Positions 1-64,000 of a stretch of DNA of 64,000 nt are shown in pieces. The position numbers and the translations under genes were made by a program. The stretch's first letter is position 1. Every line of letters starts with the position of its first letter. Source of the DNA: Flavobacteriales bacterium (GTDB taxonomy: Bacteria; Bacteroidota; Bacteroidia; Flavobacteriales_E; Vicingaceae); assembly GCA_013359255.1 (NCBI GenBank), contig JABWCF010000008.1, positions 124,001 through 188,000 of the forward strand, in the 5' to 3' direction. The notes beneath the pieces are model-generated. The model did not search any database. It saw nothing but the letters and a program-made list of their open reading frames with translations, and was not told where the DNA came from.

Positions 1-238
1 CTCCTTCAGAAGCAAAACCAGCTACTTGCTGCATAATGGGTGAAAAGCGAGCAATGGCTCCTGAACGCAAGTAATCGCCATAAGAAAATCCACCGGGTAA
101 AATAACCAAGTTACAGTTTTGTAAATTATTGCTTTTGTGCCAAAGATTTACAACCTCTTGTTCTAAAAGTTGCTCCCAAACATAAATCATATCTCTATCG
201 CAGTTAGAACCCGGAAATGTAATTACGCCAATTTTCAT
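1..238 (-). CDS. purQ: phosphoribosylformylglycinamidine synthase subunit PurQ (5' part only)
   Basis: This is the first 79 codons of the glutamine amidotransferase subunit of FGAM synthase, which supplies ammonia for step four of purine synthesis. The visible protein starts MKIGVITFPGSNCDRD and contains LPGGFSYGDYLRSGAIA, the class-I glutamine amidotransferase region expected near the N-terminus of stand-alone PurQ; the catalytic Cys and the His/Glu pair would lie beyond the window. The ATG at 238 is preceded by a good TAnnTTTG element (263-270). The gene runs off the left edge, so its length is unknown. purD lies 1.3 kb away on the same strand, so purine genes are near each other but not in one tight operon. 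Identification is confident from the N-terminal motifs. Confidence 0.9.
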   Translation of the reverse strand, partial: MKIGVITFPGSNCDRDMIYVWEQLLEQEVVNLWHKSNNLQNCNLVILPGGFSYGDYLRSGAIARFSPIMQQVAGFASEG

Positions 239-262
239 TTTTTAAATAATTTAAAGCCTGCA

Positions 263-270
263 CAAAAGTA
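263..270 (-). promoter_or_regulatory. Bacteroidota -7 promoter element for purQ
   Basis: Read on the minus strand this is TACTTTTG, a match to the Bacteroidota -7 consensus TAnnTTTG, 24 bases before the purQ start. No clear -33 TTG is seen at 17-23 bases upstream, so support rests on the -7 box and its position. Confidence 0.45.
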
Positions 271-279
271 CATGCTTTC

Positions 280-1263
280 TTAAAACGAAAACCAGTTGTT
301 GATAGAAATATGATTAAACAAAAAAAAGACTAAAAGCAGAACCATTATTAATTCGGGTAGCCATTTTCTTTTTTCAAGCACAAAAAGAAAATCGGTAAGT
401 AAAATACTGAAGGGTATGGCAAATAATCCAGTGGTAGTTCTTATGTTTCCGTTAAAGGATAGAATTGAAAGAAAAATAATAATGAATAACCAAAGGTAGG
501 AGAGATATAGATTTCTTACTCTTACCGATTTGCGTTGCAAGTTCATGAAATATGTTAGCAATGCAGCAGCAATTAGTGCAAAAATAAACCCAAAAGAAAT
601 CATATCGGAAGCAGAGAGAACAATAAGAGCGTTGAAAAATGATACCAATTGAATGGATGAATCTATAGATTTGTCGAAATAGAAAAGAAAAAAAGTATAA
701 AATAGGTAGGGGGTTATAAAACCTGCAATAGGAATAAAAAAATCTCGCCACGTAATAGGTTTAAAAATAAGAGTAGTGATGTAAATCCAAATTAATAAAA
801 AGCCGGAAGGTAAATAAAACAAGGAAGATAATGATAGGAGTAATCCACAATCGAATAGTATGGAGTAGGGTTTTTCAACCATATATAGATTGCTAATTCT
901 AATTAAAACCAGTAAAACAAAAAATGAGCTGATGTGTAGTTGCAATAAGCCCGATATTTTGGGTGAAATAGCAATTAAAAGGATGTAAATAACGGAGGTA
1001 ATATGATTTGATTTTACAAAAATACTTTGCTTGTCGGTAAGTTGATGAATTAACACACTATTTACCGATAGAATAAAAAAGCTTATTAAATAGATTACCC
1101 AATTCGAATTAGAAATAGCTATAAAAAGTTCTGATATAAATACAGTTTGCTGGTAAAAAACTGTGGGTGTTGGGCCAAATCCAATTGGTAGTAATAATGC
1201 AACTGCCAGCAATGGTACAAAAAATAAAACGTAAGGCTGGTTGGAACTAAAAAACCGAAACAT
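280..1263 (-). CDS. DUF6427-type polytopic membrane protein
   Basis: A 327-residue, very hydrophobic protein with roughly ten predicted membrane helices and almost no soluble domain. I recognise it as resembling the Bacteroidota DUF6427 family by its size, the start MFRFFSSNQPYVLFF, a GFGPTPTVFYQQ-like first loop, and its position beside a DUF6341-like gene and purD, an association I recall from flavobacteria. No catalytic motif is visible and the function is unknown; family members have sometimes been mislabelled as beta-carotene oxygenase. It is divergent from the small plus-strand gene at 1336, with 72 bases between. The family call is from memory of neighbourhood and shape, so moderate confidence. 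Confidence 0.65.
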   Translation of the reverse strand: MFRFFSSNQPYVLFFVPLLAVALLLPIGFGPTPTVFYQQTVFISELFIAISNSNWVIYLISFFILSVNSVLIHQLTDKQSIFVKSNHITSVIYILLIAISPKISGLLQLHISSFFVLLVLIRISNLYMVEKPYSILFDCGLLLSLSSLFYLPSGFLLIWIYITTLIFKPITWRDFFIPIAGFITPYLFYTFFLFYFDKSIDSSIQLVSFFNALIVLSASDMISFGFIFALIAAALLTYFMNLQRKSVRVRNLYLSYLWLFIIIFLSILSFNGNIRTTTGLFAIPFSILLTDFLFVLEKRKWLPELIMVLLLVFFLFNHISINNWFSF

Positions 1264-1281
1264 AAAAAACTTTACTTACGA

Positions 1282-1313
1282 TTGTTTTAACTTAAAAATA
1301 TAAATTACATTTG
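1282..1313 (+). promoter_or_regulatory. promoter for the DUF6341-like gene
   Basis: TTG at 1282-1284 and TACATTTG at 1306-1313, separated by 21 bases, fit the Bacteroidota TTG-N17..23-TAnnTTTG promoter. The -7 box ends 22 bases before the ATG at 1336. Confidence 0.55.
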
Positions 1314-1335
1314 CCATCAATAAAACCTAAAAGCT

Positions 1336-1518
1336 ATGTTAAATAAGTTTTTTTCTTCTATTGGTCATTTTTTCGAATGGTTGTTTATATATATCCAAAA
1401 ACTAGAAAATTTACCAAATATACTTTTTATTATTATAGGCTTTGTTGCTCTTGCATTCTGGCTTTCGGAGCAGGCTCGTTATAACAAGCAAGCTAAAGAA
1501 AGCGGAGGTTTAAAATAA
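1336..1518 (+). CDS. small DUF6341-like single-pass membrane protein
   Basis: A 60-residue protein with an amphipathic aromatic N-terminus (MLNKFFSSIGHFFEWLF), one membrane helix (about residues 28-46, NILFIIIGFVALAFWLSE) and a short charged tail ending KESGGLK. Shape and position between a DUF6427-like gene and purD match the small DUF6341 proteins of flavobacteria. It has its own promoter (1282-1313) and is convergent with purD, their stops being 2 bases apart. Function unknown; a partner role to the neighbouring polytopic protein is only an inference from the conserved pairing. Confidence 0.65.
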   Translation: MLNKFFSSIGHFFEWLFIYIQKLENLPNILFIIIGFVALAFWLSEQARYNKQAKESGGLK

Positions 1519-1520
1519 TT

Positions 1521-2789
1521 TTATAAATCAAATCCTATGTCTTTTCGGAAGTACATTTTTTCGAAATGTATTTTCGAGAGTGAGTTGTACGACTTTTCAA
1601 GTGCTTCGTTTTTGTTTTTCCCAAGAGAGGTGACCGCTAATACTCTTCCTCCGTTGCTTTGTATTTTTTGGTTTACAAGTGTAGTTCCCGAATGAAATAC
1701 TATACTTTCGGTTACGGAATTTAAACCTATAATTTCTTTATTTTTTTCATATTCTTCAGGATAACCGCCTGAAACGGCAATTACGGTGGTAGCAATCCGT
1801 TCGTCAGTATCTATTGTGCATAAATCTAGTGTATTGTTCGCTAATGCAAGAAACAATTCTAGTATATCGTTTTTAATGCGAGGTATCACAACTTCAGTTT
1901 CGGGGTCGCCCATGCGACAGTTGTATTCTATAACATAAGGCTCACCTTTTACATTAATTAATCCAAAAAAAACAAAGCCATTGTAATCAATGTTTTCTTT
2001 TTGTAAACCAAATATAGTGGGTATAATTACTTGTTCTTCAACTTTTTTTAGAAAGGTTTTATCTGCAAAAGAAACAGGAGAAACGGCACCCATGCCTCCG
2101 GTGTTTAGGCCGGTATCGCCTTCCCCAATTCTTTTATAGTCTTTTGCTTCTGGTAACAATAGGTGATTTTTTCCATCGGTAAGCACAAAAACAGAAAGTT
2201 CTATACCATCTAGAAATTCTTCTATAACAACAGTATTTCCGGCCTCTCCGAATTTGCCATGCAGCATATTTTTTAGTTCATTTTTTGCCTCATCTAAATG
2301 GGTAAGAATTAATACTCCTTTACCTGCGGCAAGTCCATCTGCTTTTAAAACATATGGAGGAGTAGAATTTTCCAGAAATGAGTATGCTTCGGTTAAATCA
2401 TTGGCGGTAAAACTTTTATAATTTGCCGTGGGGATATTATGCCTTTGCATAAAGGCTTTCGCAAAATCTTTACTGCCTTCTAACTGAGCCCCCACTTTAG
2501 AAGGGCCTATCAGAACAATATTTTTTAATAAAATATCATTCTGAAAATAATCGTAAATGCCATTGACTAATGGATCTTCGGGCCCAACCAACACCATTTG
2601 AATATTTTGATCGATTACGAGCTTTTTTATTTTTTCAAACTCGTTTACAGAAATAGGAACATTTTCGGCAATCATTGCTGTGCCTGCATTTCCTGGGGCT
2701 ACATATAGTTTTGTAAGTCTTTTACTTTGTGCTATTTTCCAAGCAAAAGCATGCTCTCTGCCACCCGAACCTAAAATAAGTACATTCAT
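1521..2789 (-). CDS. purD: phosphoribosylamine--glycine ligase
   Basis: GAR synthetase, step two of purine synthesis: ATP-dependent joining of glycine to phosphoribosylamine in the cytosol. The 422-residue length is normal. The N-domain starts MNVLILGSGGREHAFAWKI, followed by YVAPGNAGTA and VGPEDPLVNG; the ATP-grasp domain shows PPYVLKADGLAAGKGV, GIELSVFVLTDG, TGLNTGGMGAVSP and YNCRMGDPETEVV, all hallmarks of PurD. The start is the first ATG after a 100-base gap. purQ lies upstream of the window edge on the same strand, but the two are separated by the DUF6427/DUF6341 pair. Very secure. Confidence 0.97.
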   Translation of the reverse strand: MNVLILGSGGREHAFAWKIAQSKRLTKLYVAPGNAGTAMIAENVPISVNEFEKIKKLVIDQNIQMVLVGPEDPLVNGIYDYFQNDILLKNIVLIGPSKVGAQLEGSKDFAKAFMQRHNIPTANYKSFTANDLTEAYSFLENSTPPYVLKADGLAAGKGVLILTHLDEAKNELKNMLHGKFGEAGNTVVIEEFLDGIELSVFVLTDGKNHLLLPEAKDYKRIGEGDTGLNTGGMGAVSPVSFADKTFLKKVEEQVIIPTIFGLQKENIDYNGFVFFGLINVKGEPYVIEYNCRMGDPETEVVIPRIKNDILELFLALANNTLDLCTIDTDERIATTVIAVSGGYPEEYEKNKEIIGLNSVTESIVFHSGTTLVNQKIQSNGGRVLAVTSLGKNKNEALEKSYNSLSKIHFEKMYFRKDIGFDL

Positions 2790-2840
2790 TTATTCTTTTT
2801 TGTGCACCAAAATTTAGAAACATTACTACAGTATGCAAAT

Positions 2841-2874
2841 AAAAAAGCCGACTTTTATTAAGGTAGGCTTTTTT
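2841..2874 (-). terminator. rho-independent terminator of the thioredoxin-like gene
   Basis: Nine complementary bases (AAAAAAGCC at 2841-2849 with GGCTTTTTT at 2866-2874), extended inward past one mismatch, lie 18 bases after the stop of the minus-strand gene at 2892-3509. The U-rich arm gives a terminator on the minus strand, separating that gene from purD. Confidence 0.7.
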
Positions 2875-2891
2875 ATTAGTTTATAAATTTT

Positions 2892-3509
2892 TTAGTTATT
2901 GGTAGAAATTCTTTTAATGCTGCACCCTTTTGCAGGAGATTGGTCGGGAGAGGCAGATAAACCTTGGGCAGTTTGTTTGATGGCATTGGGTAGAAAATGT
3001 TCTCTAACGGCTATAGGGTCTTTATGGTTATCGTCAATAGAGCCGGAGTAAGCTAGTTTCATCTCTTTATTAAAAAGGAAAACGTGTGGTGTGGTTTTTG
3101 CTCCAAAGGCATCTGCTAAATGGTGATTTTCATCAACCAAATAGAAATAGGAATAATTTTTTTCTTGAGCGTGTTTTATCATGTTTTCGAATGAGTCTTC
3201 TCCGGTTCGTTTGGCTTCGTTAGAATTTACCAATACAAACCCCATGTTGTTTTCTTTGCAAAGATTAGCGGCTAATAAATATCGATCTTCCCAGTCGAGT
3301 ACAAACGGACAGGTGTTGCACGAAAAAATTACGCATAAGCCATTTTCTTTTTTAATATCATTCAATGAAAGCATTTTACCAGAGATGTCTTTCATTTTTA
3401 CTTCGGTTAACGGGGCTTTATCTCCTGTTTTAATTCCTTTAAATGGATTGTTTATGGTAAATGCAAAAAGTGAAAATGTGGCGATACTTAATAAAACTAT
3501 TTTTTTCAT
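2892..3509 (-). CDS. secreted thioredoxin-like (PRX-like) protein
   Basis: A 205-residue protein with an N-terminal signal peptide (MKKIVLLSIATFSLFAF) and a thioredoxin fold. The redox motif is CNTCPFV at about residues 64-70, in the context VIFSCNTCPFVLDWEDRY, typical of the PRX-like/TlpA-related group in which CxxC is followed by PF/PY. The cis-proline loop is TTPHVFLF. It is probably a periplasmic thiol oxidoreductase; the substrate is unknown. Near the C-terminus are DQSPAKGCSIK-type residues, as in family members with an extra Cys. It lies 46 bases downstream of the carboxylase gene on the same strand and ends at a clear terminator (2841-2874). Confidence 0.8.
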   Translation of the reverse strand: MKKIVLLSIATFSLFAFTINNPFKGIKTGDKAPLTEVKMKDISGKMLSLNDIKKENGLCVIFSCNTCPFVLDWEDRYLLAANLCKENNMGFVLVNSNEAKRTGEDSFENMIKHAQEKNYSYFYLVDENHHLADAFGAKTTPHVFLFNKEMKLAYSGSIDDNHKDPIAVREHFLPNAIKQTAQGLSASPDQSPAKGCSIKRISTNN

Positions 3510-3555
3510 AAAATAAGGGTTTGTAACAAGACTAATTTATTTCTATTTGGTTGCT

Positions 3556-5100
3556 TTAAAGAGGAATATTTCCATGCTTTTTTTTGGGTAATTTGTCTAC
3601 TTTATTTTCTAGCATTTTAAAAGCTCTTATTAGTTTTATTCGAGTTTTTTCAGGTTTAATAACTTCATCAACGTACCCTCTGGAAGCGGCTTCGTATGGA
3701 TTAGCAAAGAGATTGGCGTATTCTTGTTCTTTTTCTTTCCATTTTTCATTAGGGTTTTTAGCTTCCTGAATTTCTTTTTTAAAAATAATTTCGGCCGCTC
3801 CTTTTGCTCCCATTACAGCAATTTCGGCTGTGGGCCACGCAAAATTCATGTCGGCACCAATGTGTTTCGAGTTCATTACATCATAAGCTCCTCCGTATGC
3901 TTTACGTGTAATAACGGTAATTCGAGGTACAGTAGCTTCGCTAAATGCATAAAGTAATTTAGCTCCATTGGTTATAATCGCGTTCCACTCTTGATCGGTT
4001 CCAGGTAAAAAGCCGGGCACATCTTCAAATACCAACAGAGGAATATTAAAACAATCGCAAAAACGAACAAAACGAGCACCTTTTTTAGACGAATTGATAT
4101 CGAGTACTCCTGCTAAAAATGCGGGTTGGTTGGCTACAATACCTATGCTTTTTCCTGTCAGGCGGGCAAATCCTACTACAATGTTTTCGGCATAGTCTTT
4201 ATGCACTTCAAAAAACGAATCGGAGTCTGCTACATTGTTTATTACCTCGCGTATATCGTAAGGTTGATTTGCATTTTCGGGTATAATGTTATTCAACATA
4301 GGTCTAAGCTCGTCTGCTTCGGTATTATACTCTGTGGGTAATGTAATTTCTTCGCAATTTTGCGGAATATACGAAAGGAGTTTTTTGATTCCTTCTATAC
4401 AGGCTATTTCGTTGGCATAGGTAAAGTGTGTAACGCCTGATTTGGAGGCGTGAGTGGAGGCTCCACCCAGTTCTTCTGAATTCACTTCTTCGTGTGTTAC
4501 TGTTTTAACTACGTTGGGTCCGGTAACAAACATATAGGAAGTGTTTTCTACCATCATAATAAAATCGGTTAGGGCAGGAGAATATACAGCTCCACCGGCA
4601 CAAGGCCCCATAATAGCCGAAATTTGAGGAATTACCCCACTGGCTAGTGTATTTCTGTAAAAAATATCGGCATATCCACCCAAAGAAACAACCCCCTCTT
4701 GAATACGTGCTCCTCCCGAATCATTAAGGCCAATAACCGGAGCTCCGTTTTTCATAGCCATGTCCATTATTTTACAAATTTTTTCGGCATGAGCTTCGGC
4801 CAGCGAGCCTCCCATAACGGTAAAATCCTGAGCAAATACATATACCAAGCGGCCGTGTATGGTGCCATATCCGGTTATCACGCCATCGCCCAGAAATTGT
4901 TGTTTGTCTAATCCAAAGTTTTTGGAACGGTGTGTTACCAACATTCCAATCTCTTCAAACGAACCTTCGTCTAATAAAAAATGAATTCTTTCGTGTGCCG
5001 TAAGTTTTGATTTTTTGTGTTGTGCCTCAATTTTATCTTTTCCGCCACCGAGTTTGGCTTCGTTTGTTTTTTGTTCCAGTATTTTTATTTTATCACTCAT
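3556..5100 (-). CDS. acyl-CoA carboxylase beta (carboxyltransferase) subunit, propionyl-CoA type
   Basis: A 514-residue carboxyltransferase of the PccB/MmdA family, which moves carboxyl groups between biotin and an acyl-CoA (propionyl-CoA/methylmalonyl-CoA). Two crotonase-fold halves are visible: N-half [20 protein letters not shown] and [21 protein letters not shown]-half [40 protein letters not shown] and [20 protein letters not shown]. The oxyanion-hole glycines and CoA-binding segments are intact and the length is normal. Whether it acts as a carboxylase with a biotin carboxylase partner or in a decarboxylase cannot be decided here because no partner subunit is in the window. meaB (11.4 kb) is consistent with a methylmalonyl-CoA route. 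It starts 21 bases after lepA on the same strand and is probably co-transcribed. Confidence 0.9.
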
Positions 5101-5121
5101 ATATCAAGATTTATGGATAAA

Positions 5122-6909
5122 TTAATCTAACTTAAGTACGGCAAGAAATGCTTGTTGTGGGATTTCTACTCGTCCTACCTGCCGCATTTTTTTCTTTCCT
5201 TCTTTTTGTTTTTCTAGTAGTTTCCTTTTTCTGGAAATATCTCCACCATAACATTTGGCGGTAACATCTTTGCGAAGGGCACGAATGGTTTCGCGGGCAA
5301 TGATTTTGGCTCCAATGGCAGCTTGTATAGGAACTTCAAATTGTTGGCGAGGAATTAGTTCTTTTAATTTTTCGCACATTTTTTTTCCCAGCTCAAATGC
5401 GTGGCTTCTGTGTACTAATGCCGATAAGGCATCTACTTGTTCGGCATTTAGTAAAATATCCATTTTTACTAAATCCGATTCTAGGTAGCCAATAGGTTGG
5501 TAATCGAAAGAGGCGTATCCTTTAGAAATACTTTTTAGTTTATCGTAGAAATCGAAAACAATTTCTCCCAAAGGCATTTCAAAAACCATTTCAATCCTGT
5601 CTGTGGTAAGGAAATGTTGGGAGGTTACAATTCCTCGTTTATTGATACACAACGTCATAACCGGACCAATAAATTCCGATTTGGTTATTATTTGTGCTTT
5701 AATGTAGGGCTCTTCAACATGCTCGAGCACATTGGGGCCGGGCAGTTCGGAAGGATTATGCACGTCTAGAACATCTCCTTTGGTTAAGTAGGCTTTATAA
5801 AGTACATTGGGAACGGTAGTGATTACGCTCATATTAAATTCGCGTTCTAATCGCTCTTGCACAATTTCCATGTGCAGCAGACCCAAAAAACCGCAACGGA
5901 AACCAAAGCCTAATGCGGCTGATGATTCAGGTTCAAAAACCAAAGAAGCATCATTTAATTGAAGTTTTTCTATAGATGCACGCAGTTCTTCGTATTCATC
6001 AGTATCTACAGGGTAAATACCCGCCCATACCATGGGTTTTACTTCTTCAAATCCCTGAATAGGAGCAGAAGCGGGGTTTTTTACATGGGTTATGGTATCG
6101 CCTACTTTTACTTCCGAGGCTTTTTTAATTCCGGAAAAAAGATATCCTACATTGCCTGTGCTAACGAATTCTTTTGGGCTGTCTTGTAGTTTTAAAATAC
6201 CTATTTCATCGGCATTATACTCCTTTTCGGTAGCCATAAATTTCACTTTATCTCCTTTTCTTATTTCTCCGTTTATTACTTTAAAGTAAGCTTTAATTCC
6301 TCGGAAAGAATCAAATACAGAATCAAAAATAAGAGCTTGTAAGGGGGCGTTTACGTTTCCAATCGGGTGGGGAATTCGTTCAATAATGGCTTTTAAAATT
6401 TCTTCAATGCCAAGCCCGGTTTTACCGCTGGCAGGAATAATATCTTCGTGTTTACACCCTACTAAATCTACTATTTGATCTTTTACTTCTTCGGGCATGG
6501 CACTAGGCAAATCTATTTTATTGAGAACCGGAATAATTTCCAAATTGTTTTCTAATGCAAGGTATAAATTAGAGATAGTTTGTGCCTGTATACCTTGTGC
6601 GGCATCTACAATAAGTAGGGCGCCTTCGCATGCAGCAATTGAACGGGAAACTTCGTAAGAAAAATCGACATGCCCTGGTGTGTCTATTAAGTTTAGAATA
6701 TATTTTTTTCCGTTCAGTTCATAGTCCATTTGTATGGCATGGCTTTTAATGGTAATACCTCTTTCTCGCTCTAAATCCATGTCATCTAAGGTTTGCTCGG
6801 TAAGTTCCCTAACGGAAACCGTATTGGTAAATTGTAAAAGCCTATCTGCTAGCGTGCTTTTGCCGTGGTCTATGTGTGCAATAATGCAAAAATTTCTAAT
6901 ATTCTCCAT
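5122..6909 (-). CDS. lepA: elongation factor 4 (ribosomal back-translocase GTPase)
   Basis: LepA/EF4, 595 residues, binds ribosomes and promotes back-translocation under ionic or temperature stress. GTPase motifs are complete: [16 protein letters not shown] (G1), [12 protein letters not shown] (G2), [12 protein letters not shown] (G3), [10 protein letters not shown] (G4) and PASGKTG (G5). The LepA-specific C-terminal domain is present: [27 protein letters not shown]-like region, and the terminal [25 protein letters not shown]. The ATG at 6909 follows a TAACTTTG -7 box. The downstream carboxylase gene begins 21 bases later. Very secure. Confidence 0.97.
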
Positions 6910-6925
6910 ACTGTAAAAATGAGGA

Positions 6926-6933
6926 CAAAGTTA
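6926..6933 (-). promoter_or_regulatory. lepA: Bacteroidota -7 promoter element for lepA
   Basis: On the minus strand the box reads TAACTTTG, matching TAnnTTTG, 16 bases before the lepA ATG. No convincing -33 TTG is visible. Confidence 0.45.
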
Positions 6934-6972
6934 GGGTAAATAAAGATTTAAAAGAACCGCTACTTATTATAG

Positions 6973-7003
6973 TTGTTTTATATATACAATAGCTCTATTT
7001 TTG
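6973..7003 (+). promoter_or_regulatory. metF: promoter for metF
   Basis: TTG at 6973-6975 and TATTTTTG at 6996-7003 with 20 bases between, followed 21 bases later by the metF ATG. Both boxes and the spacing fit the Bacteroidota consensus. It is back to back with the lepA promoter. Confidence 0.6.
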
Positions 7004-7024
7004 CCCCTTGTTTTAATAAATTAG

Positions 7025-7978
7025 ATGCGTGTAATAGACCGAATAAGCAAGAGTAAAAGCACACTTTTCTCTTTTGAAATTCTTCCACCTCTTAAGGGAA
7101 AGGGTATCGAATATATATATGAAGGAATAGACCCTTTGATGGAATTTAAGCCGGCTTTTATTAATGTAACCTACCATCGTGAAGAATTTGCATACAAAAA
7201 AAGAGAAAAAGGGTATTTAGAAAAAATTGCAATAAAGAAAAGGCCCGGTACAGTTGGAATTTGTGCCGCCATTAAAAGCAAATATGATGTAATAACGGTG
7301 CCTCATCTTATTTGTGGAGGATTTAATAAAGAAGAAACTGAAAATGCCCTAATTGATTTACACTTTTTGGGGATAAAAAATGTATTGGCTCTGAGGGGTG
7401 ACGCCATTAAAACAGAAGTGGCTTTTGTTCCCGAAGAGGGTGGGCATGCTCATGCGGTAGACTTAGTAAAGCAAATTGTAGATTTAAACAAAGGGATTTA
7501 TCTAGACGAGGAAATTGTGAGTCCGCATCCTACCGACTTTTGTATTGGCGTTGCGGGATATCCAGAAAAACATTTTGAATCGCCCAATATTTTAAATGAT
7601 ATAAAATACCTAAAACAGAAAATTGAAGCAGGAGCGGAGTATATTGTTACCCAACTTTTCTTCGATAATCAGAAGTTTTTCGACTTCGTAAAATTATGCC
7701 GCAATAACGATATTCATGTGCCTATTATTCCGGGTTTAAAACCCATAACAACCAAACACCATTTAAGCTTTATGCCTAAGTTTTTTCATGTAGATTTACC
7801 CGGAGTATTGGTAGAAGAAATTGAAAAGTGTAAATCGGAAGAAGAGGTAAGGCAGATTGGTATCGAATGGACAATAGCTCAGTCCAAAGAGTTAATTAAA
7901 TTTGGAGTTCCTTGTATACATTACTATACCATGGGTAAATCGGAAGCGGTTAAGAAAATTGCCTCTCACGCGTTTTAA
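7025..7978 (+). CDS. metF: 5,10-methylenetetrahydrofolate reductase
   Basis: MetF, 317 residues, reduces 5,10-methylene-THF to 5-methyl-THF, the methyl donor for methionine synthesis; an FAD-binding TIM barrel in the cytosol. Family marks: the FSFEILPPLKGKG start (catalytic Glu in the first strand), INVTYHREEF, VPHLICGGFNKEE, NVLALRGDAIK, IGVAGYPEKH, AGAEYIVTQLFFDNQKF and VPIIPGLKPI. Length and order are standard. It is monocistronic, with its own promoter (6973-7003) and a strong bidirectional terminator (8005-8034) shared with the convergent YceI gene. Confidence 0.95.
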   Translation: MRVIDRISKSKSTLFSFEILPPLKGKGIEYIYEGIDPLMEFKPAFINVTYHREEFAYKKREKGYLEKIAIKKRPGTVGICAAIKSKYDVITVPHLICGGFNKEETENALIDLHFLGIKNVLALRGDAIKTEVAFVPEEGGHAHAVDLVKQIVDLNKGIYLDEEIVSPHPTDFCIGVAGYPEKHFESPNILNDIKYLKQKIEAGAEYIVTQLFFDNQKFFDFVKLCRNNDIHVPIIPGLKPITTKHHLSFMPKFFHVDLPGVLVEEIEKCKSEEEVRQIGIEWTIAQSKELIKFGVPCIHYYTMGKSEAVKKIASHAF

Positions 7979-8004
7979 GTTGTTTCTTTTTATTTTTTAA
8001 AACA

Positions 8005-8034
8005 AAAAATCCCTTCCTCAAGGAAGGGATTTTT
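8005..8034. terminator. bidirectional terminator between metF and the YceI gene
   Basis: A perfect 13-bp stem (8005-8017 with 8022-8034) and a TCAA loop, A-rich on the left arm and T-rich on the right, sits between two convergent genes and can terminate both strands. Confidence 0.9.
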
Positions 8035-8056
8035 ATAAACCTATTTTAATCTTAAT

Positions 8057-8650
8057 TTATTTGGCGGCCACAGCTCCAAAGTTTAGTTTAATTTCAAAAT
8101 CATCATAAATCATTTTATCGCCTAATCCTTCAAAAAATTTGCCAGAGCCGTATTTAATGTCATAGTCTGTTCTGTTTATAATAATATCAGCTATGGCTAC
8201 GAGTTTACTATCTTTAACCGTAACTTTTGCCGGAAAACTTAATGGTTTGGTTATTCCCTTAATGGTAAGATTTCCTTTAATTACGTGAGTGTTTCCTTTT
8301 TCGTCTGCTTTTGCTTCGCTACCTGTAATAGTAAAAGAAGCGGTGTTATGTTTTTCTACGTCAAAAAAATCAGCCGACTTTAAATGACCTTCTAGCTTCT
8401 CTTTCCATTCGCCTTGTAAATCTAGAGTTACAATGCTTTGCATATCTATGGTAAAGTTACCTTTCACAATATTCCCTTTTTTTAAAGTCAGTTCTCCATT
8501 TTTAACATTTATTTCGCCATTATGCTGGCCGGTAACTTTTTTGCCTACCCATTCCATTTTACTGGTTTTGGTATCGGCTTTAAATTGTTGTGCAAATAGC
8601 TGCACACCTGTGGCTATTATTAGAGAAGCCATTAAAATCATTTTTTTCAT
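8057..8650 (-). CDS. YceI-family periplasmic lipid-binding protein
   Basis: A 197-residue exported protein (signal peptide MKKMILMASLIIATGVQLFAQ) with the YceI lipocalin-like fold. Typical family elements are KTSKMEWVGKKVTGQHNGEI near the start, GNFTIDMQSIVTLDL, LEGHLKSADFFDVEKHNTASFTITG and GNLTIKGITKPLSFPAKV. YceI proteins bind isoprenoid-like or amphiphilic ligands in an extended barrel; the ligand here is unknown. It is transcribed alone from a good promoter (8678-8708) and ends at the shared terminator. Confidence 0.92.
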   Translation of the reverse strand: MKKMILMASLIIATGVQLFAQQFKADTKTSKMEWVGKKVTGQHNGEINVKNGELTLKKGNIVKGNFTIDMQSIVTLDLQGEWKEKLEGHLKSADFFDVEKHNTASFTITGSEAKADEKGNTHVIKGNLTIKGITKPLSFPAKVTVKDSKLVAIADIIINRTDYDIKYGSGKFFEGLGDKMIYDDFEIKLNFGAVAAK

Positions 8651-8677
8651 AGTGTTTAGTTTTTAAATTGAATACCA

Positions 8678-8708
8678 CAAAAGTATGTAATAACAAAATA
8701 TGTTGCAA
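8678..8708 (-). promoter_or_regulatory. promoter for the YceI-family gene
   Basis: On the minus strand TTG (8706-8708), 20 bases, then TACTTTTG (8678-8685), 27 bases before the ATG at 8650. Both boxes and spacing fit the Bacteroidota consensus. Confidence 0.6.
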
Positions 8709-8819
8709 CAAATAAATGTTAAATTTTTATAAAATAGAATAAAAGCAGGAAAATAAATATAGAAGATACAATCTTTCTTTAATTTGTAAAACAAAATAAG
8801 TAAACAAAAACACCATTGT

Positions 8820-9947
8820 ATGTCGGTAGAGATTAGAGAAGTAAAAACCAAACAAGATGCAAAAGAATTTGTAGAAGTGGTTTATAAGATATATAAAGGG
8901 AATAAGTATTGGGTGCCTGCCATGAAAAGTGATGAGGCAAAATCATTATTTCCCGAAACAAATCCTGCATTTGAATTTTGTAATGCAAGGTTTTGGATAG
9001 CATTCAAAAACGGACAGTGTGTAGGTAGAATAGGAGCGATTGTAAATCACATGCATAACCAAAAAACCGGAGAAAAAACAGGGCGAATTACAAGAGTTGA
9101 ATTTATGAACGATATAGAAGTGCTTAAATTACTTATTAATACGGCCGAAGCATGGCTTAAAGAGCAGGAAATGAACGCAGTACAGGGTCCTTTAGGCTTT
9201 TCTAATCTAGATTTGCAAGGAATGTTGGTCGAAGGATTTGAATACTTACCCTCTATCGCTTCTGTTTATCATCAGCCTTATTATCACAAATTAATAGAAC
9301 AGTTGGGATATACCAAAGAAATAGACTGGATTGAGTTTCGTTTAACCATAGGAGAAGCAGCTGTAAGTAAAGCATCACGTGGGGCTCAACTCATTGCAAA
9401 AAGGTATGGAATCAGTGTGCTTCATTTTAAATCTACAGCGGAGTTATTACCCTATTCAACAACTATTTTTTCCATATTAAATGATTCTTTTGATGATTTG
9501 CCTTTTGTAACCAAGTTTACAGAACCCATGATGGATTTTTATAAAGAAAAATATATAAAACTTTTAAATCCTGAATTTGTAAAATTGGTGCAAATGAAAG
9601 AGGAAGTCATTGGCTTTGTAATCGGATTACCCAGTCTTTCCAAAGCAATGCAAAAAGCAAAAGGAAGTCTACTCCCATTCGGTTTTTGGCATATTCTAAA
9701 GGCAAGAAGCGGAAAAAATAACGATACCCTAGATCAGATGCTAACCGGTGTAAAAAAAGAGCATCAATCAACAGGAGCAGCCGTAATTCTTATGGCTGAG
9801 CTGCAGAATACCATGCTCCAGAAAGGAATGAAGTATATAGAAACAACCGGAATTTTTGAAACCAATGCCAGTGCCATTGCTAATTGGAAAAATTATGAAA
9901 ATATACAACATAAACGTAAACGCTGTTATAGAAAAGATCTTTTCTAA
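8820..9947 (+). CDS. GNAT-like N-acyltransferase-fold protein
   Basis: A 375-residue cytosolic protein resembling the large Bacteroidota GNAT-fold group annotated only as N-acetyltransferase. Visible family features: IYKGNKYWVPAMKSDEA near residues 24-40, FWIAFKNGQCVGRIGAIVN (a strand pair with the VGRI signature), QGPLGFSNLDLQGMLVEGF, and a second half with KLVQMKEEVIGFVIGLPSLS and ILMAELQNTMLQKGMKYIE ending in WKNYENIQHKRKRCYRKDL. The two halves suggest a tandem GNAT-like fold. Substrate unknown. The 3' end overlaps the next gene's start by 53 bases in another frame, so the two may be translationally linked. Confidence 0.75.
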   Translation: MSVEIREVKTKQDAKEFVEVVYKIYKGNKYWVPAMKSDEAKSLFPETNPAFEFCNARFWIAFKNGQCVGRIGAIVNHMHNQKTGEKTGRITRVEFMNDIEVLKLLINTAEAWLKEQEMNAVQGPLGFSNLDLQGMLVEGFEYLPSIASVYHQPYYHKLIEQLGYTKEIDWIEFRLTIGEAAVSKASRGAQLIAKRYGISVLHFKSTAELLPYSTTIFSILNDSFDDLPFVTKFTEPMMDFYKEKYIKLLNPEFVKLVQMKEEVIGFVIGLPSLSKAMQKAKGSLLPFGFWHILKARSGKNNDTLDQMLTGVKKEHQSTGAAVILMAELQNTMLQKGMKYIETTGIFETNASAIANWKNYENIQHKRKRCYRKDLF

Positions 9948-10362
9948 TTCAGGATTTTTTTTAATGATGTTGTTTTCTTGTAGTTCGCCTATATCTAGCA
10001 ATGATTCTGAAAAAATACAGGCGGTAATGCAACAGCAAGAAAAAGCATGGAATCGAGGAGATATAGACGAGTTTATGGAAGGATATTGGAAATCGGATTC
10101 GCTAATCTTTATAGGAAAAAGCGGTATAAAATATGGTTGGAAAAATACCCTCAATAATTACAAAAAATCATATCCCAGTCGGAGCAAAATGGGTATGCTT
10201 AAATTCAAGAATTTAAAAATAGAATTATTAGATGGTAAAAATGCTTATGTAATTGGAAATTGGACACTTTCTAGAGAAACAGATACCATAGGAGGACACT
10301 ACAGTTTACGGTGGAAAAAGATGGGTGGAAATTGGTTTATTGTTGCAGACCATTCTAGTTAG
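9895..10362 (+). CDS. DUF4440/SnoaL-like lipoprotein
   Basis: About 155 residues from the ATG at 9895. The reading frame is open further upstream to a TTG at 9856, but the ATG gives a better lipoprotein signal: a hydrophobic stretch FFLMMLFSC with a lipobox-like Cys. The mature part resembles the NTF2-like DUF4440 fold: KIQAVMQQQEKAWNRGDIDEFMEGYW, then SDSLIFIGKSG, YGWKNTLNNYKKSYP and a closing strand HYSLRWKKMGGNWFIVADHSS. Such folds serve as small enzymes or ligand-binding domains; nothing here fixes a role. It overlaps the GNAT-like gene by 53 bases, which suggests translational coupling. The start is uncertain. Confidence 0.7.
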   Translation: MKIYNINVNAVIEKIFSNSGFFLMMLFSCSSPISSNDSEKIQAVMQQQEKAWNRGDIDEFMEGYWKSDSLIFIGKSGIKYGWKNTLNNYKKSYPSRSKMGMLKFKNLKIELLDGKNAYVIGNWTLSRETDTIGGHYSLRWKKMGGNWFIVADHSS

Positions 10363-10424
10363 TTTAAAGAAATGCATTATTATACAAAGCATTAGCAAAA
10401 TTATTTTTAGGAAATTTAGAAACC

Positions 10425-11150
10425 ATGTCTCCAAAAAAAGGGTTACTTCACTTTTTCTTTTATTGTTTACTTTTACCTTCTAACGCCTTTTCGCAGCATA
10501 ACGTGGAGGTGCATTTTGTAAATCCCGATTCGGCTTTAGCCGGTAACGAAATTAAATTGGAAGCAATTATTAAATGCAATGAAATAATCAGTTTTGCCCG
10601 GTTGCAGATAAATATACCCGAAGGATTTGTGCCGATTAATAATAAAAAAGGCACGGCACAATTTATACACAGCAAAAATACCATCAAGTGGATTTGGGTT
10701 TCTTTTGGAGAAAGCGAACAAAGAGTGGAGGTAACTCTTGCTACCAGCAAAAATATTTTGGGAGAAAAAAACTTTGAGTCTATTTTTTCATTTGCCGATG
10801 AAGACAGTAGTGTGCACCTAAAACTACCTCCTGTTTTAATGTATATTTTACCATATGTGGAACCTGTAGCGGAAGTAAAACCAACAGAGGAAGTGAAATT
10901 TACAACAAAAGCAGACAAATACACCATTCAGATTGTTGCTAAACGTGAAGACAATCCAATAGCAGTTAAAAATTATTTAAAACAAAATGGACTTAAAGAA
11001 AAAGCATTCTCATTTAAAGAAAATGAGTTGTACAAGTTTTGTATTGGTAGGTTTAAAGAACTAGAAGATGCCGAAATTTTTAGAAAAAAATTAGCCGAAA
11101 AGCACAATATGAAAGATGCTTTTGTAAGAGTAATTCCCGGCAATGAATAG
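10425..11150 (+). CDS. exported protein with an unnamed beta domain and a C-terminal SPOR domain
   Basis: 241 residues: signal peptide (1-23, ending NAFSQ), a beta-rich domain (about 24-130) and a SPOR-like domain (about 160-238, KYTIQIVAKRED to AFVRVIPG). The beta domain contains SFARLQINIPEGFVPI and NTIKWIWVSFGESEQRVEV. The same pattern (SFAKL..IPAGF...VKFIWMSLP) occurs twice in the protein at 50115-51425, so these are paralogues sharing a domain I cannot name, reminiscent of surface/Ig-like beta sandwiches. SPOR domains bind peptidoglycan glycans stripped of stem peptides, so a periplasmic, wall-associated location is likely. Function unknown. Confidence 0.75.
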   Translation: MSPKKGLLHFFFYCLLLPSNAFSQHNVEVHFVNPDSALAGNEIKLEAIIKCNEIISFARLQINIPEGFVPINNKKGTAQFIHSKNTIKWIWVSFGESEQRVEVTLATSKNILGEKNFESIFSFADEDSSVHLKLPPVLMYILPYVEPVAEVKPTEEVKFTTKADKYTIQIVAKREDNPIAVKNYLKQNGLKEKAFSFKENELYKFCIGRFKELEDAEIFRKKLAEKHNMKDAFVRVIPGNE

Positions 11151-11152
11151 CT

Positions 11153-11281
11153 TCACTTTCTATCGGCAGATTTTCTTTTGCTTATAGCAAAAATCCATAC
11201 TACCACACCGGCTAATAAAACCGTGGTAATAAAAGCGGCTATTACATTTTCATTTAGTAAATCCTCGGTTGAAAATTGCAT
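11153..11281 (-). CDS. 42-residue single-pass membrane protein (small ORF)
   Basis: An ATG at 11281 opens 42 codons: a polar N-terminus (MQFSTEDLLNENVI), one clear membrane helix (about residues 14-32, AAFITTVLLAGVVVWIFAI) and a basic tail (SKRKSADRK), a positive-inside arrangement putting the C-terminus in the cytosol. The stop lies 2 bases from the stop of the convergent SPOR gene, and the ORF fills the intergenic space cleanly. The charge pattern is what real small membrane proteins show and random ORFs rarely do. I do not recognise the family; it resembles accessory subunits such as CcoQ or CcoS only in shape. Confidence 0.5.
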   Translation of the reverse strand: MQFSTEDLLNENVIAAFITTVLLAGVVVWIFAISKRKSADRK

Positions 11282-11432
11282 GGCTTTATATTTTTTGTTT
11301 ACTTTACGCCTCAACCCTTTAATTACATTCTATTAAAGAACACTTGCTACATATAAACGTATACATCGGAAAAAAGTTGCCCCTAGTCGAAAAAATATTA
11401 TTATTTAACGATAATCATAGAAATATTTTGCA

Positions 11433-12416
11433 ATGAAACTAACAAGTAAAGATTATATAAAAGGGATACTCGGCAGAGATATAGGCATATTAAGCAAAGC
11501 AATAACCCTCATTGAGAGTGAAAGGGAAGAACATCAGCTCCTTGCACGTGAAATTTTAGCAGAATGTATCAAAGTAAAATCAACTACTATTCGCGTGGGA
11601 ATAACAGGAGTTCCCGGTGCAGGAAAGAGTACATTTATAGAAGCTCTTGGAACCTATCTGGTAAAAGAAAAAGGAGCTAAAATTGCAGTTTTAGCCATTG
11701 ACCCTAGCAGTAAACGCACGAAAGGTAGTATTTTAGGCGATAAAACCCGAATGAGTAATTTGTCTACCATGAAAGAGGTTTATATCAGGCCAACCGCATC
11801 ATCTGGAATGTTAGGGGGAGTGGCTAAAGCCACCCGCGAAACTCTTATTTTATGTGAGGCAGCGGGTTTTGAAATTATACTGATAGAAACCGTTGGTGTT
11901 GGTCAAAGTGAAATAGAGGTTAAGGATATGGTGGACTTCTTTTTGCTATTGGCTATTGCCGGAGCCGGAGATGAATTGCAGGGAATAAAACGCGGGATTA
12001 TGGAAATGGTTGATGCGATAGTGGTAAATAAAGCCGATGGGGTAAATGTTGGAAATGCAGAAAAAACGGTTCGAGATATTAAGAATGCCTTACACTTATT
12101 TCCACTAGGCGACTCGGCTTGGAAGCCTCAGGTAACCACCTGCTCTTCAATAGAAAATAAAGGTATAGAAACGGTTTGGGAAATAATCGAAAGCCACGCA
12201 ACCCTTACTCGGTCTAATGGGTATTTTCAGGAAAATAGAAAAAAACAAGATGTTCAAGCATTTCAAAATTTCTTGAGAAAAAAAATTCTTCAATTTTTTC
12301 TGGGAAATGAAAAAACAACCGAGATGATAAACCAATACGAAAAACGTATAGCAGATAATACAGAAAACCCTTATACTGCTGCGTATAAAATATTCAAGCG
12401 AATAGTAAAGGAATAG
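11433..12416 (+). CDS. meaB: methylmalonyl-CoA mutase-associated GTPase MeaB
   Basis: 327-residue SIMIBI-class GTPase (MeaB/ArgK family) that guards cofactor loading and activity of B12-dependent methylmalonyl-CoA mutase. Motifs: GITGVPGAGKSTFIEALG (P-loop), VLAIDPSSKRTKGSILGDKT (switch/base region), IRPTASSGMLGGVAKAT, ETVGVGQSEIEVKDMVD (G3 region), IVVNKADG (G4). The older name arginine/ornithine transport ATPase is incorrect for this family. The mutase is not in the window; the carboxylase beta subunit at 3556-5100 would act in the same propionyl/methylmalonyl-CoA pathway. It is followed by a perfect inverted repeat. Confidence 0.95.
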   Translation: MKLTSKDYIKGILGRDIGILSKAITLIESEREEHQLLAREILAECIKVKSTTIRVGITGVPGAGKSTFIEALGTYLVKEKGAKIAVLAIDPSSKRTKGSILGDKTRMSNLSTMKEVYIRPTASSGMLGGVAKATRETLILCEAAGFEIILIETVGVGQSEIEVKDMVDFFLLLAIAGAGDELQGIKRGIMEMVDAIVVNKADGVNVGNAEKTVRDIKNALHLFPLGDSAWKPQVTTCSSIENKGIETVWEIIESHATLTRSNGYFQENRKKQDVQAFQNFLRKKILQFFLGNEKTTEMINQYEKRIADNTENPYTAAYKIFKRIVKE

Positions 12417-12422
12417 TACAAA

Positions 12423-12451
12423 TAGTAAAGAGATTAATAATCTCTTTACTA
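12423..12451. terminator. inverted repeat between convergent meaB and the RRM gene
   Basis: A perfect palindrome in which 14 bases (TAGTAAAGAGATTA) pair with their complement around one central base lies 6 bases after the meaB stop and 7 before the RRM gene's stop. There is no strong T-run after either arm, so it is a weaker or atypical terminator; its convergent position supports that role. Confidence 0.5.
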
Positions 12452-12458
12452 CAAAAAA

Positions 12459-12710
12459 CTAGTCTTCTTCTCTTGGAATAGCTTTATTTACTCTAAGTTC
12501 TCGGCCCTTAATTTCCTGACCGTTTAGAGCAGCAATGGCGTTTTCAGCCTCTTCGTCTTTACTCATTTCTACAAAACCATACCCTTTAGAACGCCCTGTT
12601 CTTTTATCAATAATAATTTTGGCAGAAATTACGTTTCCGTATGCCCCAAACGCATTTTGTAACTCTTGTTCGCTCATAGAGTACGCAATGTTACCTACAT
12701 AAATATTCAT
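12459..12710 (-). CDS. RRM-type RNA-binding protein
   Basis: An 83-residue protein consisting of one RNA-recognition motif. RNP2 is IYVGNI at residues 3-8 and RNP1 is KGYGFVEM at about 42-49, with the aromatic residues needed for stacking on RNA bases. The tail is short and acidic (IPREED), without the Gly-rich extension of some cyanobacterial Rbp proteins. Single-RRM proteins are common in Bacteroidota, where they act as global RNA-binding regulators in at least some species; targets are unknown here. It has its own promoter (12734-12765). Confidence 0.93.
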   Translation of the reverse strand: MNIYVGNIAYSMSEQELQNAFGAYGNVISAKIIIDKRTGRSKGYGFVEMSKDEEAENAIAALNGQEIKGRELRVNKAIPREED

Positions 12711-12733
12711 GAATAATTAATTTTAATACGGTG

Positions 12734-12765
12734 TAAAAGTATAATAAAAAAGTGATGAAACAAAA
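12734..12765 (-). promoter_or_regulatory. promoter for the RRM gene
   Basis: Minus strand: TTTTG (12761-12765), 19 bases, then TACTTTTA (12734-12741), one base off TAnnTTTG. It lies 23 bases before the ATG at 12710. Confidence 0.45.
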
Positions 12766-12787
12766 CGCTGCAAAAAAAACGATACTC

Positions 12788-14035
12788 TTACCAAGTAAGA
12801 ACTTCATCTGTTCTAAATTCTCCTTTATCCAATTTGTCTTTAATTTTTGCAAATGAATTTACCGTGTACTCTACATCTTCTAATGAGTGCATTGCAGTGG
12901 GTATAAGCCTAAGGATAATGGTGCCTTTGGGTACTATAGGATAAATTACCACAGAGCAGAATATATTATATCCCTCTCTTAATTCTAGGGCTAAGTTTTT
13001 TCCTTCCGAAACATCTCCGTTTAGTACTACCGGGGTTACTGGAGAGTTTGTTTTTCCGATATTAAAACCGTGTTCTCTTAGTCCTTTTTGTAAAGCATTT
13101 ACAATTGTCCAGGTTTTTTCTCTTAAATCCGTACGAGTTCTTATCATATCCAATCTTTTCAATGCTCCAATAACGATAGGCATAGGCAATGCTTTAGCGT
13201 ATATTTGCGAACGTACATTGTAACGTAAATATTGGCATATATTTTCAGTACTAGCAACTAAGCCTCCAATAAGGGCCATTGATTTAGCGAAGGTGGCGCA
13301 GTATATATCCACTCCATCTTGTACTCCCTGATGTTCGCCTGTTCCTCTTCCATTTGGCCCCATAATGCCGAATCCATGGGCATCATCAACCAACAATCGA
13401 AAAGTGTATTTTTTCTTTAATTCTACAATTCCTTTAAGATTACCTTGATTTCCACTCATTCCAAATACCCCTTCAGTAATTACTAAAATGCATCCTCCTG
13501 TTTCGTCAGCCACTTTGGTTGCATGTATTAATTGCTTTTCAAGACTTTCCATATTGTTGTGTAGGTACACAAAGCGTTTTCCTTGGTGTAGTCTCACTCC
13601 ATCAATAATACATGCGTGCGATTCTGCATCGTATACGATTACATCTTTTCTGTCTACTAGGGCATCAATAGTGGACATAATGCCCATGTATCCGTAGTTA
13701 AAAAGGATTGCATCTTGCTTTTGTTCAAACTCAGCAAGTTCTGCTTCTAATTGTTCGTGATAATTGGTGTTTCCAGTCATCATTCTTGCTCCCATCGGGT
13801 AGGCTAATCCCCATTCTTTTGCGGCCTCCGCATCTACTTTGCGTATTTCGGGCTCATTGGCTAAGCCTAAGTAGTTATTTAAGCTCCATTGAAGCACTTT
13901 TTTTCCTCTAAAATACATGTGAGATCCAATTTCGCCTTCTAGCTTAGGAAAGGCAAAATATCCGTGTGCAATTTTTGCGTACTGTCCTAGCGGACCACGT
14001 TTCTTTTCTATTTTGTCAAATAAATCTAATGCCAT
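12788..14035 (-). CDS. PLP-dependent alpha-oxoamine synthase, serine palmitoyltransferase type
   Basis: A 415-residue fold-type I PLP enzyme of the alpha-oxoamine synthase family (SPT/KBL/BioF), which condenses an amino acid with an acyl-CoA. Marks: WSLNNYLGLAN, GARMMTGNTNYHEQLE, HACIIDGVRLHQ (His stacking on PLP), LLVDDAHGFGIMG (PLP-nitrogen Asp) and ATFAKSMALIGG with the Schiff-base Lys. Bacteroidota make sphingolipids with a soluble SPT of this type, and the start MALDLFDKIEKKRGPLGQ resembles those enzymes more than BioF or KBL. I chose the ATG at 14035; the frame extends 8 codons to a TTG lying in the promoter box. SPT activity is likely but not proven by sequence alone. Confidence 0.82.
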   Translation of the reverse strand: MALDLFDKIEKKRGPLGQYAKIAHGYFAFPKLEGEIGSHMYFRGKKVLQWSLNNYLGLANEPEIRKVDAEAAKEWGLAYPMGARMMTGNTNYHEQLEAELAEFEQKQDAILFNYGYMGIMSTIDALVDRKDVIVYDAESHACIIDGVRLHQGKRFVYLHNNMESLEKQLIHATKVADETGGCILVITEGVFGMSGNQGNLKGIVELKKKYTFRLLVDDAHGFGIMGPNGRGTGEHQGVQDGVDIYCATFAKSMALIGGLVASTENICQYLRYNVRSQIYAKALPMPIVIGALKRLDMIRTRTDLREKTWTIVNALQKGLREHGFNIGKTNSPVTPVVLNGDVSEGKNLALELREGYNIFCSVVIYPIVPKGTIILRLIPTAMHSLEDVEYTVNSFAKIKDKLDKGEFRTDEVLTW

Positions 14036-14056
14036 AGTTTTTCTATTTAATAGCGG

Positions 14057-14064
14057 CAAATTTA
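14057..14064 (-). promoter_or_regulatory. Bacteroidota -7 promoter element for the SPT-like gene
   Basis: Minus strand TAAATTTG, a full TAnnTTTG match, 21 bases before the ATG at 14035. It overlaps the alternative upstream TTG start, which argues against that start. No clear -33 box. Confidence 0.45.
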
Positions 14065-14122
14065 TACTAAATATTTACTTTCCATAAATCTATTTTTAAA
14101 CAGTAGGTTGTTTGCTTCAATG

Positions 14123-14156
14123 TTTGAATATCTTAATCATTTAAATGTTACTTTTG
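14123..14156 (+). promoter_or_regulatory. promoter for the bamD-recN run
   Basis: TTTG at 14123-14126 and TACTTTTG at 14149-14156, separated by 22 bases, fit the Bacteroidota consensus. The -7 box ends only 4 bases before the GTG start of bamD, so transcription would begin at or next to the start codon. Confidence 0.55.
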
Positions 14157-14160
14157 TGTC

Positions 14161-14970
14161 GTGAAAAAAGGTATATATATTCATCTACTCTTTACCATTT
14201 TTGTGTTACAAGCTTGCAGTAAGTATCAAAAATTGTTGAAAAGTAACGATAATAACGCCAAATACGAGGGGGCTGTGAAGTATTATGAGAAAAAGGATTA
14301 TCAGCGGGCTTTTCCTCTGTTGGAGGAGTTGATGCCACTGTATAGGGGAGTAGAAAAGGGCGAATTAATTTATTACTATTACTGCAATGCAAATTATTTT
14401 TTGAACGACTTTTATGTAGCGGCATACCATTATAAAAAATTTTACCAAACGTACCCAACGAGTAAATATGCTGAGGAATGCTTGTATATGGCTGCTTATT
14501 GTAATTATATTATTTCCCCACCATACAGTTTAGATCAAGAATCAACTGTAAAAGCAATAGAAGAATTTCAGGTTTTTACAGCAGCTTTTCCTAACAGTAC
14601 ACGTATAGATACTTGTAATCAACTCTTGGATGAGCTTGAAAATAAGATAGAAACCAAGCATATTGAATATGCCAAATTGTATTACAAAACCGAAAACTAC
14701 AAAGCTGCAATAGTATCTTTTCAAAATTTTTTAAAAGATTTTCCGGTTTCGGAATATAAAGAAGAAGCCTTGTTTTTGTCTTTTAAATCATGGTATTTTT
14801 TAACAAAAAATAGTGTGCCGGAAAAAAAAACAGAGCGAATTAAAGAAACTATCGAGGCTTATTATAACTTTGTGGACGCTTTTCCAAACAGCAAGAAAAT
14901 AAAAGAAGCAGAATCTCTTTATAAAAACGTAACTTTGGAAAAACAAAAGACTGAACAAAAAAAAATATAG
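14161..14970 (+). CDS. bamD: outer membrane assembly lipoprotein BamD
   Basis: 269 residues. A lipoprotein signal peptide (MKKGIYIHLLFTIFVLQAC, lipobox LQAC) is followed by TPR-like helical pairs: YYEKKDYQRAFPLLEELMP, YHYKKFYQTYPTSKYAEEC, AIEEFQVFTAAFPNSTRID, AAIVSFQNFLKDFPVSEYK and YNFVDAFPNSKKIKEAE. This is the BamD layout; BamD works with BamA to insert beta-barrels into the outer membrane. The start is GTG at 14161, chosen because it gives a complete signal sequence; no ATG alternative exists nearby. It heads a tight run with rpoZ (2-base gap), coaBC, porD and recN. The promoter lies almost on the start codon. Confidence 0.9.
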   Translation: MKKGIYIHLLFTIFVLQACSKYQKLLKSNDNNAKYEGAVKYYEKKDYQRAFPLLEELMPLYRGVEKGELIYYYYCNANYFLNDFYVAAYHYKKFYQTYPTSKYAEECLYMAAYCNYIISPPYSLDQESTVKAIEEFQVFTAAFPNSTRIDTCNQLLDELENKIETKHIEYAKLYYKTENYKAAIVSFQNFLKDFPVSEYKEEALFLSFKSWYFLTKNSVPEKKTERIKETIEAYYNFVDAFPNSKKIKEAESLYKNVTLEKQKTEQKKI

Positions 14971-14972
14971 CA

Positions 14973-15305
14973 ATGTCTCAAACCTACAAAAAATCAAATG
15001 CAAATTCAACCACGGTAACGATGGATTTAAGCAGTTTAATTACTGATACCAATAACATCTACGAATCAACCGTAATTATTGCAAAAAGGGCTAATCAGAT
15101 TTCTTCAGATATTAAAGAGGAATTAACCCAGAAATTGAATGAGTTTGCCTCGCATACGGACAATCTTGAAGAAGTGTTCGAAAACAGAGAGCAAATAGAA
15201 ATTTCCAAGTTCTACGAAAGAATGCCAAAACCTTCGGCCATTGCTTTGCACGAGTTTGTAGAAGGAAAAGTGTATTACAGAAATCCTGATGCCGAGAATC
15301 TTTAA
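14973..15305 (+). CDS. rpoZ: RNA polymerase omega subunit, Bacteroidota type
   Basis: 110 residues, matching the divergent omega subunit of Bacteroidota: a helical core with NIYESTVIIAKRANQISSDI and EELTQKLNEF, followed by a C-terminal tail with FYERMPKPSAIALHEFVEG, characteristic of this lineage. Omega promotes assembly and stability of RNA polymerase. Its position between bamD and coaBC is the usual Bacteroidota order. ATG start 2 bases after the bamD stop. Confidence 0.88.
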   Translation: MSQTYKKSNANSTTVTMDLSSLITDTNNIYESTVIIAKRANQISSDIKEELTQKLNEFASHTDNLEEVFENREQIEISKFYERMPKPSAIALHEFVEGKVYYRNPDAENL

Positions 15306-15316
15306 GCACTTGTAAA

Positions 15317-16510
15317 ATGCTAAAAGGCAAGAATATCCTGCTGGGTATAACGGGAAGTATTGCCGCCTATAAATCACTTTTTTTAATCAGGCTTTTAGTT
15401 AAAGAAGGAGCCAACGTAAAGGTTTTACTCACTCCTTCTGCAAAAGAATTTGTTACGCCTTTAACAGTGTCTACTCTTTCGCAAAACCCTGTATATGCCG
15501 ATTTTTATAACCTAGAAACAGGTGAGTGGAATAGCCATGTAGAACTTGGTTTATGGGCAGATATGATGCTGATTGCCCCGGTTACAGCCTCTACCCTTTC
15601 CAAAATGGCTTACGGGGCAGCCGATAATCTACTTATTACCACCTATCTTTCTGCCCGCTGCCCTGTATTTTTTGCTCCGGCTATGGATTTAGATATGTAT
15701 AAACACCCTTCTACCATAGCAAACATAAGTTCTCTTGAGCGGTTTGGAAATATATTCATAAAACCAACGAGTGGAGATTTGGCAAGCGGACTGGTTGGAG
15801 AGGGCCGTATGGCCGAACCCGAAGAAATAATTGATATTTTAAGAAAATACAAAAATAGTGGAGCTCTTAGCGGAAAAAAAGTAATGGTTTCGGCCGGTCC
15901 AACATACGAAAAGCTAGACCCGGTCCGTTTCATTGGTAACTTTTCATCGGGATTAATGGGAATAGAATTGGCAAAAGAAGCAGAAGCCCTAGGAGCGGAA
16001 GTAACACTTGTTTGCGGCCCCACTCACTTAGAAATGCCCGAACATATTCAGGTTATCAGCGTAGTATCGGCCGAAGAAATGGCAAAGGCTTGTTTCGAAC
16101 ATTACAAAGAAGCCGACATCGCTATTATGGCTGCAGCAGTAGCTGATTACACCGTAAAAGAAAAAAGCAATACCAAAATAAAGAAAAAAGCCAACTCTTT
16201 ATCTTTAACTCTTATTCCTACAACCGATATTTTATTTGAAATGGGAAAAAGAAAAAAAAACAATCAATTTTTAGTTGGTTTTGCCCTAGAAACCGAAAAT
16301 GAACTTGAAAATGCAGAGAAAAAACGCATCGAAAAAAATGCCGATATGATTGTGCTCAATTCATTAAATACTCCGGGAGCAGGTTTTTCTAAGCCAACCA
16401 ATCAAGTGGTTATGTTAACAAAAAACGGAGAGCAAGTATCCACTCAATTAAAAAACAAAAAAGAAATAGCGAAAGAAATTTGGCAAACTGTAGTAAATTT
16501 GGTAAAATAA
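15317..16510 (+). CDS. coaBC: bifunctional phosphopantothenoylcysteine decarboxylase / phosphopantothenate--cysteine ligase
   Basis: 397 residues, two successive steps in coenzyme A synthesis. The N-terminal CoaC flavoprotein domain (1-180) has LLGITGSIAAYKS, WNSHVELGLWADMMLIAPVT (catalytic His in SHVEL) and FFAPAMDLDMYKHPST (the PAMNxxM-type substrate clamp, here PAMDLDM). The C-terminal CoaB domain (about 190-397) has KVMVSAGPTYEKLDPVRFIG, NFSSGLMGIELAKEAEALG and AAAVADYTVKEKS. The enzyme is FMN-dependent. Its stop codon shares one base with the next gene's ATG, so translation is coupled. Confidence 0.96.
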   Translation: MLKGKNILLGITGSIAAYKSLFLIRLLVKEGANVKVLLTPSAKEFVTPLTVSTLSQNPVYADFYNLETGEWNSHVELGLWADMMLIAPVTASTLSKMAYGAADNLLITTYLSARCPVFFAPAMDLDMYKHPSTIANISSLERFGNIFIKPTSGDLASGLVGEGRMAEPEEIIDILRKYKNSGALSGKKVMVSAGPTYEKLDPVRFIGNFSSGLMGIELAKEAEALGAEVTLVCGPTHLEMPEHIQVISVVSAEEMAKACFEHYKEADIAIMAAAVADYTVKEKSNTKIKKKANSLSLTLIPTTDILFEMGKRKKNNQFLVGFALETENELENAEKKRIEKNADMIVLNSLNTPGAGFSKPTNQVVMLTKNGEQVSTQLKNKKEIAKEIWQTVVNLVK

Positions 16511-17412
16511 TGAGAAAAAGATTAACATACTTCTTGCTACTTTTTTGTGTAAATAGTTTGTATGCTCAAGAGTTAAATTGTGTGGTGCAAGTAAATTCTA
16601 CTCAGGTTGCTAACGTAGAAAAAAGAGTTTTTGAAACTTTACAAAAGGCAATATTCGAATTTGTGAATAACCGGAAATGGACTACCGATATTTATAAAAA
16701 CGATGAGCGAATACAGTGTAATATTCTTTTAAATATTACAGAAGTAGTGAGCCAAAACGAATTTAAAGCCACAATTAGTGTACAATCCTCTCGGCCTGTT
16801 TATGCCAGTTCGTACTCCTCAACCATTATTAATCATATTGATAAGGATTTTCAGTTCAAATATGTAGAATACGAGCCCTTAGAATTTTCCGACAATGTAT
16901 TTATTAGCAACCTTACAGCAGTTCTTGGGTATTACGCATATATTATTTTGGGAGCCGACTACGATACTTTTTCGCAGAATGGAGGTACGCCTTATTTTCA
17001 AAAAGCCTTAGCCATAGTAAACTTAGCCCAGTCTGCCCCGGAGCAAGGTTGGAAGGCATTCGAAAACATAAATAATCGTTACTGGATAGCAGAAAACTAT
17101 ACTAACCAAATTTTTTCTCCTTTGCGTGAATTTATGTACAAATACCACCGGTTAGCTTTTGATATAATGGCTACCGATGTAGACAAGGGAAGAAAAGTGG
17201 CCTTTGAAGCATTAAAACTACTGGAAAAAGTACACATTCAACGTCCTGGAAATTTTCAGTTAAGTTTTTTATTTAATGCAAAAGCAGATGAAATAATTAA
17301 TCTTTTTCAAGGCTCAACCGATGCCAACGAAAAACAGGAAGTGTTGCAACTCTTAGGGAAGATAAATCCGCAGAACATTAACCGTTACCAAAAAATTTTA
17401 CAGAACAATTAA
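16510..17412 (+). CDS. porD: DUF4835/PorD-type protein
   Basis: 300 residues starting at the ATG at 16510 that overlaps the coaBC stop by one base; the frame extends 10 codons upstream but the ATG gives a proper signal peptide (MRKRLTYFLLLFCVNSLYAQ). The mature protein begins ELNCVVQVNSTQV and contains FVNNRKWTTDIYKNDERIQC, SSRPVYASSYSSTIINHIDKDF, FISNLTAVLGYYAYIILGADYD and a helical C-half. This is the DUF4835 family, whose Porphyromonas member PorD is implicated in type IX secretion; its biochemical role is unsettled. Its presence beside coaBC and recN is typical for Bacteroidota. The two T9SS cargo genes at 19.2-22.4 kb show that the secretion system is used in this organism. Confidence 0.85.
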   Translation: MRKRLTYFLLLFCVNSLYAQELNCVVQVNSTQVANVEKRVFETLQKAIFEFVNNRKWTTDIYKNDERIQCNILLNITEVVSQNEFKATISVQSSRPVYASSYSSTIINHIDKDFQFKYVEYEPLEFSDNVFISNLTAVLGYYAYIILGADYDTFSQNGGTPYFQKALAIVNLAQSAPEQGWKAFENINNRYWIAENYTNQIFSPLREFMYKYHRLAFDIMATDVDKGRKVAFEALKLLEKVHIQRPGNFQLSFLFNAKADEIINLFQGSTDANEKQEVLQLLGKINPQNINRYQKILQNN

Positions 17413-17424
17413 TCAAAATGCAGT

Positions 17425-19080
17425 ATGCTGAAAAAACTTCTGGTAAGCAACTACGCATTAATTGATTCGCTGGAGATTACTTGGGATAAAGGTTTAACAA
17501 TAATTACAGGAGAAACAGGAGCCGGAAAGTCTATTTTGCTAGGAGCATTAGGCTTGGTAGTGGGGCAGCGTGCCGATTCAAATACGCTTAAAAACAAGGA
17601 AATTAAGTGCATTGTAGAAGCCGAATTTGATTTAAGCCGTTTTGATTTAGTTCCATTCTTTGAAACAAAAGATTGGGAATATTCTAAAAACACCATTATT
17701 CGAAGAGAAATAGCACCCACCGGAAAATCGAGAGCCTTTGTAAATGATTCGCCTGTGGGAGTTTCTGATTTAAAAGAGTTGGGCGAGAAATTAATAGATA
17801 TCCACTCCCAACACGAAACATTGCTGCTTACCGAAAATTTGTTTCAACTAAAAACACTTGATGTTTTTGCAAAAAACAATACACTTCTTATTCAATACAA
17901 ACAAAATTATGCTCAGTACAAAGAATTAACTGAAGCGGTAGAAGAATTAAAACAAAGAAACCAAAAAGCACTGTTAGATATAGATTACCTGAGTTTTCAG
18001 TTTAAAGAATTAAACGAAGCTAAACTGAAAGAAAACGAAACGGATGAGCTAGAGATAGAACAAAAAATTCTTACCCATGCCGAAGAAATTAAACAAGCTT
18101 TAGCTTCTGTGCTTCACCTCTTGCAAGATTCAGAAAATAATGTCATTTCTGTTTTAGCCCAATCAAAAAATATATTCTCTACCATTGAAAATAAACTTAC
18201 AGAAACAGCGGCACTTACCGAACGTTTAAAAAGCACTATTGTAGAATTACAAGATATAGCCTTCGAAACCGAAAAACTTTCAGAGAAAGTACAATTTAAT
18301 CCTCAACGATTAGAAGAAATTAACGAACGCGTTAGTTTATTGTTTGGCCTTTTACAAAAGCACCGCTTTAAAACTATAGAAGAACTGATTCAGCTTAAAG
18401 AGAAATTACAGAATGATATTCTCGGTATTTCCTCCTTAGAAAATGAAATTTTTGAAAAAGAAATGGCCTTAAATAAGTGTACCTCCGAGTTAAACAACGT
18501 AGCCAATGCTTTAAGCAAAAGTCGCAGTAAGGCTATTAATGAACTAGAAAATGCGATATCGAAAATTCTTTTACAGATAGGTTTGGTAAATGCAACATTT
18601 ACCATTTATATGGAAGCAAGTACAGAGTTTTTGCCAAATGGTTTAGATAAAGTAACCTTCTTTTTTTCTGCAAACAAAGGAGTAGAACAGTCACCGCTAC
18701 AAAAAGTAGCATCGGGAGGAGAACTCAGCAGAGTAATGTTGGCCATAAAATCGGTAATTGCACAAAGTAGTTTGCTTCCTACAATTATTTTCGATGAAAT
18801 AGACACAGGTATTTCTGGAGAAACAGCTGATAAAACTGGAAATATCTTAAAGGAGATGGCAAATAATATTCAAGTAATTGCCATTACACATCAGGCTCAG
18901 ATTGCCGCCAAAGGCAATACGCATCTTTTTGTTTACAAAGAAACCACTGAAAGTAGCACACGCTCATTAATCCGAAAACTGAATAGTCAGGAAAGAATAG
19001 AGGAGATTGCTAAAATGTTGAGTGGAGAAAAAGTTAGCAAAGCGGCTATTGAAAATGCAAAGCAATTATTGAAAAATTAA
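17425..19080 (+). CDS. recN: DNA repair protein RecN
   Basis: 551-residue SMC-like ATPase acting early in double-strand break repair. The N-terminal head has the Walker A motif TGETGAGKSILLGALGLV and the family marker GQRADSN. A long coiled-coil region (about 155-375) carries many Glu/Lys heptads. The C-terminal head has the signature ASGGELSRVMLAIKS, Walker B TIIFDEIDTGISGETAD and the His loop AITHQAQIAAKGNTH. Length and order are standard. Last gene of the bamD run; no obvious hairpin terminator follows in the 114-base gap. Confidence 0.96.
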   Translation: MLKKLLVSNYALIDSLEITWDKGLTIITGETGAGKSILLGALGLVVGQRADSNTLKNKEIKCIVEAEFDLSRFDLVPFFETKDWEYSKNTIIRREIAPTGKSRAFVNDSPVGVSDLKELGEKLIDIHSQHETLLLTENLFQLKTLDVFAKNNTLLIQYKQNYAQYKELTEAVEELKQRNQKALLDIDYLSFQFKELNEAKLKENETDELEIEQKILTHAEEIKQALASVLHLLQDSENNVISVLAQSKNIFSTIENKLTETAALTERLKSTIVELQDIAFETEKLSEKVQFNPQRLEEINERVSLLFGLLQKHRFKTIEELIQLKEKLQNDILGISSLENEIFEKEMALNKCTSELNNVANALSKSRSKAINELENAISKILLQIGLVNATFTIYMEASTEFLPNGLDKVTFFFSANKGVEQSPLQKVASGGELSRVMLAIKSVIAQSSLLPTIIFDEIDTGISGETADKTGNILKEMANNIQVIAITHQAQIAAKGNTHLFVYKETTESSTRSLIRKLNSQERIEEIAKMLSGEKVSKAAIENAKQLLKN

Positions 19081-19194
19081 GTCCCGTTTAACCTTTAAGA
19101 AATATAGATATTCTGATTAAGAGTGCCAGCTTTTAGTAATGCAACTTAATTATTCAAAGAGTCGTCATTGTGCTAAACTTTTATAATTGATATT

Positions 19195-20739
19195 ATGAGA
19201 AAAATTTTATTTTCAACGCTTGTTGTTTGTACTTCGTTTTTTTTAAATGCTCAATCTAACGGATATTTTAAAGTAAATAACGATGGTTTGTTTACACATA
19301 TTAAAAAATTAGAAACAACCTTAGGGTTTGTTACAATTGGCACTAATAGTAAAGATGGAGTAAAAGATTTGCAAATAACAAAGTGGGACGAAAGTTTTAA
19401 CCCAGTTTGGAATTTTAAAACAATGGATAATAATATAATGAGTGCTGGTGGTAATTCTGAAATTGTGGAAGCAAATGATGGTGCTTTTTTTGTAAAAGCA
19501 ATGTCAGTTACTGGAGATCAGATAGTTTTTAAATTGTCAAACAATGGTAGTTTATTATGGCAAAAAAAATATACTGGCTCCGGTTCGCTTATAGCATATG
19601 CATTTCAAAAAGCCGCACCTGGTGATAATGGATTTCTTATGGGTACTGGAGCTTGCAGCTATTCAAATACACTTATAAAATGTGATGCTAATGGAGCTAT
19701 AGAGTGGGTAAAGGCATATCCACATACTTTAGGGCAAGGAGTTACTACAATGTGGAATATAATGAATGATGGACAAAATTATATTTTAGGCTCAAATATG
19801 AATGTAAATTCTATTATTTCTACTCGTATTGATGCTGCCGGAAATATTCAATCATACACCACTTACAAGCACCCTACAAAACAATTCGTTAATGGCCAAG
19901 CAGTAAAAACAAACAATGGTTATGTTATGATGTGTGCCTATAACGGATTTGACAATAAGCGTATTGGCGTTTGCTACTTCGACAATTCTTTAAATTTAAG
20001 CACATATACAGAAGTTGTTAGCACTTCTAACGAAGATGTATATGGTATGTCTATTAGTACAAATGATAATGGACAAAGTGTATTTTTGAATGGTATGACT
20101 TATACAGGTAATTACAATTTATTTATTTGTAAAGTAAATGCAAATGCCAGTATAGCATGGAAACACAGGGCACAGGCGGCAAACAGCACGCCTTATAAAG
20201 GTGTTCAATTTAATTCTCATGCATTATGGGGAAATAAAATAGTGAACGTAGGAGATGGTTATAATGAAGGTCCTTTTTTTAGTATTATGGATATTAATGG
20301 AGATGGCTTGTGTACTCCACTTACACTTAGCATTTCTGCATCTAACACTTCATTAAATCTATTGAGCGGTAGTTTATCTACCTACACCGTTACAGATATA
20401 GTAGCTTCTACAACAACATATACTACAATCAATACAATTTCCTACACAAAATCATTATACTGCGGAGTGTTACCAAATGAAGTAGATGAGATGAATTTAA
20501 GAGAAAAGGTTTCCATATATCCGAACCCTGCAAATGATGTGCTGAATATTGTATTTGATGAAATTATAACCGAGCCAACATCTGTAGATATTTACGATGC
20601 TTTCGGAAGAACTGTTTTATCTGAAAATATAGTTAGAAATATTTACTCAATTGATATTTCGGGTCTTCCCAAAGGAATATATTTGACCAAAGTAAAGAAT
20701 TTTAAAAATGAAATAGTAAAAAAAATAATAATAGAATAG
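19195..20739 (+). CDS. T9SS cargo protein, tandem paralogue 1
   Basis: 514 residues: signal peptide (1-19, ending FFLNAQ), a large beta-rich body made of repeated segments like ITKWDESFNPVWNFKT, IVFKLSNNGSLLWQKKY and LIKCDANGAIEWVKAY, then a type A T9SS sorting tail (about 440-514: VSIYPNPANDVLNIVF, YDAFGRTVLS, DISGLPKGIYLTKVKN). The repeats, a hydrophobic strand followed by xxGxxxWxK, resemble beta-propeller blades of the kind in Bacteroidota surface proteins. It should pass the outer membrane through the T9SS and be surface-attached or released. No catalytic motif seen. The next gene is a diverged copy of it, 37 bases away. Confidence 0.88.
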   Translation: MRKILFSTLVVCTSFFLNAQSNGYFKVNNDGLFTHIKKLETTLGFVTIGTNSKDGVKDLQITKWDESFNPVWNFKTMDNNIMSAGGNSEIVEANDGAFFVKAMSVTGDQIVFKLSNNGSLLWQKKYTGSGSLIAYAFQKAAPGDNGFLMGTGACSYSNTLIKCDANGAIEWVKAYPHTLGQGVTTMWNIMNDGQNYILGSNMNVNSIISTRIDAAGNIQSYTTYKHPTKQFVNGQAVKTNNGYVMMCAYNGFDNKRIGVCYFDNSLNLSTYTEVVSTSNEDVYGMSISTNDNGQSVFLNGMTYTGNYNLFICKVNANASIAWKHRAQAANSTPYKGVQFNSHALWGNKIVNVGDGYNEGPFFSIMDINGDGLCTPLTLSISASNTSLNLLSGSLSTYTVTDIVASTTTYTTINTISYTKSLYCGVLPNEVDEMNLREKVSIYPNPANDVLNIVFDEIITEPTSVDIYDAFGRTVLSENIVRNIYSIDISGLPKGIYLTKVKNFKNEIVKKIIIE

Positions 20740-20776
20740 AGAGGTAAACTATATTATTTATATTTAAAAATTTAGT

Positions 20777-22351
20777 ATGAAAAAATTGATCTTAAGCATT
20801 TTACTAGTTTCAATATCAATGTTGATGTATGCCCAAACCAATGCATTCTTTAATGTTAACAACAGAGGCTCTTTTCAAAAAATTATAACATTATCATCAT
20901 CCGAAGGTTATGTAACACTTGGCGCAGATAGTTCCAATATAAATGGAACATTAACATTGATTGTAACAAAGTGGGATAATTATTATAATCCGGTGTGGGT
21001 ATTTCATGCAGATGTAGGTTTAAATACTGGTGCTGGAGATATAGTAGAAGCAAATGATGGCAACTTTTTTATTTTAAATCATTCATCATCTCATCCATAT
21101 TTACCCTTAATTATAAAGCTTTCTAGTTCCGGAAACCTGATATTTCAGAAGAAGTATGATATAACAGGAGGTAGTGGAGGTAGCTCTAATTTTGTTCCAA
21201 CTGTAATTCAAAAGGCGGCACCGGGTGATAACGGCTTTTTGTTTGGTACAGGCGGGTGTAACTTCAGTAATATCTTGGTTAAATGTAATCAAAACGGAAA
21301 TGTAGATTGGGCGAAAAGATATGATTATAGCTTAAATCCATTGGGAACCTCACTTTATTCAATTATCAACGATAACCAAAATTATATTCTTACTAGTCTT
21401 ATTTCTGTTAATTCTATAATGAATATTAGAATTGATGCACTAGGGAATGTTCTTTCTTATAAAGCATACTCGAATGCCATTGATTATATGACTGTTCGCG
21501 GTAACAATATTAAAACAAGTACAGGTTTTGTTGTAAAAGCAGATAATACGCTCAATTTTCAAATGTTTGGAGTGGCCTATTTCAAGAATGATTTATCTAT
21601 TGAAACATATACAGAAGTAATTTATAACGGACCTTATTACATTCAGCCATATTCTATGGTTACCAATAACGATGGTCAAAATATTATTTTCAATGGGGCA
21701 ATTAATAATCCCAATCCTAATTTATGGTATCTATTTATTCTAAATTTAGACAAAGGCGGAAATATTATTTGGAGTCGAATGGCAGAGGGACAGAATCAAG
21801 GCCTTTATAAGCACACAAGATTAACCTCTTCAGTTATTTCTAATAACAAAATTATAAATGTTGGAGATGGTGTATTAAATCATGATGGCCCAATTTTTAG
21901 TATTATGGACTTAAATGGAAATGGCTTATGCAATGAATTGCCTATTTCCATTACAACTACCGACCGTAGTTTAGATACTTTATCGGGTACACTTATATCT
22001 TGGGCAGTAAATATTAGCGAATATACTACTAATTATGCTGTAAGTTACAATTATACATTTACAAAAAAAATATATTGCGGAGTGATACCAAACGAAGTAG
22101 ATGAAATGGATTTAAGGGAAGGGATTTCCATCTATCCGAACCCTGTAAATGATATGCTGAATATTAAATTTAATGAAACAACAGAGCCAAGTACAATAGA
22201 AATTCATGATACTTTTGGTAAAAAAGTATTATTTGAAAGGATTAATAAAAATGTTAAATCTATTGATATTTCTGCTTTTTCAAGAGGAATGTACTTGCTG
22301 AAAGTAAAAAATAATACAAACGAGTTCTTTAAGAAATTTATAAAAGAGTAA
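20777..22351 (+). CDS. T9SS cargo protein, tandem paralogue 2
   Basis: 524 residues, same plan as the gene before it: signal peptide (ending LMYAQ), a repeat body with LIVTKWDNYYNPVWVFH, LIIKLSSSGNLIFQKKYD and ILVKCNQNGNVDWAKRYD, and a type A sorting tail (ISIYPNPVNDMLNIKF, FGKKVLFERI, DISAFSRGMYLLKVKN). Shared strings such as QKAAPGDNGFL, and the tail junctions YCGVLPNEVDEMNLRE (first) and YCGVIPNEVDEMDLRE (second), show an old tandem duplication. The two bodies have drifted apart more than the tail junction, which suggests diversifying ligands. It ends 28 bases from the convergent cdaA. Function unknown. Confidence 0.88.
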   Translation: MKKLILSILLVSISMLMYAQTNAFFNVNNRGSFQKIITLSSSEGYVTLGADSSNINGTLTLIVTKWDNYYNPVWVFHADVGLNTGAGDIVEANDGNFFILNHSSSHPYLPLIIKLSSSGNLIFQKKYDITGGSGGSSNFVPTVIQKAAPGDNGFLFGTGGCNFSNILVKCNQNGNVDWAKRYDYSLNPLGTSLYSIINDNQNYILTSLISVNSIMNIRIDALGNVLSYKAYSNAIDYMTVRGNNIKTSTGFVVKADNTLNFQMFGVAYFKNDLSIETYTEVIYNGPYYIQPYSMVTNNDGQNIIFNGAINNPNPNLWYLFILNLDKGGNIIWSRMAEGQNQGLYKHTRLTSSVISNNKIINVGDGVLNHDGPIFSIMDLNGNGLCNELPISITTTDRSLDTLSGTLISWAVNISEYTTNYAVSYNYTFTKKIYCGVIPNEVDEMDLREGISIYPNPVNDMLNIKFNETTEPSTIEIHDTFGKKVLFERINKNVKSIDISAFSRGMYLLKVKNNTNEFFKKFIKE

Positions 22352-22379
22352 GGCGATACAAACAAGCCAATAAAATATT

Positions 22380-23189
22380 TTATGTTTTTTGGGCAAAAAC
22401 TTTTTCCAAAAAGTTTTTCAATTCATCAATCCCTATTCCGTAATTCGTTTCCCCATCTTTTACAAAAGTAAGTGAGCCGGTTTCTTCAGAAACAACAATA
22501 CTTATCGCATCGGATATCTCACTAATTCCAATAGCAGCTCTGTGTCTTAATCCGAAATGCCCCGGTAAATCTTCCTTTTCGGTTATAGGAAGTACGCAAC
22601 GTGCTGCAACTACACGATTTTCATTTATTATTACTGCTCCATCGTGCAGTGGGCTGTTTTTAAAAAAAATAGATTCCAGCAGGGCAGAACTTAAACGAGC
22701 ATCTAATTGCTGTCCGCTTAGGGTATACTGAGAGATATCGGCTTCTCTGGAAATAATGATTAACGCTCCGGTTTTAGACTGCATCATATTTTTACAGGCC
22801 TTCAGAATAGATTTTATGTAAATGGCTTCTACATTTCTTACTTGCATCTTCCAGTTAAAGATATTCCATTTCCCTTTTCCTCTGCGAAGCAACCGGGTAT
22901 TTCCTATCATAATTAGGAACCTACGAATTTCTTGTTGAAATACAATAATTAAAGCCAATACCCCAACCCCAATAAATTTTCCTAAAATTTCACTAAGTAA
23001 TTCCATTTGCAGCAGATCTACCACTTTCCATAAAAGGTAAATGGCCGCAATTCCAATAAATATACGAATGGCATTAGTGCCTTTTATAAGCATATATAAC
23101 TGGTACAGCAACAAAGCCACAAGTAAAATATCTACCAGTTTAATAAGACTAAAGGGAATAAAACCAAAAATATCGAATAGTAAAATCAT
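22380..23189 (-). CDS. cdaA: diadenylate cyclase CdaA
   Basis: 269-residue membrane-bound enzyme that makes cyclic di-AMP from two ATP. Three N-terminal membrane helices (about residues 10-90: LIKLVDILLVALLLYQLYM, IFIGIAAIYLLWKVVDLL, FIGVGVLALIIVFQQEIRRF) precede the cytosolic DAC domain, with the DGA motif in PLHDGAVIINENRV and the RHR motif in FGLRHRAAIG, both required for activity. The enzyme therefore looks functional. It follows folP by 9 bases on the same strand, so expression is probably coupled. No c-di-AMP phosphodiesterase is in this window. A K+/H+ antiporter (41.3 kb) is present, but a link is speculative. Confidence 0.95.
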   Translation of the reverse strand: MILLFDIFGFIPFSLIKLVDILLVALLLYQLYMLIKGTNAIRIFIGIAAIYLLWKVVDLLQMELLSEILGKFIGVGVLALIIVFQQEIRRFLIMIGNTRLLRRGKGKWNIFNWKMQVRNVEAIYIKSILKACKNMMQSKTGALIIISREADISQYTLSGQQLDARLSSALLESIFFKNSPLHDGAVIINENRVVAARCVLPITEKEDLPGHFGLRHRAAIGISEISDAISIVVSEETGSLTFVKDGETNYGIGIDELKNFLEKVFAQKT

Positions 23190-23198
23190 AAAGCAATA

Positions 23199-24050
23199 TT
23201 AATTTTTTTGCATGTATTTGACTATTTTTATGGCTTCAGCTGCTTCTTTAACATCGTGTACCCTTAGTATTTTAGCTCCTTTTATAAGAGATAATGTGTG
23301 AATAATGCTTGTGCCGTTTAACGCATTTTTGGGTTGTGTGTAAAGCAACTTATTAATCATAGATTTTCTTGAAACACCAATTAAAATAGGTTTTTCAAGT
23401 ATGTTAAAATGCTCTAGATGATGAAGCAAAGCATAATTGTGTTCTATTTTTTTTCCAAATCCAAATCCGGGGTCAATTAACACATCGTTAATTCCGAGTA
23501 ATTTCATTTTTTCTATTTTAGAAGCCAAGCTAAAACAAACCTCTTTTACCACATCGGTATAAACAGGGTTTAACTGCATATTTTCGGGAGAGCCTTGCGT
23601 GTGCATAACAATATAAGGCACTTTTAGTTTTGCAACAGTATCAAGCATTTTGTGGTCAAATTCTCCTCCAGAAATGTCGTTGATTATTGCGGCTCCTGAT
23701 TCAATGGCACTTTCGGCAACATCAGACCAAAAGGTATCTACAGAAATAGTATATTTTGGAAATTTCTGTATTATTTTTTCGATGGCAGGTAAGATGCGTT
23801 TTTTTTCCTCATCAGGGTTTAATTTTATGGCCCCCGGTCGGGTAGATTGCCCCCCCACATCAATAATAGATGCCCCCTCTGTAATCATTTTTTCAACCTG
23901 CCGAAGATAGTTGTCGGAGTGCAACCCTCCGTCATAAAATGAGTCGGGCGTAAGGTTTAATATTCCCATAATCAGGGGTTCGTCTAAATTCAGTAATGTT
24001 CCCCTGCAGCAAATGCTAATTTTTTCTGAAAAAAATGTATCTTTCGGCAC
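23199..24050 (-). CDS. folP: dihydropteroate synthase
   Basis: FolP joins pABA to hydroxymethyl-dihydropterin diphosphate in folate synthesis and is the sulfonamide target. Motifs: MGILNLTPDSFYDGG, IDVGGQSTRPGAIKL, SVDTFWSDVAESAIESGA, INDISGGEFD, VMHTQGSPENMQ, LIDPGFGFGKKIEHNY and IGVSRKSMI. The start is uncertain: the open frame continues to 24107, but no ATG lies in the right place. I use the GTG at 24050, which leaves a normal-length N-terminal strand before MGILN (about 283 residues). It is divergent from the DUF1599 gene with only about 25 bases between chosen starts, so promoter elements must overlap coding sequence or one start is wrong. Co-transcribed with cdaA. Confidence 0.92.
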   Translation of the reverse strand: MPKDTFFSEKISICCRGTLLNLDEPLIMGILNLTPDSFYDGGLHSDNYLRQVEKMITEGASIIDVGGQSTRPGAIKLNPDEEKKRILPAIEKIIQKFPKYTISVDTFWSDVAESAIESGAAIINDISGGEFDHKMLDTVAKLKVPYIVMHTQGSPENMQLNPVYTDVVKEVCFSLASKIEKMKLLGINDVLIDPGFGFGKKIEHNYALLHHLEHFNILEKPILIGVSRKSMINKLLYTQPKNALNGTSIIHTLSLIKGAKILRVHDVKEAAEAIKIVKYMQKN

Positions 24051-24075
24051 TTTATTTTTTGGTGTGAAGTTACAA

Positions 24076-24621
24076 ATGAATACTACTTCTGAGCAATATA
24101 ATAACACAATAAAAGAGTGCCGCGAAATTTTTGTGAAAAAACTAAAAGATTATGGTACCGCATGGCGTGCGTTTCGAAGCAGTTCCTTAACCGATCAAAT
24201 TTATATAAAAGCTAAACGGATTCGAAGCATACAAGAACGCGGATTTTCAAAAGTAGATGAAGGTATTAAACCCGAATTTATGGGTATTGTAAATTATTCT
24301 GTAATGGCCTTGGTGCAACTAGAATTGGGTTATGCCGATGAATCAGGTATGGAAGCAACTAAAGCCGAATTTTATTATGATACATTTATACAAAAGGCCA
24401 AAAGCTTAATGGAAGATAAAAACCATGATTATGACGAAGCATGGCGTGAAATGAGAATCAGTTCATTAACCGATATGATATTGGTAAAATTGCAGCGAAT
24501 AAAACAAATAGAAAATAACCAAGGAAAAACAATAGCCTCTGAAGGTATTGATTCAAACTACTACGACATTATTAATTATGCAGTTTTTGCACTAATACGT
24601 TTAGCAGAAGAAAACACATGA
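24076..24621 (+). CDS. DUF1599 family protein
   Basis: 181 residues from the ATG at 24076 (an earlier in-frame ATG at 24013 would run through the folP start and gives an unlikely N-terminus). It contains two copies of one helical motif: KKLKDYGTAWRAFRSSSLTDQIYIKAKRI and KNHDYDEAWREMRISSLTDMILVKLQRI, each continuing to a Tyr/Asp-rich helix (YYDTF, YYDII). This internal duplication is the mark of DUF1599, a Bacteroidota family possibly related to MazG-like all-alpha NTP hydrolases; no function is established that I know. It sits between folP and a BT_3928-type gene as in other Bacteroidota, and its stop overlaps the next ATG (ATGA). Confidence 0.85.
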   Translation: MNTTSEQYNNTIKECREIFVKKLKDYGTAWRAFRSSSLTDQIYIKAKRIRSIQERGFSKVDEGIKPEFMGIVNYSVMALVQLELGYADESGMEATKAEFYYDTFIQKAKSLMEDKNHDYDEAWREMRISSLTDMILVKLQRIKQIENNQGKTIASEGIDSNYYDIINYAVFALIRLAEENT

Positions 24622-26147
24622 AACAGATTAAATCGTTACACGGAATCTTGGGTTTACTCTACATCACACTGAGTATCGTTTTTATTGTCTTAGCAAAACT
24701 TACCCCCGGTGTGGTAGATGCTTTTTCTATCTACTGGATGTTTACATTCGCAGCATTGGTTTTAGGTATTATTATTCTAATACACCCAAATGGAATAACG
24801 GTTGCAACCTACATTTCAAGAATTTTTACCGGCTCATTGTTTATGGTATCCGGTCTTATCAAATCGAATGACCCTCTGGGCTTTTCATATAAACTCGAAG
24901 AGTATTTCGATGAACGCTCACTCGGAACTTTTTTTGCTTCTTTTCATGAAGTGGCATTACCTTTAGCCATCATCATTTCCTCAGCTGAAGTATTATTAGG
25001 GCTTGCTGTACTAGTTGGCGGAAAAGCAAAAATTACCAATTGGATATTATTAGCAATGACACTTTTTTTTGCATGGCTTACTTGGTATACGGCTTCTTGT
25101 AACGATGCACAACAAGAAGCCCTGAATGCAGGCATTTCATTTAACAAATTATGCGTAAACGATTGCGGATGTTTTGGCGATGCCTTAAAAGGTTCGGTAG
25201 GTCGTTCGTTAACCCCTTGGGAATCGTTCTACAAAGATATTACACTGCTTTTCTTTGTATTGGTTTTACTGTTACAAAACAAAAAAATAAAACTAAATAC
25301 CCTCAAAGACGATCTGATTATTTTACCCATTTCGCTCATTTTAATTTTTGCTTTTTCCGGGGGATTATTTCATTGGAATTTCCCTTTTTACTTTACCCTT
25401 GTTACCGTACTAATTTATGCAATTATAAAATTATTGCCACTTATAAATGCTTATAAAGAATGGCTAACAGCCATCGTGTTGGGTAGTGTTTGTCTTGTTT
25501 TTACCATCTACTGCCTTAAGAAATTACCCATAAAAGATTTTAGACCATACGCTGTGGGTAAAAACATTCTACAGCAAATGAAGTTACCCGAAGGAGCTCA
25601 GCCAGATGTGTACGAAACATTACTTACCTATAAAAACACACAAACAGGCGAGATAAAAGAATTTACACAACAAAGCTATCCATGGGACGATAGTACTTGG
25701 GTATGGGTAAGCACAAACAATAAACTCATTAAACAAGGCGATAAAGCAACAATAACAGATTTTACTATTATTGCCGATGATGGAAATGATTATGCCGAAG
25801 ATTATTTATCTGATACAGAGCCCGTTTTTATGCTCATTGTTTACAATGTATCAAAAACCAATAAAGCAGCTTTTGAAAAAATTAACAAACTTGCCAACGA
25901 TTGCAATTCTGAAGGAAAAACCTTTATAGCTCTTACGGCTTCAGGTTACGAAGAGGTAGAAAAACTACGGCATGATACCCAAGCTATGTACGATTTTTAT
26001 ACCTGCGATGAAATTACACTGAAAACCATTATTCGTTCTAATCCCGGTTTATTACTTCTAAAAGAAGGAACGGTGTTGGCAAAATGGAATGATGCGAATA
26101 TTCCCGATTACAAAACGGTAAAAGAAAAATATTTAAACAATAACTAA
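24618..26147 (+). CDS. BT_3928-type DoxX-like membrane protein
   Basis: 509 residues. The N-terminal half (about 1-300) has eight or nine membrane helices in a DoxX-like arrangement, including ISRIFTGSLFMVSGLIKSNDP, a DoxX hallmark. Between helices is CVNDCGCFGDALKGSVGRSLTPWESFYKD, the CxxCxCFGDA signature of the BT_3928 group. The C-terminal half (about 310-509) is a soluble domain probably in the periplasm, with EIKEFTQQSYPWDDSTWVWV and a thioredoxin-like ending (NPGLLLLKEGTVLAKWND). Suggested roles for such proteins in redox or folate-linked processes are unproven. It overlaps the preceding gene by 4 bases and begins the long nearly gapless run to 41.1 kb. Confidence 0.82.
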   Translation: MKQIKSLHGILGLLYITLSIVFIVLAKLTPGVVDAFSIYWMFTFAALVLGIIILIHPNGITVATYISRIFTGSLFMVSGLIKSNDPLGFSYKLEEYFDERSLGTFFASFHEVALPLAIIISSAEVLLGLAVLVGGKAKITNWILLAMTLFFAWLTWYTASCNDAQQEALNAGISFNKLCVNDCGCFGDALKGSVGRSLTPWESFYKDITLLFFVLVLLLQNKKIKLNTLKDDLIILPISLILIFAFSGGLFHWNFPFYFTLVTVLIYAIIKLLPLINAYKEWLTAIVLGSVCLVFTIYCLKKLPIKDFRPYAVGKNILQQMKLPEGAQPDVYETLLTYKNTQTGEIKEFTQQSYPWDDSTWVWVSTNNKLIKQGDKATITDFTIIADDGNDYAEDYLSDTEPVFMLIVYNVSKTNKAAFEKINKLANDCNSEGKTFIALTASGYEEVEKLRHDTQAMYDFYTCDEITLKTIIRSNPGLLLLKEGTVLAKWNDANIPDYKTVKEKYLNNN

Positions 26148-26159
26148 AAATAAATCAAA

Positions 26160-27239
26160 TTGACTATCTTTTTTCTACGAAGAGCATTTTACGGTCTGTT
26201 AGTATTAGCAGGAGTAATTACCGTGGTTTTTTTATTGTTTAACGTACTTCCTGGCGACCCGGCTCGTATGATGTTAGGCCAACGTGCCGACCAAGCCTCT
26301 ATTGACGCTATTAATCGCGATTTAGGCTTAGATAAACCTCTTTCGGCACAATACATTATGTACATCAACGATTTAATGCCTCTTTCGTTACACGAAACCC
26401 AAAACGAAAATCATTATTTGTTTCTAGACCCGGCCAAGTACGATTACATTAAATTATTCAGTATCTCACAGTCAAAAGCAATGGTGCTTAAATATCCCTA
26501 TCTGAGACGATCGTACCAATCAAAAAGAAAGGTATCGGAAATAATTATAGAAACTCTCCCCGAAACGGCTGTGTTAGCATTTGCCTCCATTATACTCGCA
26601 GCTTTTTTAGGTATTATTGGAGGCATCATTACAGCCATTTATAAAAATACTTGGGTAGATCATTTATCGCTCTTTTTGGCATCATTAGGAATGTCAGGCC
26701 CTTCTTTTTACATTGGCGTTATTATATCTTGGGTTTTTGGATACATGCTTTCGGAATACACCGGTTTAAATGCAATAGGTAGTTTGTATACTATAGATGA
26801 TTATGGAGACGGTGAATATCTCGACTTAAAAAATCTGATACTTCCTGCAGTAGCATTAGGCATTAGGCCATTGGCGGTGGTGATACAATTAATGCGAAAT
26901 TCTTTATTAGAAGTGCTATCTTCCGATTATATTAGAACCGCTAATGCAAAAGGGCTTCGCTTTAGAACCGTAATATTTAAACACGCCTTAAAAAACGCAT
27001 TAAACCCAGTGGTTACTGCTCTATCTGGTATGTTTGCTAGTTTATTAGCTGGAGCTTTATTTGTAGAAATTATTTTCTCTTGGAAAGGTGTTGGATGGGA
27101 ATTATACAATGCGTTGGTAAAATACGATTTGCCGGTTGTAATGGGTGGTGTGCTTATTACCTCAACCGCCTTTGTGGTAATTAATGTATTAGTAGATATA
27201 TCGTATGCCATTTTAGATCCTCGTGTAAGAATCAGATAG
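26160..27239 (+). CDS. DppB/OppB-type ABC transporter permease
   Basis: 359-residue inner-membrane permease of the peptide/nickel importer class. It starts at a TTG, since no ATG lies near the first helix RRAFYGLLVLAGVITVVFLLFNVLPGDPARMML, which matches the canonical OppB N-terminus. The EAA loop is SSDYIRTANAKGLRFRTVIFKHALKNALNP, and the last helix ends SYAILDPRVRIR as in the family. An extra periplasmic segment (about 60-130) is longer than in E. coli DppB; I recall this from Bacteroidota members. No partner permease, ATPase or binding protein is in the window, so it is an orphan here, sitting between a BT_3928-type gene and tpiA. Confidence 0.9.
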   Translation: MTIFFLRRAFYGLLVLAGVITVVFLLFNVLPGDPARMMLGQRADQASIDAINRDLGLDKPLSAQYIMYINDLMPLSLHETQNENHYLFLDPAKYDYIKLFSISQSKAMVLKYPYLRRSYQSKRKVSEIIIETLPETAVLAFASIILAAFLGIIGGIITAIYKNTWVDHLSLFLASLGMSGPSFYIGVIISWVFGYMLSEYTGLNAIGSLYTIDDYGDGEYLDLKNLILPAVALGIRPLAVVIQLMRNSLLEVLSSDYIRTANAKGLRFRTVIFKHALKNALNPVVTALSGMFASLLAGALFVEIIFSWKGVGWELYNALVKYDLPVVMGGVLITSTAFVVINVLVDISYAILDPRVRIR

Positions 27240-27245
27240 ATTTAT

Positions 27246-27989
27246 ATGAGAAAAAAAATAGTTGCAGGAAATTGGAAAATGAACAAGAGCAGGGATGAGG
27301 CCTGCGATTTTTTTAATCTGATTCAGAAATCTTTTTTACCCGAAGAGGTACAATTAATGGTCTTTCCTTCGGCACTTTATCTTACCGAAGCAGTTGGTAT
27401 TGTAAATAACAAAGTGATAATAGGGGCACAAAACTGTCATTTTGAAACAAAAGGAGCGTTTACAGGAGAAATATCCTCATCAATGATTGCTTCGGTTGGT
27501 GCAAATGCGGTAATTGTAGGGCATTCTGAACGAAGGAACTTATTCAACGAAACCAATACGATGTTAGCAAAAAAAGCGAGCGATGTAGTTCAATCCGGTC
27601 TTACCCTTATATTCTGTTGTGGCGAAATGTTGCACGAAAGAGAAAATCAACAACATTTTAAGGTGGTTGAAGAACAACTTAAAAACGGGTTGTTTCATTT
27701 GTCTTTAGAGCAATTTGCTAAAGTTATTATAGCCTACGAACCTGTGTGGGCTATAGGCACAGGAAAAACAGCCTCTGCCTCCGATGCACAGGATATGCAC
27801 TGTTTTATACGTTCTCTTCTTTCACAAATTCACCCATCAGTAGCCCATCAAACAAGCATCTTATATGGCGGAAGTTGTACTCCTGCAAATGCTAAGGAAC
27901 TCTTTAAACAACCGGATATAGACGGAGGACTTATTGGCGGAGCTTCGTTGAATGTAAGCGACTTTTTAGCCATTGCCAACTCCTTTTAA
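27246..27989 (+). CDS. tpiA: triosephosphate isomerase
   Basis: 247-residue glycolytic TIM barrel interconverting DHAP and glyceraldehyde-3-phosphate. Catalytic residues are all visible: Lys in AGNWKMNKS, His in VIVGHSERRNLFNE, and Glu in AYEPVWAIGTGKTAS; the phosphate-binding ends are YGGSCTPANA and GGLIGGASL. It begins 6 bases after the permease stop and ends one base before prmA, so it is embedded in the long run. Very secure. Confidence 0.97.
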   Translation: MRKKIVAGNWKMNKSRDEACDFFNLIQKSFLPEEVQLMVFPSALYLTEAVGIVNNKVIIGAQNCHFETKGAFTGEISSSMIASVGANAVIVGHSERRNLFNETNTMLAKKASDVVQSGLTLIFCCGEMLHERENQQHFKVVEEQLKNGLFHLSLEQFAKVIIAYEPVWAIGTGKTASASDAQDMHCFIRSLLSQIHPSVAHQTSILYGGSCTPANAKELFKQPDIDGGLIGGASLNVSDFLAIANSF

Positions 27990-27990
27990 A

Positions 27991-28824
27991 ATGCCATATC
28001 TTAAAGTATCTTTTTTGTTAAAGAGTAATAAAATTCTTTCGGAAATATTAATAGCAGAGCTATATGAACAACAATTCGATAGTTTCGAAGAAACACAAGA
28101 AACACTTAATGCCTATATCTGTAAAAGCTTTTTTAATGAAAAGAATTTGACAGAGCTATTGAATATCAATCCTCTTTTTTCAGGTCTAAATTATACGATA
28201 GAAGAAATACCCGATAAAAACTGGAATGAACTTTGGGAGAAAAGTTTTGAACCTATTGTGGTAGCCGAAAAATGCATTATAAAAGCACCTTTTCATCAAC
28301 TAAAAAAGAGTTATCCTATAGAGTTGATAATAGAGCCAAAAATGTCGTTCGGAACAGGGCATCACCAAACCACAGCATTAATGATAGAACAAATGTTAGG
28401 AATAAACTTTAAAAATAAGAAAGTGCTCGATATGGGTTGTGGCACCGGAGTACTGGCTTTTTTGGCCGAAAAATTGGGGGCTGCACAAATTATGGCTATC
28501 GATAACGATGAATGGGCGTACTATAACTCTTTAGATAATAAGGCGTTAAATAATTCAGAGAAAGTACAAGTCGAATTGGGAAATGCCACTTATTTGATTG
28601 ATAAAACATTTAATACGATATTAGCAAATATAAACCGAAATATTTTGTTGCTAGATATGCATTTGTATGCCAACTGTTTAACATTAAACGACCAACTACT
28701 AATAAGCGGTTTTTTTAAAACCGATAGCCCTGTGCTTATCGAAAAAGCAAAAGAATATGGATTTTGTTTACAAAATGCATCATATCAAGAGGAGTGGGCG
28801 TGTTTATTACTAAAAAAAGAATAG
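27991..28824 (+). CDS. prmA: ribosomal protein L11 methyltransferase
   Basis: 277 residues from the ATG at 27991 (the frame is open a little further into tpiA). PrmA methylates ribosomal protein L11 with S-adenosylmethionine. The N-terminal L11-binding domain is followed by IIEPKMSFGTGHHQTTALM, VLDMGCGTGVLAFLAEKLGA (SAM site), DNDEWAYYNSLDN and TILANINRNILLL, the NxxxxxL-type active-site segment. The protein is complete. It sits one base after tpiA and two before the next gene, so it is tightly coupled. Confidence 0.93.
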   Translation: MPYLKVSFLLKSNKILSEILIAELYEQQFDSFEETQETLNAYICKSFFNEKNLTELLNINPLFSGLNYTIEEIPDKNWNELWEKSFEPIVVAEKCIIKAPFHQLKKSYPIELIIEPKMSFGTGHHQTTALMIEQMLGINFKNKKVLDMGCGTGVLAFLAEKLGAAQIMAIDNDEWAYYNSLDNKALNNSEKVQVELGNATYLIDKTFNTILANINRNILLLDMHLYANCLTLNDQLLISGFFKTDSPVLIEKAKEYGFCLQNASYQEEWACLLLKKE

Positions 28825-28826
28825 CA

Positions 28827-31800
28827 ATGAAAAACATCAAAAAATATTTTCTGTTTGTGTTTCTGCTTCCTCTCTATTCTTTGGCACAACAATCTTCTAT
28901 TAAGGTATTTTCAAGCGATTCGGTTAAATACGTTGAAGAAATGAAAATCTTTTTAAGTGAAGCCAGAAAAGACGAAGCAAAAGATTTTATGAAAGAATTT
29001 CAGAAAAGTTGGTATGGAGGAAAGTTCAGCCAAAAACAAAGAATGGGGGTTTATCATATTTCCAACGTGATGTTAGAAAAAAAAATGAGACCCTTTCCCG
29101 ATTTTGTAAATTACTTAAATACCGTAGTAAGTTTTGTACTTAGTCCTTACCAAAATCAGGAAAGTTTCGATGTATGGCAAGAAATAGTTGAAAAACTGAT
29201 TGGAGGAAAAAGCAGAAAGAGTAAACAAATGTATGCCGATTACATTGAGGTGTGCAATAATTTGTTTAGCGAAAATTTAATGTATAAATCGGAGGCTGTT
29301 TCCTGGACAGCTAGTAACAGCAACTACATTTTCGAGTTCGACACCGTTCCGGTTATGATATTCCCTTCACTGAATTTAATTTGCTTTGCCAAAGGCGATA
29401 GTGCAATTATTTACAACACAAAGGGCGTTTTTTATCCTACCGAAAATCTTTGGGTAGGCGAGGGTGGAAAAGTGGATTGGAGAAGAGCCGGTCTTAATTC
29501 GAATGAAGTGTATGCAGAGATAGGAAAGTATAAAATCAGAATGAAATCTTCCGACTTTAGTGTAGATTCCGTTACTTTCTTCAACACACATTATTTTAAA
29601 AAACCTCTTGTCGGAAAACTTACCGAAAAAGTAATGGCCAATATAACCGAAGAAAGTGCCACCTACCCTCGTTTCGATTCGTACAGTAAACGAATACAAA
29701 TTAAAAATATTGCCGAAAATGTAGATTACGAAGGCGGTTTTTCTATGCAGGGAGCAAAGTTTGTGGGTAGAGGCAACAGCGAACAAGATGCCTATCTATA
29801 CTTCTACCGAGATAAAAAGAAATTTATTACTATCGCATCTAAAGCCTTAGGTATAAGAAACACAAAGTTTGCCTCCGATTTAGCCTCAGTAACAATTTAT
29901 TTAGAAGGAGATTCTATTTACCACCCCGGATTAGACTTTAAATATTTAATAGATAAAAAAGAATTAACCCTTTTTAGAGATAATAAGGGGATTTCCATTT
30001 CACCTTATTTCAACTCATTTCATAAACTCGATATGGAATTTGAAGAACTATCTTGGAAAATAGACGAACCCTTTATTCGCTTCGGGCACATCAGCACAAA
30101 ATCCGATGCACACTTTGAATCCTCTAATTACTTTAAATTACAACGCTACGAACAGTTACAAGCATTAGACGATATACACCCTCTCGTAAAAGTAAGAGAT
30201 TTGGCCAACAAGTTAAAAACAAATTCTCTTTCGGTAGATCAACTTTCTTCTCATCTCCGTTTATCCGAAAATCAAACCGAATTATTCCTTATTCTGCTTT
30301 CCAACAAAGGCTACGTAATGTACGATTATAAAAATAAAATGTTTACCGTAAAAGATAAACTACATAACAGTGTAATGGCTCGCTCAGCCAAGGTAGATTA
30401 CGATGTAATTGAATTCAATTCTGATATTTCTACCGAAAATGCCAAACTAAATCTGCTCAATTTCGACTTAACTATTTACGGTATTAAATCTATCCTTTTA
30501 AGTGATTCGCAACAGGTTTATATTTTTCCGCTCAACGATAAAATTGTAGTAAAGAAAAACAGAGATTTTACCTTTTCAGGGATTATTCGTGCAGGTAAGT
30601 TCGATTTTTACGGAAAAGAATTTGCCTTTGAATACGACAACTTTAAAATAGAGCTTATCAATGTTGACTCACTTAAAATGTGGGCTACCACAGGCAAAAA
30701 AGACGAATATGGAAACAATATTTTAACACCGGTAAGAACCGTTATTGAAAAAATACAAGGAAATTTATTAATCGATAACCCCTTCAATAAATCGGGTAAA
30801 AAAGATTATCCCGAATTCCCTGTGTTAAACAGCTTTAAAGAATCGTTTGTGTTTTACGATAAAAAAAATGTACAAAATGGAGTGTATAAGCGAGATAATT
30901 TCTACTTCAAAGTGTATCCCTTTAAAATCGATAGCTTAGATAATATGACCAACGAGCAACTACGCTTTAATGGTTTATTTGCATCGGCCGGAGTATTTCC
31001 CGATTTCGAAGAAACATTAACCCTTCAACCCGACTATTCTCTCGGATTTATCAGAAAAACACCACCCGATGGGTATGCTATGTACGGTGGAAAAGGGACA
31101 TTTTACAACAACATAAACCTTAGTAATAAAGGATTAAGAGGCGATGGAAAGTTAGAATACATTACCTCCACCACGTATTCTAACGATTTTGTTTTTCACC
31201 CCGATTCGATGTTTACCCGTGCACAGGCATTTGATATTGCCGAACAACAAACCGGAGTGGAATTTCCTCCTGTAAGAGGTGATGATGTTAATGTGCGTTG
31301 GTATCCCAAAAACGACCACATGAACACTTTCAGCATAGATAAGCCGATTACCATGTACGAAAACAAATCGAACCTTTCAGGAAAATTGCGTTTAGCCCCG
31401 AATGGTTTAACCGGTAAAGGTTTATTTAGTTTCGATAAGGCTGAAATGACTGCCGATTTGTACAAATTCAAACATGTAGAATTTGAATCGGATACAGCTG
31501 ATTTTAGATTGAAAGATGAGGTAAGTACCGATGCCATCACTTTTGCTACCAAAAATGTTCAGGCATACATTACTTTTAAAGAACGTTACGGGCAGTTTCG
31601 TTCCAATGGAGGCGGTTCTTTTATAGAATTTCCGCAAAACCAGTACATCTGCTTTATGGAAGAATTTAAATGGTTTATGGATAACGATGATATAGAATTG
31701 TCTGCCTCTAAGGCATCGGCCGAAGATGCCTCTGGGGTAAAACTTGAAGGCTCACAATTTATATCTACTCACCCTAAACAAGATTCTCTATCTTTCTTCG

Positions 31801-33275
31801 CTCCATCGGCTCGTTACGATTTGCGTAAACATATTATCTATGCCAAAAAAGTGCGTTTTATGCAAGTGGGCGATGCCATGATTTACCCCGATAGTGGAAA
31901 AGTAACCATTTACGAAAAAGCAAAAATGGAAACTCTAAACAACGCCAGAGTGGTAGCAAGTTACGTAACGCAAAATCATAAAATGTACAATGTTACTGCC
32001 GATGTATTTGGTAAAAGGAGCTTTTCTGGAAACGGTTACATCGATTATATTGATGAAACCGGAGGCAAACAAACCATCTATTTAGCTACTATTGGAGTAG
32101 ATACAACTGGACAAACCTACGCATCTGGGGCTATTGAAAAAGAAACCAATTTCTCATTAAGTCCGCAGTACGATTACCATGGAAGAGTCTTTATCAATTC
32201 AAACAACGAATTTATGACTTTCAGAGGGTTTACCCGTATCAAGCATGATTGTGATTTGCTAAACAAAAACTGGTTCTATTTCAATTCGGAAATTAATCCC
32301 AATGAAATTTTTATTCCTATAGATTCTGTACTTACCGATGAAGATGATAATAAACTTACAGCTAGTGTTATGCTAAGCAAAGACTCTGTGGGCATCTATT
32401 CGGCCTTTGCAAATAGAATACTAAAATATAGCGATGCTAAAGTGTTGCCCGCATTTGGGTATATGTTTTACGATAAAGAATTAAAGGAATATAAAATATC
32501 GAACAAGCTAAAAATAAACTCAATTTCCTATCCGGGAAACTATCTTAGCTTAAATACAGAAACCTGTAAAATATATGGAGAGGGCAAAATGGATTTAGGT
32601 GTAAAAACAGGACAATTAAAGATAGAGACCTCTGGGAATGTGGTACACAGCCAGCTTGATAATACAGCCGTTTTTGACATGGTTATGATAATCGATTTCT
32701 TCTTTCATAACAACGCCATGGAAAAAATGGCTTCTCAAATAAACGAAAAAACATCGTTAGACCCTGTGGAATACGAACGACCTGTTTTTGAGAGAGCATT
32801 AAGAGAGCTGATGCCTAAAGAAGAGGCGGATAAAGTCATTTCGCAATTAAGTCTAAACGGTACCCTAAAAAGAACTCCCGATGTGCTAAACAAAAGCATT
32901 GTAATAACTGATGTGAAATTTAAATGGATTAAAGAAAAAAATTCTTATAAATCAATAAGCCGAATTGGTGTGGCAAATATTTTAAAAGAACAAGTTAATA
33001 AATACGTAGAAGGAACAATAGAAATAGTAAAAAAACGCAGTGGAGATATTGTAAATATTTATTTAGAAATTGACCCAAATAATTGGTACTTCTTTTCATA
33101 TACCAGAGGAGTTATGCAAGCCATTTCCTCAAACGATCCTTTTAACAATTACATACAGGAACTTAAACCCGATAAACGAAAAATGGAAGTAACAAAAGGG
33201 CAGGAGCCCTATCAGTTTATGCTTTCTACGGTACGTAAAAAAACAGATTTTTTAAAAGGAATAGACAACGAATAA
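28827..33275 (+). CDS. 1482-residue exported protein of unknown function
   Basis: I use the ATG at 28827, giving a clean signal peptide (MKNIKKYFLFVFLLPLYSLAQ); the frame is open 21 codons earlier. After a helical N-terminal 130 residues the protein is overwhelmingly beta: about 1100 residues of alternating short strands, with repeated blocks such as GGFSMQGAKFVGRG, GKFDFYGKEFAFEYDNFKI and GTFYNNINLSNKGLRGDGKLEY, a pattern reminiscent of AsmA/TamB or LptA-like groove proteins. There is no membrane helix, no T9SS tail and few Cys. I cannot assign a family. It lies in frame-tight order between prmA and plsY (2 and 3 base gaps), so it is probably expressed with phospholipid synthesis; a role in envelope lipid handling is only inference. 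Confidence 0.8.
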   Translation: MKNIKKYFLFVFLLPLYSLAQQSSIKVFSSDSVKYVEEMKIFLSEARKDEAKDFMKEFQKSWYGGKFSQKQRMGVYHISNVMLEKKMRPFPDFVNYLNTVVSFVLSPYQNQESFDVWQEIVEKLIGGKSRKSKQMYADYIEVCNNLFSENLMYKSEAVSWTASNSNYIFEFDTVPVMIFPSLNLICFAKGDSAIIYNTKGVFYPTENLWVGEGGKVDWRRAGLNSNEVYAEIGKYKIRMKSSDFSVDSVTFFNTHYFKKPLVGKLTEKVMANITEESATYPRFDSYSKRIQIKNIAENVDYEGGFSMQGAKFVGRGNSEQDAYLYFYRDKKKFITIASKALGIRNTKFASDLASVTIYLEGDSIYHPGLDFKYLIDKKELTLFRDNKGISISPYFNSFHKLDMEFEELSWKIDEPFIRFGHISTKSDAHFESSNYFKLQRYEQLQALDDIHPLVKVRDLANKLKTNSLSVDQLSSHLRLSENQTELFLILLSNKGYVMYDYKNKMFTVKDKLHNSVMARSAKVDYDVIEFNSDISTENAKLNLLNFDLTIYGIKSILLSDSQQVYIFPLNDKIVVKKNRDFTFSGIIRAGKFDFYGKEFAFEYDNFKIELINVDSLKMWATTGKKDEYGNNILTPVRTVIEKIQGNLLIDNPFNKSGKKDYPEFPVLNSFKESFVFYDKKNVQNGVYKRDNFYFKVYPFKIDSLDNMTNEQLRFNGLFASAGVFPDFEETLTLQPDYSLGFIRKTPPDGYAMYGGKGTFYNNINLSNKGLRGDGKLEYITSTTYSNDFVFHPDSMFTRAQAFDIAEQQTGVEFPPVRGDDVNVRWYPKNDHMNTFSIDKPITMYENKSNLSGKLRLAPNGLTGKGLFSFDKAEMTADLYKFKHVEFESDTADFRLKDEVSTDAITFATKNVQAYITFKERYGQFRSNGGGSFIEFPQNQYICFMEEFKWFMDNDDIELSASKASAEDASGVKLEGSQFISTHPKQDSLSFFAPSARYDLRKHIIYAKKVRFMQVGDAMIYPDSGKVTIYEKAKMETLNNARVVASYVTQNHKMYNVTADVFGKRSFSGNGYIDYIDETGGKQTIYLATIGVDTTGQTYASGAIEKETNFSLSPQYDYHGRVFINSNNEFMTFRGFTRIKHDCDLLNKNWFYFNSEINPNEIFIPIDSVLTDEDDNKLTASVMLSKDSVGIYSAFANRILKYSDAKVLPAFGYMFYDKELKEYKISNKLKINSISYPGNYLSLNTETCKIYGEGKMDLGVKTGQLKIETSGNVVHSQLDNTAVFDMVMIIDFFFHNNAMEKMASQINEKTSLDPVEYERPVFERALRELMPKEEADKVISQLSLNGTLKRTPDVLNKSIVITDVKFKWIKEKNSYKSISRIGVANILKEQVNKYVEGTIEIVKKRSGDIVNIYLEIDPNNWYFFSYTRGVMQAISSNDPFNNYIQELKPDKRKMEVTKGQEPYQFMLSTVRKKTDFLKGIDNE

Positions 33276-33278
33276 AAG

Positions 33279-33944
33279 ATGCAAGACATAATGAGCATAC
33301 AAAACCTTTTACTACTGCTATTAGCCTATTTGCTGGGTTCTATACCTACGGCAGTGTGGGTAGGAAAGGGCATTTACAATATCGATGTAAGAGAACACGG
33401 AAGCAAAAATGCCGGAGCAACCAATACAATGCGGGTGCTTGGTAAGAAGCCAGGAATATTTGTGTTGATTATTGATGTATTCAAAGGTTTTTTAGCAGTT
33501 CAAACGCTACGCTATTTCGATACATTGCAGCCTGATACAGTTCCTTTTGTAAATATGCAACTTTTGCTTTGTTTGGCAGCCCTTGTCGGACATATATTTC
33601 CTGTTTTTGCACAATTTAATGGAGGAAAAGGAATTGCAACTCTGCTAGGGGCAATGCTGGCCATGAACAGCGAAGCGGCTCTTATTTCTTTAGCTATATT
33701 CCTTATGGTATTACTGGTTTTTCGCTATGTTTCTTTGGGCAGTATGATAGGCGCTTTATTTTACCCAATATACATCATCTTTATTCAAGAATCTACCGTA
33801 CCTTCTCTTATTGCCTTTTCTATTTTTATTGCCATAGCGGTATTGTTTACACACCAAAAAAATATAGAAAGACTATTAAAACACGAGGAAAAAAAAGTTT
33901 TTAGTTATAGCAAAAAGGAGCAAAACGAAAAAGGCAAAAAATAA
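33279..33944 (+). CDS. plsY: glycerol-3-phosphate acyltransferase PlsY
   Basis: 221-residue integral membrane enzyme that acylates glycerol-3-phosphate from acyl-phosphate, the first step in phospholipid synthesis. Conserved motifs: GSIPTAVWVGK (motif 1), REHGSKNAGATNTMRVLGKK (motif 2) and GHIFPVFAQFNGGKGIAT (motif 3). About five hydrophobic helices are visible, and the C-terminal tail is basic and cytosolic (EKKVFSYSKKEQNEKGKK), slightly longer than usual. It starts 3 bases after the giant gene. Confidence 0.95.
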   Translation: MQDIMSIQNLLLLLLAYLLGSIPTAVWVGKGIYNIDVREHGSKNAGATNTMRVLGKKPGIFVLIIDVFKGFLAVQTLRYFDTLQPDTVPFVNMQLLLCLAALVGHIFPVFAQFNGGKGIATLLGAMLAMNSEAALISLAIFLMVLLVFRYVSLGSMIGALFYPIYIIFIQESTVPSLIAFSIFIAIAVLFTHQKNIERLLKHEEKKVFSYSKKEQNEKGKK

Positions 33945-33951
33945 AAAATAA

Positions 33952-36900
33952 GTGGTACTTAAAAAAACATACACACTCATTTTTCTCTTGTACTTATGCG
34001 TACCCGTAATCACTATTGCTCAGTTTAACTCGGAAATAGAATTAAAAAAAGAAGCTGAAAAACTCTTTGCAGAAAAAAAATATACTGAAGCCATGCCACT
34101 TTTCGGCCAACTAGCCAGTTTATATCCTAAAGATGCCAACTACAATTTTAAGTACGGAGCATGCCTTATTTTTGGCGATAAAGACAAAGAAAAACCCTTA
34201 CGTTTTTTACGTTTTGCCGTTTCTAAACCCGAGGTAGATCCATTGTCTCATTATTTTATGGGTAAAGCATTGCACCTAAATTATTATTTTAAAGATGCGA
34301 TAGAAAGCTATTCAAAATTTATTGCAAAAGTTCCGGCTAAAAACCGTGCAGACTATAATGCAGAACGAGAAATAGAAATGTGTCGGAATGGTATTAAATT
34401 ACTAAGCGATATTAAAGACGTTGATGTGGTAGGGAAAAAAGAAACACGCAAAGACGAGTTTTACCGCACTTACGATTTAAAAGGTGTTGGCGGAAAAATA
34501 GTGGCCAAGCCAGATGATTTTCGTTCTAAATACGATAAAAAACTAAACGATTATTCTGTAATATACTTGCCCAAAAATTTAAAAAATGAAGTTTTTTTTG
34601 CCAGCTACGGAGAAGATGGAAAAAGCGGAAAAGATATTTATAAGGTACTGCGATTGCCCAATGGAGAATGGGGGAAGCCTGTTAGTATTGGTGCTCCCAT
34701 AAATACACCTTACGATGAGGATTTTCCGTTTATGCACCCCGATGGAAAAACTCTCTACTTCTCTTCCAAAGGGCACAATAGCATGGGAGGATACGATATT
34801 TTTAAAACCGTATTTAACGAGAATACCAATACATGGTCCACTCCTCAAAATTTAGACTTTGCATACTCATCTCCCGATGACGACTTTTTTTTCGTTACCG
34901 ATGAAGACATGACACTGGCTTATTTTGCCTCTTCTCGTGCCAGCAAAGAAGGAGAAATTACCGTTTACCGTGTAAAGGTTCAGCCGAAATCGGCCGATTT
35001 TGTAATTATAAAAGGCGAATTTATAAACGAAGGAAACCCGCCCATGCGTACAGCCAAAATTACAGTCACCGATTTATCGAACAACCAAAATATGGGCGAG
35101 TATTTTACAAATACCAGTTCCGGAAAATACGCTATTTTGCTTCCAGGAAAGGGTGGAAAATACAAGTTTGCTATTGAAACTACCGAAACAGCACCCATTC
35201 ACAGCGGAATGGTTGAAGTACCCAGGCAGCAAGATGAGGTGGTAGCTCTTAAACAAGAGCTAAGATTAGTGGGTAAAGGCGACAATGAAAAATTAGTTAT
35301 TAAAAACTTATTCGACCAAACAGAAGCCTTTGATATAAACGACCCATTGTTGGTAGAAAGCATTATTCGACAAAAAGCCAAACTCGATATTAACGCTACC
35401 GAAGCGCAAGTGCTTGCATCGGTACAGGAATTGCAAGAAGATAAAAACAAAAATACCGAAACGAAAGAAGCTCCTCGAGCGGATGAGTTTAAAAACTTTT
35501 CGAACAACGATATTGCAGAGAAAGCAAAAATGATTGAAAAAGAACTGAAACAAAAAATTGATACACTGCAAAACGAGTCGAACTATGCGTATTCTGTTTC
35601 TAACGGAAAAAGCAGACAAGCCAAAGAAAATTCAGATAAGGCAGATAAAATACTGAATTCATTAGCCAGCTACAGTGCTACCGACAGATCTATGAAAGAA
35701 AATGAAGCTCAGCTTTTAAAAGAAGAGGCTCGCAAACTTAGCAGAGAAGCTTTAGCTGCTAAAAAAATAGCCGCTTCCTTAGATAACGATATTGCAGAGC
35801 TTACCTCAGAGTTTAATACAGTATCGCAGTTGGCTTCAGCCATACAGTACGATATTTCGGCTAACAATAGAACAGCGGCTATTGATAAATTAAAAAAACA
35901 ACAAGAACTAATAGCTTCAATAAACCAAACCCCTACTTCTAAAACCATAGAAAAAAACTCGTTGGCAGAAAAGGCGAAACAATCTAAAGCAGAAACTGAA
36001 AAAGTTGAAAATAACTTGAGCGAATTAGCCGAACGTAAAAACGATATTGAAAAAGAAATAATGCAGTTAAACTCGCAACTTTCAACCGCTAAAAAGAAAG
36101 ATAAAGAAGAGATTGAAGCAAAACTAAAAGCGTTGGAAATAGATAAAGAAGATATTACATACCAATACGAAGATGAGCAAAAAAGAGCGAGTGTATTAAA
36201 AGAAGAGTCTAATAAGTTAGAGGCCGAATTAGCACAATTCGAAGCTGTTTCTAAGCAAGTAGAAGAAAATAAAACCGTAGTTTCTCCGCCAACGCTACAA
36301 CAAAAAACGGAAACAGAAACCACCATTGCCCGATTAGAAGAAAAAGGATTAACCACCTTACCGGCAGAATCTAAATCTGAGCAAAAATCAACTGAAACAA
36401 AATCAGACAAGATTGATTTGCTTACCTTAAAAAATGATTATGATATTATTTCCGATGAAGGAAAAATTAAAAATTATAACAATGATTTTTCTAATCAGTT
36501 GGCAGATGTCGATAAAATTGCCGATTCTAATTTGCGTAACAATAAAATAGCCGAAATAAATAAAAAATGGGCAAATGCCATTCAACAAGAAATAGAAATT
36601 ACACAAAAGCAAATTGAGGTTTCAGAAACTCTAAACGATAAAACCCAATTAACCTCTAAGCGGAATAAGTTAATAGATTTTAAAGAACAAAAAGAGAAAG
36701 ATGCAAACTCGGCTACAAATCTTGTTGTGTCAAATCCGAATCTCTCTGAGAAATCTAATAAATCGGAAACATATACCAAAGAATTTAATCAAAAGATAAG
36801 TGAAATTCAATCAAATAAAAACTTAAACACAATCGAAAAAGAAAAAAATAAAATAAATGTTTTAAAAGAATGGAACCAGAAAATAGAAGAAGAATTGAAG

Positions 36901-39771
36901 CAGAAAAAGTCATTGGTAAGTTCAACAAAATTTGAAGAAGAAAAAATTGAAACCGAAAGAGAAATAATACAATTAGAAGAACAATACACGCAAAATCTGA
37001 AGCAAATAGAAAATTCTGAAAATGCCATTGCTCAGGTAAGTAACGAATCTGCTAGTGAAAATAATGTACAAAAAACGGAAGTTAAATCGTCAACATTTGA
37101 GGAAGTTTCAGCTATAAAATATAATCAAACTCTGGCGTACAAAAACGAAAATGCAAAACAATGGTTAGCTGAAACCAATACACTAAAACAAGAGGCTGCT
37201 TCATTAATGGCTCAGTCGGAAGTATTGCGTGAAAAAAGCGATCAAACCAATAATCCGCAAGAAAAAAATAATCTGAGTGCTCAGGCCGATGAATTAGAAC
37301 AGAAATCGGAAACAACTCAATTGCAAATTGCAGAAAAATATGCCAAAGCCAACCAAGAAGAATACCAGCGAAATAAAAATGTATTAAATAGCAATTCATT
37401 TATTAATGCCGCCAACAAATCCGATGATGCTACTATGGCAAATATGCTTAAAGAGGAAGCTGATTTTTATTTTATCGAAGCCCAAAAAATTAGAGAAGAA
37501 ATAAACGACAATATGTACTTTGCAGCGAAGAAAACAGCTTTACAAAAGGCCTACGATTACGAAACAAAAGCATTGCAAAAACAACAACAAGCCTTTGCTA
37601 TTGCAAATTATAGCGCAAGTGAAACAGAATTGGCAAATAATAATGTTTCAGAATCGAAAAATAATACAAACAATCAATCCTCATCATCTGTTGATACAAA
37701 CGAAAAATCAAATAACAACACTACCTCACAAAACAACTTAAGTGAAGTTAAAACAGAGTTAGAAGAGCAAACAGTTCCTCTAAATAAAGAAAACACCTTG
37801 CAAACAAATAATGAAGAACAGAAAAATGTAATAGAAAATACAAGTAAAGAAGGTTTCGAAAAGTATGCAATTACAACTTCCGAAATAGCCGAAAACAAAC
37901 GTGCCGAGCGATTACTGAAAGAAGCAGAAGTATTAGAACAAAAATCTGCCACACTTACCACACAAGCCTCTACTACCCGTAAAAAGAAAGAAAAAGAAGC
38001 CTTGGTTTTAGAAGCACAAAGAGCTAGTGCCGAGGCTAATTCAAAACGTAGCGAGGCTGCCGAATTGAAAGAGAGTTCAGAAGAAAAAGTGGAAGAAAAT
38101 AAATCGCTTGTTGCTGCTTCCAAAATATTGCAACAGAAGAATACCGATGCTGTGGCATCAAATAACGAAAGGCAGATGGCTTCCGGCTTATCCGATTCAG
38201 AACTTCGTGCCATCAACAATAACAGTACATATACTCAGTATGCAAAAGAAAAACAGGATGCCCGAAGATTAGCAAAGGAGGCCGAAGTAGAATACCTCCA
38301 ATCGCTTCGTTTAATGAATGAAGCAAATGAATCACAACTTAAAGCCGATGAGTTAAAACGTAAAGCCGAAGATGAATCCGATGATGTCAAAAAAGAAGAG
38401 TTGCTAAACGAGGCTGATGAGCAGGAAAATATCGCTATAAACAAAGAAAAAGAATCCACAAAACTTGCAGAAAATGCCAGAGCTAAAGAAAAACAAATCG
38501 TTTTTCATGAAAATCAGGCACAATTTGCCATAGCCGATTTAGCCCCGGAACAGGCCGACAAAATTGAAGTAGTAGAAAAAACAGCATTCTTCGATGTTGC
38601 ATTTAAAAACAGACTGGAAAAAATAGCCGAAGTACAAACAACCATTGCAGAGAATAACTCTTCTACCAATCAAAGTCAAACCACAAACGAAAATACCTCA
38701 ACCTCTTCGCAACTCAATGCTACTAATTCAACCAATACAAATCTAGTTGTACCGGGCACTCTTAGTGAAATAGCGAAAATAAAAATACCACAAAAATTAG
38801 AAACGAATATTTTTGCAAAATCAAATTCTAATCAGGCGGCATATAACAATACCAATCCTATTCCGGCAAACACGGTAGAACCGGAAGGACTTGTATTTAA
38901 GGTGCAGGTAGGAGCATTCCGAAACCCTATACCTCAGGATCACTTTAAAGGTTTTGCTCCTATAGTTACCGAACAAGGCCCAAATGGAATAACACGCTAC
39001 ACTGCCGGATATTTCAAAGACTTTTCAGTGGCCGATAATGCCAAAACCGATATTAGAGGTTTAGGTTATTCCGATGCTTTTGTGGTGGCCTTTTTAAACG
39101 GAAAAAGAATAAATATAGATCAGGCAAGGGCTATGCTTACAGGAAACCAAACATTAGCAGCCAACACAAAAGCACCGGAAAATAACAGAACAAACTCAAA
39201 TGCCACAAATACCGGTGCAAATGCCAATAATTCTGCATCGGCCAATACCAACCGTCCGCAACCCAATGTAAATAATACAAACGATGGATTTTCTACCAAT
39301 GTACAATCTATTAAAGGCTTTTTTTATACCATTCAGGTGGGTGTATATTCCGGTACTATTAAACCAACTATTTTAAATAACATCGAAAATATAAACAGCG
39401 ACAGATTGCCAAATAATCTGGTACGGTATTCTTCCGGACAATACAAAACACCAGAAGAAGCAATGACCACACGTCAGCAGATTATTGCCAAAGGAATTAG
39501 CGATGCCTTTGTAACTGCCTACATAGATGGGCAACGCTATACGGTTGACCAGGCAAGACGAATGTTAGAGCAAAATAGAACAAATGCTTTTTTAAATACA
39601 AACAACTCGGTCAACAATACGTCTTCCTCTGTTTCAAATACATCAAATACATCAAATACATCAAATACATCAAATACATCAAATACATCAAATACATCAA
39701 ATACATCAAATACATCAAATACATCAAATACACTATTAACAATACCATTTCTTCAGGCACAGCCGAAGTGA
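33952..39771 (+). CDS. PorE-like scaffold with SPOR domains: TPR, beta-propeller, carboxypeptidase-like domain, long coiled coil
   Basis: 1939 residues from a GTG at 33952 (no ATG gives a signal peptide). Order: signal peptide (1-25), TPR-type helices (about 30-160), PD40/WD40-like propeller strands (about 200-345; DEDFPFMHPDGKTLYFSSKG, GGYDIFK), a carboxypeptidase-regulatory-like beta domain (about 350-440), a very long Glu/Lys/Ala-rich coiled-coil region (about 500-1600), and SPOR domains at about 1645-1730 and 1790-1875. The first three match T9SS PorE, whose C-terminus is OmpA-like; here SPOR domains replace it. SPOR binds denuded peptidoglycan. Eleven SNT repeats (1895-1927) follow, then 12 out-of-place residues and a stop at 39769. 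A frame break near 39732 probably cuts off a third SPOR domain (39768-40016). Function in T9SS anchoring is an inference. Confidence 0.85.
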   Translation: MVLKKTYTLIFLLYLCVPVITIAQFNSEIELKKEAEKLFAEKKYTEAMPLFGQLASLYPKDANYNFKYGACLIFGDKDKEKPLRFLRFAVSKPEVDPLSHYFMGKALHLNYYFKDAIESYSKFIAKVPAKNRADYNAEREIEMCRNGIKLLSDIKDVDVVGKKETRKDEFYRTYDLKGVGGKIVAKPDDFRSKYDKKLNDYSVIYLPKNLKNEVFFASYGEDGKSGKDIYKVLRLPNGEWGKPVSIGAPINTPYDEDFPFMHPDGKTLYFSSKGHNSMGGYDIFKTVFNENTNTWSTPQNLDFAYSSPDDDFFFVTDEDMTLAYFASSRASKEGEITVYRVKVQPKSADFVIIKGEFINEGNPPMRTAKITVTDLSNNQNMGEYFTNTSSGKYAILLPGKGGKYKFAIETTETAPIHSGMVEVPRQQDEVVALKQELRLVGKGDNEKLVIKNLFDQTEAFDINDPLLVESIIRQKAKLDINATEAQVLASVQELQEDKNKNTETKEAPRADEFKNFSNNDIAEKAKMIEKELKQKIDTLQNESNYAYSVSNGKSRQAKENSDKADKILNSLASYSATDRSMKENEAQLLKEEARKLSREALAAKKIAASLDNDIAELTSEFNTVSQLASAIQYDISANNRTAAIDKLKKQQELIASINQTPTSKTIEKNSLAEKAKQSKAETEKVENNLSELAERKNDIEKEIMQLNSQLSTAKKKDKEEIEAKLKALEIDKEDITYQYEDEQKRASVLKEESNKLEAELAQFEAVSKQVEENKTVVSPPTLQQKTETETTIARLEEKGLTTLPAESKSEQKSTETKSDKIDLLTLKNDYDIISDEGKIKNYNNDFSNQLADVDKIADSNLRNNKIAEINKKWANAIQQEIEITQKQIEVSETLNDKTQLTSKRNKLIDFKEQKEKDANSATNLVVSNPNLSEKSNKSETYTKEFNQKISEIQSNKNLNTIEKEKNKINVLKEWNQKIEEELKQKKSLVSSTKFEEEKIETEREIIQLEEQYTQNLKQIENSENAIAQVSNESASENNVQKTEVKSSTFEEVSAIKYNQTLAYKNENAKQWLAETNTLKQEAASLMAQSEVLREKSDQTNNPQEKNNLSAQADELEQKSETTQLQIAEKYAKANQEEYQRNKNVLNSNSFINAANKSDDATMANMLKEEADFYFIEAQKIREEINDNMYFAAKKTALQKAYDYETKALQKQQQAFAIANYSASETELANNNVSESKNNTNNQSSSSVDTNEKSNNNTTSQNNLSEVKTELEEQTVPLNKENTLQTNNEEQKNVIENTSKEGFEKYAITTSEIAENKRAERLLKEAEVLEQKSATLTTQASTTRKKKEKEALVLEAQRASAEANSKRSEAAELKESSEEKVEENKSLVAASKILQQKNTDAVASNNERQMASGLSDSELRAINNNSTYTQYAKEKQDARRLAKEAEVEYLQSLRLMNEANESQLKADELKRKAEDESDDVKKEELLNEADEQENIAINKEKESTKLAENARAKEKQIVFHENQAQFAIADLAPEQADKIEVVEKTAFFDVAFKNRLEKIAEVQTTIAENNSSTNQSQTTNENTSTSSQLNATNSTNTNLVVPGTLSEIAKIKIPQKLETNIFAKSNSNQAAYNNTNPIPANTVEPEGLVFKVQVGAFRNPIPQDHFKGFAPIVTEQGPNGITRYTAGYFKDFSVADNAKTDIRGLGYSDAFVVAFLNGKRINIDQARAMLTGNQTLAANTKAPENNRTNSNATNTGANANNSASANTNRPQPNVNNTNDGFSTNVQSIKGFFYTIQVGVYSGTIKPTILNNIENINSDRLPNNLVRYSSGQYKTPEEAMTTRQQIIAKGISDAFVTAYIDGQRYTVDQARRMLEQNRTNAFLNTNNSVNNTSSSVSNTSNTSNTSNTSNTSNTSNTSNTSNTSNTSNTLLTIPFLQAQPK
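39634..39732 (+). repeat. 11 perfect copies of a 9-bp tandem repeat
   Basis: TCAAATACA is repeated eleven times without a mismatch (99 bp), encoding Ser-Asn-Thr repeats at residues 1895-1927 of the SPOR scaffold. It follows ordinary Asn/Ser/Thr-rich linker sequence. The unit is a multiple of three, so copy-number change lengthens or shortens the linker without shifting frame. Confidence 0.97.
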
Positions 39772-40016
39772 AAGAGTATAGGGTAAACATTGGAGAATAT
39801 GCCGATGATATACCTAATGATGTAGCAGGAGTATATTTGCAGTTAACCGGAAGAGGAATTAAATCGTACGAGAAAGGAGACAAAACAGTATATCTTATTG
39901 GTTCTTTTGATAATTTTGAAGACGCAGAAAAATTGAAAAAGGAAATGCAGGAGATGGGTATAAAAGGAGCTAAGGTAGTAACATACGTTAACGACAAAGA
40001 AACCGACTCAAAATAG
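39768..40016 (+). CDS. stranded SPOR domain (probably the 3' end of the preceding gene, frameshifted)
   Basis: 82 codons from a GTG, encoding one SPOR domain (KEYRVNIGEYADDIPNDVAG, VYLIGSFDNFEDAEKLKKEM, GAKVVTYVNDKE). It lies in the frame one base back from the preceding 1939-residue gene, overlaps its stop, and has no ribosome-binding site that I can see. Reading back in this frame gives NTISSGTAEVKEYRV, exactly the Asn/Ser/Thr linker expected to follow the SNT repeats, so an extra base right after the repeat (one A near 39732) would rejoin the genes into a protein of about 2020 residues with three SPOR domains. Real frameshift, programmed shift or assembly error cannot be told apart here. 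It could also be a genuine separate small protein, which I find less likely. Confidence 0.7.
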   Translation: MKEYRVNIGEYADDIPNDVAGVYLQLTGRGIKSYEKGDKTVYLIGSFDNFEDAEKLKKEMQEMGIKGAKVVTYVNDKETDSK

Positions 40017-40021
40017 AAATA

Positions 40022-40294
40022 ATGAATACTCAAACAGCAGAACATATAAAAACAAAAAATAAAGAAGAATTAACTTCTGCCTTAATTTTGTTTAACGATG
40101 AAGTAAATACTTTCGATTATGTAATAGAACAGTTAATAGAGTTCTGTCATCACGATGAGTTGCAGGCGGAACAATGTGCATTGATAGCCCATTTTAATAA
40201 CCAATGCATAATAAAACAAGGTAAATTCACCGATATAAAAAAGTTATTTGGCATATTATCTGATAAAGGATTAACACTTGAAATTAAATATTAA
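40022..40294 (+). CDS. clpS: ATP-dependent Clp protease adaptor ClpS
   Basis: 90-residue N-end-rule adaptor that delivers substrates to ClpAP/ClpCP. Core motifs: ILFNDEVNTFDYVIEQLIEF (substrate-binding DDxxN-type region, here NDEVNTFDYV) and AEQCALIAHFNNQCIIKQG, matching the ClpS fold, with a short flexible N-terminal tail. It begins 5 bases after the SPOR fragment and 5 before the M48 gene. Confidence 0.9.
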   Translation: MNTQTAEHIKTKNKEELTSALILFNDEVNTFDYVIEQLIEFCHHDELQAEQCALIAHFNNQCIIKQGKFTDIKKLFGILSDKGLTLEIKY

Positions 40295-40299
40295 AAAGT

Positions 40300-41112
40300 A
40301 TGAAAAGAATTCTTTTAAAATCAATCATTGCATTTCTCTTTCTTAGTGTAGTTGCTTGTTCTAAGGTACCTATATCGAACCGTAGGCAGTTAAACATGTT
40401 GCCGGAAATGACTCTAATGAGTTTGAGTCTTACCAATTATAACCAGTTTTTCGACCAAAACCCCCGTTTACCGGACAATAGGGAAGAAGTAAAAATGGTG
40501 CGAAAAGTAGGTAATCGCATAGCCGTATCTTGCGAAAAATTTTTAAAAATTGAAGGCAAAACAAAGCGAATAAAAAACTTTCGTTGGGAGTTTAATGTGG
40601 TAGATCAACCGGTGGTAAATGCATGGTGTATGCCGGGAGGCAAAGTGTGCGTGTATACGGGTTTGTTGCCTGTTACTTCAGACGAAGATGGCCTGGCGGT
40701 TGTAATGAGCCATGAAATTGCCCATGCCATTGCCCGCCACGGAAACGAAAGAATGAGCCAACGCCTTTTGGCAGTAATGGGAGGAGTATCTCTAGCGGTA
40801 GCTTTGCGAGATAAACCACAAGAAACACAACTTTTATTCTTAGCGGCATATGGAGTAGGTGCGGGGCTTACCATTTTAGCCTATTCCCGTCAGCACGAAA
40901 CAGAAGCCGATAAACTAGGGCTTTGTTTTATGGCTAAGGCAGGGTACAACCCTGAGTCTGCCGTGCCTTTTTGGGAAAGAATGAAAGGAGCAGGAGGGTC
41001 TAAAATACCTCAGTTTATCAGTACTCATCCCAGCCACGATAAGCGAATAAACGATTTAACCGAATTTATGCCTGTTGCCTTAAGTTATTTTGAAGCAAAT
41101 TCCGGAGAATAA
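40300..41112 (+). CDS. M48 family metallopeptidase, lipoprotein
   Basis: 270 residues. A lipoprotein signal (LFLSVVACSKVP, lipobox VVAC) anchors it in the envelope. The zinc site is HEIAHAIARHGNERM (HExxH) with the third ligand Glu in QHETEADKLGLCFMAKAGY, and FISTHPSHDKRINDL is the conserved M48 C-terminal motif. It resembles the YggG/LoiP-BepA-type periplasmic proteases that take part in outer-membrane protein quality control. It is the last gene of the 17-kb run; tRNA-Arg begins 26 bases later. Confidence 0.92.
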   Translation: MKRILLKSIIAFLFLSVVACSKVPISNRRQLNMLPEMTLMSLSLTNYNQFFDQNPRLPDNREEVKMVRKVGNRIAVSCEKFLKIEGKTKRIKNFRWEFNVVDQPVVNAWCMPGGKVCVYTGLLPVTSDEDGLAVVMSHEIAHAIARHGNERMSQRLLAVMGGVSLAVALRDKPQETQLLFLAAYGVGAGLTILAYSRQHETEADKLGLCFMAKAGYNPESAVPFWERMKGAGGSKIPQFISTHPSHDKRINDLTEFMPVALSYFEANSGE

Positions 41113-41138
41113 TTTTATTATATTTGCAGCCAATTTTT

Positions 41139-41212
41139 GGCTCCGTAGCTTAATTGGATAGAGCACCTGACTACGGATCAGGAGGTTCGGGGTTCGACTC
41201 CCTGCGGAGTCA
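41139..41212 (+). tRNA. tRNA-Arg (anticodon ACG)
   Basis: 74 bases fold as a cloverleaf: acceptor arm GGCTCCG pairs with CGGAGTC, anticodon arm CCTGA/TCAGG with loop CTACGGA giving anticodon ACG, and the T-loop contains GGTTCGACTC. The 3' CCA is not encoded. The ACG anticodon, usually edited to ICG, reads CGU/CGC/CGA. Confidence 0.95.
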
Positions 41213-41219
41213 CTTAATA

Positions 41220-41252
41220 AACAAAGGGGTTCAGGTTCTGAATCCCTTTGTT
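41220..41252 (+). terminator. terminator after tRNA-Arg
   Basis: A 15-bp stem with one G-T pair (41220-41234 with 41238-41252) and a GTT loop, followed by a T-rich tail (TCATTTTATTTT). It lies 7 bases after the tRNA and may also serve the upstream protein-coding run. Confidence 0.85.
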
Positions 41253-41301
41253 CATTTTATTTTAATTACTCGCCCTAAAAAATGTTTACACAATTAGAAT
41301 T

Positions 41302-42777
41302 CTAATAGGAGTTTGCACTTTTATATAAGCATTCATTTATTTTATTAAAATCGTCTTGGCTATCAGCAAGAACCATTAAAACGTCTTTCGCTTCTAAAAC
41401 CGTTGAGCCGCCTGGACGAATATATTCTCCGTTTCTTTTTATCATCACGATAAATGCAGATTTAGGAAAATTCAAATCCACAATTCTTTTGTTTACTGCG
41501 TGAAAATCGGACAAAATTTCAAATTCCTGTAAGGAGGATTTTGGTAGGTCTAAAATGAGTTTATCTATTTCTGAAATCGGCTTTACTTTTTCAGGCAAAG
41601 CAACATTTAGCCATTTTGCAACAACAGATAAAGTTGTTCCTTGAATGAGAACCGATGTTACAGAAATAAAAAAAACAATATTGAAAATTATATTAGATTT
41701 TTCTATTCCTGCCAAAAGTGGATAAGTTGCAAATACAATAGGAACCGCACCACGCAATCCAACCCAAGAAATATAAAACCTTCTTCGCATTTTCATTTTG
41801 AAAAAAATTAAACTAAGAAATACTCCAATTGGTCTTGCAACAAGAATTAAAAAAAGAGAAATCAATAGCCCTATTCCGATGTAGGGCACGATTTGAGTAG
41901 GGAAAACTAATAAACCCAAAGTGAGAAAGAGCACAATTTGCATTAGCCAAGCCAAACCGTCATACATTTTAAATATGGTTTTCTTGTGTATCAAATCTTG
42001 ATTACCTAGGTAAACAGCACAAATGTATATGGCAAGAAAACCATTTCCCCCAACAAAGTCGGTAGCTGAAAATGTGATAAACATTAAAGCGATTACCAAT
42101 ACAGGGTAAAGCCCTTCAAAATCGAGTTTGATTTTGTTGATGATGAATTTGCTTAGTTTGCCAAAAGCAAAACCTGCAATACCGCCAAAAATCATTTGTT
42201 GAAGGAATAGAGGAATGATTGAAGCGATACTTTGGTCTTGATTAATTACCAACGTCAAAAAAGCAATTGTCAGAACATAAGCCATTGGGTCGTTGCTCCC
42301 ACTTTCTAATTCTAATGTTGGGCGCAAATTGGTCTTTAACGCAAGGCTTTTTGAACGTAAAATGGAAAATACCGCTGCTGCGTCTGTAGATGAAACAATA
42401 GAACCCAAAAGCATACTTTCATAAATAGTAAAGTCAGTTACATACCACACAAATGTTCCAAGAGAGAGAGCTGTCAGTAATACGCCTAAAGTTGAGAGAG
42501 CAATACCTTCTTTTAAAATAGGCTTTACAGAAGTCCAATTGGTGTCAAGACCGCCTGAAAATAGTATAAAATTGAGTGCTACGATGCCAATAAACTGTGC
42601 TATTTGTGGATTGTTGAAATGAATACCACCAATTCCGTCAGATCCTGCTAACATTCCGATTGCCAAAAAGAGTAATAAGGTCGGAACACCAAATTTATAT
42701 GATGTTTTACCTACAATAATGCTTACAAAGAGTAATAGAGAGCCAACGAATAGTATATTTTCAATTGTTAAATTCAT
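41302..42777 (-). CDS. potassium/proton antiporter, CPA1 NhaP2-like with RCK_C domain
   Basis: 491 residues. About twelve membrane helices (residues 1-390) carry CPA-type motifs: NFILFSGGLDTNW, STDAAAVFSILRSK (the DxxAxx ion-binding region) and ELESGSNDPMAYVL (the paired ND/Asp site). The C-terminal 90 residues form a TrkA_C/RCK_C domain (FEILSDFHAVNKRIVDLNFP, FIVMIKRNGEYIRPGGSTVL, LMVLADSQDDF) that senses ligand. This is the arrangement of K+/H+ antiporters such as CvrA/NhaP2. It is transcribed toward the tRNA. cdaA lies 18 kb away; c-di-AMP binding to RCK_C domains is known in other phyla, but nothing here proves a link. Confidence 0.9.
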   Translation of the reverse strand: MNLTIENILFVGSLLLFVSIIVGKTSYKFGVPTLLLFLAIGMLAGSDGIGGIHFNNPQIAQFIGIVALNFILFSGGLDTNWTSVKPILKEGIALSTLGVLLTALSLGTFVWYVTDFTIYESMLLGSIVSSTDAAAVFSILRSKSLALKTNLRPTLELESGSNDPMAYVLTIAFLTLVINQDQSIASIIPLFLQQMIFGGIAGFAFGKLSKFIINKIKLDFEGLYPVLVIALMFITFSATDFVGGNGFLAIYICAVYLGNQDLIHKKTIFKMYDGLAWLMQIVLFLTLGLLVFPTQIVPYIGIGLLISLFLILVARPIGVFLSLIFFKMKMRRRFYISWVGLRGAVPIVFATYPLLAGIEKSNIIFNIVFFISVTSVLIQGTTLSVVAKWLNVALPEKVKPISEIDKLILDLPKSSLQEFEILSDFHAVNKRIVDLNFPKSAFIVMIKRNGEYIRPGGSTVLEAKDVLMVLADSQDDFNKINECLYKSANSY

Positions 42778-43077
42778 TCTTTTTTATCTCTTATTTCTGT
42801 CTGCACGAAATTACTTTTTCTGCTTGGTTTAGTTGTCAAGTAGTTTTGTTTTTTACATTATGCAGAATAGAACGTGGTTTTATAGCACGTTGTCATTTCG
42901 TTATTTGTTGGCTTTACAGTAAACAGTTTGCTTACAGATTTATGATGGGCGATCTTTATTACAAATGTTTATGCGGAGCACAAAACTTTCGGCTGCCACA
43001 TAAACTGTGCGAGGAGAACAAAACCCTGCTTACTTCAAATATGCTGTTATGCATATTGCTATTGACTATTTTGTATT
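42778..43077. other. 300-bp gap between two minus-strand genes
   Basis: Holds the antiporter promoter candidate and two small inverted repeats: AACGTG/CACGTT (42871-42876 with 42886-42891) and AATATGC/GCATATT (43038-43044 with 43051-43057). A 148-codon plus-strand frame across it overlaps both genes and lacks coding character. No gene supported. Confidence 0.5.
42806..42839 (-). promoter_or_regulatory. possible promoter for the antiporter
   Basis: Minus strand: TTG (42837-42839), 23 bases, TAATTTCG (42806-42813), one base off TAnnTTTG; 28 bases before the ATG. Confidence 0.35.
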
Positions 43078-44454
43078 TCATAGTCGAATTCCTATTACTA
43101 AGATGTCGTCCACTTGTTCAGTGCCAGATTTCCAATCTTCTACATAATCGTCTAAGTACTTTTCTTGTTCGTGCATTGTTTTCGATTGAATATGAAGCAA
43201 GATATCTTTGAATTTCTTAGTTGTAATCTTTTTGTTTTTTTGTCCACCAAAGGTGTCTGCAAAGCCGTCTGTGTGAATATAAAGGGTATCGCCCTTTTCC
43301 AACTTTATTTCGTGTGAAATAAAGTGTTGGTCGTTAACAGTAAAACCACCAATGGCTTTTTTTGTTGCTTTTATTTCTTCTAAGGTATTTTGATTCTTTC
43401 GAATAATCCAAAGCGGACGGTTTGCCCCAGCAAATTTTACTATTCGATTTTCGGTATCTATACAACAAAGAGCAATGTCCATACCATCTCTTGTAGATTC
43501 GTTGTTACTAGACTGTTTTAGAGAAGTTTTAATAGTATTGTTTAGTATTTTTAAAATTTCGGAAGTGTCTGTATTTTGCAAAATGGCGTATTCTAATTTT
43601 TCAGAGCCAATCATACTCATAATAGCCCCGGGCACTCCGTGGCCTGTGCAGTCGGCTGCAGCAATATAAATAGATTTTTCAGTATTCATTTGAAAGAAAT
43701 AAAAATCTCCACTTACAATATCTTTAGGTTTAAAAAGAATGAAACTGTTAGGCAGCAAGGAATAAATATCTTTTTTCTCAGGGAGTTTAGCTTGTTGTAT
43801 TCGTTTGGCATAGTTTATAGAAGAGAGTATTTCATTTTTCTGTGCTTCTAATTTTCTTTTTTGTTCACGCATCAAATTTTCTGCGGTAATACTCGTGTTT
43901 ATGAAAACGGTAATTATATAAATATTTAAAAGAAAAGGGAATATGATAAATAGAGATTCTGTTGGTAAAATTTGATTTTGTGGAACTCCGAAGTTTAGTA
44001 TAGAGAGACCGTTTTCTATTGGAATACAACCAATGTAAAGCAGCGTAATGAATAGTACTATGGTAAATCCCCATTTTTTTCCTAGAACAAAAAAAGCATA
44101 GATTATTAATAACATACTCCATAAGCCAGCTTGTATTTCAAAATACCCGTTTTGAAATAGTAAACTACCGGCAGACATTATACAATCCATAATAACAAAA
44201 AGTACCCCAATATATTTGAGAGAGGTATTTGTTTTGAATAAAATGAATATTATAGTAAGTACAAGAATTTCAAAAATATTAATTGAAAGGTGATACCAAA
44301 ATCCGTTAATATAGAGTTGAATTATGAAAGGAATAGCTAGCAGAGACATGAATAAAGTGAAATTATACACCAGATTAATCTTTGCTTTTTCAAAAACATC
44401 TTCTGTTTTGTTAAGCCTATAACCTATAAAGTATTCTTTAATTCCTTTCATCAT
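43078..44454 (-). CDS. membrane-bound SpoIIE/PP2C-type protein phosphatase
   Basis: 458 residues. Six or so membrane helices fill residues 25-195, a short helical linker (EQKRKLEAQKNEILSSINYAKRIQQAKLP) follows, then a SpoIIE/RsbU-type phosphatase domain (about 230-458). Metal-binding motifs are intact: IVSGDFYFFQ, AAADCTGHGVPGAIMSMIG, TRDGMDIALCCID, YIHTDGFADTFGG and EQVDDILVIGI. Such proteins dephosphorylate anti-sigma-factor antagonists in partner-switching or signal to gliding and stress pathways; the INYAKRIQ(Q/N)A linker is very common in Bacteroidota members. The N-terminus probably senses a membrane signal. No partner kinase or STAS protein is nearby. Confidence 0.88.
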   Translation of the reverse strand: MMKGIKEYFIGYRLNKTEDVFEKAKINLVYNFTLFMSLLAIPFIIQLYINGFWYHLSINIFEILVLTIIFILFKTNTSLKYIGVLFVIMDCIMSAGSLLFQNGYFEIQAGLWSMLLIIYAFFVLGKKWGFTIVLFITLLYIGCIPIENGLSILNFGVPQNQILPTESLFIIFPFLLNIYIITVFINTSITAENLMREQKRKLEAQKNEILSSINYAKRIQQAKLPEKKDIYSLLPNSFILFKPKDIVSGDFYFFQMNTEKSIYIAAADCTGHGVPGAIMSMIGSEKLEYAILQNTDTSEILKILNNTIKTSLKQSSNNESTRDGMDIALCCIDTENRIVKFAGANRPLWIIRKNQNTLEEIKATKKAIGGFTVNDQHFISHEIKLEKGDTLYIHTDGFADTFGGQKNKKITTKKFKDILLHIQSKTMHEQEKYLDDYVEDWKSGTEQVDDILVIGIRL

Positions 44455-44782
44455 TTATATAAAAAATAAAATCCTCCAAAATAAACGGTTTCTGACTTTG
44501 CGTTGGCAGGTATTTAAAACAGTAAAAATCTGTCTGTACCAAAGGTATTAAATTTATCAAAGATATCAATTTGCACTGTCAGTCTTCTGTAAACGTACTA
44601 TTAATATCTGAACTTAAAATTCATTGCTTTTAGATGCACAAAATTTTGCTTTATAAGTTGCGTTTTAAGCTTGGCATTTTGGCGGGCTTTATATTACTGC
44701 ACTCTATGAGAAAAATCATACTTCAATCATACATAAAATTGTCAATAGAAGTGTGCCACCTAGCCTGAACGTAGAACCCGTG
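44455..44782. other. 328-bp gap
   Basis: Contains the phosphatase promoter (44540-44569). A 44-codon plus-strand ORF with a hydrophobic stretch (MHKILLYKLRFKLGILAG) starts at about 44634, but it has no ribosome-binding site or neighbour to support it. I see no gene in it. Confidence 0.4.
44540..44569 (-). promoter_or_regulatory. promoter for the SpoIIE-type phosphatase gene
   Basis: Minus strand: TTG (44567-44569), 19 bases, TACCTTTG (44540-44547), a full consensus match; leader about 80 bases, with a GGAGG-like site before the ATG. A second -7-like box, TATCTTTG (44558-44565), overlaps it. Confidence 0.5.
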
Positions 44783-45175
44783 TTAGTTGTTTACAATTAA
44801 ATAAGTATAATAATTATCTTCTTCTACATCAATTTTAATAAGGTATATTCCATTTTTGATATAGGATAATGAATAATTATTATTATCAATACTTTGATGG
44901 TTATAGGTTTTAATTTCATGCCCGTTTATTGTAAGAAGACTAACTGATTTAATGTTGTTTGGTGGAATTGAAAGGTGAAATAAATCCCCCGATGGATTTG
45001 GGAAGACCAGATTCTTCATCTTTTGAATATTGGAATGAGTCCCCACATATTGTAAATTAAAATTGATATGATACGTAATTGTATCAAATTCATTTTGTAT
45101 ATAAATATTTAATGAGTCTTGATTGCAAAGGTCAAGTGTCAATAAAGTATCTGTTTTTATCTATCTGTATTTCAT
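44783..45175 (-). pseudogene. remnant of a T9SS cargo protein (sorting tail only)
   Basis: The last 75 or so residues are an intact type A sorting tail (LVFPNPSGDLFHLSIP, VSLLTINGHEIKTYN, LSYIKNGIYLIKIDVEEDN). In the same frame upstream come only about 55 residues, then a TAG after MKYR at the ATG at 45175. There is no signal peptide and no cargo domain, so the product could not be exported. I read it as the decayed 3' end of a surface protein like those at 19-22 kb. The possibility of a TTG-started 119-residue protein remains but makes little sense for a sorting tail. Confidence 0.65.
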
Positions 45176-45668
45176 GTTTTTAATTTGTATTTTTGCTTAT
45201 AATTCGTTGCAATAGAATTTATGAATGAATTATAGAACTATCACAGGCTTCGTCAGTAAAGAGAATTCAGAATATTTCAAAAGCCAAAACAGATACGATA
45301 AAACAACGAAAGCATTGAAAACACTGCATTTTATTTGGCTCATTTCAGGGGTTTAAAAGAGGTAGAAATTACCTATTATAGGTAAAAGCAAATCTTAAAT
45401 AGCGTTTTAGATAGTTTAAATAAATAACTAACCCGTAGTGCATTTCGAAGAATTTTTCATAAAAAGGATATCAGTTTGAGTTTTTTCTGAAGGAAAAAGT
45501 AAAGTTTATACTGAGTTTAATCGAAGTAAGAACACATCTTTTTTATCGGAAATTCGCATTCTCGATACAAATTTAACTCATTTTAATTGTGAAATTTACT
45601 CGAATTGACAATTTTTTTACAAATGCAGTACGATTATAACTACTGTAAAAACATACTGCTTTAAAAAT
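45176..45668. other. about 490 bp with little coding signal
   Basis: Contains one 43-codon plus-strand ORF at 45225-45356 (MNYRTITGFVSKENSEYF...), which I do not recognise and cannot support, and otherwise AT-rich sequence. It may include further debris of the T9SS remnant or of a lost mobile segment. No terminal repeats or transposase fragments were recognised. Confidence 0.35.
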
Positions 45669-45676
45669 TAACTTTG
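45669..45676 (+). promoter_or_regulatory. uvrA: Bacteroidota -7 promoter element for uvrA
   Basis: TAACTTTG, a full match to TAnnTTTG, 27 bases before the ATG at 45704. No -33 TTG at the right spacing. It overlaps the alternative TTG start at 45674, which speaks for the ATG. Confidence 0.45.
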
Positions 45677-45703
45677 CCGCTTTATTACGGCAGGAATACA
45701 CAA

Positions 45704-48556
45704 ATGAATGCAGAAAAAAATGTAGAAGAAAAACTAGAGGTATATGGGGCCAAAGTGCACAATCTTAAAAACATTGATGTGGTTATACCCCGAAACAAAC
45801 TAGTTGTTATTACGGGGTTAAGCGGAAGTGGAAAGTCGTCCTTAGCGTTCGACACTATTTTTGCCGAAGGACAAAGGCGGTACATGGAAAGTTTTGCCGC
45901 TTATGCTCGACAGTTTTTGGGTAATTACGAAAGACCCGATGTAGATAAAATTACAGGACTCTCGCCTGTTATTTCCATAGAACAAAAAACCGTTAGTAAA
46001 AATCCGCGTTCTACCGTAGGCACGATTACCGAAGTGTACGATTTTTTACGATTGTTGTTTGCTCGCTCGTCCGAAGCATACTCGTACGTTACGGGCGAAA
46101 AAATGGTAAAATATTCTGAACCACAAATTTTAGAATACATATTAAATGATTACTCCGATAAAAAAATATATCTGCTCGCACCTATAGTAAAAGGAAGAAA
46201 AGGGCATTATCGCGAGTTGATACAGAATATTCGAAAACAAGGCTATTTAAGGCTAAGAATTGATGGAGAAATTTTTGAGGTTACAGATAAAATTCAGTTA
46301 GATCGCTATAAAGTTCATGATATTGATGTGGTAGTAGATCGGTTACAGATACATGCCGACCACAAGGATCGAATTGCAGAATCGTTAAAAACGGCATTAA
46401 AACTGGGAAAAGGAGTAATCATGATTGCCGAGATGGAGAATCCTATCCAAATCAGGTATTTTAGTAAACATTTAATGTGTCCCACTTCGGGTATTGCCTA
46501 TGCCGAGCCCGAACCCAATCTTTTTTCCTTTAATTCACCATACGGAGCTTGCCCCAAATGTAGCGGGCTGGGGCTAGTTCCCGAGGTGGATATAAAAAAA
46601 ATTATCCCTAACCCTAAAAAAAATATTTACAACGGAGGCATTGCTCCTTTAGGCGATTTTAAAAATAATTGGATTTACAAGCAAATAGAAGCCATTGGAG
46701 AAAAATATGGTTTTACAATAAAAACACCTATAGAGAATATTTCGCAACAGGGCCTGAATACCATTCTTTATGGTACCGATGAAGTGCTGAAAATAAAAAC
46801 GATGTATGGCGGAGAATCGCATACCTATTCCTCAAATTTCGAAGGTGTAATAAACTTTATCATTCGTCAGCACGAAGAAAATCCAAGTAAGGCAATAGAA
46901 AAGTGGGTAGAAAATTTTATGAATAATATTACCTGCAAAGAATGTAACGGAAGCCGATTAAAAAAAGAGGCCTTGTATTTTAAAATTGGAGATAAAAATA
47001 TTGCCGATTTGGCCCAACTAGATATACAAAATTTATATCACTGGAGTAGCCACGTTGAAAAAACATTGGAAAAAAATAAAAAAATAATTGCACACGAAAT
47101 TTTAAAAGAAATAAATTCCAGATTACAGTTTTTATTAAACGTAGGATTAGATTACCTTCATTTAAACAGAACGGCAAAAACCCTTTCGGGGGGCGAAGCA
47201 CAACGCATAAGACTAGCTACACAAATAGGCTCTCAATTGGTAAATGTGTTGTATATTTTAGACGAACCCAGTATTGGCTTACACCCAAGAGATAATAATA
47301 AACTCATTCAGTCTCTCTGTAGTTTGCGAGATATGGGGAACTCCGTTATTGTGGTAGAACACGATAAAGAAATTATGCTGGCCTCCGACTGGATTGTAGA
47401 TATTGGTCCTAAAGCAGGAGTTCATGGAGGTAAAATTGTTGGAGAAGGTAATCCTAAGCAATTTCTAAAACAACACTCTCTTACTGCAAAATACCTGAGA
47501 AATGAATTGAAAATTGAAATTCCTGAAAAGAGAAGAAGCGGGAATGGAAAAAAAATAATTCTGCACAAAGCACAGGGGCACAACCTTAAAAACATTACCG
47601 TAGAATTTCCTCTCGGCAAAATGATTTGTGTAACGGGAGTTTCCGGTAGTGGCAAATCATCACTCATTCACGGAACCCTTTATCCGTTATTAAAAAACAA
47701 TTTGTATTTTACAAAAAGTGCAGCCCTGCCATATGAAAAACTTACAGGAATTGAACACATTGATAAGGTTATTGAAGTAGACCAATCACCCATAGGCAGA
47801 ACCCCTCGCTCTAATCCGGCAACTTACACGGGCGTTTTTTCCGATATACGCATTTTGTTTACAATGTTGCCCGAAGCAAAAATTAGAGGATATAAACCCG
47901 GGCGTTTTTCCTTTAATGTAAAAGGAGGCCGTTGCGAATCTTGTATGGGGGCAGGTATTAAAACCATCGAAATGAATTTTTTACCCGATGTGTATGTAGA
48001 GTGTACGGAATGTAACGGAAAACGGTATAATCGCGAAACACAAGAGGTTCGCTACAAAGGAAAATCGATTAGCGATGTGTTGGATATGACCATTGATGTA
48101 GCCGTAATTTTTTTCGAAAATATACCTGCTATTTTAAACAAAATAAAAACACTGCAAGAGGTTGGATTAGGATACATTAAACTCGGTCAACCCTCTACCA
48201 CCCTTTCGGGAGGTGAGGCACAACGCATAAAACTGGCCACCGAACTTTCTAAAAGGGCTACAGGAAAAACGCTTTACATTATGGATGAACCCACTACTGG
48301 CCTGCATTTCGAAGACATCAGAATTCTAATGAACGTATTAAATAAACTAGCCGATACAGGAAATACCATTTTAATTATTGAGCATAATCTTGATATTATT
48401 AAATGTGCAGACCACATTATAGACTTGGGTCCGGAAGGAGGAGAAAAAGGCGGAAACCTCCTTTACGAAGGCTTGCCTGAAAACATACCCAATCACCCCA
48501 AAAGTTTTACAGCTCAGTATTTGAAAAACGAAATAAATTCCAAGAGAAATGGGTAA
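45704..48556 (+). CDS. uvrA: excinuclease ABC subunit A
   Basis: 950-residue damage-sensing ATPase of nucleotide excision repair. Two ABC modules: Walker A sites [20 protein letters not shown] and [17 protein letters not shown]; signatures [17 protein letters not shown] and [17 protein letters not shown]; Walker [14 protein letters not shown] and [12 protein letters not shown]. Zinc-binding Cys pairs are seen in [25 protein letters not shown] and CTECNGKR; one N-terminal pair is reduced ([10 protein letters not shown]), which I recall as usual for Bacteroidota UvrA. I chose the ATG at 45704 over a TTG 10 codons earlier because the latter overlaps the promoter box. Confidence 0.97.
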
Positions 48557-48691
48557 GATTCCACTTAGTTCTCTTTTTGTTTGTAAATAATTTTATTCTG
48601 TAGGCATTAAAAATAACACACATTTAGTTTATTAACAAGCAAAGTGTTAATAGAAAAATTTATACAAAACAAAAAGCCCTTTCAATTATTT

Positions 48692-48699
48692 TAGTTTTG
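48692..48699 (+). promoter_or_regulatory. possible -7 element upstream of the three-gene envelope cluster
   Basis: TAGTTTTG matches TAnnTTTG. The leader to the ATG at 48803 would be about 100 bases, longer than at other genes here, and no -33 box is clear. Confidence 0.3.
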
Positions 48700-48802
48700 G
48701 TTTGTCGAATAAAATCTTTTCGGCAAAGAAATGAGAATACTTAGAAATTATTCAAGAAAAAAATATCTTACCTTAGTCGATAAAACATTAAACTTTACGG
48801 CT

Positions 48803-50104
48803 ATGGAAACGAATTTTTATTCTCGCCTTTCTTTCTTTTTTTTACTTATCATTAGCATGCCTCTATTGGCACAAGAAGAAAATACTAAAAAGTTTTATCC
48901 ACCGGCTATCGGAGCAAATATTGGAGCTCTTACTTTTTCCGGTGATATTGGAAAAAACAATAAATCTTCTTTATACACCAATACTCGATGGGGGTATGGA
49001 TTCTTTTTAGAACAAAAGTTCGGAAATATTTTCGGAGTTCAATTAAATGGGCTAATGGGAAAGCTTTCCAAAAACGAAACCGATACCAATTTGTATAGGA
49101 ATTTTGAAACTCCTATCATGCAGTTTGATTTAAGCTTGCTATTAGATTTCGATAACGGTAAAATTATCAATAACACTTCAGGTTTTGCTCCCTTTCTTTC
49201 ATTAGGTTTCGGTTATATGCAGTTCGATTCGCATACCGATGCCCTCGATGAGAACGGTAAACCCTATTACGTATGGAATGACGGATCGTTGCGAGATCTT
49301 CCGCAAAGCGACACCACGTTGGGCATCGCTAAATTTGTAAAAAGAGATTACAAATATGAAACCCAGTTAACCGATAGCCTTGTAAACTACCAACGAAACA
49401 CATTTACCATACCTCTTCGGTTTGGATTGAAATATAAATTTTCAGAAGCACTTCACGCTAGATTAACGGCAGCGTATTTTATTACCATGTCCGATTATAT
49501 TGATAATACAGCATTGAGTGGAAAAGATAAGTTCTTATACACCTCCCTTTCATTACAGTATAACATAGGCAGAAAATCTAAAACAGAAAAAATAAAAGAA
49601 GACACCGAACGCTACAAAAATGTAGATTTTAATTCTCTAATGGTTGAAGATACAGATAAAGATGGGGTAATAGATTGGAACGATAAATGTTCTAATACTC
49701 CGCAGGGAGTGAAAGTAGATAAAGACGGTTGCCCCTTAGATGATGACGGAGACGGAGTACCTAACTATTTAGATGAAGAGCCGAACACTCCTCAGGGAAA
49801 CTATGTAGATGATAGAGGGCGAACCATAAAGTTTGAAGAGATTAAAAATAATGAAGATGCTATCGAAACACAAAAAACTATTTTTTATCAGGAAAACAGA
49901 GAAGATAAAAGTATAGAAGAAATAAAATCGAATGCTCCGGCTCCTATTGATATACCTAAAGAATTTAAAACTATTGATTTTGATAGTGACGGGTTTATTT
50001 CTTCCCAAGAAGTAACAAAAGCAATAGACGATTATTTTGACGGAAAAAATAATATGTCGGTTGAGCTATTACATAAACTAGTCGACTTCTTCTTTGAACA
50101 ATAA
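48803..50104 (+). CDS. outer-membrane beta-barrel protein with TSP3 repeats and a C-terminal EF-hand
   Basis: 433 residues from the ATG at 48803, which gives a proper signal peptide (ending MPLLAQ); the frame is open 24 codons earlier. An N-terminal eight-strand-like barrel (about 30-265) resembles OmpA/porin-type barrels: GANIGALTFSGDIGKNN, FAPFLSLGFGYMQFDSH, ALHARLTAAYFITMSDYID, FLYTSLSLQYNIG. Then thrombospondin type-3 calcium repeats (DTDKDGVIDWNDKCSNTPQG, DDDGDGVPNYLDEEPNTPQG) and a terminal EF-hand (FDSDGFISSQEVTKAIDDYF). OmpA proteins normally end in a peptidoglycan-binding domain; there is none here. It is followed 10 bases later by a SPOR protein, so wall contact may come from the neighbours. 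First gene of a three-gene cluster. Confidence 0.82.
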   Translation: METNFYSRLSFFFLLIISMPLLAQEENTKKFYPPAIGANIGALTFSGDIGKNNKSSLYTNTRWGYGFFLEQKFGNIFGVQLNGLMGKLSKNETDTNLYRNFETPIMQFDLSLLLDFDNGKIINNTSGFAPFLSLGFGYMQFDSHTDALDENGKPYYVWNDGSLRDLPQSDTTLGIAKFVKRDYKYETQLTDSLVNYQRNTFTIPLRFGLKYKFSEALHARLTAAYFITMSDYIDNTALSGKDKFLYTSLSLQYNIGRKSKTEKIKEDTERYKNVDFNSLMVEDTDKDGVIDWNDKCSNTPQGVKVDKDGCPLDDDGDGVPNYLDEEPNTPQGNYVDDRGRTIKFEEIKNNEDAIETQKTIFYQENREDKSIEEIKSNAPAPIDIPKEFKTIDFDSDGFISSQEVTKAIDDYFDGKNNMSVELLHKLVDFFFEQ

Positions 50105-50114
50105 ATAAAAAACC

Positions 50115-51425
50115 ATGATAAAACAACTCATCCTTTTATTAAACCTTTTCGCAGTAATCATTTATAACACCTTCTTCCCCTCCGGAGTAACCATCGAAAA
50201 CAAAACACCTCAAAGCCTTAAACCGGGAGAAGAAACCACTGTAGAAATAATCATTAACAAAGGAGAAGTGAGTAGCTTTGCAAAGCTAGAACAAATTATA
50301 CCGGCCGGCTTTACCGTAACGCAACTCGAAAATGCGGGAGCCACCTTCTCTTTTACCGATCAAAAAGTAAAGTTTATCTGGATGTCCTTACCAGCCGATG
50401 CTCAATTTAAGGTTAGTTACAAACTAAAAGCAGCAGCCGATGTAAAAGGCTCTTACAGTATTACCGGAAAGTTTTCTTTCATATTAAATAACGAACGAAG
50501 CTCTATAGATATTCCCAACGCCAACATTACCATTAATACCGGAGAAGTGGTTAAAGTGGAAGAACCAAAAGAAGAACCCAAAAAAGAAGAGCCCAAAGAA
50601 ACCCCACCTACAGTAAACGAAGTAAAGTCTATTCCTTCTGTTTCTTGTAAAAGAACTGTTTCTTCACAAAACAATAGCGAGTATACCATAAATATTAAAA
50701 TAGAAAAAGAAAACATAGAAGGATTTGTAAAAATAGAAGAACTCGTTCCTTCCGGATTCTCTGTATCAGAAATACAATCGGCAGGAGCTACTTTTTCTTT
50801 TTCCGAAGACAAAGTAAAATTTATGTGGGTAGCTGTACCATCGACAAAAAACATGGAAGTATCGTATAAGCTTACAGCCAATAATGCAACTACCGGAAAT
50901 TATACACTCTCCGGTGTATTCTCGTATATGCAAGGAGAAGAAAACAAAAAGTATTTGTTAGATAATTCGCTATTTACATACAAAGCCATCGAAGTGATTA
51001 CTCAAAAAATAGAAGAGCCAAAAAAAGAGGAAACAATAAAAGAAGAGCCTGTAAAAACTACGGTTAAAGAAGAACCCACTAAAACAAAAGAAGAACAAAA
51101 CAGCCGTAGTACCACCTCCAATATTCCATTACCCGATAAAAGTGTAAAATATAGAGTACAGATTGCGGCCACTCACCAAAACATCTCTGATAATCACTTT
51201 AAAAACAAATTTAGTTTAAACGAAAAAATTGCCCGCGAAATGCACGAAGGATGGAATAAATTTACCATTGGAGGATACACTACATACAAAGAAGCTCGCG
51301 ATAAAAGGAATGTTGTTTGGAACAACCATAAAATTACCGATGCGTTTGTTACGGCATATAATAATGGAGTAAGGGTTACCGTTCAAGAAGCCTTAATGAT
51401 TTCTAATCAAAAATGGATTCAATAG
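50115..51425 (+). CDS. exported protein with two unnamed beta domains and a SPOR domain
   Basis: 436 residues. A short hydrophobic leader (MIKQLILLLNLFAVIIYN) is followed by beta domain A (about 25-140), a Pro/Lys/Glu linker (VEEPKEEPKKEEPKETPP), beta domain B (about 170-290), a second KEEP-type linker and a SPOR domain (about 348-428: VKYRVQIAATHQNIS to AFVTAYNNGVRVTVQEAL). A and B share SFAKLEQIIPAGFTV / GFVKIEELVPSGFSV, GATFSF, and VKFIWMSLPADAQ / VKFMWVAVPSTKN, so the domain is duplicated, and the same domain occurs once at 10425-11150. The SPOR domain should tether it to peptidoglycan, the linkers spanning the periplasm. I cannot name the beta domain. Middle gene of the cluster. Confidence 0.8.
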   Translation: MIKQLILLLNLFAVIIYNTFFPSGVTIENKTPQSLKPGEETTVEIIINKGEVSSFAKLEQIIPAGFTVTQLENAGATFSFTDQKVKFIWMSLPADAQFKVSYKLKAAADVKGSYSITGKFSFILNNERSSIDIPNANITINTGEVVKVEEPKEEPKKEEPKETPPTVNEVKSIPSVSCKRTVSSQNNSEYTINIKIEKENIEGFVKIEELVPSGFSVSEIQSAGATFSFSEDKVKFMWVAVPSTKNMEVSYKLTANNATTGNYTLSGVFSYMQGEENKKYLLDNSLFTYKAIEVITQKIEEPKKEETIKEEPVKTTVKEEPTKTKEEQNSRSTTSNIPLPDKSVKYRVQIAATHQNISDNHFKNKFSLNEKIAREMHEGWNKFTIGGYTTYKEARDKRNVVWNNHKITDAFVTAYNNGVRVTVQEALMISNQKWIQ

Positions 51426-51467
51426 TATTGTAAGTTTTACTACTTTTACGGAGTTGTTAAATGATTA

Positions 51468-53516
51468 ATGAAACTAACCCCTCCATATATACTTCTTCTA
51501 ATATTACTTTTACCCACACATTTACTTTTGGCACAAACTTCAGACTCCTTAGAAGTAGAAGTTGAAAAATCAAATGAAGAAACATTTATTCTAAAACCAA
51601 CCATTGGGCTAGGAGCAGGCTCTCTTAAATTTTATGGCGATGTGTTGGATATGAAATACGGAAACCCCATTATTGGCCGTTTTGCATACGAGCTAAGTAT
51701 AGCCAACGATTTAACCGATTTTTTAAAATTAAAACTATACGTTTTGTGGGGACAAACCAGTGCCAACGAACGCAATACAGACAGAAACCTTAACTTTAAA
51801 TCGAGAATATCTACCGGAGGCGTAATTCTTAACTACAACTTTCATCATCTGCTTAATAAAAACCGAACACTCAGCCCATTTATTGGTTTAGGAATTGAAT
51901 CATTAGAATTTCATTCTAAAACAGACTTATACGACCAGTACGGTAATCAGTACCATTATTGGAGCGATGGCTCGATACGCAATTTACCCGAAGATGCCCC
52001 AAACGCATCCGATGCCATACGTATACAACGCGATTATTTTTATGAAACCGACCTGAGAGAAAGTAATTACGATGGATACGGTAAATACCCAGAAAGAACA
52101 TGGGCTGTGCCTATAGGTACAGGATTTATCATGCACCTTAGCAAACATCTCGATTTTGTACTTTCCAGTTTCTTACATCTTTCATTTTCCGATTTAATAG
52201 ACAACATTACCAAAGAAAGCGAAGGCGATAGAATGGGCCTACACTTAGGAAACAAAGGAAAAGATAAACTTCTTTTTACCTCCGTGTCATTACACTATAA
52301 CTTTCAAATAGAAGAAGCAAAAAGAATAGAAAAATTAAATCAAAAAAATATAGACTACCTTGCTATTGATGGAGGAGACTATGACCAAGACGGAGTAAAC
52401 GACTTTATAGACGAGTGTCATGTTACACCACCAAATGTGAAAGTAAACGAAAAAGGCTGCCCCCTTGATTCAGACAAAGATGGCATTCCGGATTATGCCG
52501 ATGTAGAACTTAACACCTCTTTTGGTGTGCCCGTTTTACCCGATGGAAGTACCTTTACCGATCAACTCATCTTGAAAGATTATCTTGATTATATGGATTC
52601 TACCGGCCTTAGCAATGCCGAAACCATTTACCGTAAAATGGGAAACAACAACTACAAATCTAAAAAATATATGGTGCAGGTAGGTAGTTTTAAAACTGGC
52701 ATAGACAATGAGGATATTAACCGCTTTTTAAGTATTGCCGATGTAAAAATTACTACCTATGGTGACACTCTTACGGTAATAACGGTAGGAAATTATGATA
52801 ATTTACCCGATGCTCTTAAACGAAAAATTCAACTTACAGAACAAGGTTACGCAACTGCCGAAATTGTAAGTCAAAACGATAAAGGCATTATAGAAACCGT
52901 AGGAGATGAAGACAATAATAAGCCGGTTAACAATAAACAACCGCTTGCGAATAAAGACGATGAAACATTTTACAGAGTTCAGCTTGGTGCATTCAACAAA
53001 AAACAACCTTTATCTGATTTTACAGGAGTATCCGATTTACTCGAAATAAAAACAGATGATGGTTTGTTCCGCTATTTCTCCGGTTCTTTTAAAGATAAAA
53101 ACAATGCCGAACAACACAAAAACGAGATGAAGCAGAAAGGATTTCAGGACTCATTTGTTGCCGAATATAAAGGTGGTAACAGAGTAGCAATTTATGGTTC
53201 CGGAAATGATATTAATGTTACGAATCCTCCCGGTTCCAAGTACAAAAAAGAAAATATTTCGTACCGTGTACAATTGGGTATTTTCAGAAACCAGTTACCT
53301 AAAGAGATTTTAGGAGAATATCTAAAACTAGGAACCGTGGAAACGATTAAAGAAGGCGAACTTACAAGGTATGTGTCGGGAAATTTTAAATCGTACACCG
53401 AAGCGGAAAATTTAAAAAATGAACTGATTGTAAAGGGTTTTGAAACAGCCTTTGTAATTTCTTTTCACAATCAGGAAATGATTTCGGTTAAAGAAGCTAA
53501 AGCACTTACCGAATAA
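51468..53516 (+). CDS. outer-membrane barrel protein with TSP3 repeats and three SPOR-like domains
   Basis: 682 residues. Signal peptide (ending HLLLAQ), barrel (about 30-285) paralogous to that of the gene two upstream (LSPFIGLGIESLEFHSK and the shared YWSDGSIRNLP / VWNDGSLRDLP), TSP3 repeats (YDQDGVNDFIDECHVTPPN, DSDKDGIPDYADVELN), then SPOR-like repeats at about 398-475, 502-580 and 597-680, each starting with YxVQxGxF (KYMVQVGSFKTG, FYRVQLGAFNKK, SYRVQLGIFRNQ). The layout is that of an OmpA-family porin-anchor in which SPOR domains replace OmpA_C. It would link the outer membrane to peptidoglycan at sites of denuded glycan, such as division sites; this is an inference from known SPOR binding. 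Last gene of the cluster. Confidence 0.83.
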   Translation: MKLTPPYILLLILLLPTHLLLAQTSDSLEVEVEKSNEETFILKPTIGLGAGSLKFYGDVLDMKYGNPIIGRFAYELSIANDLTDFLKLKLYVLWGQTSANERNTDRNLNFKSRISTGGVILNYNFHHLLNKNRTLSPFIGLGIESLEFHSKTDLYDQYGNQYHYWSDGSIRNLPEDAPNASDAIRIQRDYFYETDLRESNYDGYGKYPERTWAVPIGTGFIMHLSKHLDFVLSSFLHLSFSDLIDNITKESEGDRMGLHLGNKGKDKLLFTSVSLHYNFQIEEAKRIEKLNQKNIDYLAIDGGDYDQDGVNDFIDECHVTPPNVKVNEKGCPLDSDKDGIPDYADVELNTSFGVPVLPDGSTFTDQLILKDYLDYMDSTGLSNAETIYRKMGNNNYKSKKYMVQVGSFKTGIDNEDINRFLSIADVKITTYGDTLTVITVGNYDNLPDALKRKIQLTEQGYATAEIVSQNDKGIIETVGDEDNNKPVNNKQPLANKDDETFYRVQLGAFNKKQPLSDFTGVSDLLEIKTDDGLFRYFSGSFKDKNNAEQHKNEMKQKGFQDSFVAEYKGGNRVAIYGSGNDINVTNPPGSKYKKENISYRVQLGIFRNQLPKEILGEYLKLGTVETIKEGELTRYVSGNFKSYTEAENLKNELIVKGFETAFVISFHNQEMISVKEAKALTE

Positions 53517-53559
53517 ATATTGGCATATTAATTGTTTTATAGGCACAAACTTATAAACT

Positions 53560-53841
53560 ATGAAAAAAATAATTTTTAGCTTTATAATCGCCATAATAGT
53601 TGGCATTACAAGCACTTCGGCTCAAAGCAAATCAAACAATGCTTCCCATCAAACCACAACTCAAAACCGATTAAAACAAAAACCGGTAAAAAGAACCATA
53701 TCTGCAAACGCTGTTTCTATGGAATCGTCTGCTGCAAAACAAAGCAAACCAACGAACACCCCACCGCAAAATGGAGGTAGTTTTGGCCGAAAAGAAATAA
53801 AAGCACAACCTGCTCCGGTAAACACTTTACCTAAAAAATAA
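53560..53841 (+). CDS. small exported hypothetical protein
   Basis: 93 residues: signal peptide (MKKIIFSFIIAIIVGITSTSAQ) and a low-complexity mature part rich in Lys, Asn, Gln, Thr and Pro with no hydrophobic core (SKSNNASHQTTTQNRLKQK, QSKPTNTPPQNGGSFG). It is probably disordered in the periplasm; no family recognised. A clear terminator follows (53866-53890). It starts 43 bases after the cluster's last gene and may share its transcript. Confidence 0.65.
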   Translation: MKKIIFSFIIAIIVGITSTSAQSKSNNASHQTTTQNRLKQKPVKRTISANAVSMESSAAKQSKPTNTPPQNGGSFGRKEIKAQPAPVNTLPKK

Positions 53842-53865
53842 TACGTTCAATAACTTAGAGTATAC

Positions 53866-53890
53866 AAAGCCCTTCGGTAGCAGGGCTTTT
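53866..53890 (+). terminator. terminator after the small exported protein
   Basis: Eight-base stem AAAGCCCT (53866-53873) / AGGGCTTT (53882-53889) with an 8-base loop and a T-rich run after it, 24 bases past the stop. Confidence 0.8.
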
Positions 53891-53976
53891 GCTTTATCAC
53901 ACAACTAAATTTTGTATTGCAAAGAATATTTTACACCTTTGTGTAAAGCGAATATTTATCTTATTATCATTTATTT

Positions 53977-56900
53977 ATGAAATGTTTTACACCCTTGTTT
54001 TCAAAACCAGTTAAACTCTTTTTGTGTTTTGTTATTTTGCCTTTTCTTTTATTCTATAGTTCCTGTAAAAAGAAGGCCGATGAATTAATTACGATAGATC
54101 CGGCTTTTCAAAGTTATATTTCGGCATTTACTTCGGGTGTCATTTCAAAAGAGTCGTCCATTCGAATTAGACTGGCACAGGAAAATGCAAGCTTTACCGA
54201 ATCCGGACAGGAACTTGATAAAGGTAATTTATTTTCTTTTTCGCCCAATATTAGTGGAAAAATATATTGGATAGATAACCGAACCATAGAATTTATTCCA
54301 GAAAAAAACTTTACCTCGAGCCAGTTATACACCTGCACTTTTCAACTGGGTAAAGTTTGCGATGTAAAAGAAAATAAACTCAAAGAATTTATCTTCCAGT
54401 TTCAGATTATTCGCCAACATTTTAATGTGGAAACATACACCCACAAAACCTACGTGAAAACCGATTTAAAAAGAAATAAAATTCCCGGTTTGCTTACTAC
54501 TGCCGATGTAGCTACACCCGAAGAAGTAGAAAAAATACTTCAAGCCTCACAGCAACTTAAAAATCTTTCTATTACTTGGCAACACGAAAGCGACCGAAAA
54601 CTACACTATTTCGAAATTGAAAATGTAATCCGAAAAGAAACTCCCGAAAAAGTTCTCTTAAAATGGAATGGAAAAGACCTAGGCCTAGAGATTACCGGAG
54701 AATCTGAAATAGAAATACCGGCTTTAGGAGATTTTAAAGTAATGGATGTAAAAGTGGTACAACAACCTGAACAGCATATTCAAATTGATTTTTCAGACCC
54801 CTTAGACGAACAGCAAGATTTAGAAGGGTTGGTGCAAATAAAAAATAACACCCAATTTCGTTTTATTATCGATAACAATACCCTAAAGGCTTTTCCGGTT
54901 GTTAGGCAAACGGGTACAACCATACTTACGGTGCACAAGGGCATCAAAAATATTTTGTTTTATAAAATGCCTAAAACTTTTTCGCAAGAAATAATTTTTG
55001 AAGAAATAAAACCGGCTGTTCGTCTTGTGGGAGAAGGTGTAATTATTCCTTCTTCAAATGGTTTGATTTTTCCGTTTGAAGCGGTAAACCTGAGTGCCGT
55101 TGATGTTTCTGTGGTACAAATTTATGAAGATAATATTGCACAATTTTTACAAGTAAATGAGCTAGATGGAAACTACGAAATGAAACGTGTAGGTAGGCAA
55201 ATCCTTAAAACTACCATTAAATTAGGAACCGATAAACCATTAGACTTAGGCAAGTGGAATACGTTCTCTTTCGATTTGGCAAAACTGATGCAAACCAACC
55301 CGGGTGCTATTTATCGTATAGAACTTAGTTTTAAAAAAGCATATTCGCTTTATGCCTGCCAAAATACAGAAACCTCTACCAACGAAAATGAAAGCAATGA
55401 ACTTTCTGATAACTGGGACGAAAACGATGAAAAGGACCAAAGTAATTGGGACTATACGGAAGATTATTACAGCGACTATTATGATGATTACTATTACTAC
55501 GATGATTACAGTTGGCAGGAGAGAGATAATCCATGCAGTAAATCATACTATACCAAAAATAAAAATGTAAGCAGAAACATTTTAGCAAGTAATCTAGGTA
55601 TAATGGCAAAAGGTTTCGGAAAAAATTCCTTTCAATTTTACGTAAACGATATGCTAACAGCACAACCCATGCAAGGGGTTATTTTAGAAGTATTAAACTA
55701 TCAGCAGCAAGTATTAGCAAAGGGAACCACCAACAGCAATGGAATGGTACAAATTACTACCGAGGCAAAACCATTTTTATTGATTGCAAAAAAAGATAGC
55801 CAGCGAGGTTATCTTCGTTTAAACGAAGGTCAAGCTCTTTCCACATCTAGTTTTGATGTAAGTGGAAATACCATAGAAAAAGGATTAAAAGGATTTATTT
55901 ATGGCGAACGTGGAGTATGGAGGCCTGGCGATTCTCTTTTTCTTTCTTTTATGCTCGAAGACGAAAACAATATATTACCCCAAAACCATCCGGTTATATT
56001 GGAACTCATTAATCCCAAAGGCCAACTTAACAGCAGAATAGTAAAAACATCTGGATTAAATGGCGTTTACGATTTCCGTACCGCAACAGAAGAAGATGCC
56101 CCTACCGGAAATTGGAGTGCTAAAATTAAAGTAGGAGGAACCACCTTTCAAAAAACACTGAAAATAGAAACTATAAAACCCAACCGACTTAAAATAAACA
56201 TCAACTTCGGAACAGACGTATTATCCGCATCTAATTCAACACTCAAAGGAAATATGCAGGTAAACTGGCTGCATGGTGCTGTTGCAAAAAACTTAAAAAC
56301 TCAAATCAATGCTTCGCTTTCTACTACTAAAACAACTTTTAAAAAATACGAAGACTATAATTTCGATGACCCTACTAAGTCTTTCTACAGCGAAGAGTTT
56401 TCTTTATTTGAAGGTAAAATAGATGCTGAAGGAAAAGCCTCATTCTCTTCCAATATGGGAGTTCAAGAATCAGCTCCCGGTATGCTAAAAGCGAATTTTA
56501 TTACCCGCGTATTTGAAGAAGGTGGAGACTTTAGTATAGATCGCTTCAGTATTCCATACTCGCCTTACGATACATACGTAGGTATTAAAACCCCAAAAGG
56601 AGATAAAGCTAGAGGCATGTTGTTAACCGATACCAATCATATCATTTCTGTTGTTACACTCAATGAATTTGGTGAGCCCGTTTCCAGAAATAATTTAGAA
56701 GTTGAAGTATATAAAGTAGAATGGCGTTGGTGGTGGGATGCCACAGCCGAAAGCAATTTGGCTTCGTATGTTGGCAATTCCTATCATCAGCCTATTTTTA
56801 GAAAAACAATTTCTACCGTAAACGGTAAAGGAAATTTTATTTTCAGAATCAATTACCCCGATTGGGGGCGCTATCTTATACGTATTTACGACCCCCAAGG

Positions 56901-59619
56901 CAAACACAGTACCGCCAAAACAGTTTATGCCGATTGGCCAGGATGGGCTGGTAGAGCACAGAAAGATAATCCTGCAGGAGCTTCTCTGCTCTCTTTTTCG
57001 GCCAACAAAGAAAAATACAAGGTAGGAGAAACAGCTACCATTACCGTACCATCGCCAGCTAAAGGGAAAATATTACTGAGTATAGAAAATGGTTCGAAAA
57101 TTATTGACAGTTGGTGGAATGAGGCACAACAAGGCGAAACAAAACTTAGCTTTAAAATTACTGAAGAGATGTGCCCTAATGTGTATGTACATGTTACCCT
57201 GCTTCAGCCACACGGGCAAACCACCAATGATTTGCCCATACGAATGTACGGCATCATTCCGCTTTTTGCCGATAATCCGGAAACTATTTTACAACCCGAA
57301 ATAATTGCTCCTCCTGTGCTAGTACCTGAAGAAATAGCCACTGTTTCGGTAAAAGAAAAAAATGGAAACTCCATGACATACACCTTAGCGATTGTTGATG
57401 AAGGATTACTAGACTTAACACGCTTCAAAACCCCCGACCCTTGGCAACACTTTTATGCACGCGAAGCTTTAGGTGTTAAAACATGGGATATGTACGATTA
57501 TGTGATGGGAGCATACGGAGGAAAAATTGAACAGATATTTGGCTTAGGTGGTGATGGAGAGATAAATCCCGCCAAAGACGGAAAAAAAATTCACCGATTT
57601 AAACCCATGGTCAGGTTTATTGGCCCCTTTAAACTAGAAAAAGGAAAAACAAACAAACACCAAATAGATATTCCTCAATACGTAGGTTCGGTAAGAATAA
57701 TGGTAGTGGCCAAAGAAGACGATGCGTACGGAAATGCCGAAAAAACAGTGCCAGTACGCAAACCTTTGATGCTTTTAGCAACCTTACCAAGGGTGGTAGG
57801 TACAAGTGAAATAGTAAAACTTCCTGTGAGCGTTTTTGCCATGGAAAAAAATATTAAGAATGTAACTATTGAAGTAGAAACCAATACTCTTTTCACTGTT
57901 GATGGGTCAAAAAATAAATCTCTCGTATTTAGTAGCATAGGAGATGAAATGGTTTTATTCAATTTAAAAGTAGCCAATAAAACAGGAAAAGGAAAGATAA
58001 AAATAAATGCCAAAAGCGGAAACGAGAAAGCTACTTATGAAATAGAAATAGAAGTTCGAAACGCTAACACCGAAATAACCGATTTTATCGAAGCAGCTAT
58101 TGAGCCCGGTAAAACATGGGAGGGAGAATTCTTGCCCCCCGGAATGCCTGGAACTAACAAGGCCACTCTCGAAGTATCTTCCATTCCTGCCATAGATTTA
58201 AGCAGAAGACTTAAATTTTTAATTTCCTATCCGCATGGATGCGTAGAACAAACCACTTCATCTGCATTTCCTCAATTATTCTTAAGCGATGTAATGGAAA
58301 TTAGTGCAGAAACCAAACAACGCATCAGTGAAAATATTAAATCGGCCATTAACCGCTTACGAAGTTTTCAACTCAATAATGGAGGATTGGCCTATTGGTC
58401 GGGCAATTCAGAAGTTGATGACTGGGGTACATCTTATGCCGGCCATTTTATGTTAGAAGCCGAAGCGAAAGGATATAATTTACCTTTAGGATTTAAAGAA
58501 AACTGGCTGAAATATCAAAAAAATGCAGCACGTAACTGGTCAGAAAATAAAAAGAAAAATACCCCAAACGATTACCTCTTACAAGCCTATAGGCTTTACA
58601 CCCTTTCTTTAGCCAAACAACCCGAAATGGGAGCCATGAACCGAATGAGAGAGATAACGAATTTGCCCATTACAGCTAAATGGCGACTAGCTGCGGCATA
58701 CGCAATCTCAGGGCAAACCGAAGCCGCTCAAAAACTAGTTGCAAATACCGACACAGAAATAAAACCCTATAGCGAATCTGAATATTCTTATGGTTCTGCC
58801 GAACGAGATTATGCCATGATATTAGAAACCATGATTTTGTTAAACCAAAAAGCCAGTGCCTTTAAACTGCTTAAAATAGTATCAGCAGCACTCAGTGCAG
58901 AACAATGGATGAGTACACAAAGTACAGCCTACAGCTTAATTGCCGTGAGTAAATTTGCCGGAAAATCCGATAAAAAAGGGTTGTCATTTACCTATTCTAT
59001 AAACAGCGGCAACGAAACAAATGCTCAAACTCAATTAGCTGTTTCGCAAATAGCCATTGATGTAAAAGGAAAGAAACAAGGTCTCGTAAAGATTTCAAAT
59101 ACGGGAAAATCAACCATTTTTGCAAGAATTGTAATGAGCGGAATTCCTGAAGCCGGAAGCGAAACCGCTTTCGAGTCGAATCTAAAAACAGAAGTTGTTT
59201 TTAAATCGATGAAGGGTGAAATGATAGATGTAAATAGTTTAGAACAGGGTACTGATTTTATGGCCGAAGTAACGGTTACAAATACCGGCATTTTGGGGAA
59301 TTATAAAAACTTGGCTCTTTCTCAAATTTTTCCGTCTGGATGGGAAATACGCAATATGCGAATGGATGGGACAGATAATCTTTATAAAGAAGACGAATAT
59401 GATTACCGAGATATAAGAGACGATAGGGTGTACACTTATTTCAGCTTAAATAAAAATCAGAAAAAAATATTTAAAGTGATTTTAAATGCCTCATACCTTG
59501 GTAAATTTTATATGCCGGGAATGGTGTGTGAAGCAATGTATGAGCGTACGGTTCAATCGAGAAAAAAAGGCTTTTGGGTAGCGGTGTACACTCCAGAAAA
59601 TACACTTAGCAACAAGTAG
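53977..59619 (+). CDS. alpha-2-macroglobulin-family lipoprotein
   Basis: 1880 residues. A lipoprotein signal (LLFYSSCKKK, Cys near residue 30) anchors it in the envelope. N-terminal MG domains run to about 1180; an A2M domain (GSVRIMVVAKEDDAYGNAEK) precedes the thioester region SYPHGCVEQTTSSAFPQ with Cys 1422 and Gln 1425, so the thioester that traps proteases covalently is intact. The TED helical domain and a C-terminal receptor-like domain follow. An acidic/Tyr-rich tract (about 470-520, DYYSDYYDDYYYYDDYSWQE) interrupts the MG region and is followed by ERDNPC. Bacterial A2Ms usually pair with PBP1C; no such gene is in the window. It probably guards the periplasm against host or predator proteases (family knowledge). 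Confidence 0.92.
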   Translation: MKCFTPLFSKPVKLFLCFVILPFLLFYSSCKKKADELITIDPAFQSYISAFTSGVISKESSIRIRLAQENASFTESGQELDKGNLFSFSPNISGKIYWIDNRTIEFIPEKNFTSSQLYTCTFQLGKVCDVKENKLKEFIFQFQIIRQHFNVETYTHKTYVKTDLKRNKIPGLLTTADVATPEEVEKILQASQQLKNLSITWQHESDRKLHYFEIENVIRKETPEKVLLKWNGKDLGLEITGESEIEIPALGDFKVMDVKVVQQPEQHIQIDFSDPLDEQQDLEGLVQIKNNTQFRFIIDNNTLKAFPVVRQTGTTILTVHKGIKNILFYKMPKTFSQEIIFEEIKPAVRLVGEGVIIPSSNGLIFPFEAVNLSAVDVSVVQIYEDNIAQFLQVNELDGNYEMKRVGRQILKTTIKLGTDKPLDLGKWNTFSFDLAKLMQTNPGAIYRIELSFKKAYSLYACQNTETSTNENESNELSDNWDENDEKDQSNWDYTEDYYSDYYDDYYYYDDYSWQERDNPCSKSYYTKNKNVSRNILASNLGIMAKGFGKNSFQFYVNDMLTAQPMQGVILEVLNYQQQVLAKGTTNSNGMVQITTEAKPFLLIAKKDSQRGYLRLNEGQALSTSSFDVSGNTIEKGLKGFIYGERGVWRPGDSLFLSFMLEDENNILPQNHPVILELINPKGQLNSRIVKTSGLNGVYDFRTATEEDAPTGNWSAKIKVGGTTFQKTLKIETIKPNRLKININFGTDVLSASNSTLKGNMQVNWLHGAVAKNLKTQINASLSTTKTTFKKYEDYNFDDPTKSFYSEEFSLFEGKIDAEGKASFSSNMGVQESAPGMLKANFITRVFEEGGDFSIDRFSIPYSPYDTYVGIKTPKGDKARGMLLTDTNHIISVVTLNEFGEPVSRNNLEVEVYKVEWRWWWDATAESNLASYVGNSYHQPIFRKTISTVNGKGNFIFRINYPDWGRYLIRIYDPQGKHSTAKTVYADWPGWAGRAQKDNPAGASLLSFSANKEKYKVGETATITVPSPAKGKILLSIENGSKIIDSWWNEAQQGETKLSFKITEEMCPNVYVHVTLLQPHGQTTNDLPIRMYGIIPLFADNPETILQPEIIAPPVLVPEEIATVSVKEKNGNSMTYTLAIVDEGLLDLTRFKTPDPWQHFYAREALGVKTWDMYDYVMGAYGGKIEQIFGLGGDGEINPAKDGKKIHRFKPMVRFIGPFKLEKGKTNKHQIDIPQYVGSVRIMVVAKEDDAYGNAEKTVPVRKPLMLLATLPRVVGTSEIVKLPVSVFAMEKNIKNVTIEVETNTLFTVDGSKNKSLVFSSIGDEMVLFNLKVANKTGKGKIKINAKSGNEKATYEIEIEVRNANTEITDFIEAAIEPGKTWEGEFLPPGMPGTNKATLEVSSIPAIDLSRRLKFLISYPHGCVEQTTSSAFPQLFLSDVMEISAETKQRISENIKSAINRLRSFQLNNGGLAYWSGNSEVDDWGTSYAGHFMLEAEAKGYNLPLGFKENWLKYQKNAARNWSENKKKNTPNDYLLQAYRLYTLSLAKQPEMGAMNRMREITNLPITAKWRLAAAYAISGQTEAAQKLVANTDTEIKPYSESEYSYGSAERDYAMILETMILLNQKASAFKLLKIVSAALSAEQWMSTQSTAYSLIAVSKFAGKSDKKGLSFTYSINSGNETNAQTQLAVSQIAIDVKGKKQGLVKISNTGKSTIFARIVMSGIPEAGSETAFESNLKTEVVFKSMKGEMIDVNSLEQGTDFMAEVTVTNTGILGNYKNLALSQIFPSGWEIRNMRMDGTDNLYKEDEYDYRDIRDDRVYTYFSLNKNQKKIFKVILNASYLGKFYMPGMVCEAMYERTVQSRKKGFWVAVYTPENTLSNK

Positions 59620-59694
59620 GCCTGATATTTGGTTATGATTTAATCGTTTATTAACTATTGAAGTTTATTAATTTAGCAATATAAAAATTTCCGA

Positions 59695-60243
59695 ATGAAA
59701 AAAATCGTTCTACCCATTTTGTTCCTATTGATGATTCTACTCACAGCATGCCCTTACCAAAGTATAGTACCCCTTGGCAGTTCGGATAATGCAGAAAAAT
59801 ACGATAAGCTGCTTGTGGGCGAATGGTCGTGTAAGAACGATGACGGCACTTTTATAGAACTCACTTTTAGTGTCGAATCCAAAAAAACATTACATACGTA
59901 TTTAGCGAATATTGATAAAAGTAAAACAAAGTCTCAGCCCGAATATTTTAAAACATGGGCCACTAATATTAGTAATAACCTTATATTTAATGCACAGTCT
60001 AAAGATAGTTTGTTTACTTTTTTTAAAGCGGAATTAGCCGGCAATGATAAATTTTATCTTACCTACGTGAATGAAAAATTTGTTAAAGAGAATTTTCCTC
60101 AACACGAAAACCCCAGTACCGAAAGCATTCACCAATTTATAGAAAAGAACCTATCTAACGAAAGTCTTTTTTCGAACCGTTTAATGTTTGTACGTATTGG
60201 TTCTTCGCTACATAAACTACAGCAAAGTAAAAAAGGGTTCTAA
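59695..60243 (+). CDS. hypothetical lipoprotein
   Basis: 182 residues. Lipoprotein signal MKKIVLPILFLLMILLTAC with a perfect lipobox (LTAC). The mature part has a GEWSCKNDDGTFIELTF start resembling lipocalin-like beta strands, alternating with polar helical stretches; no family recognised. It lies 75 bases after the A2M gene on the same strand. Function unknown. Confidence 0.75.
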   Translation: MKKIVLPILFLLMILLTACPYQSIVPLGSSDNAEKYDKLLVGEWSCKNDDGTFIELTFSVESKKTLHTYLANIDKSKTKSQPEYFKTWATNISNNLIFNAQSKDSLFTFFKAELAGNDKFYLTYVNEKFVKENFPQHENPSTESIHQFIEKNLSNESLFSNRLMFVRIGSSLHKLQQSKKGF

Positions 60244-60437
60244 AAAGATGTTTTCTATTTTTTCAGAAATATTTTTTCTTATAAAAAATGTTAAAATTCT
60301 ATATGCTCAAGAACTTGATGTGCTCTTTTAAATGGGGTTTTAAATAAGATATGATAAAAATCATGCTTTAAATTACCTTTTGTCATAATCCTTAAACCGA
60401 AAGAATTAACATCTTTGTGGTAAGGAAAAAGTAAACC

Positions 60438-61256
60438 ATGAAAAATATTTTAATACCAACCGATTTTTCACCTAATTCGAGAAGGGCAGCCGAGTACGCC
60501 ATTCTTCTGTTTCATAATAGCGATACTTGCCTTTATTTAATGAATTCATACGAAATGCCGCAAGCCGGGGCCAGTATGCTTATTTCAATGGAAGATATTT
60601 TGAAAAAAAACAGCGAAGAGGAATTGTGTAATTTGCAGGTAGAGTTAAAACAAGAATTTTCGGGGCATAAACCCAACTTAAAAACACTAAGCATATACGG
60701 AGATCCTGTATTTTCGGTATCTAAAGTAGTTGAAGATTATAACATCGATTTTGTGGTTATGGGCACACAAGGGGCAAGCGGTATAAAAGAAAAATTGATA
60801 GGCAGTAATACGGCAAGTGTTGTGAAAAAAGCAAATTGCCCTGTTTTAGTGGTTCCTGAAAAATCTCCGCTAAACGTGCCTAAAAGAATTTTATTGGCTG
60901 TAGATCCGGCTCATTTTGATTCAGAGGCAGTAATTCCTTTACAAAAATTAGCTCACCTTTTCCAGTCTACTATATATCTGGTTTATGTTGCAGCCGAAGA
61001 ATCGTCTATATCCGATAACGACCTATTGTTGCTTACTAAATTAGATACTCACTTTAAAGGATTAAAGGTTATTCCAAGAGTTTCAGTTTCTTCTAATGCC
61101 GTTGATGCAATTGATTCTTATGCAGAGCAGATAGACGCAAACCTAGTGGTAATGCTACCCCGAAAGACTAACTTTTTCGAAAATCTTTTCTTTAAAAGCC
61201 ACTCTAAAAAAATGGCTATGCATACGAATATTCCATTACTCACTTTGCCTGTTTGA
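60438..61256 (+). CDS. universal stress protein with two Usp domains
   Basis: 272 residues, tandem UspA folds. The first domain (about 1-145) is complete: ILIPTDFSPNSRRAAEYAI and the nucleotide-binding loop VVMGTQGASGIKEKLIGSNTASVVKKANCPVLVVP, the GxxG-x9-GS/TN motif typical of ATP-binding Usps. The second (about 150-272) begins RILLAVDPAHFDSEAV and ends MAMHTNIPLLTLPV; its loop (LVVMLPRKTNFFENLFFKSHSKKMA) lacks the glycines, so it likely does not bind ATP. Standard for Bacteroidota tandem Usps. Its stop is 2 bases from the stop of the convergent GH3 gene, with no terminator between. Confidence 0.92.
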   Translation: MKNILIPTDFSPNSRRAAEYAILLFHNSDTCLYLMNSYEMPQAGASMLISMEDILKKNSEEELCNLQVELKQEFSGHKPNLKTLSIYGDPVFSVSKVVEDYNIDFVVMGTQGASGIKEKLIGSNTASVVKKANCPVLVVPEKSPLNVPKRILLAVDPAHFDSEAVIPLQKLAHLFQSTIYLVYVAAEESSISDNDLLLLTKLDTHFKGLKVIPRVSVSSNAVDAIDSYAEQIDANLVVMLPRKTNFFENLFFKSHSKKMAMHTNIPLLTLPV

Positions 61257-61258
61257 AA

Positions 61259-64000
61259 TTATTTGCTTTCGCTTTTCTCTATGGCTTTGTAAATTTCTTC
61301 CTGTATTCGGGTTCGAATGTTTAGGTTCAGCAGTTTTTTATTTTCTCCATCGGGGTATACGCGGTTAGACAAGAAAATGTAAACCACCTGCTTTTCAGGA
61401 TCGGCCCAGGCCATGGTTCCGGTAAATCCGGTATGCCCAAAACTTAAATACGAAACGCAGTTACAAGTAGGGCCATTGCTTCCATCTCTTGTGGGCTTAT
61501 CAAATCCGGCACCTCTTCTTATTTCAGGTTTATCGTTTTTTTTGTCATCAATACAAAATTGACAATCGATATATTCGGAAAGCGTAGTGCTGCTTATATA
61601 ATGTTCGTTGGCATACATTCCTCCGTATAAATACATCTGCATTATTTTTGCTAAATCGTTGGCATTTGAAAATAATCCGGCATGTCCACCCACTCCGCCT
61701 AGCATAGCGGCTCCCGGGTCGTGCACATATCCATGTATAAGTTGGTTTCTGAAGTAATGGTCTTTCTCGGTGGGTATAATATCTTTTTTCGGTATTTTTT
61801 GAAGGGGTAGATAGGTGGTGCGATTCATGCCAAGAGGTTTGTAGAAATGAGTTTGTGTATAATCTTGTAATAGTTGGTGAGTTTCATGCTCTACAATTTC
61901 TTTCAAAAAATAATATCCGATATCACTATAGCGGTATTCCTTTTTCTTTAAAGGAATATTGTACAAACGCTTTAGCATGGTATCCGGATAATAATTTTTT
62001 ATGTAAATAGAATCGGCTACTTTTACGGAATAATGATGAGAAGAGTCTTTACTGTAGATATTGGGGTCTAGTTTTCCATTTATTAGGGTACGCGTATAAA
62101 AGGGTACCCAAGCAGGCAAACCCGCCTGATGAGCCAACATTTCTCTCATATTAATTTCTTTATACTCTTTATTTTTGATGTGTTTTCCAAGGTAATGACC
62201 GAGATGGTCATTCAGGCTGAATTTTTTCTCGTCTTGCAACTTCATTACGGAGGGTAAGGTTGCCGTAATTTTTGTTACCGAAGCAATATCGTACACATCA
62301 AATAGCTCCACTTTTTTTGAGGTGCTATCGTAAGTATGAGTACCAAAAGCTTTATGATATATAACGGCTCCATTTTTTGCCACTAATACCTGGCATCCCG
62401 GATATGCCTTTTCGCGGATACCTTCCAATGCAATAGAATCTATTTGCGATAAGTGTGTAGATTCTATTCCTACTGCTTCGGGGTAGGTGTATCGCAAACG
62501 GTGAATGGAATTTATATTTATACCGAATCCTTCTTTGTATTTTTTTGAGAGGCTAATAGGCAAAGTGCCTTCTGCTCCAATGGCTCCGTAAAGCAACTGA
62601 GCTGATGCACGCTGCGATTCGGGTGTGTTTTGATAGGCTATTACGATTGCTTCAGATTTGTCTATACTTGTTAAATTAAGGGCTAAATAAGGATTAGCAA
62701 ACCATACTAGAATAGTTCTATTAGACCCTATTATTTTTTCTAAAAGTTCTTTCTCTTTTGTATTTAATGGATTTCGTTTTATTGGGTTAGCTTCTGCTCT
62801 GTGAAAGGCGAGTACTAAAGTAGACGCATTCGCTAATTCCTCTTTTATTTTTAAATAATTGGAGTCATTTAACGAAGGAATGTTTATATTTTTTATGTTG
62901 CCGTATAAAGCTAATGTTTTTTGAAACTCCGACACGCTGTCGCTGCCAATGGAAAGACAAGTGATGTTTATTTTTTCTATATTCTTGAAAGGGATTATTT
63001 CGTCTGTATTTTTTAAAACGGTTAATGATTTTTCAAACAATTCCTGTATGCGGTAGTTGTATATGGGTTTCATTAGTTCATCTGTCAGGCTCTCTGTTTT
63101 TATGGGTTGATAATGATTTAAACCCATCCATTCTTTAGCAAATAAAATTTTTCGGCAGCGGGTATTTATTTCACTTTCAGAAACTAGGCCGCTATCTACA
63201 GCTTCCTTTATGCTTTTTATTGTTTTGGGTACATTTTCGCAATAAAGCATCACATCGTTACCAGCCATAAATGCTTTTAAATCTACTTCTCCGGGTTTGT
63301 TGTATTTGCTTACTCCTTTCATGTTAAGGGCATCGGTAAAAACCAATCCTTTAAAACCTAAAGAGTCTTTTAGAATTTTTGTAACTAAGTTATGGCTTAA
63401 GGTAGTGGCGGTATTTTCCGTTTTTTCTATGGAAGGAATAAATAAATGGGCAACCATAATACTTCCTAATCCCTCTTTAATTAATTGTGTAAAAGGATAC
63501 ATTTCTACACTGTCAATCCGCGAACGGTTATGTTTTAGAATAGGTAAAGTTTTGTGCGAATCGGTATCGGTATCTCCATGGCCAGGAAAGTGTTTTGCAT
63601 TGGCTAATACTCCTCCTGCTTGTAAGCCTTTCATATAGGCTATTCCTTTGTTAGATACGTTGTATTTATTTTCGCCAAAGGAACGGGCGTATATAATGGG
63701 GTTGTTTGGATTTACGTTTACATCTACCACCGGAGCAAAGTTGATGTGTATGCCTAATCGCTTGCATTGTTCGGCTATATCTTTCCCCATTTGATAGATG
63801 AGATCGTTATCTTGTATAGCTCCAAGAGTCATTTGCCAAGGGTATTTAAGGGTGCTGTCTAAACGCATGGCAAGGCCCCATTCTCCATCAATAGCAATAG
63901 CAAGAGGAACTTTGCTTTTGCTTTGGTAACGGTTGGTTAGTACAGCTTGACGTACAGGGCCTCCCTGAAAAAAAATAAGCCCGCCAATTTTATATTTTTC
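61259..64000 (-). CDS. fusion of GH3 beta-N-acetylhexosaminidase-type and class C beta-lactamase-like domains (5' end missing)
   Basis: At least 913 residues, running off the right edge: the frame is open without a stop from the ATG at 63868 to base 64000, and the extra codons (IGGLIFFQGGP, VPLAIAIDGEWGLAMRL) are the conserved GH3 start. N-terminal GH3 domain with AKHFPGHGDTDTDSHKTLP, the NagZ-type catalytic loop carrying the His/Asp dyad, GLVFTDALNMKGV with the nucleophile-region Asp, and a GH3 C-domain to about 500. The C-terminal part is a serine hydrolase of the beta-lactamase/PBP4 fold: DIASVTKITATLP (SxxK), YSDIGYYFL, HAGLFSNANDLAKIM and FGHTGFTG (HxG). This fusion is known in Bacteroidota, where a role in peptidoglycan recycling or remodelling is assumed but not shown here. 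Confidence 0.9.
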   Translation of the reverse strand, partial: EKYKIGGLIFFQGGPVRQAVLTNRYQSKSKVPLAIAIDGEWGLAMRLDSTLKYPWQMTLGAIQDNDLIYQMGKDIAEQCKRLGIHINFAPVVDVNVNPNNPIIYARSFGENKYNVSNKGIAYMKGLQAGGVLANAKHFPGHGDTDTDSHKTLPILKHNRSRIDSVEMYPFTQLIKEGLGSIMVAHLFIPSIEKTENTATTLSHNLVTKILKDSLGFKGLVFTDALNMKGVSKYNKPGEVDLKAFMAGNDVMLYCENVPKTIKSIKEAVDSGLVSESEINTRCRKILFAKEWMGLNHYQPIKTESLTDELMKPIYNYRIQELFEKSLTVLKNTDEIIPFKNIEKINITCLSIGSDSVSEFQKTLALYGNIKNINIPSLNDSNYLKIKEELANASTLVLAFHRAEANPIKRNPLNTKEKELLEKIIGSNRTILVWFANPYLALNLTSIDKSEAIVIAYQNTPESQRASAQLLYGAIGAEGTLPISLSKKYKEGFGININSIHRLRYTYPEAVGIESTHLSQIDSIALEGIREKAYPGCQVLVAKNGAVIYHKAFGTHTYDSTSKKVELFDVYDIASVTKITATLPSVMKLQDEKKFSLNDHLGHYLGKHIKNKEYKEINMREMLAHQAGLPAWVPFYTRTLINGKLDPNIYSKDSSHHYSVKVADSIYIKNYYPDTMLKRLYNIPLKKKEYRYSDIGYYFLKEIVEHETHQLLQDYTQTHFYKPLGMNRTTYLPLQKIPKKDIIPTEKDHYFRNQLIHGYVHDPGAAMLGGVGGHAGLFSNANDLAKIMQMYLYGGMYANEHYISSTTLSEYIDCQFCIDDKKNDKPEIRRGAGFDKPTRDGSNGPTCNCVSYLSFGHTGFTGTMAWADPEKQVVYIFLSNRVYPDGENKKLLNLNIRTRIQEEIYKAIEKSESK

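Follow-up and report, generated by a model that had tools for sequence, protein, structure and literature searches.

The region analysed is a window of 64,000 nucleotides from an uncultured Flavobacteriales bacterium (contig JABWCF010000008.1). On its forward strand, the open reading frame (ORF) listing gives an ORF of 1939 amino acids at 33952–39771, beginning with GTG. The encoded protein consists of a PD40 propeller repeat, a long body, two SPOR domains and a linker of Ser, Asn and Thr residues. The N-terminus is hydrophobic and resembles a signal sequence, and the body resembles a coiled coil, both as judged by eye. The PD40 (WD40-like) repeat covers residues 248–284 (34693–34803, + strand; Pfam PF07676, E 3.8e-7). 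A home-made HMM places SPOR1 at residues 1647–1728 (38890–39135, +) and SPOR2 at residues 1790–1872 (39319–39567, +). Against the Pfam SPOR family the whole protein scores 20.2 bits (cut-off 21), while the body fragment that contains SPOR1 scores 24.4; SPOR2 has no separate Pfam match listed. No enzymatic domain was found in the ORF by Pfam at E 0.001.

The gene ends shortly after a perfect minisatellite. Tandem Repeats Finder (TRF) reports 11.0 copies of TCAAATACA at 39634–39732 (+; period 9, 100% match, score 198), translated as (SNT)11. Of the 28 TRF rows for the 535,809 bases examined in this genome, this one scores highest, the next being 102, and three consecutive units, with up to 2 mismatches allowed, find no other match in the genome. 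Beyond the array, the sequence and the ORF listing give 12 codons read out of frame and then TGA (39733–39771, +), with the stop codon at 39769–39771. The frame one base back is open for 145 codons plus a stop (39579–40016, +), reads the array as YIK units, and carries a third SPOR domain, SPOR3. The ORF listing shows SPOR3 in an 82-amino acid ORF in this −1 frame at 39768–40016 (+), whose GTG overlaps the TGA of the main ORF (GTGA). The break lies outside any homopolymer. The first-pass annotation had described a 1939-residue gene stopping 12 codons after 11 repeats, with the remaining SPOR domain one base back, and the ORF listing and TRF bear this out; the stranded domain is intact. A single added base was said to restore a protein of 2020 residues. 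By arithmetic the length of this continuous form would be 2021.

SPOR3 is placed at 39771–39998 by the home-made HMM. It scores 21.1 bits against Pfam SPOR (PF05036), barely over the cut-off of 21, and 11 of 30 aligned SPOR3 sequences, including the one from this genome, match that family at E 0.001 or better. Its AlphaFold model has a mean pLDDT of 91.9. The top PDB match of the model is the SPOR domain of CwlC (1x60; probability 1.00, E 3.3e-3, TM 0.64), and the RlpA SPOR structures 6i05 and 6i09 ranked lower, with designed ferredoxin-like folds in between; no structural match in the PDB reached E 0.001. The model thus predicts a SPOR fold for SPOR3. Searching the PDB by sequence gave no SPOR relatives, and one of the queries gave no match; the matches obtained, to a designed TIM barrel and pentatricopeptide repeat proteins, were taken as spurious.

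Homologues are continuous across the position of the break. In the one congener compared, the gene is a single ORF of 1997 amino acids with no stop through this point. In a wider set – the best 80 of 318 GTDB relatives, from which the source genome itself may be left out – 76, among them the congener, carry a third SPOR-type domain within the same ORF (74 by HMM and 2, L088 and L106, by eye). In some of the diverged loci, the highest score for the third domain came from the SPOR1 or SPOR2 model, or its score was weak. Three of the remaining four stop after SPOR2 and one is split by a stop codon. Relatives ending cleanly with two SPOR domains are L114, L119, L120, L036, L038, L039 and L040, with L038 and L120 identical in the compared region. 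The other detached SPOR3, that of L051 (seemingly identical in sequence to L035), is due to an in-frame stop. The terminal SPOR domain is missing or detached in several lineages. At none of the examined loci does the domain form a gene by itself, with a start of its own, an arrangement that the first-pass annotation had named as evidence against its reading. Judged by these sequences, this is a lineage-specific break of a single gene, not two genes, and the earlier proposal that a frame break strands the third SPOR domain of one protein is strongly supported.

Alignment of the two species over the 6-kb gene shows one internal indel, of 71 nt (8 × 9 − 1), at the array, where the congener has 2.8 repeat units versus 11. 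The bases flanking the break also carry substitutions relative to the congener. Within SPOR3 there are 8 synonymous and 0 nonsynonymous differences between the species, and the break is therefore either young or an artefact. With half of the synonymous changes assigned to the lineage of this genome, these counts limit the share of its branch free of constraint on SPOR3 to at most about 26% (95% bound).

We put the probability at about one-half that these observations reflect a recent event specific to this lineage, in which one gene had its frame disrupted through the loss of 1 nt at the margin of an expanding in-frame minisatellite. The ancestral gene would have encoded an exported envelope protein with a PD40 propeller, a long body and three C-terminal SPOR domains, predicted to bind bare peptidoglycan glycan. 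Slippage in 9-nt steps, which keep the frame, may have lengthened the S-N-T repeat of the SPOR2–SPOR3 linker from ca. 3 to 11 units, and the frame would have been broken by a net deletion of 1 nt where the array ends on its 3’ side. We infer a true mutation, with array expansion in this lineage, not contraction in the congener. The cell would now produce a two-SPOR protein. It probably remains functional, because in some relatives the protein stops cleanly after SPOR2. SPOR3 would not be made, or would be made without an export signal and be useless.

The main alternative to an ordinary recent mutation is an error of assembly or consensus at the 3’ border of the repeat, with the real gene continuous, encoding three SPOR domains, and perhaps differing in copy number. 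We give this a substantial chance, somewhat short of even. The absence of nonsynonymous changes in SPOR3 fits an artefact equally well. The break adjoins the strongest tandem array in the bases examined, short-read assembly is at its least reliable in a perfect repeat of 99 bp (which we counted against a real break), and no other array of similar score is present there as a test of the assembler. The assembly is in 34 contigs. Against an error, the position outside a homopolymer and the neighboring substitutions, as in real divergence, can be set, as can the accuracy of the rest of the compared sequence.

Mid-gene frame breaks were found in 2 of 273 genes in the ca. 346 kb aligned with the congener, so that, these two aside, the compared sequence is nearly frame-accurate, and generally poor assembly was rejected as an explanation. 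The second break is in a gene with a G9 tract. Such tracts are a classical site of error, and both breaks are thus at repeats, which favors an artefact. Among the 273 congener genes located, 5 were flagged as split and 7 as having inner stops. Three of the 5 splits were within the first 44–66 codons of the longest ORF in the congener, and all 7 inner stops were inside the first 25 codons; by their position these were judged to be over-extended starts, not true breaks. In the reverse comparison, 0 of 274 genes were split and 2 had stops. A smaller count of 71 congener ORFs gave this gene as the only split, plus its antisense ORF counted again. Short shifts close to the ends of genes can be overlooked in such split-gene counts.

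Recoding, the other option raised by the first-pass annotation beside a real break and an assembly error, is disfavored. Here ribosomes would slip −1 at an in-phase T_TTT_TTA heptamer (39588–39594, +) in the overlap of the 0 and −1 frames, translate the array into YIK units, continue into SPOR3 and yield a minor three-SPOR product, in either a programmed or a compensating manner. The heptamer is canonical and the −1 frame is open throughout, and compensation of indels by −1 ribosomal frameshifting is known, as described in PMC5009743. The cases there likewise have a slippery heptamer ahead of a lost nucleotide, with the −1 frame open between, whereas the site here is a candidate only, with no hairpin stimulator found and no conservation. 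In-frame X_XXY_YYZ heptamers ahead of the 0-frame stop begin at 39588 and 39591; 0.9 such sites are expected per 63 codons of this genome, so two or more are near chance frequency (P 0.23), and the probability of T_TTT_TTA itself arising by chance is ca. 0.05. The sequence at 39595–39715 folds at only −1.5 kcal/mol, with no downstream hairpin (the test covered hairpins, not pseudoknots), and there is no notable RNA fold after the array (z −1.27). Rfam gave nothing but one sub-threshold match, at 40048–40088. According to PMC5009743, the U_UUU_UUA heptamer causes shifts far less readily in E. coli than does A_AAA_AAG. The frame arrangement for a −1 shift is not conserved, and the intact homologues require no shift. 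The heptamer is missing from the congener, which would suit a compensating site. However, this absence and the lack of a downstream hairpin make recoding as a whole unlikely, and the heptamer is probably incidental. Somewhat more doubtful still is a real break that is partly bypassed, with a few ribosomes slipping −1, reading the YIK repeats and rejoining SPOR3. If true, the wall tether would be mostly two-SPOR with a little three-SPOR product, and the locus would be a natural indel and its compensating slip site caught early.

Two further readings have very little probability. The stop-start overlap could allow re-initiation at the GTG, with SPOR3 as a separate small gene, but this was rejected because no examined homologue encodes SPOR3 as its own gene with its own start, the detachment in L051 being an in-frame stop; in addition, SPOR3 has no ATG ahead of it in its frame, no sigma-70-like promoter was found nearby (the scan does not cover Bacteroidota promoters), and by eye the ORF has no signal sequence, so that its product would remain in the cytoplasm. 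A phase-variable contingency locus, with repeat number toggling SPOR3 on and off, would suit a linker that is repeat-prone across the family and a genome with a second broken gene at a G9 tract, but was likewise rejected: whole-unit gain or loss of a 9-nt unit cannot shift the frame, and the period is a multiple of 3 in each of the 19 arrays found in the second linker.

The protein can be compared with several known systems. PorE of the type IX secretion system has the layout TPR-propeller-CRD-OmpA_C (PMC7192894), and the propeller of the main ORF fits that of PorE, matching the NCBIfam T9SS_PorE model with 77.8 bits (residues 214–372; cut-off 600) and the CHU_0125 OmpA-like model with 89.7 bits (residues 212–389; cut-off 620). 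Both scores are far under the cut-offs, and a long body and SPOR domains are found in place of OmpA_C; Pfam scans at E 0.001 gave no OmpA family or OmpA_C-like domain, and no TPR match in the N-terminus, though it looks TPR-like by eye. SPOR domains recognize denuded glycan, according to PMC6895207. As in the SPOR proteins FtsN, DamX, DedD, RlpA and CwlC (PF05036), SPOR1 and SPOR3 match Pfam and a SPOR fold is predicted for SPOR3, but here three tandem SPOR domains joined by a repeat-rich linker end a giant propeller protein. In the literature as far as available, no publication was found on this gene, and none combining a SPOR domain, a tandem repeat and a frameshift.

In-frame variable-number tandem repeats in coding linkers are a general class in bacterial proteins. 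The array studied here likewise is a perfect 3n-nt repeat in a flexible linker with a copy number differing between sister species, but it adjoins a frame loss that removes a terminal domain. Taken singly, the case is either a commonplace gene disruption or an artefact of assembly. The wider pattern concerns the last linker between SPOR domains, which in the examined homologues from Bacteroidota is a hot spot of in-frame tandem repeats: the second linker has 12.9 tandem arrays per 10 kb, versus 4.6 per 10 kb in the first linker and 2.3 per 10 kb in the body. The length of the last linker ranges from 42 to 1014 bp. Because of this hot spot, the variable length, and the terminal SPOR losses and detachments described above, how many wall-binding domains there are and how long the tether is would be a testable evolutionary variable. 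Periods divisible by 3 also hold outside the second linker – in 7 of 7 first-linker arrays, in 75 of 85 body arrays, and in all 37 body arrays scoring at least 100 – and are hence no peculiarity of that linker.

The truncated main ORF of the window (G000:C2:124001-188000, in a 2.92 Mb genome of 34 contigs) lies on the + strand at 33952–39771 and encodes 1939 residues with SPOR domains 1 and 2 and a PD40 repeat. By eye, its N-terminus is hydrophobic and signal-sequence-like, and its long body is coiled-coil-like. As the first-pass annotation had claimed, eleven perfect TCAAATACA units (39634–39732) are followed by a stop 12 codons past the end of the array, and a third SPOR domain (SPOR3) is present at 39768–40016 (+ strand) in the frame one base back. 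The predicted structure of SPOR3 (mean pLDDT 91.9) matched the CwlC SPOR fold best, with the RlpA SPOR lower in the list. A 144-aa antisense ORF (39611–40045, - strand) spans the array and SPOR3 and has a 145-aa counterpart in the congener; it probably mirrors constraint on the sense coding strand. Upstream of plsY lies a 1503-aa ORF (28764–33275) for which neither Pfam nor NCBIfam gave a match at E 0.001.

One of the checks put forward with these claims, alignment of homologues across the junction, was run. In the one congener compared (G001), a single 1997-aa ORF passes through the same site, where there are 2.8 repeat units. Over the 5994 bases compared, the whole-gene alignment shows 447 substitutions; its single internal gap lies at the array and measures 71 nt – eight 9-nt units minus one base. 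An extra 3-nt gap at the end of the alignment is a product of how the sequences were cut. Substitutions reach 29 per 100 bases in one part of the gene's body (36652–37152), compared with 7.5 overall.

Among the best 80 homologues in GTDB genomes, congener included, 76 have a third SPOR-type domain in the same ORF: 74 have at least three within one ORF by HMM, and two (L088 and L106) were judged by eye. Homologous ORFs of 2113 aa are found in family genome G021 and in Vicingus serpentipes (L048), and this shared length suggests that Vicingus belongs to the family. As judged from these alignments, the window has a frame break, not a different gene arrangement. In 3 of the 80 (L114, L119, L120) the ORF ends at most 10 residues after SPOR2; these and four family loci (L036, L038, L039, L040) all end cleanly 3–10 residues past SPOR2, with no third domain in the ORF, and L038 is identical to L120 over the compared region. 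In one of the 80, L051, an in-frame TAA (2365–2367) next to a run of GAA detaches SPOR3, again in the SPOR2-SPOR3 linker. Its sequence seems to be that of family locus L035, which comes from a genome of low completeness (G023, 79%). A tree of 86 rows built on SPOR1-2 needs two changes to account for the seven rows with two SPOR domains (two are identical), though a single origin may also fit; the two rows with a detached SPOR3, the window and L051, are independent events.

Eight SPOR3 codons differ from the congener, and all eight differences are synonymous. Using the observed transition bias, and with half of the synonymous changes assigned to the window's branch, an unconstrained SPOR3 should have gained ca. 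11 nonsynonymous changes along that branch, which limits the time without constraint to about 26% of the branch or less. Either the break is recent, then, or it is not real.

Of the three options originally offered, a real mutation is favored, with a probability of about one-half. Assembly error is the closest competitor, somewhat less probable. In about 346 kb of DNA aligned between G000 and G001, 273 congener genes were located in G000; the screen marked 5 of these as split in frame and 7 as containing stops. Three of the splits fell within the first 44–66 codons of the congener's longest ORF and all seven stops within the first 25; these were judged to be over-extended starts. Two mid-gene breaks are left, in the SPOR gene and in an RCC1-like gene (named by eye), and the reverse comparison of 274 genes found none split and two flagged with stops. 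So few mid-gene breaks indicate that the assembly is not generally noisy, which argues against an error, but both of those found adjoin repeats, which argues for one. Among the 28 arrays in the 535,809 bases of G000 examined, none is as strong as the TCAAATACA array, which leaves no comparable array as a control. The RCC1-like gene (G000:C9 about 36171–37884; L147, local about 16171–17884) has a G9 tract at its break (36927–36935), a candidate phase-variable tract or homopolymer error, plus other local differences from the congener, where the protein is 598 aa and probably secreted.

Recoding by a -1 ribosomal shift into SPOR3 is improbable: the 0 and -1 frames overlap at 39579–39771, the -1 frame runs through the array without a stop (as YIK units), and the overlap carries the heptamers T_TTT_TTA (39588) and T_TTA_AAT (39591), but 0.9 such heptamers are predicted per 63 codons (P 0.23 for at least two; P 0.05 for T_TTT_TTA alone; background from 144,998 codon positions in 299 long ORFs), and the downstream RNA is nearly unstructured (-1.5 kcal/mol, folded without pseudoknots). 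The congener sequence differs at the heptamer site. Passages of PMC5009743 describe U_UUU_UUA as far less shift-prone than A_AAA_AAG in E. coli, and report a shift site that compensates for a nearby -1 mutation.

Linkers were surveyed in the window and 80 homologues. The SPOR2-SPOR3 linker, measurable in 76 of the 81 loci, ranges from 42–1014 bp (sd 122), and the SPOR1-SPOR2 linker from 126–294 bp (sd 32, 81 loci). Of the 76 second linkers 16 contain arrays, as against 6 of the 81 first linkers (Fisher P 0.02, or 0.03 without the window), counts that are not fully independent because some loci are close relatives (L056–L058). Array density per 10 kb was 12.9 in the second linker, 4.6 in the first and 2.3 in the body. 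The period was divisible by 3 in 19/19 second-linker, 7/7 first-linker and 75/85 body arrays; since most arrays elsewhere in the gene share this, it is a general trait of coding arrays. Repeat units differ between lineages (3, 9, 15, 18, 21, 39, 45 and 159 nt), which suggests that linker arrays arose repeatedly. Both loci with a detached SPOR3 belong to the 16 that have arrays, and the other 60 include no such case (chance 120/2850 = 0.04, by hand); this association has little weight because the window was chosen for its array and that of L051 is marginal (score 52).

Its domains make it probable that the main protein is exported and serves as an envelope scaffold, which would grip the cell wall via SPOR domains. 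The NCBIfam models closest to its propeller region are CHU_0125 and PorE; the protein was not filed as PorE because it falls below both cut-offs and no OmpA_C-like domain was found in it. The truncated form would retain two SPOR domains and, judged by its two-SPOR relatives, could still be functional. A paralogue of 301 aa that carries SPOR2-like and SPOR3-like domains (G000:C9:25149-25769, L004), intact in both G000 and G001, might share the load. A large ORF adjoining it on the same strand resembles, by eye, a secreted repeat protein.
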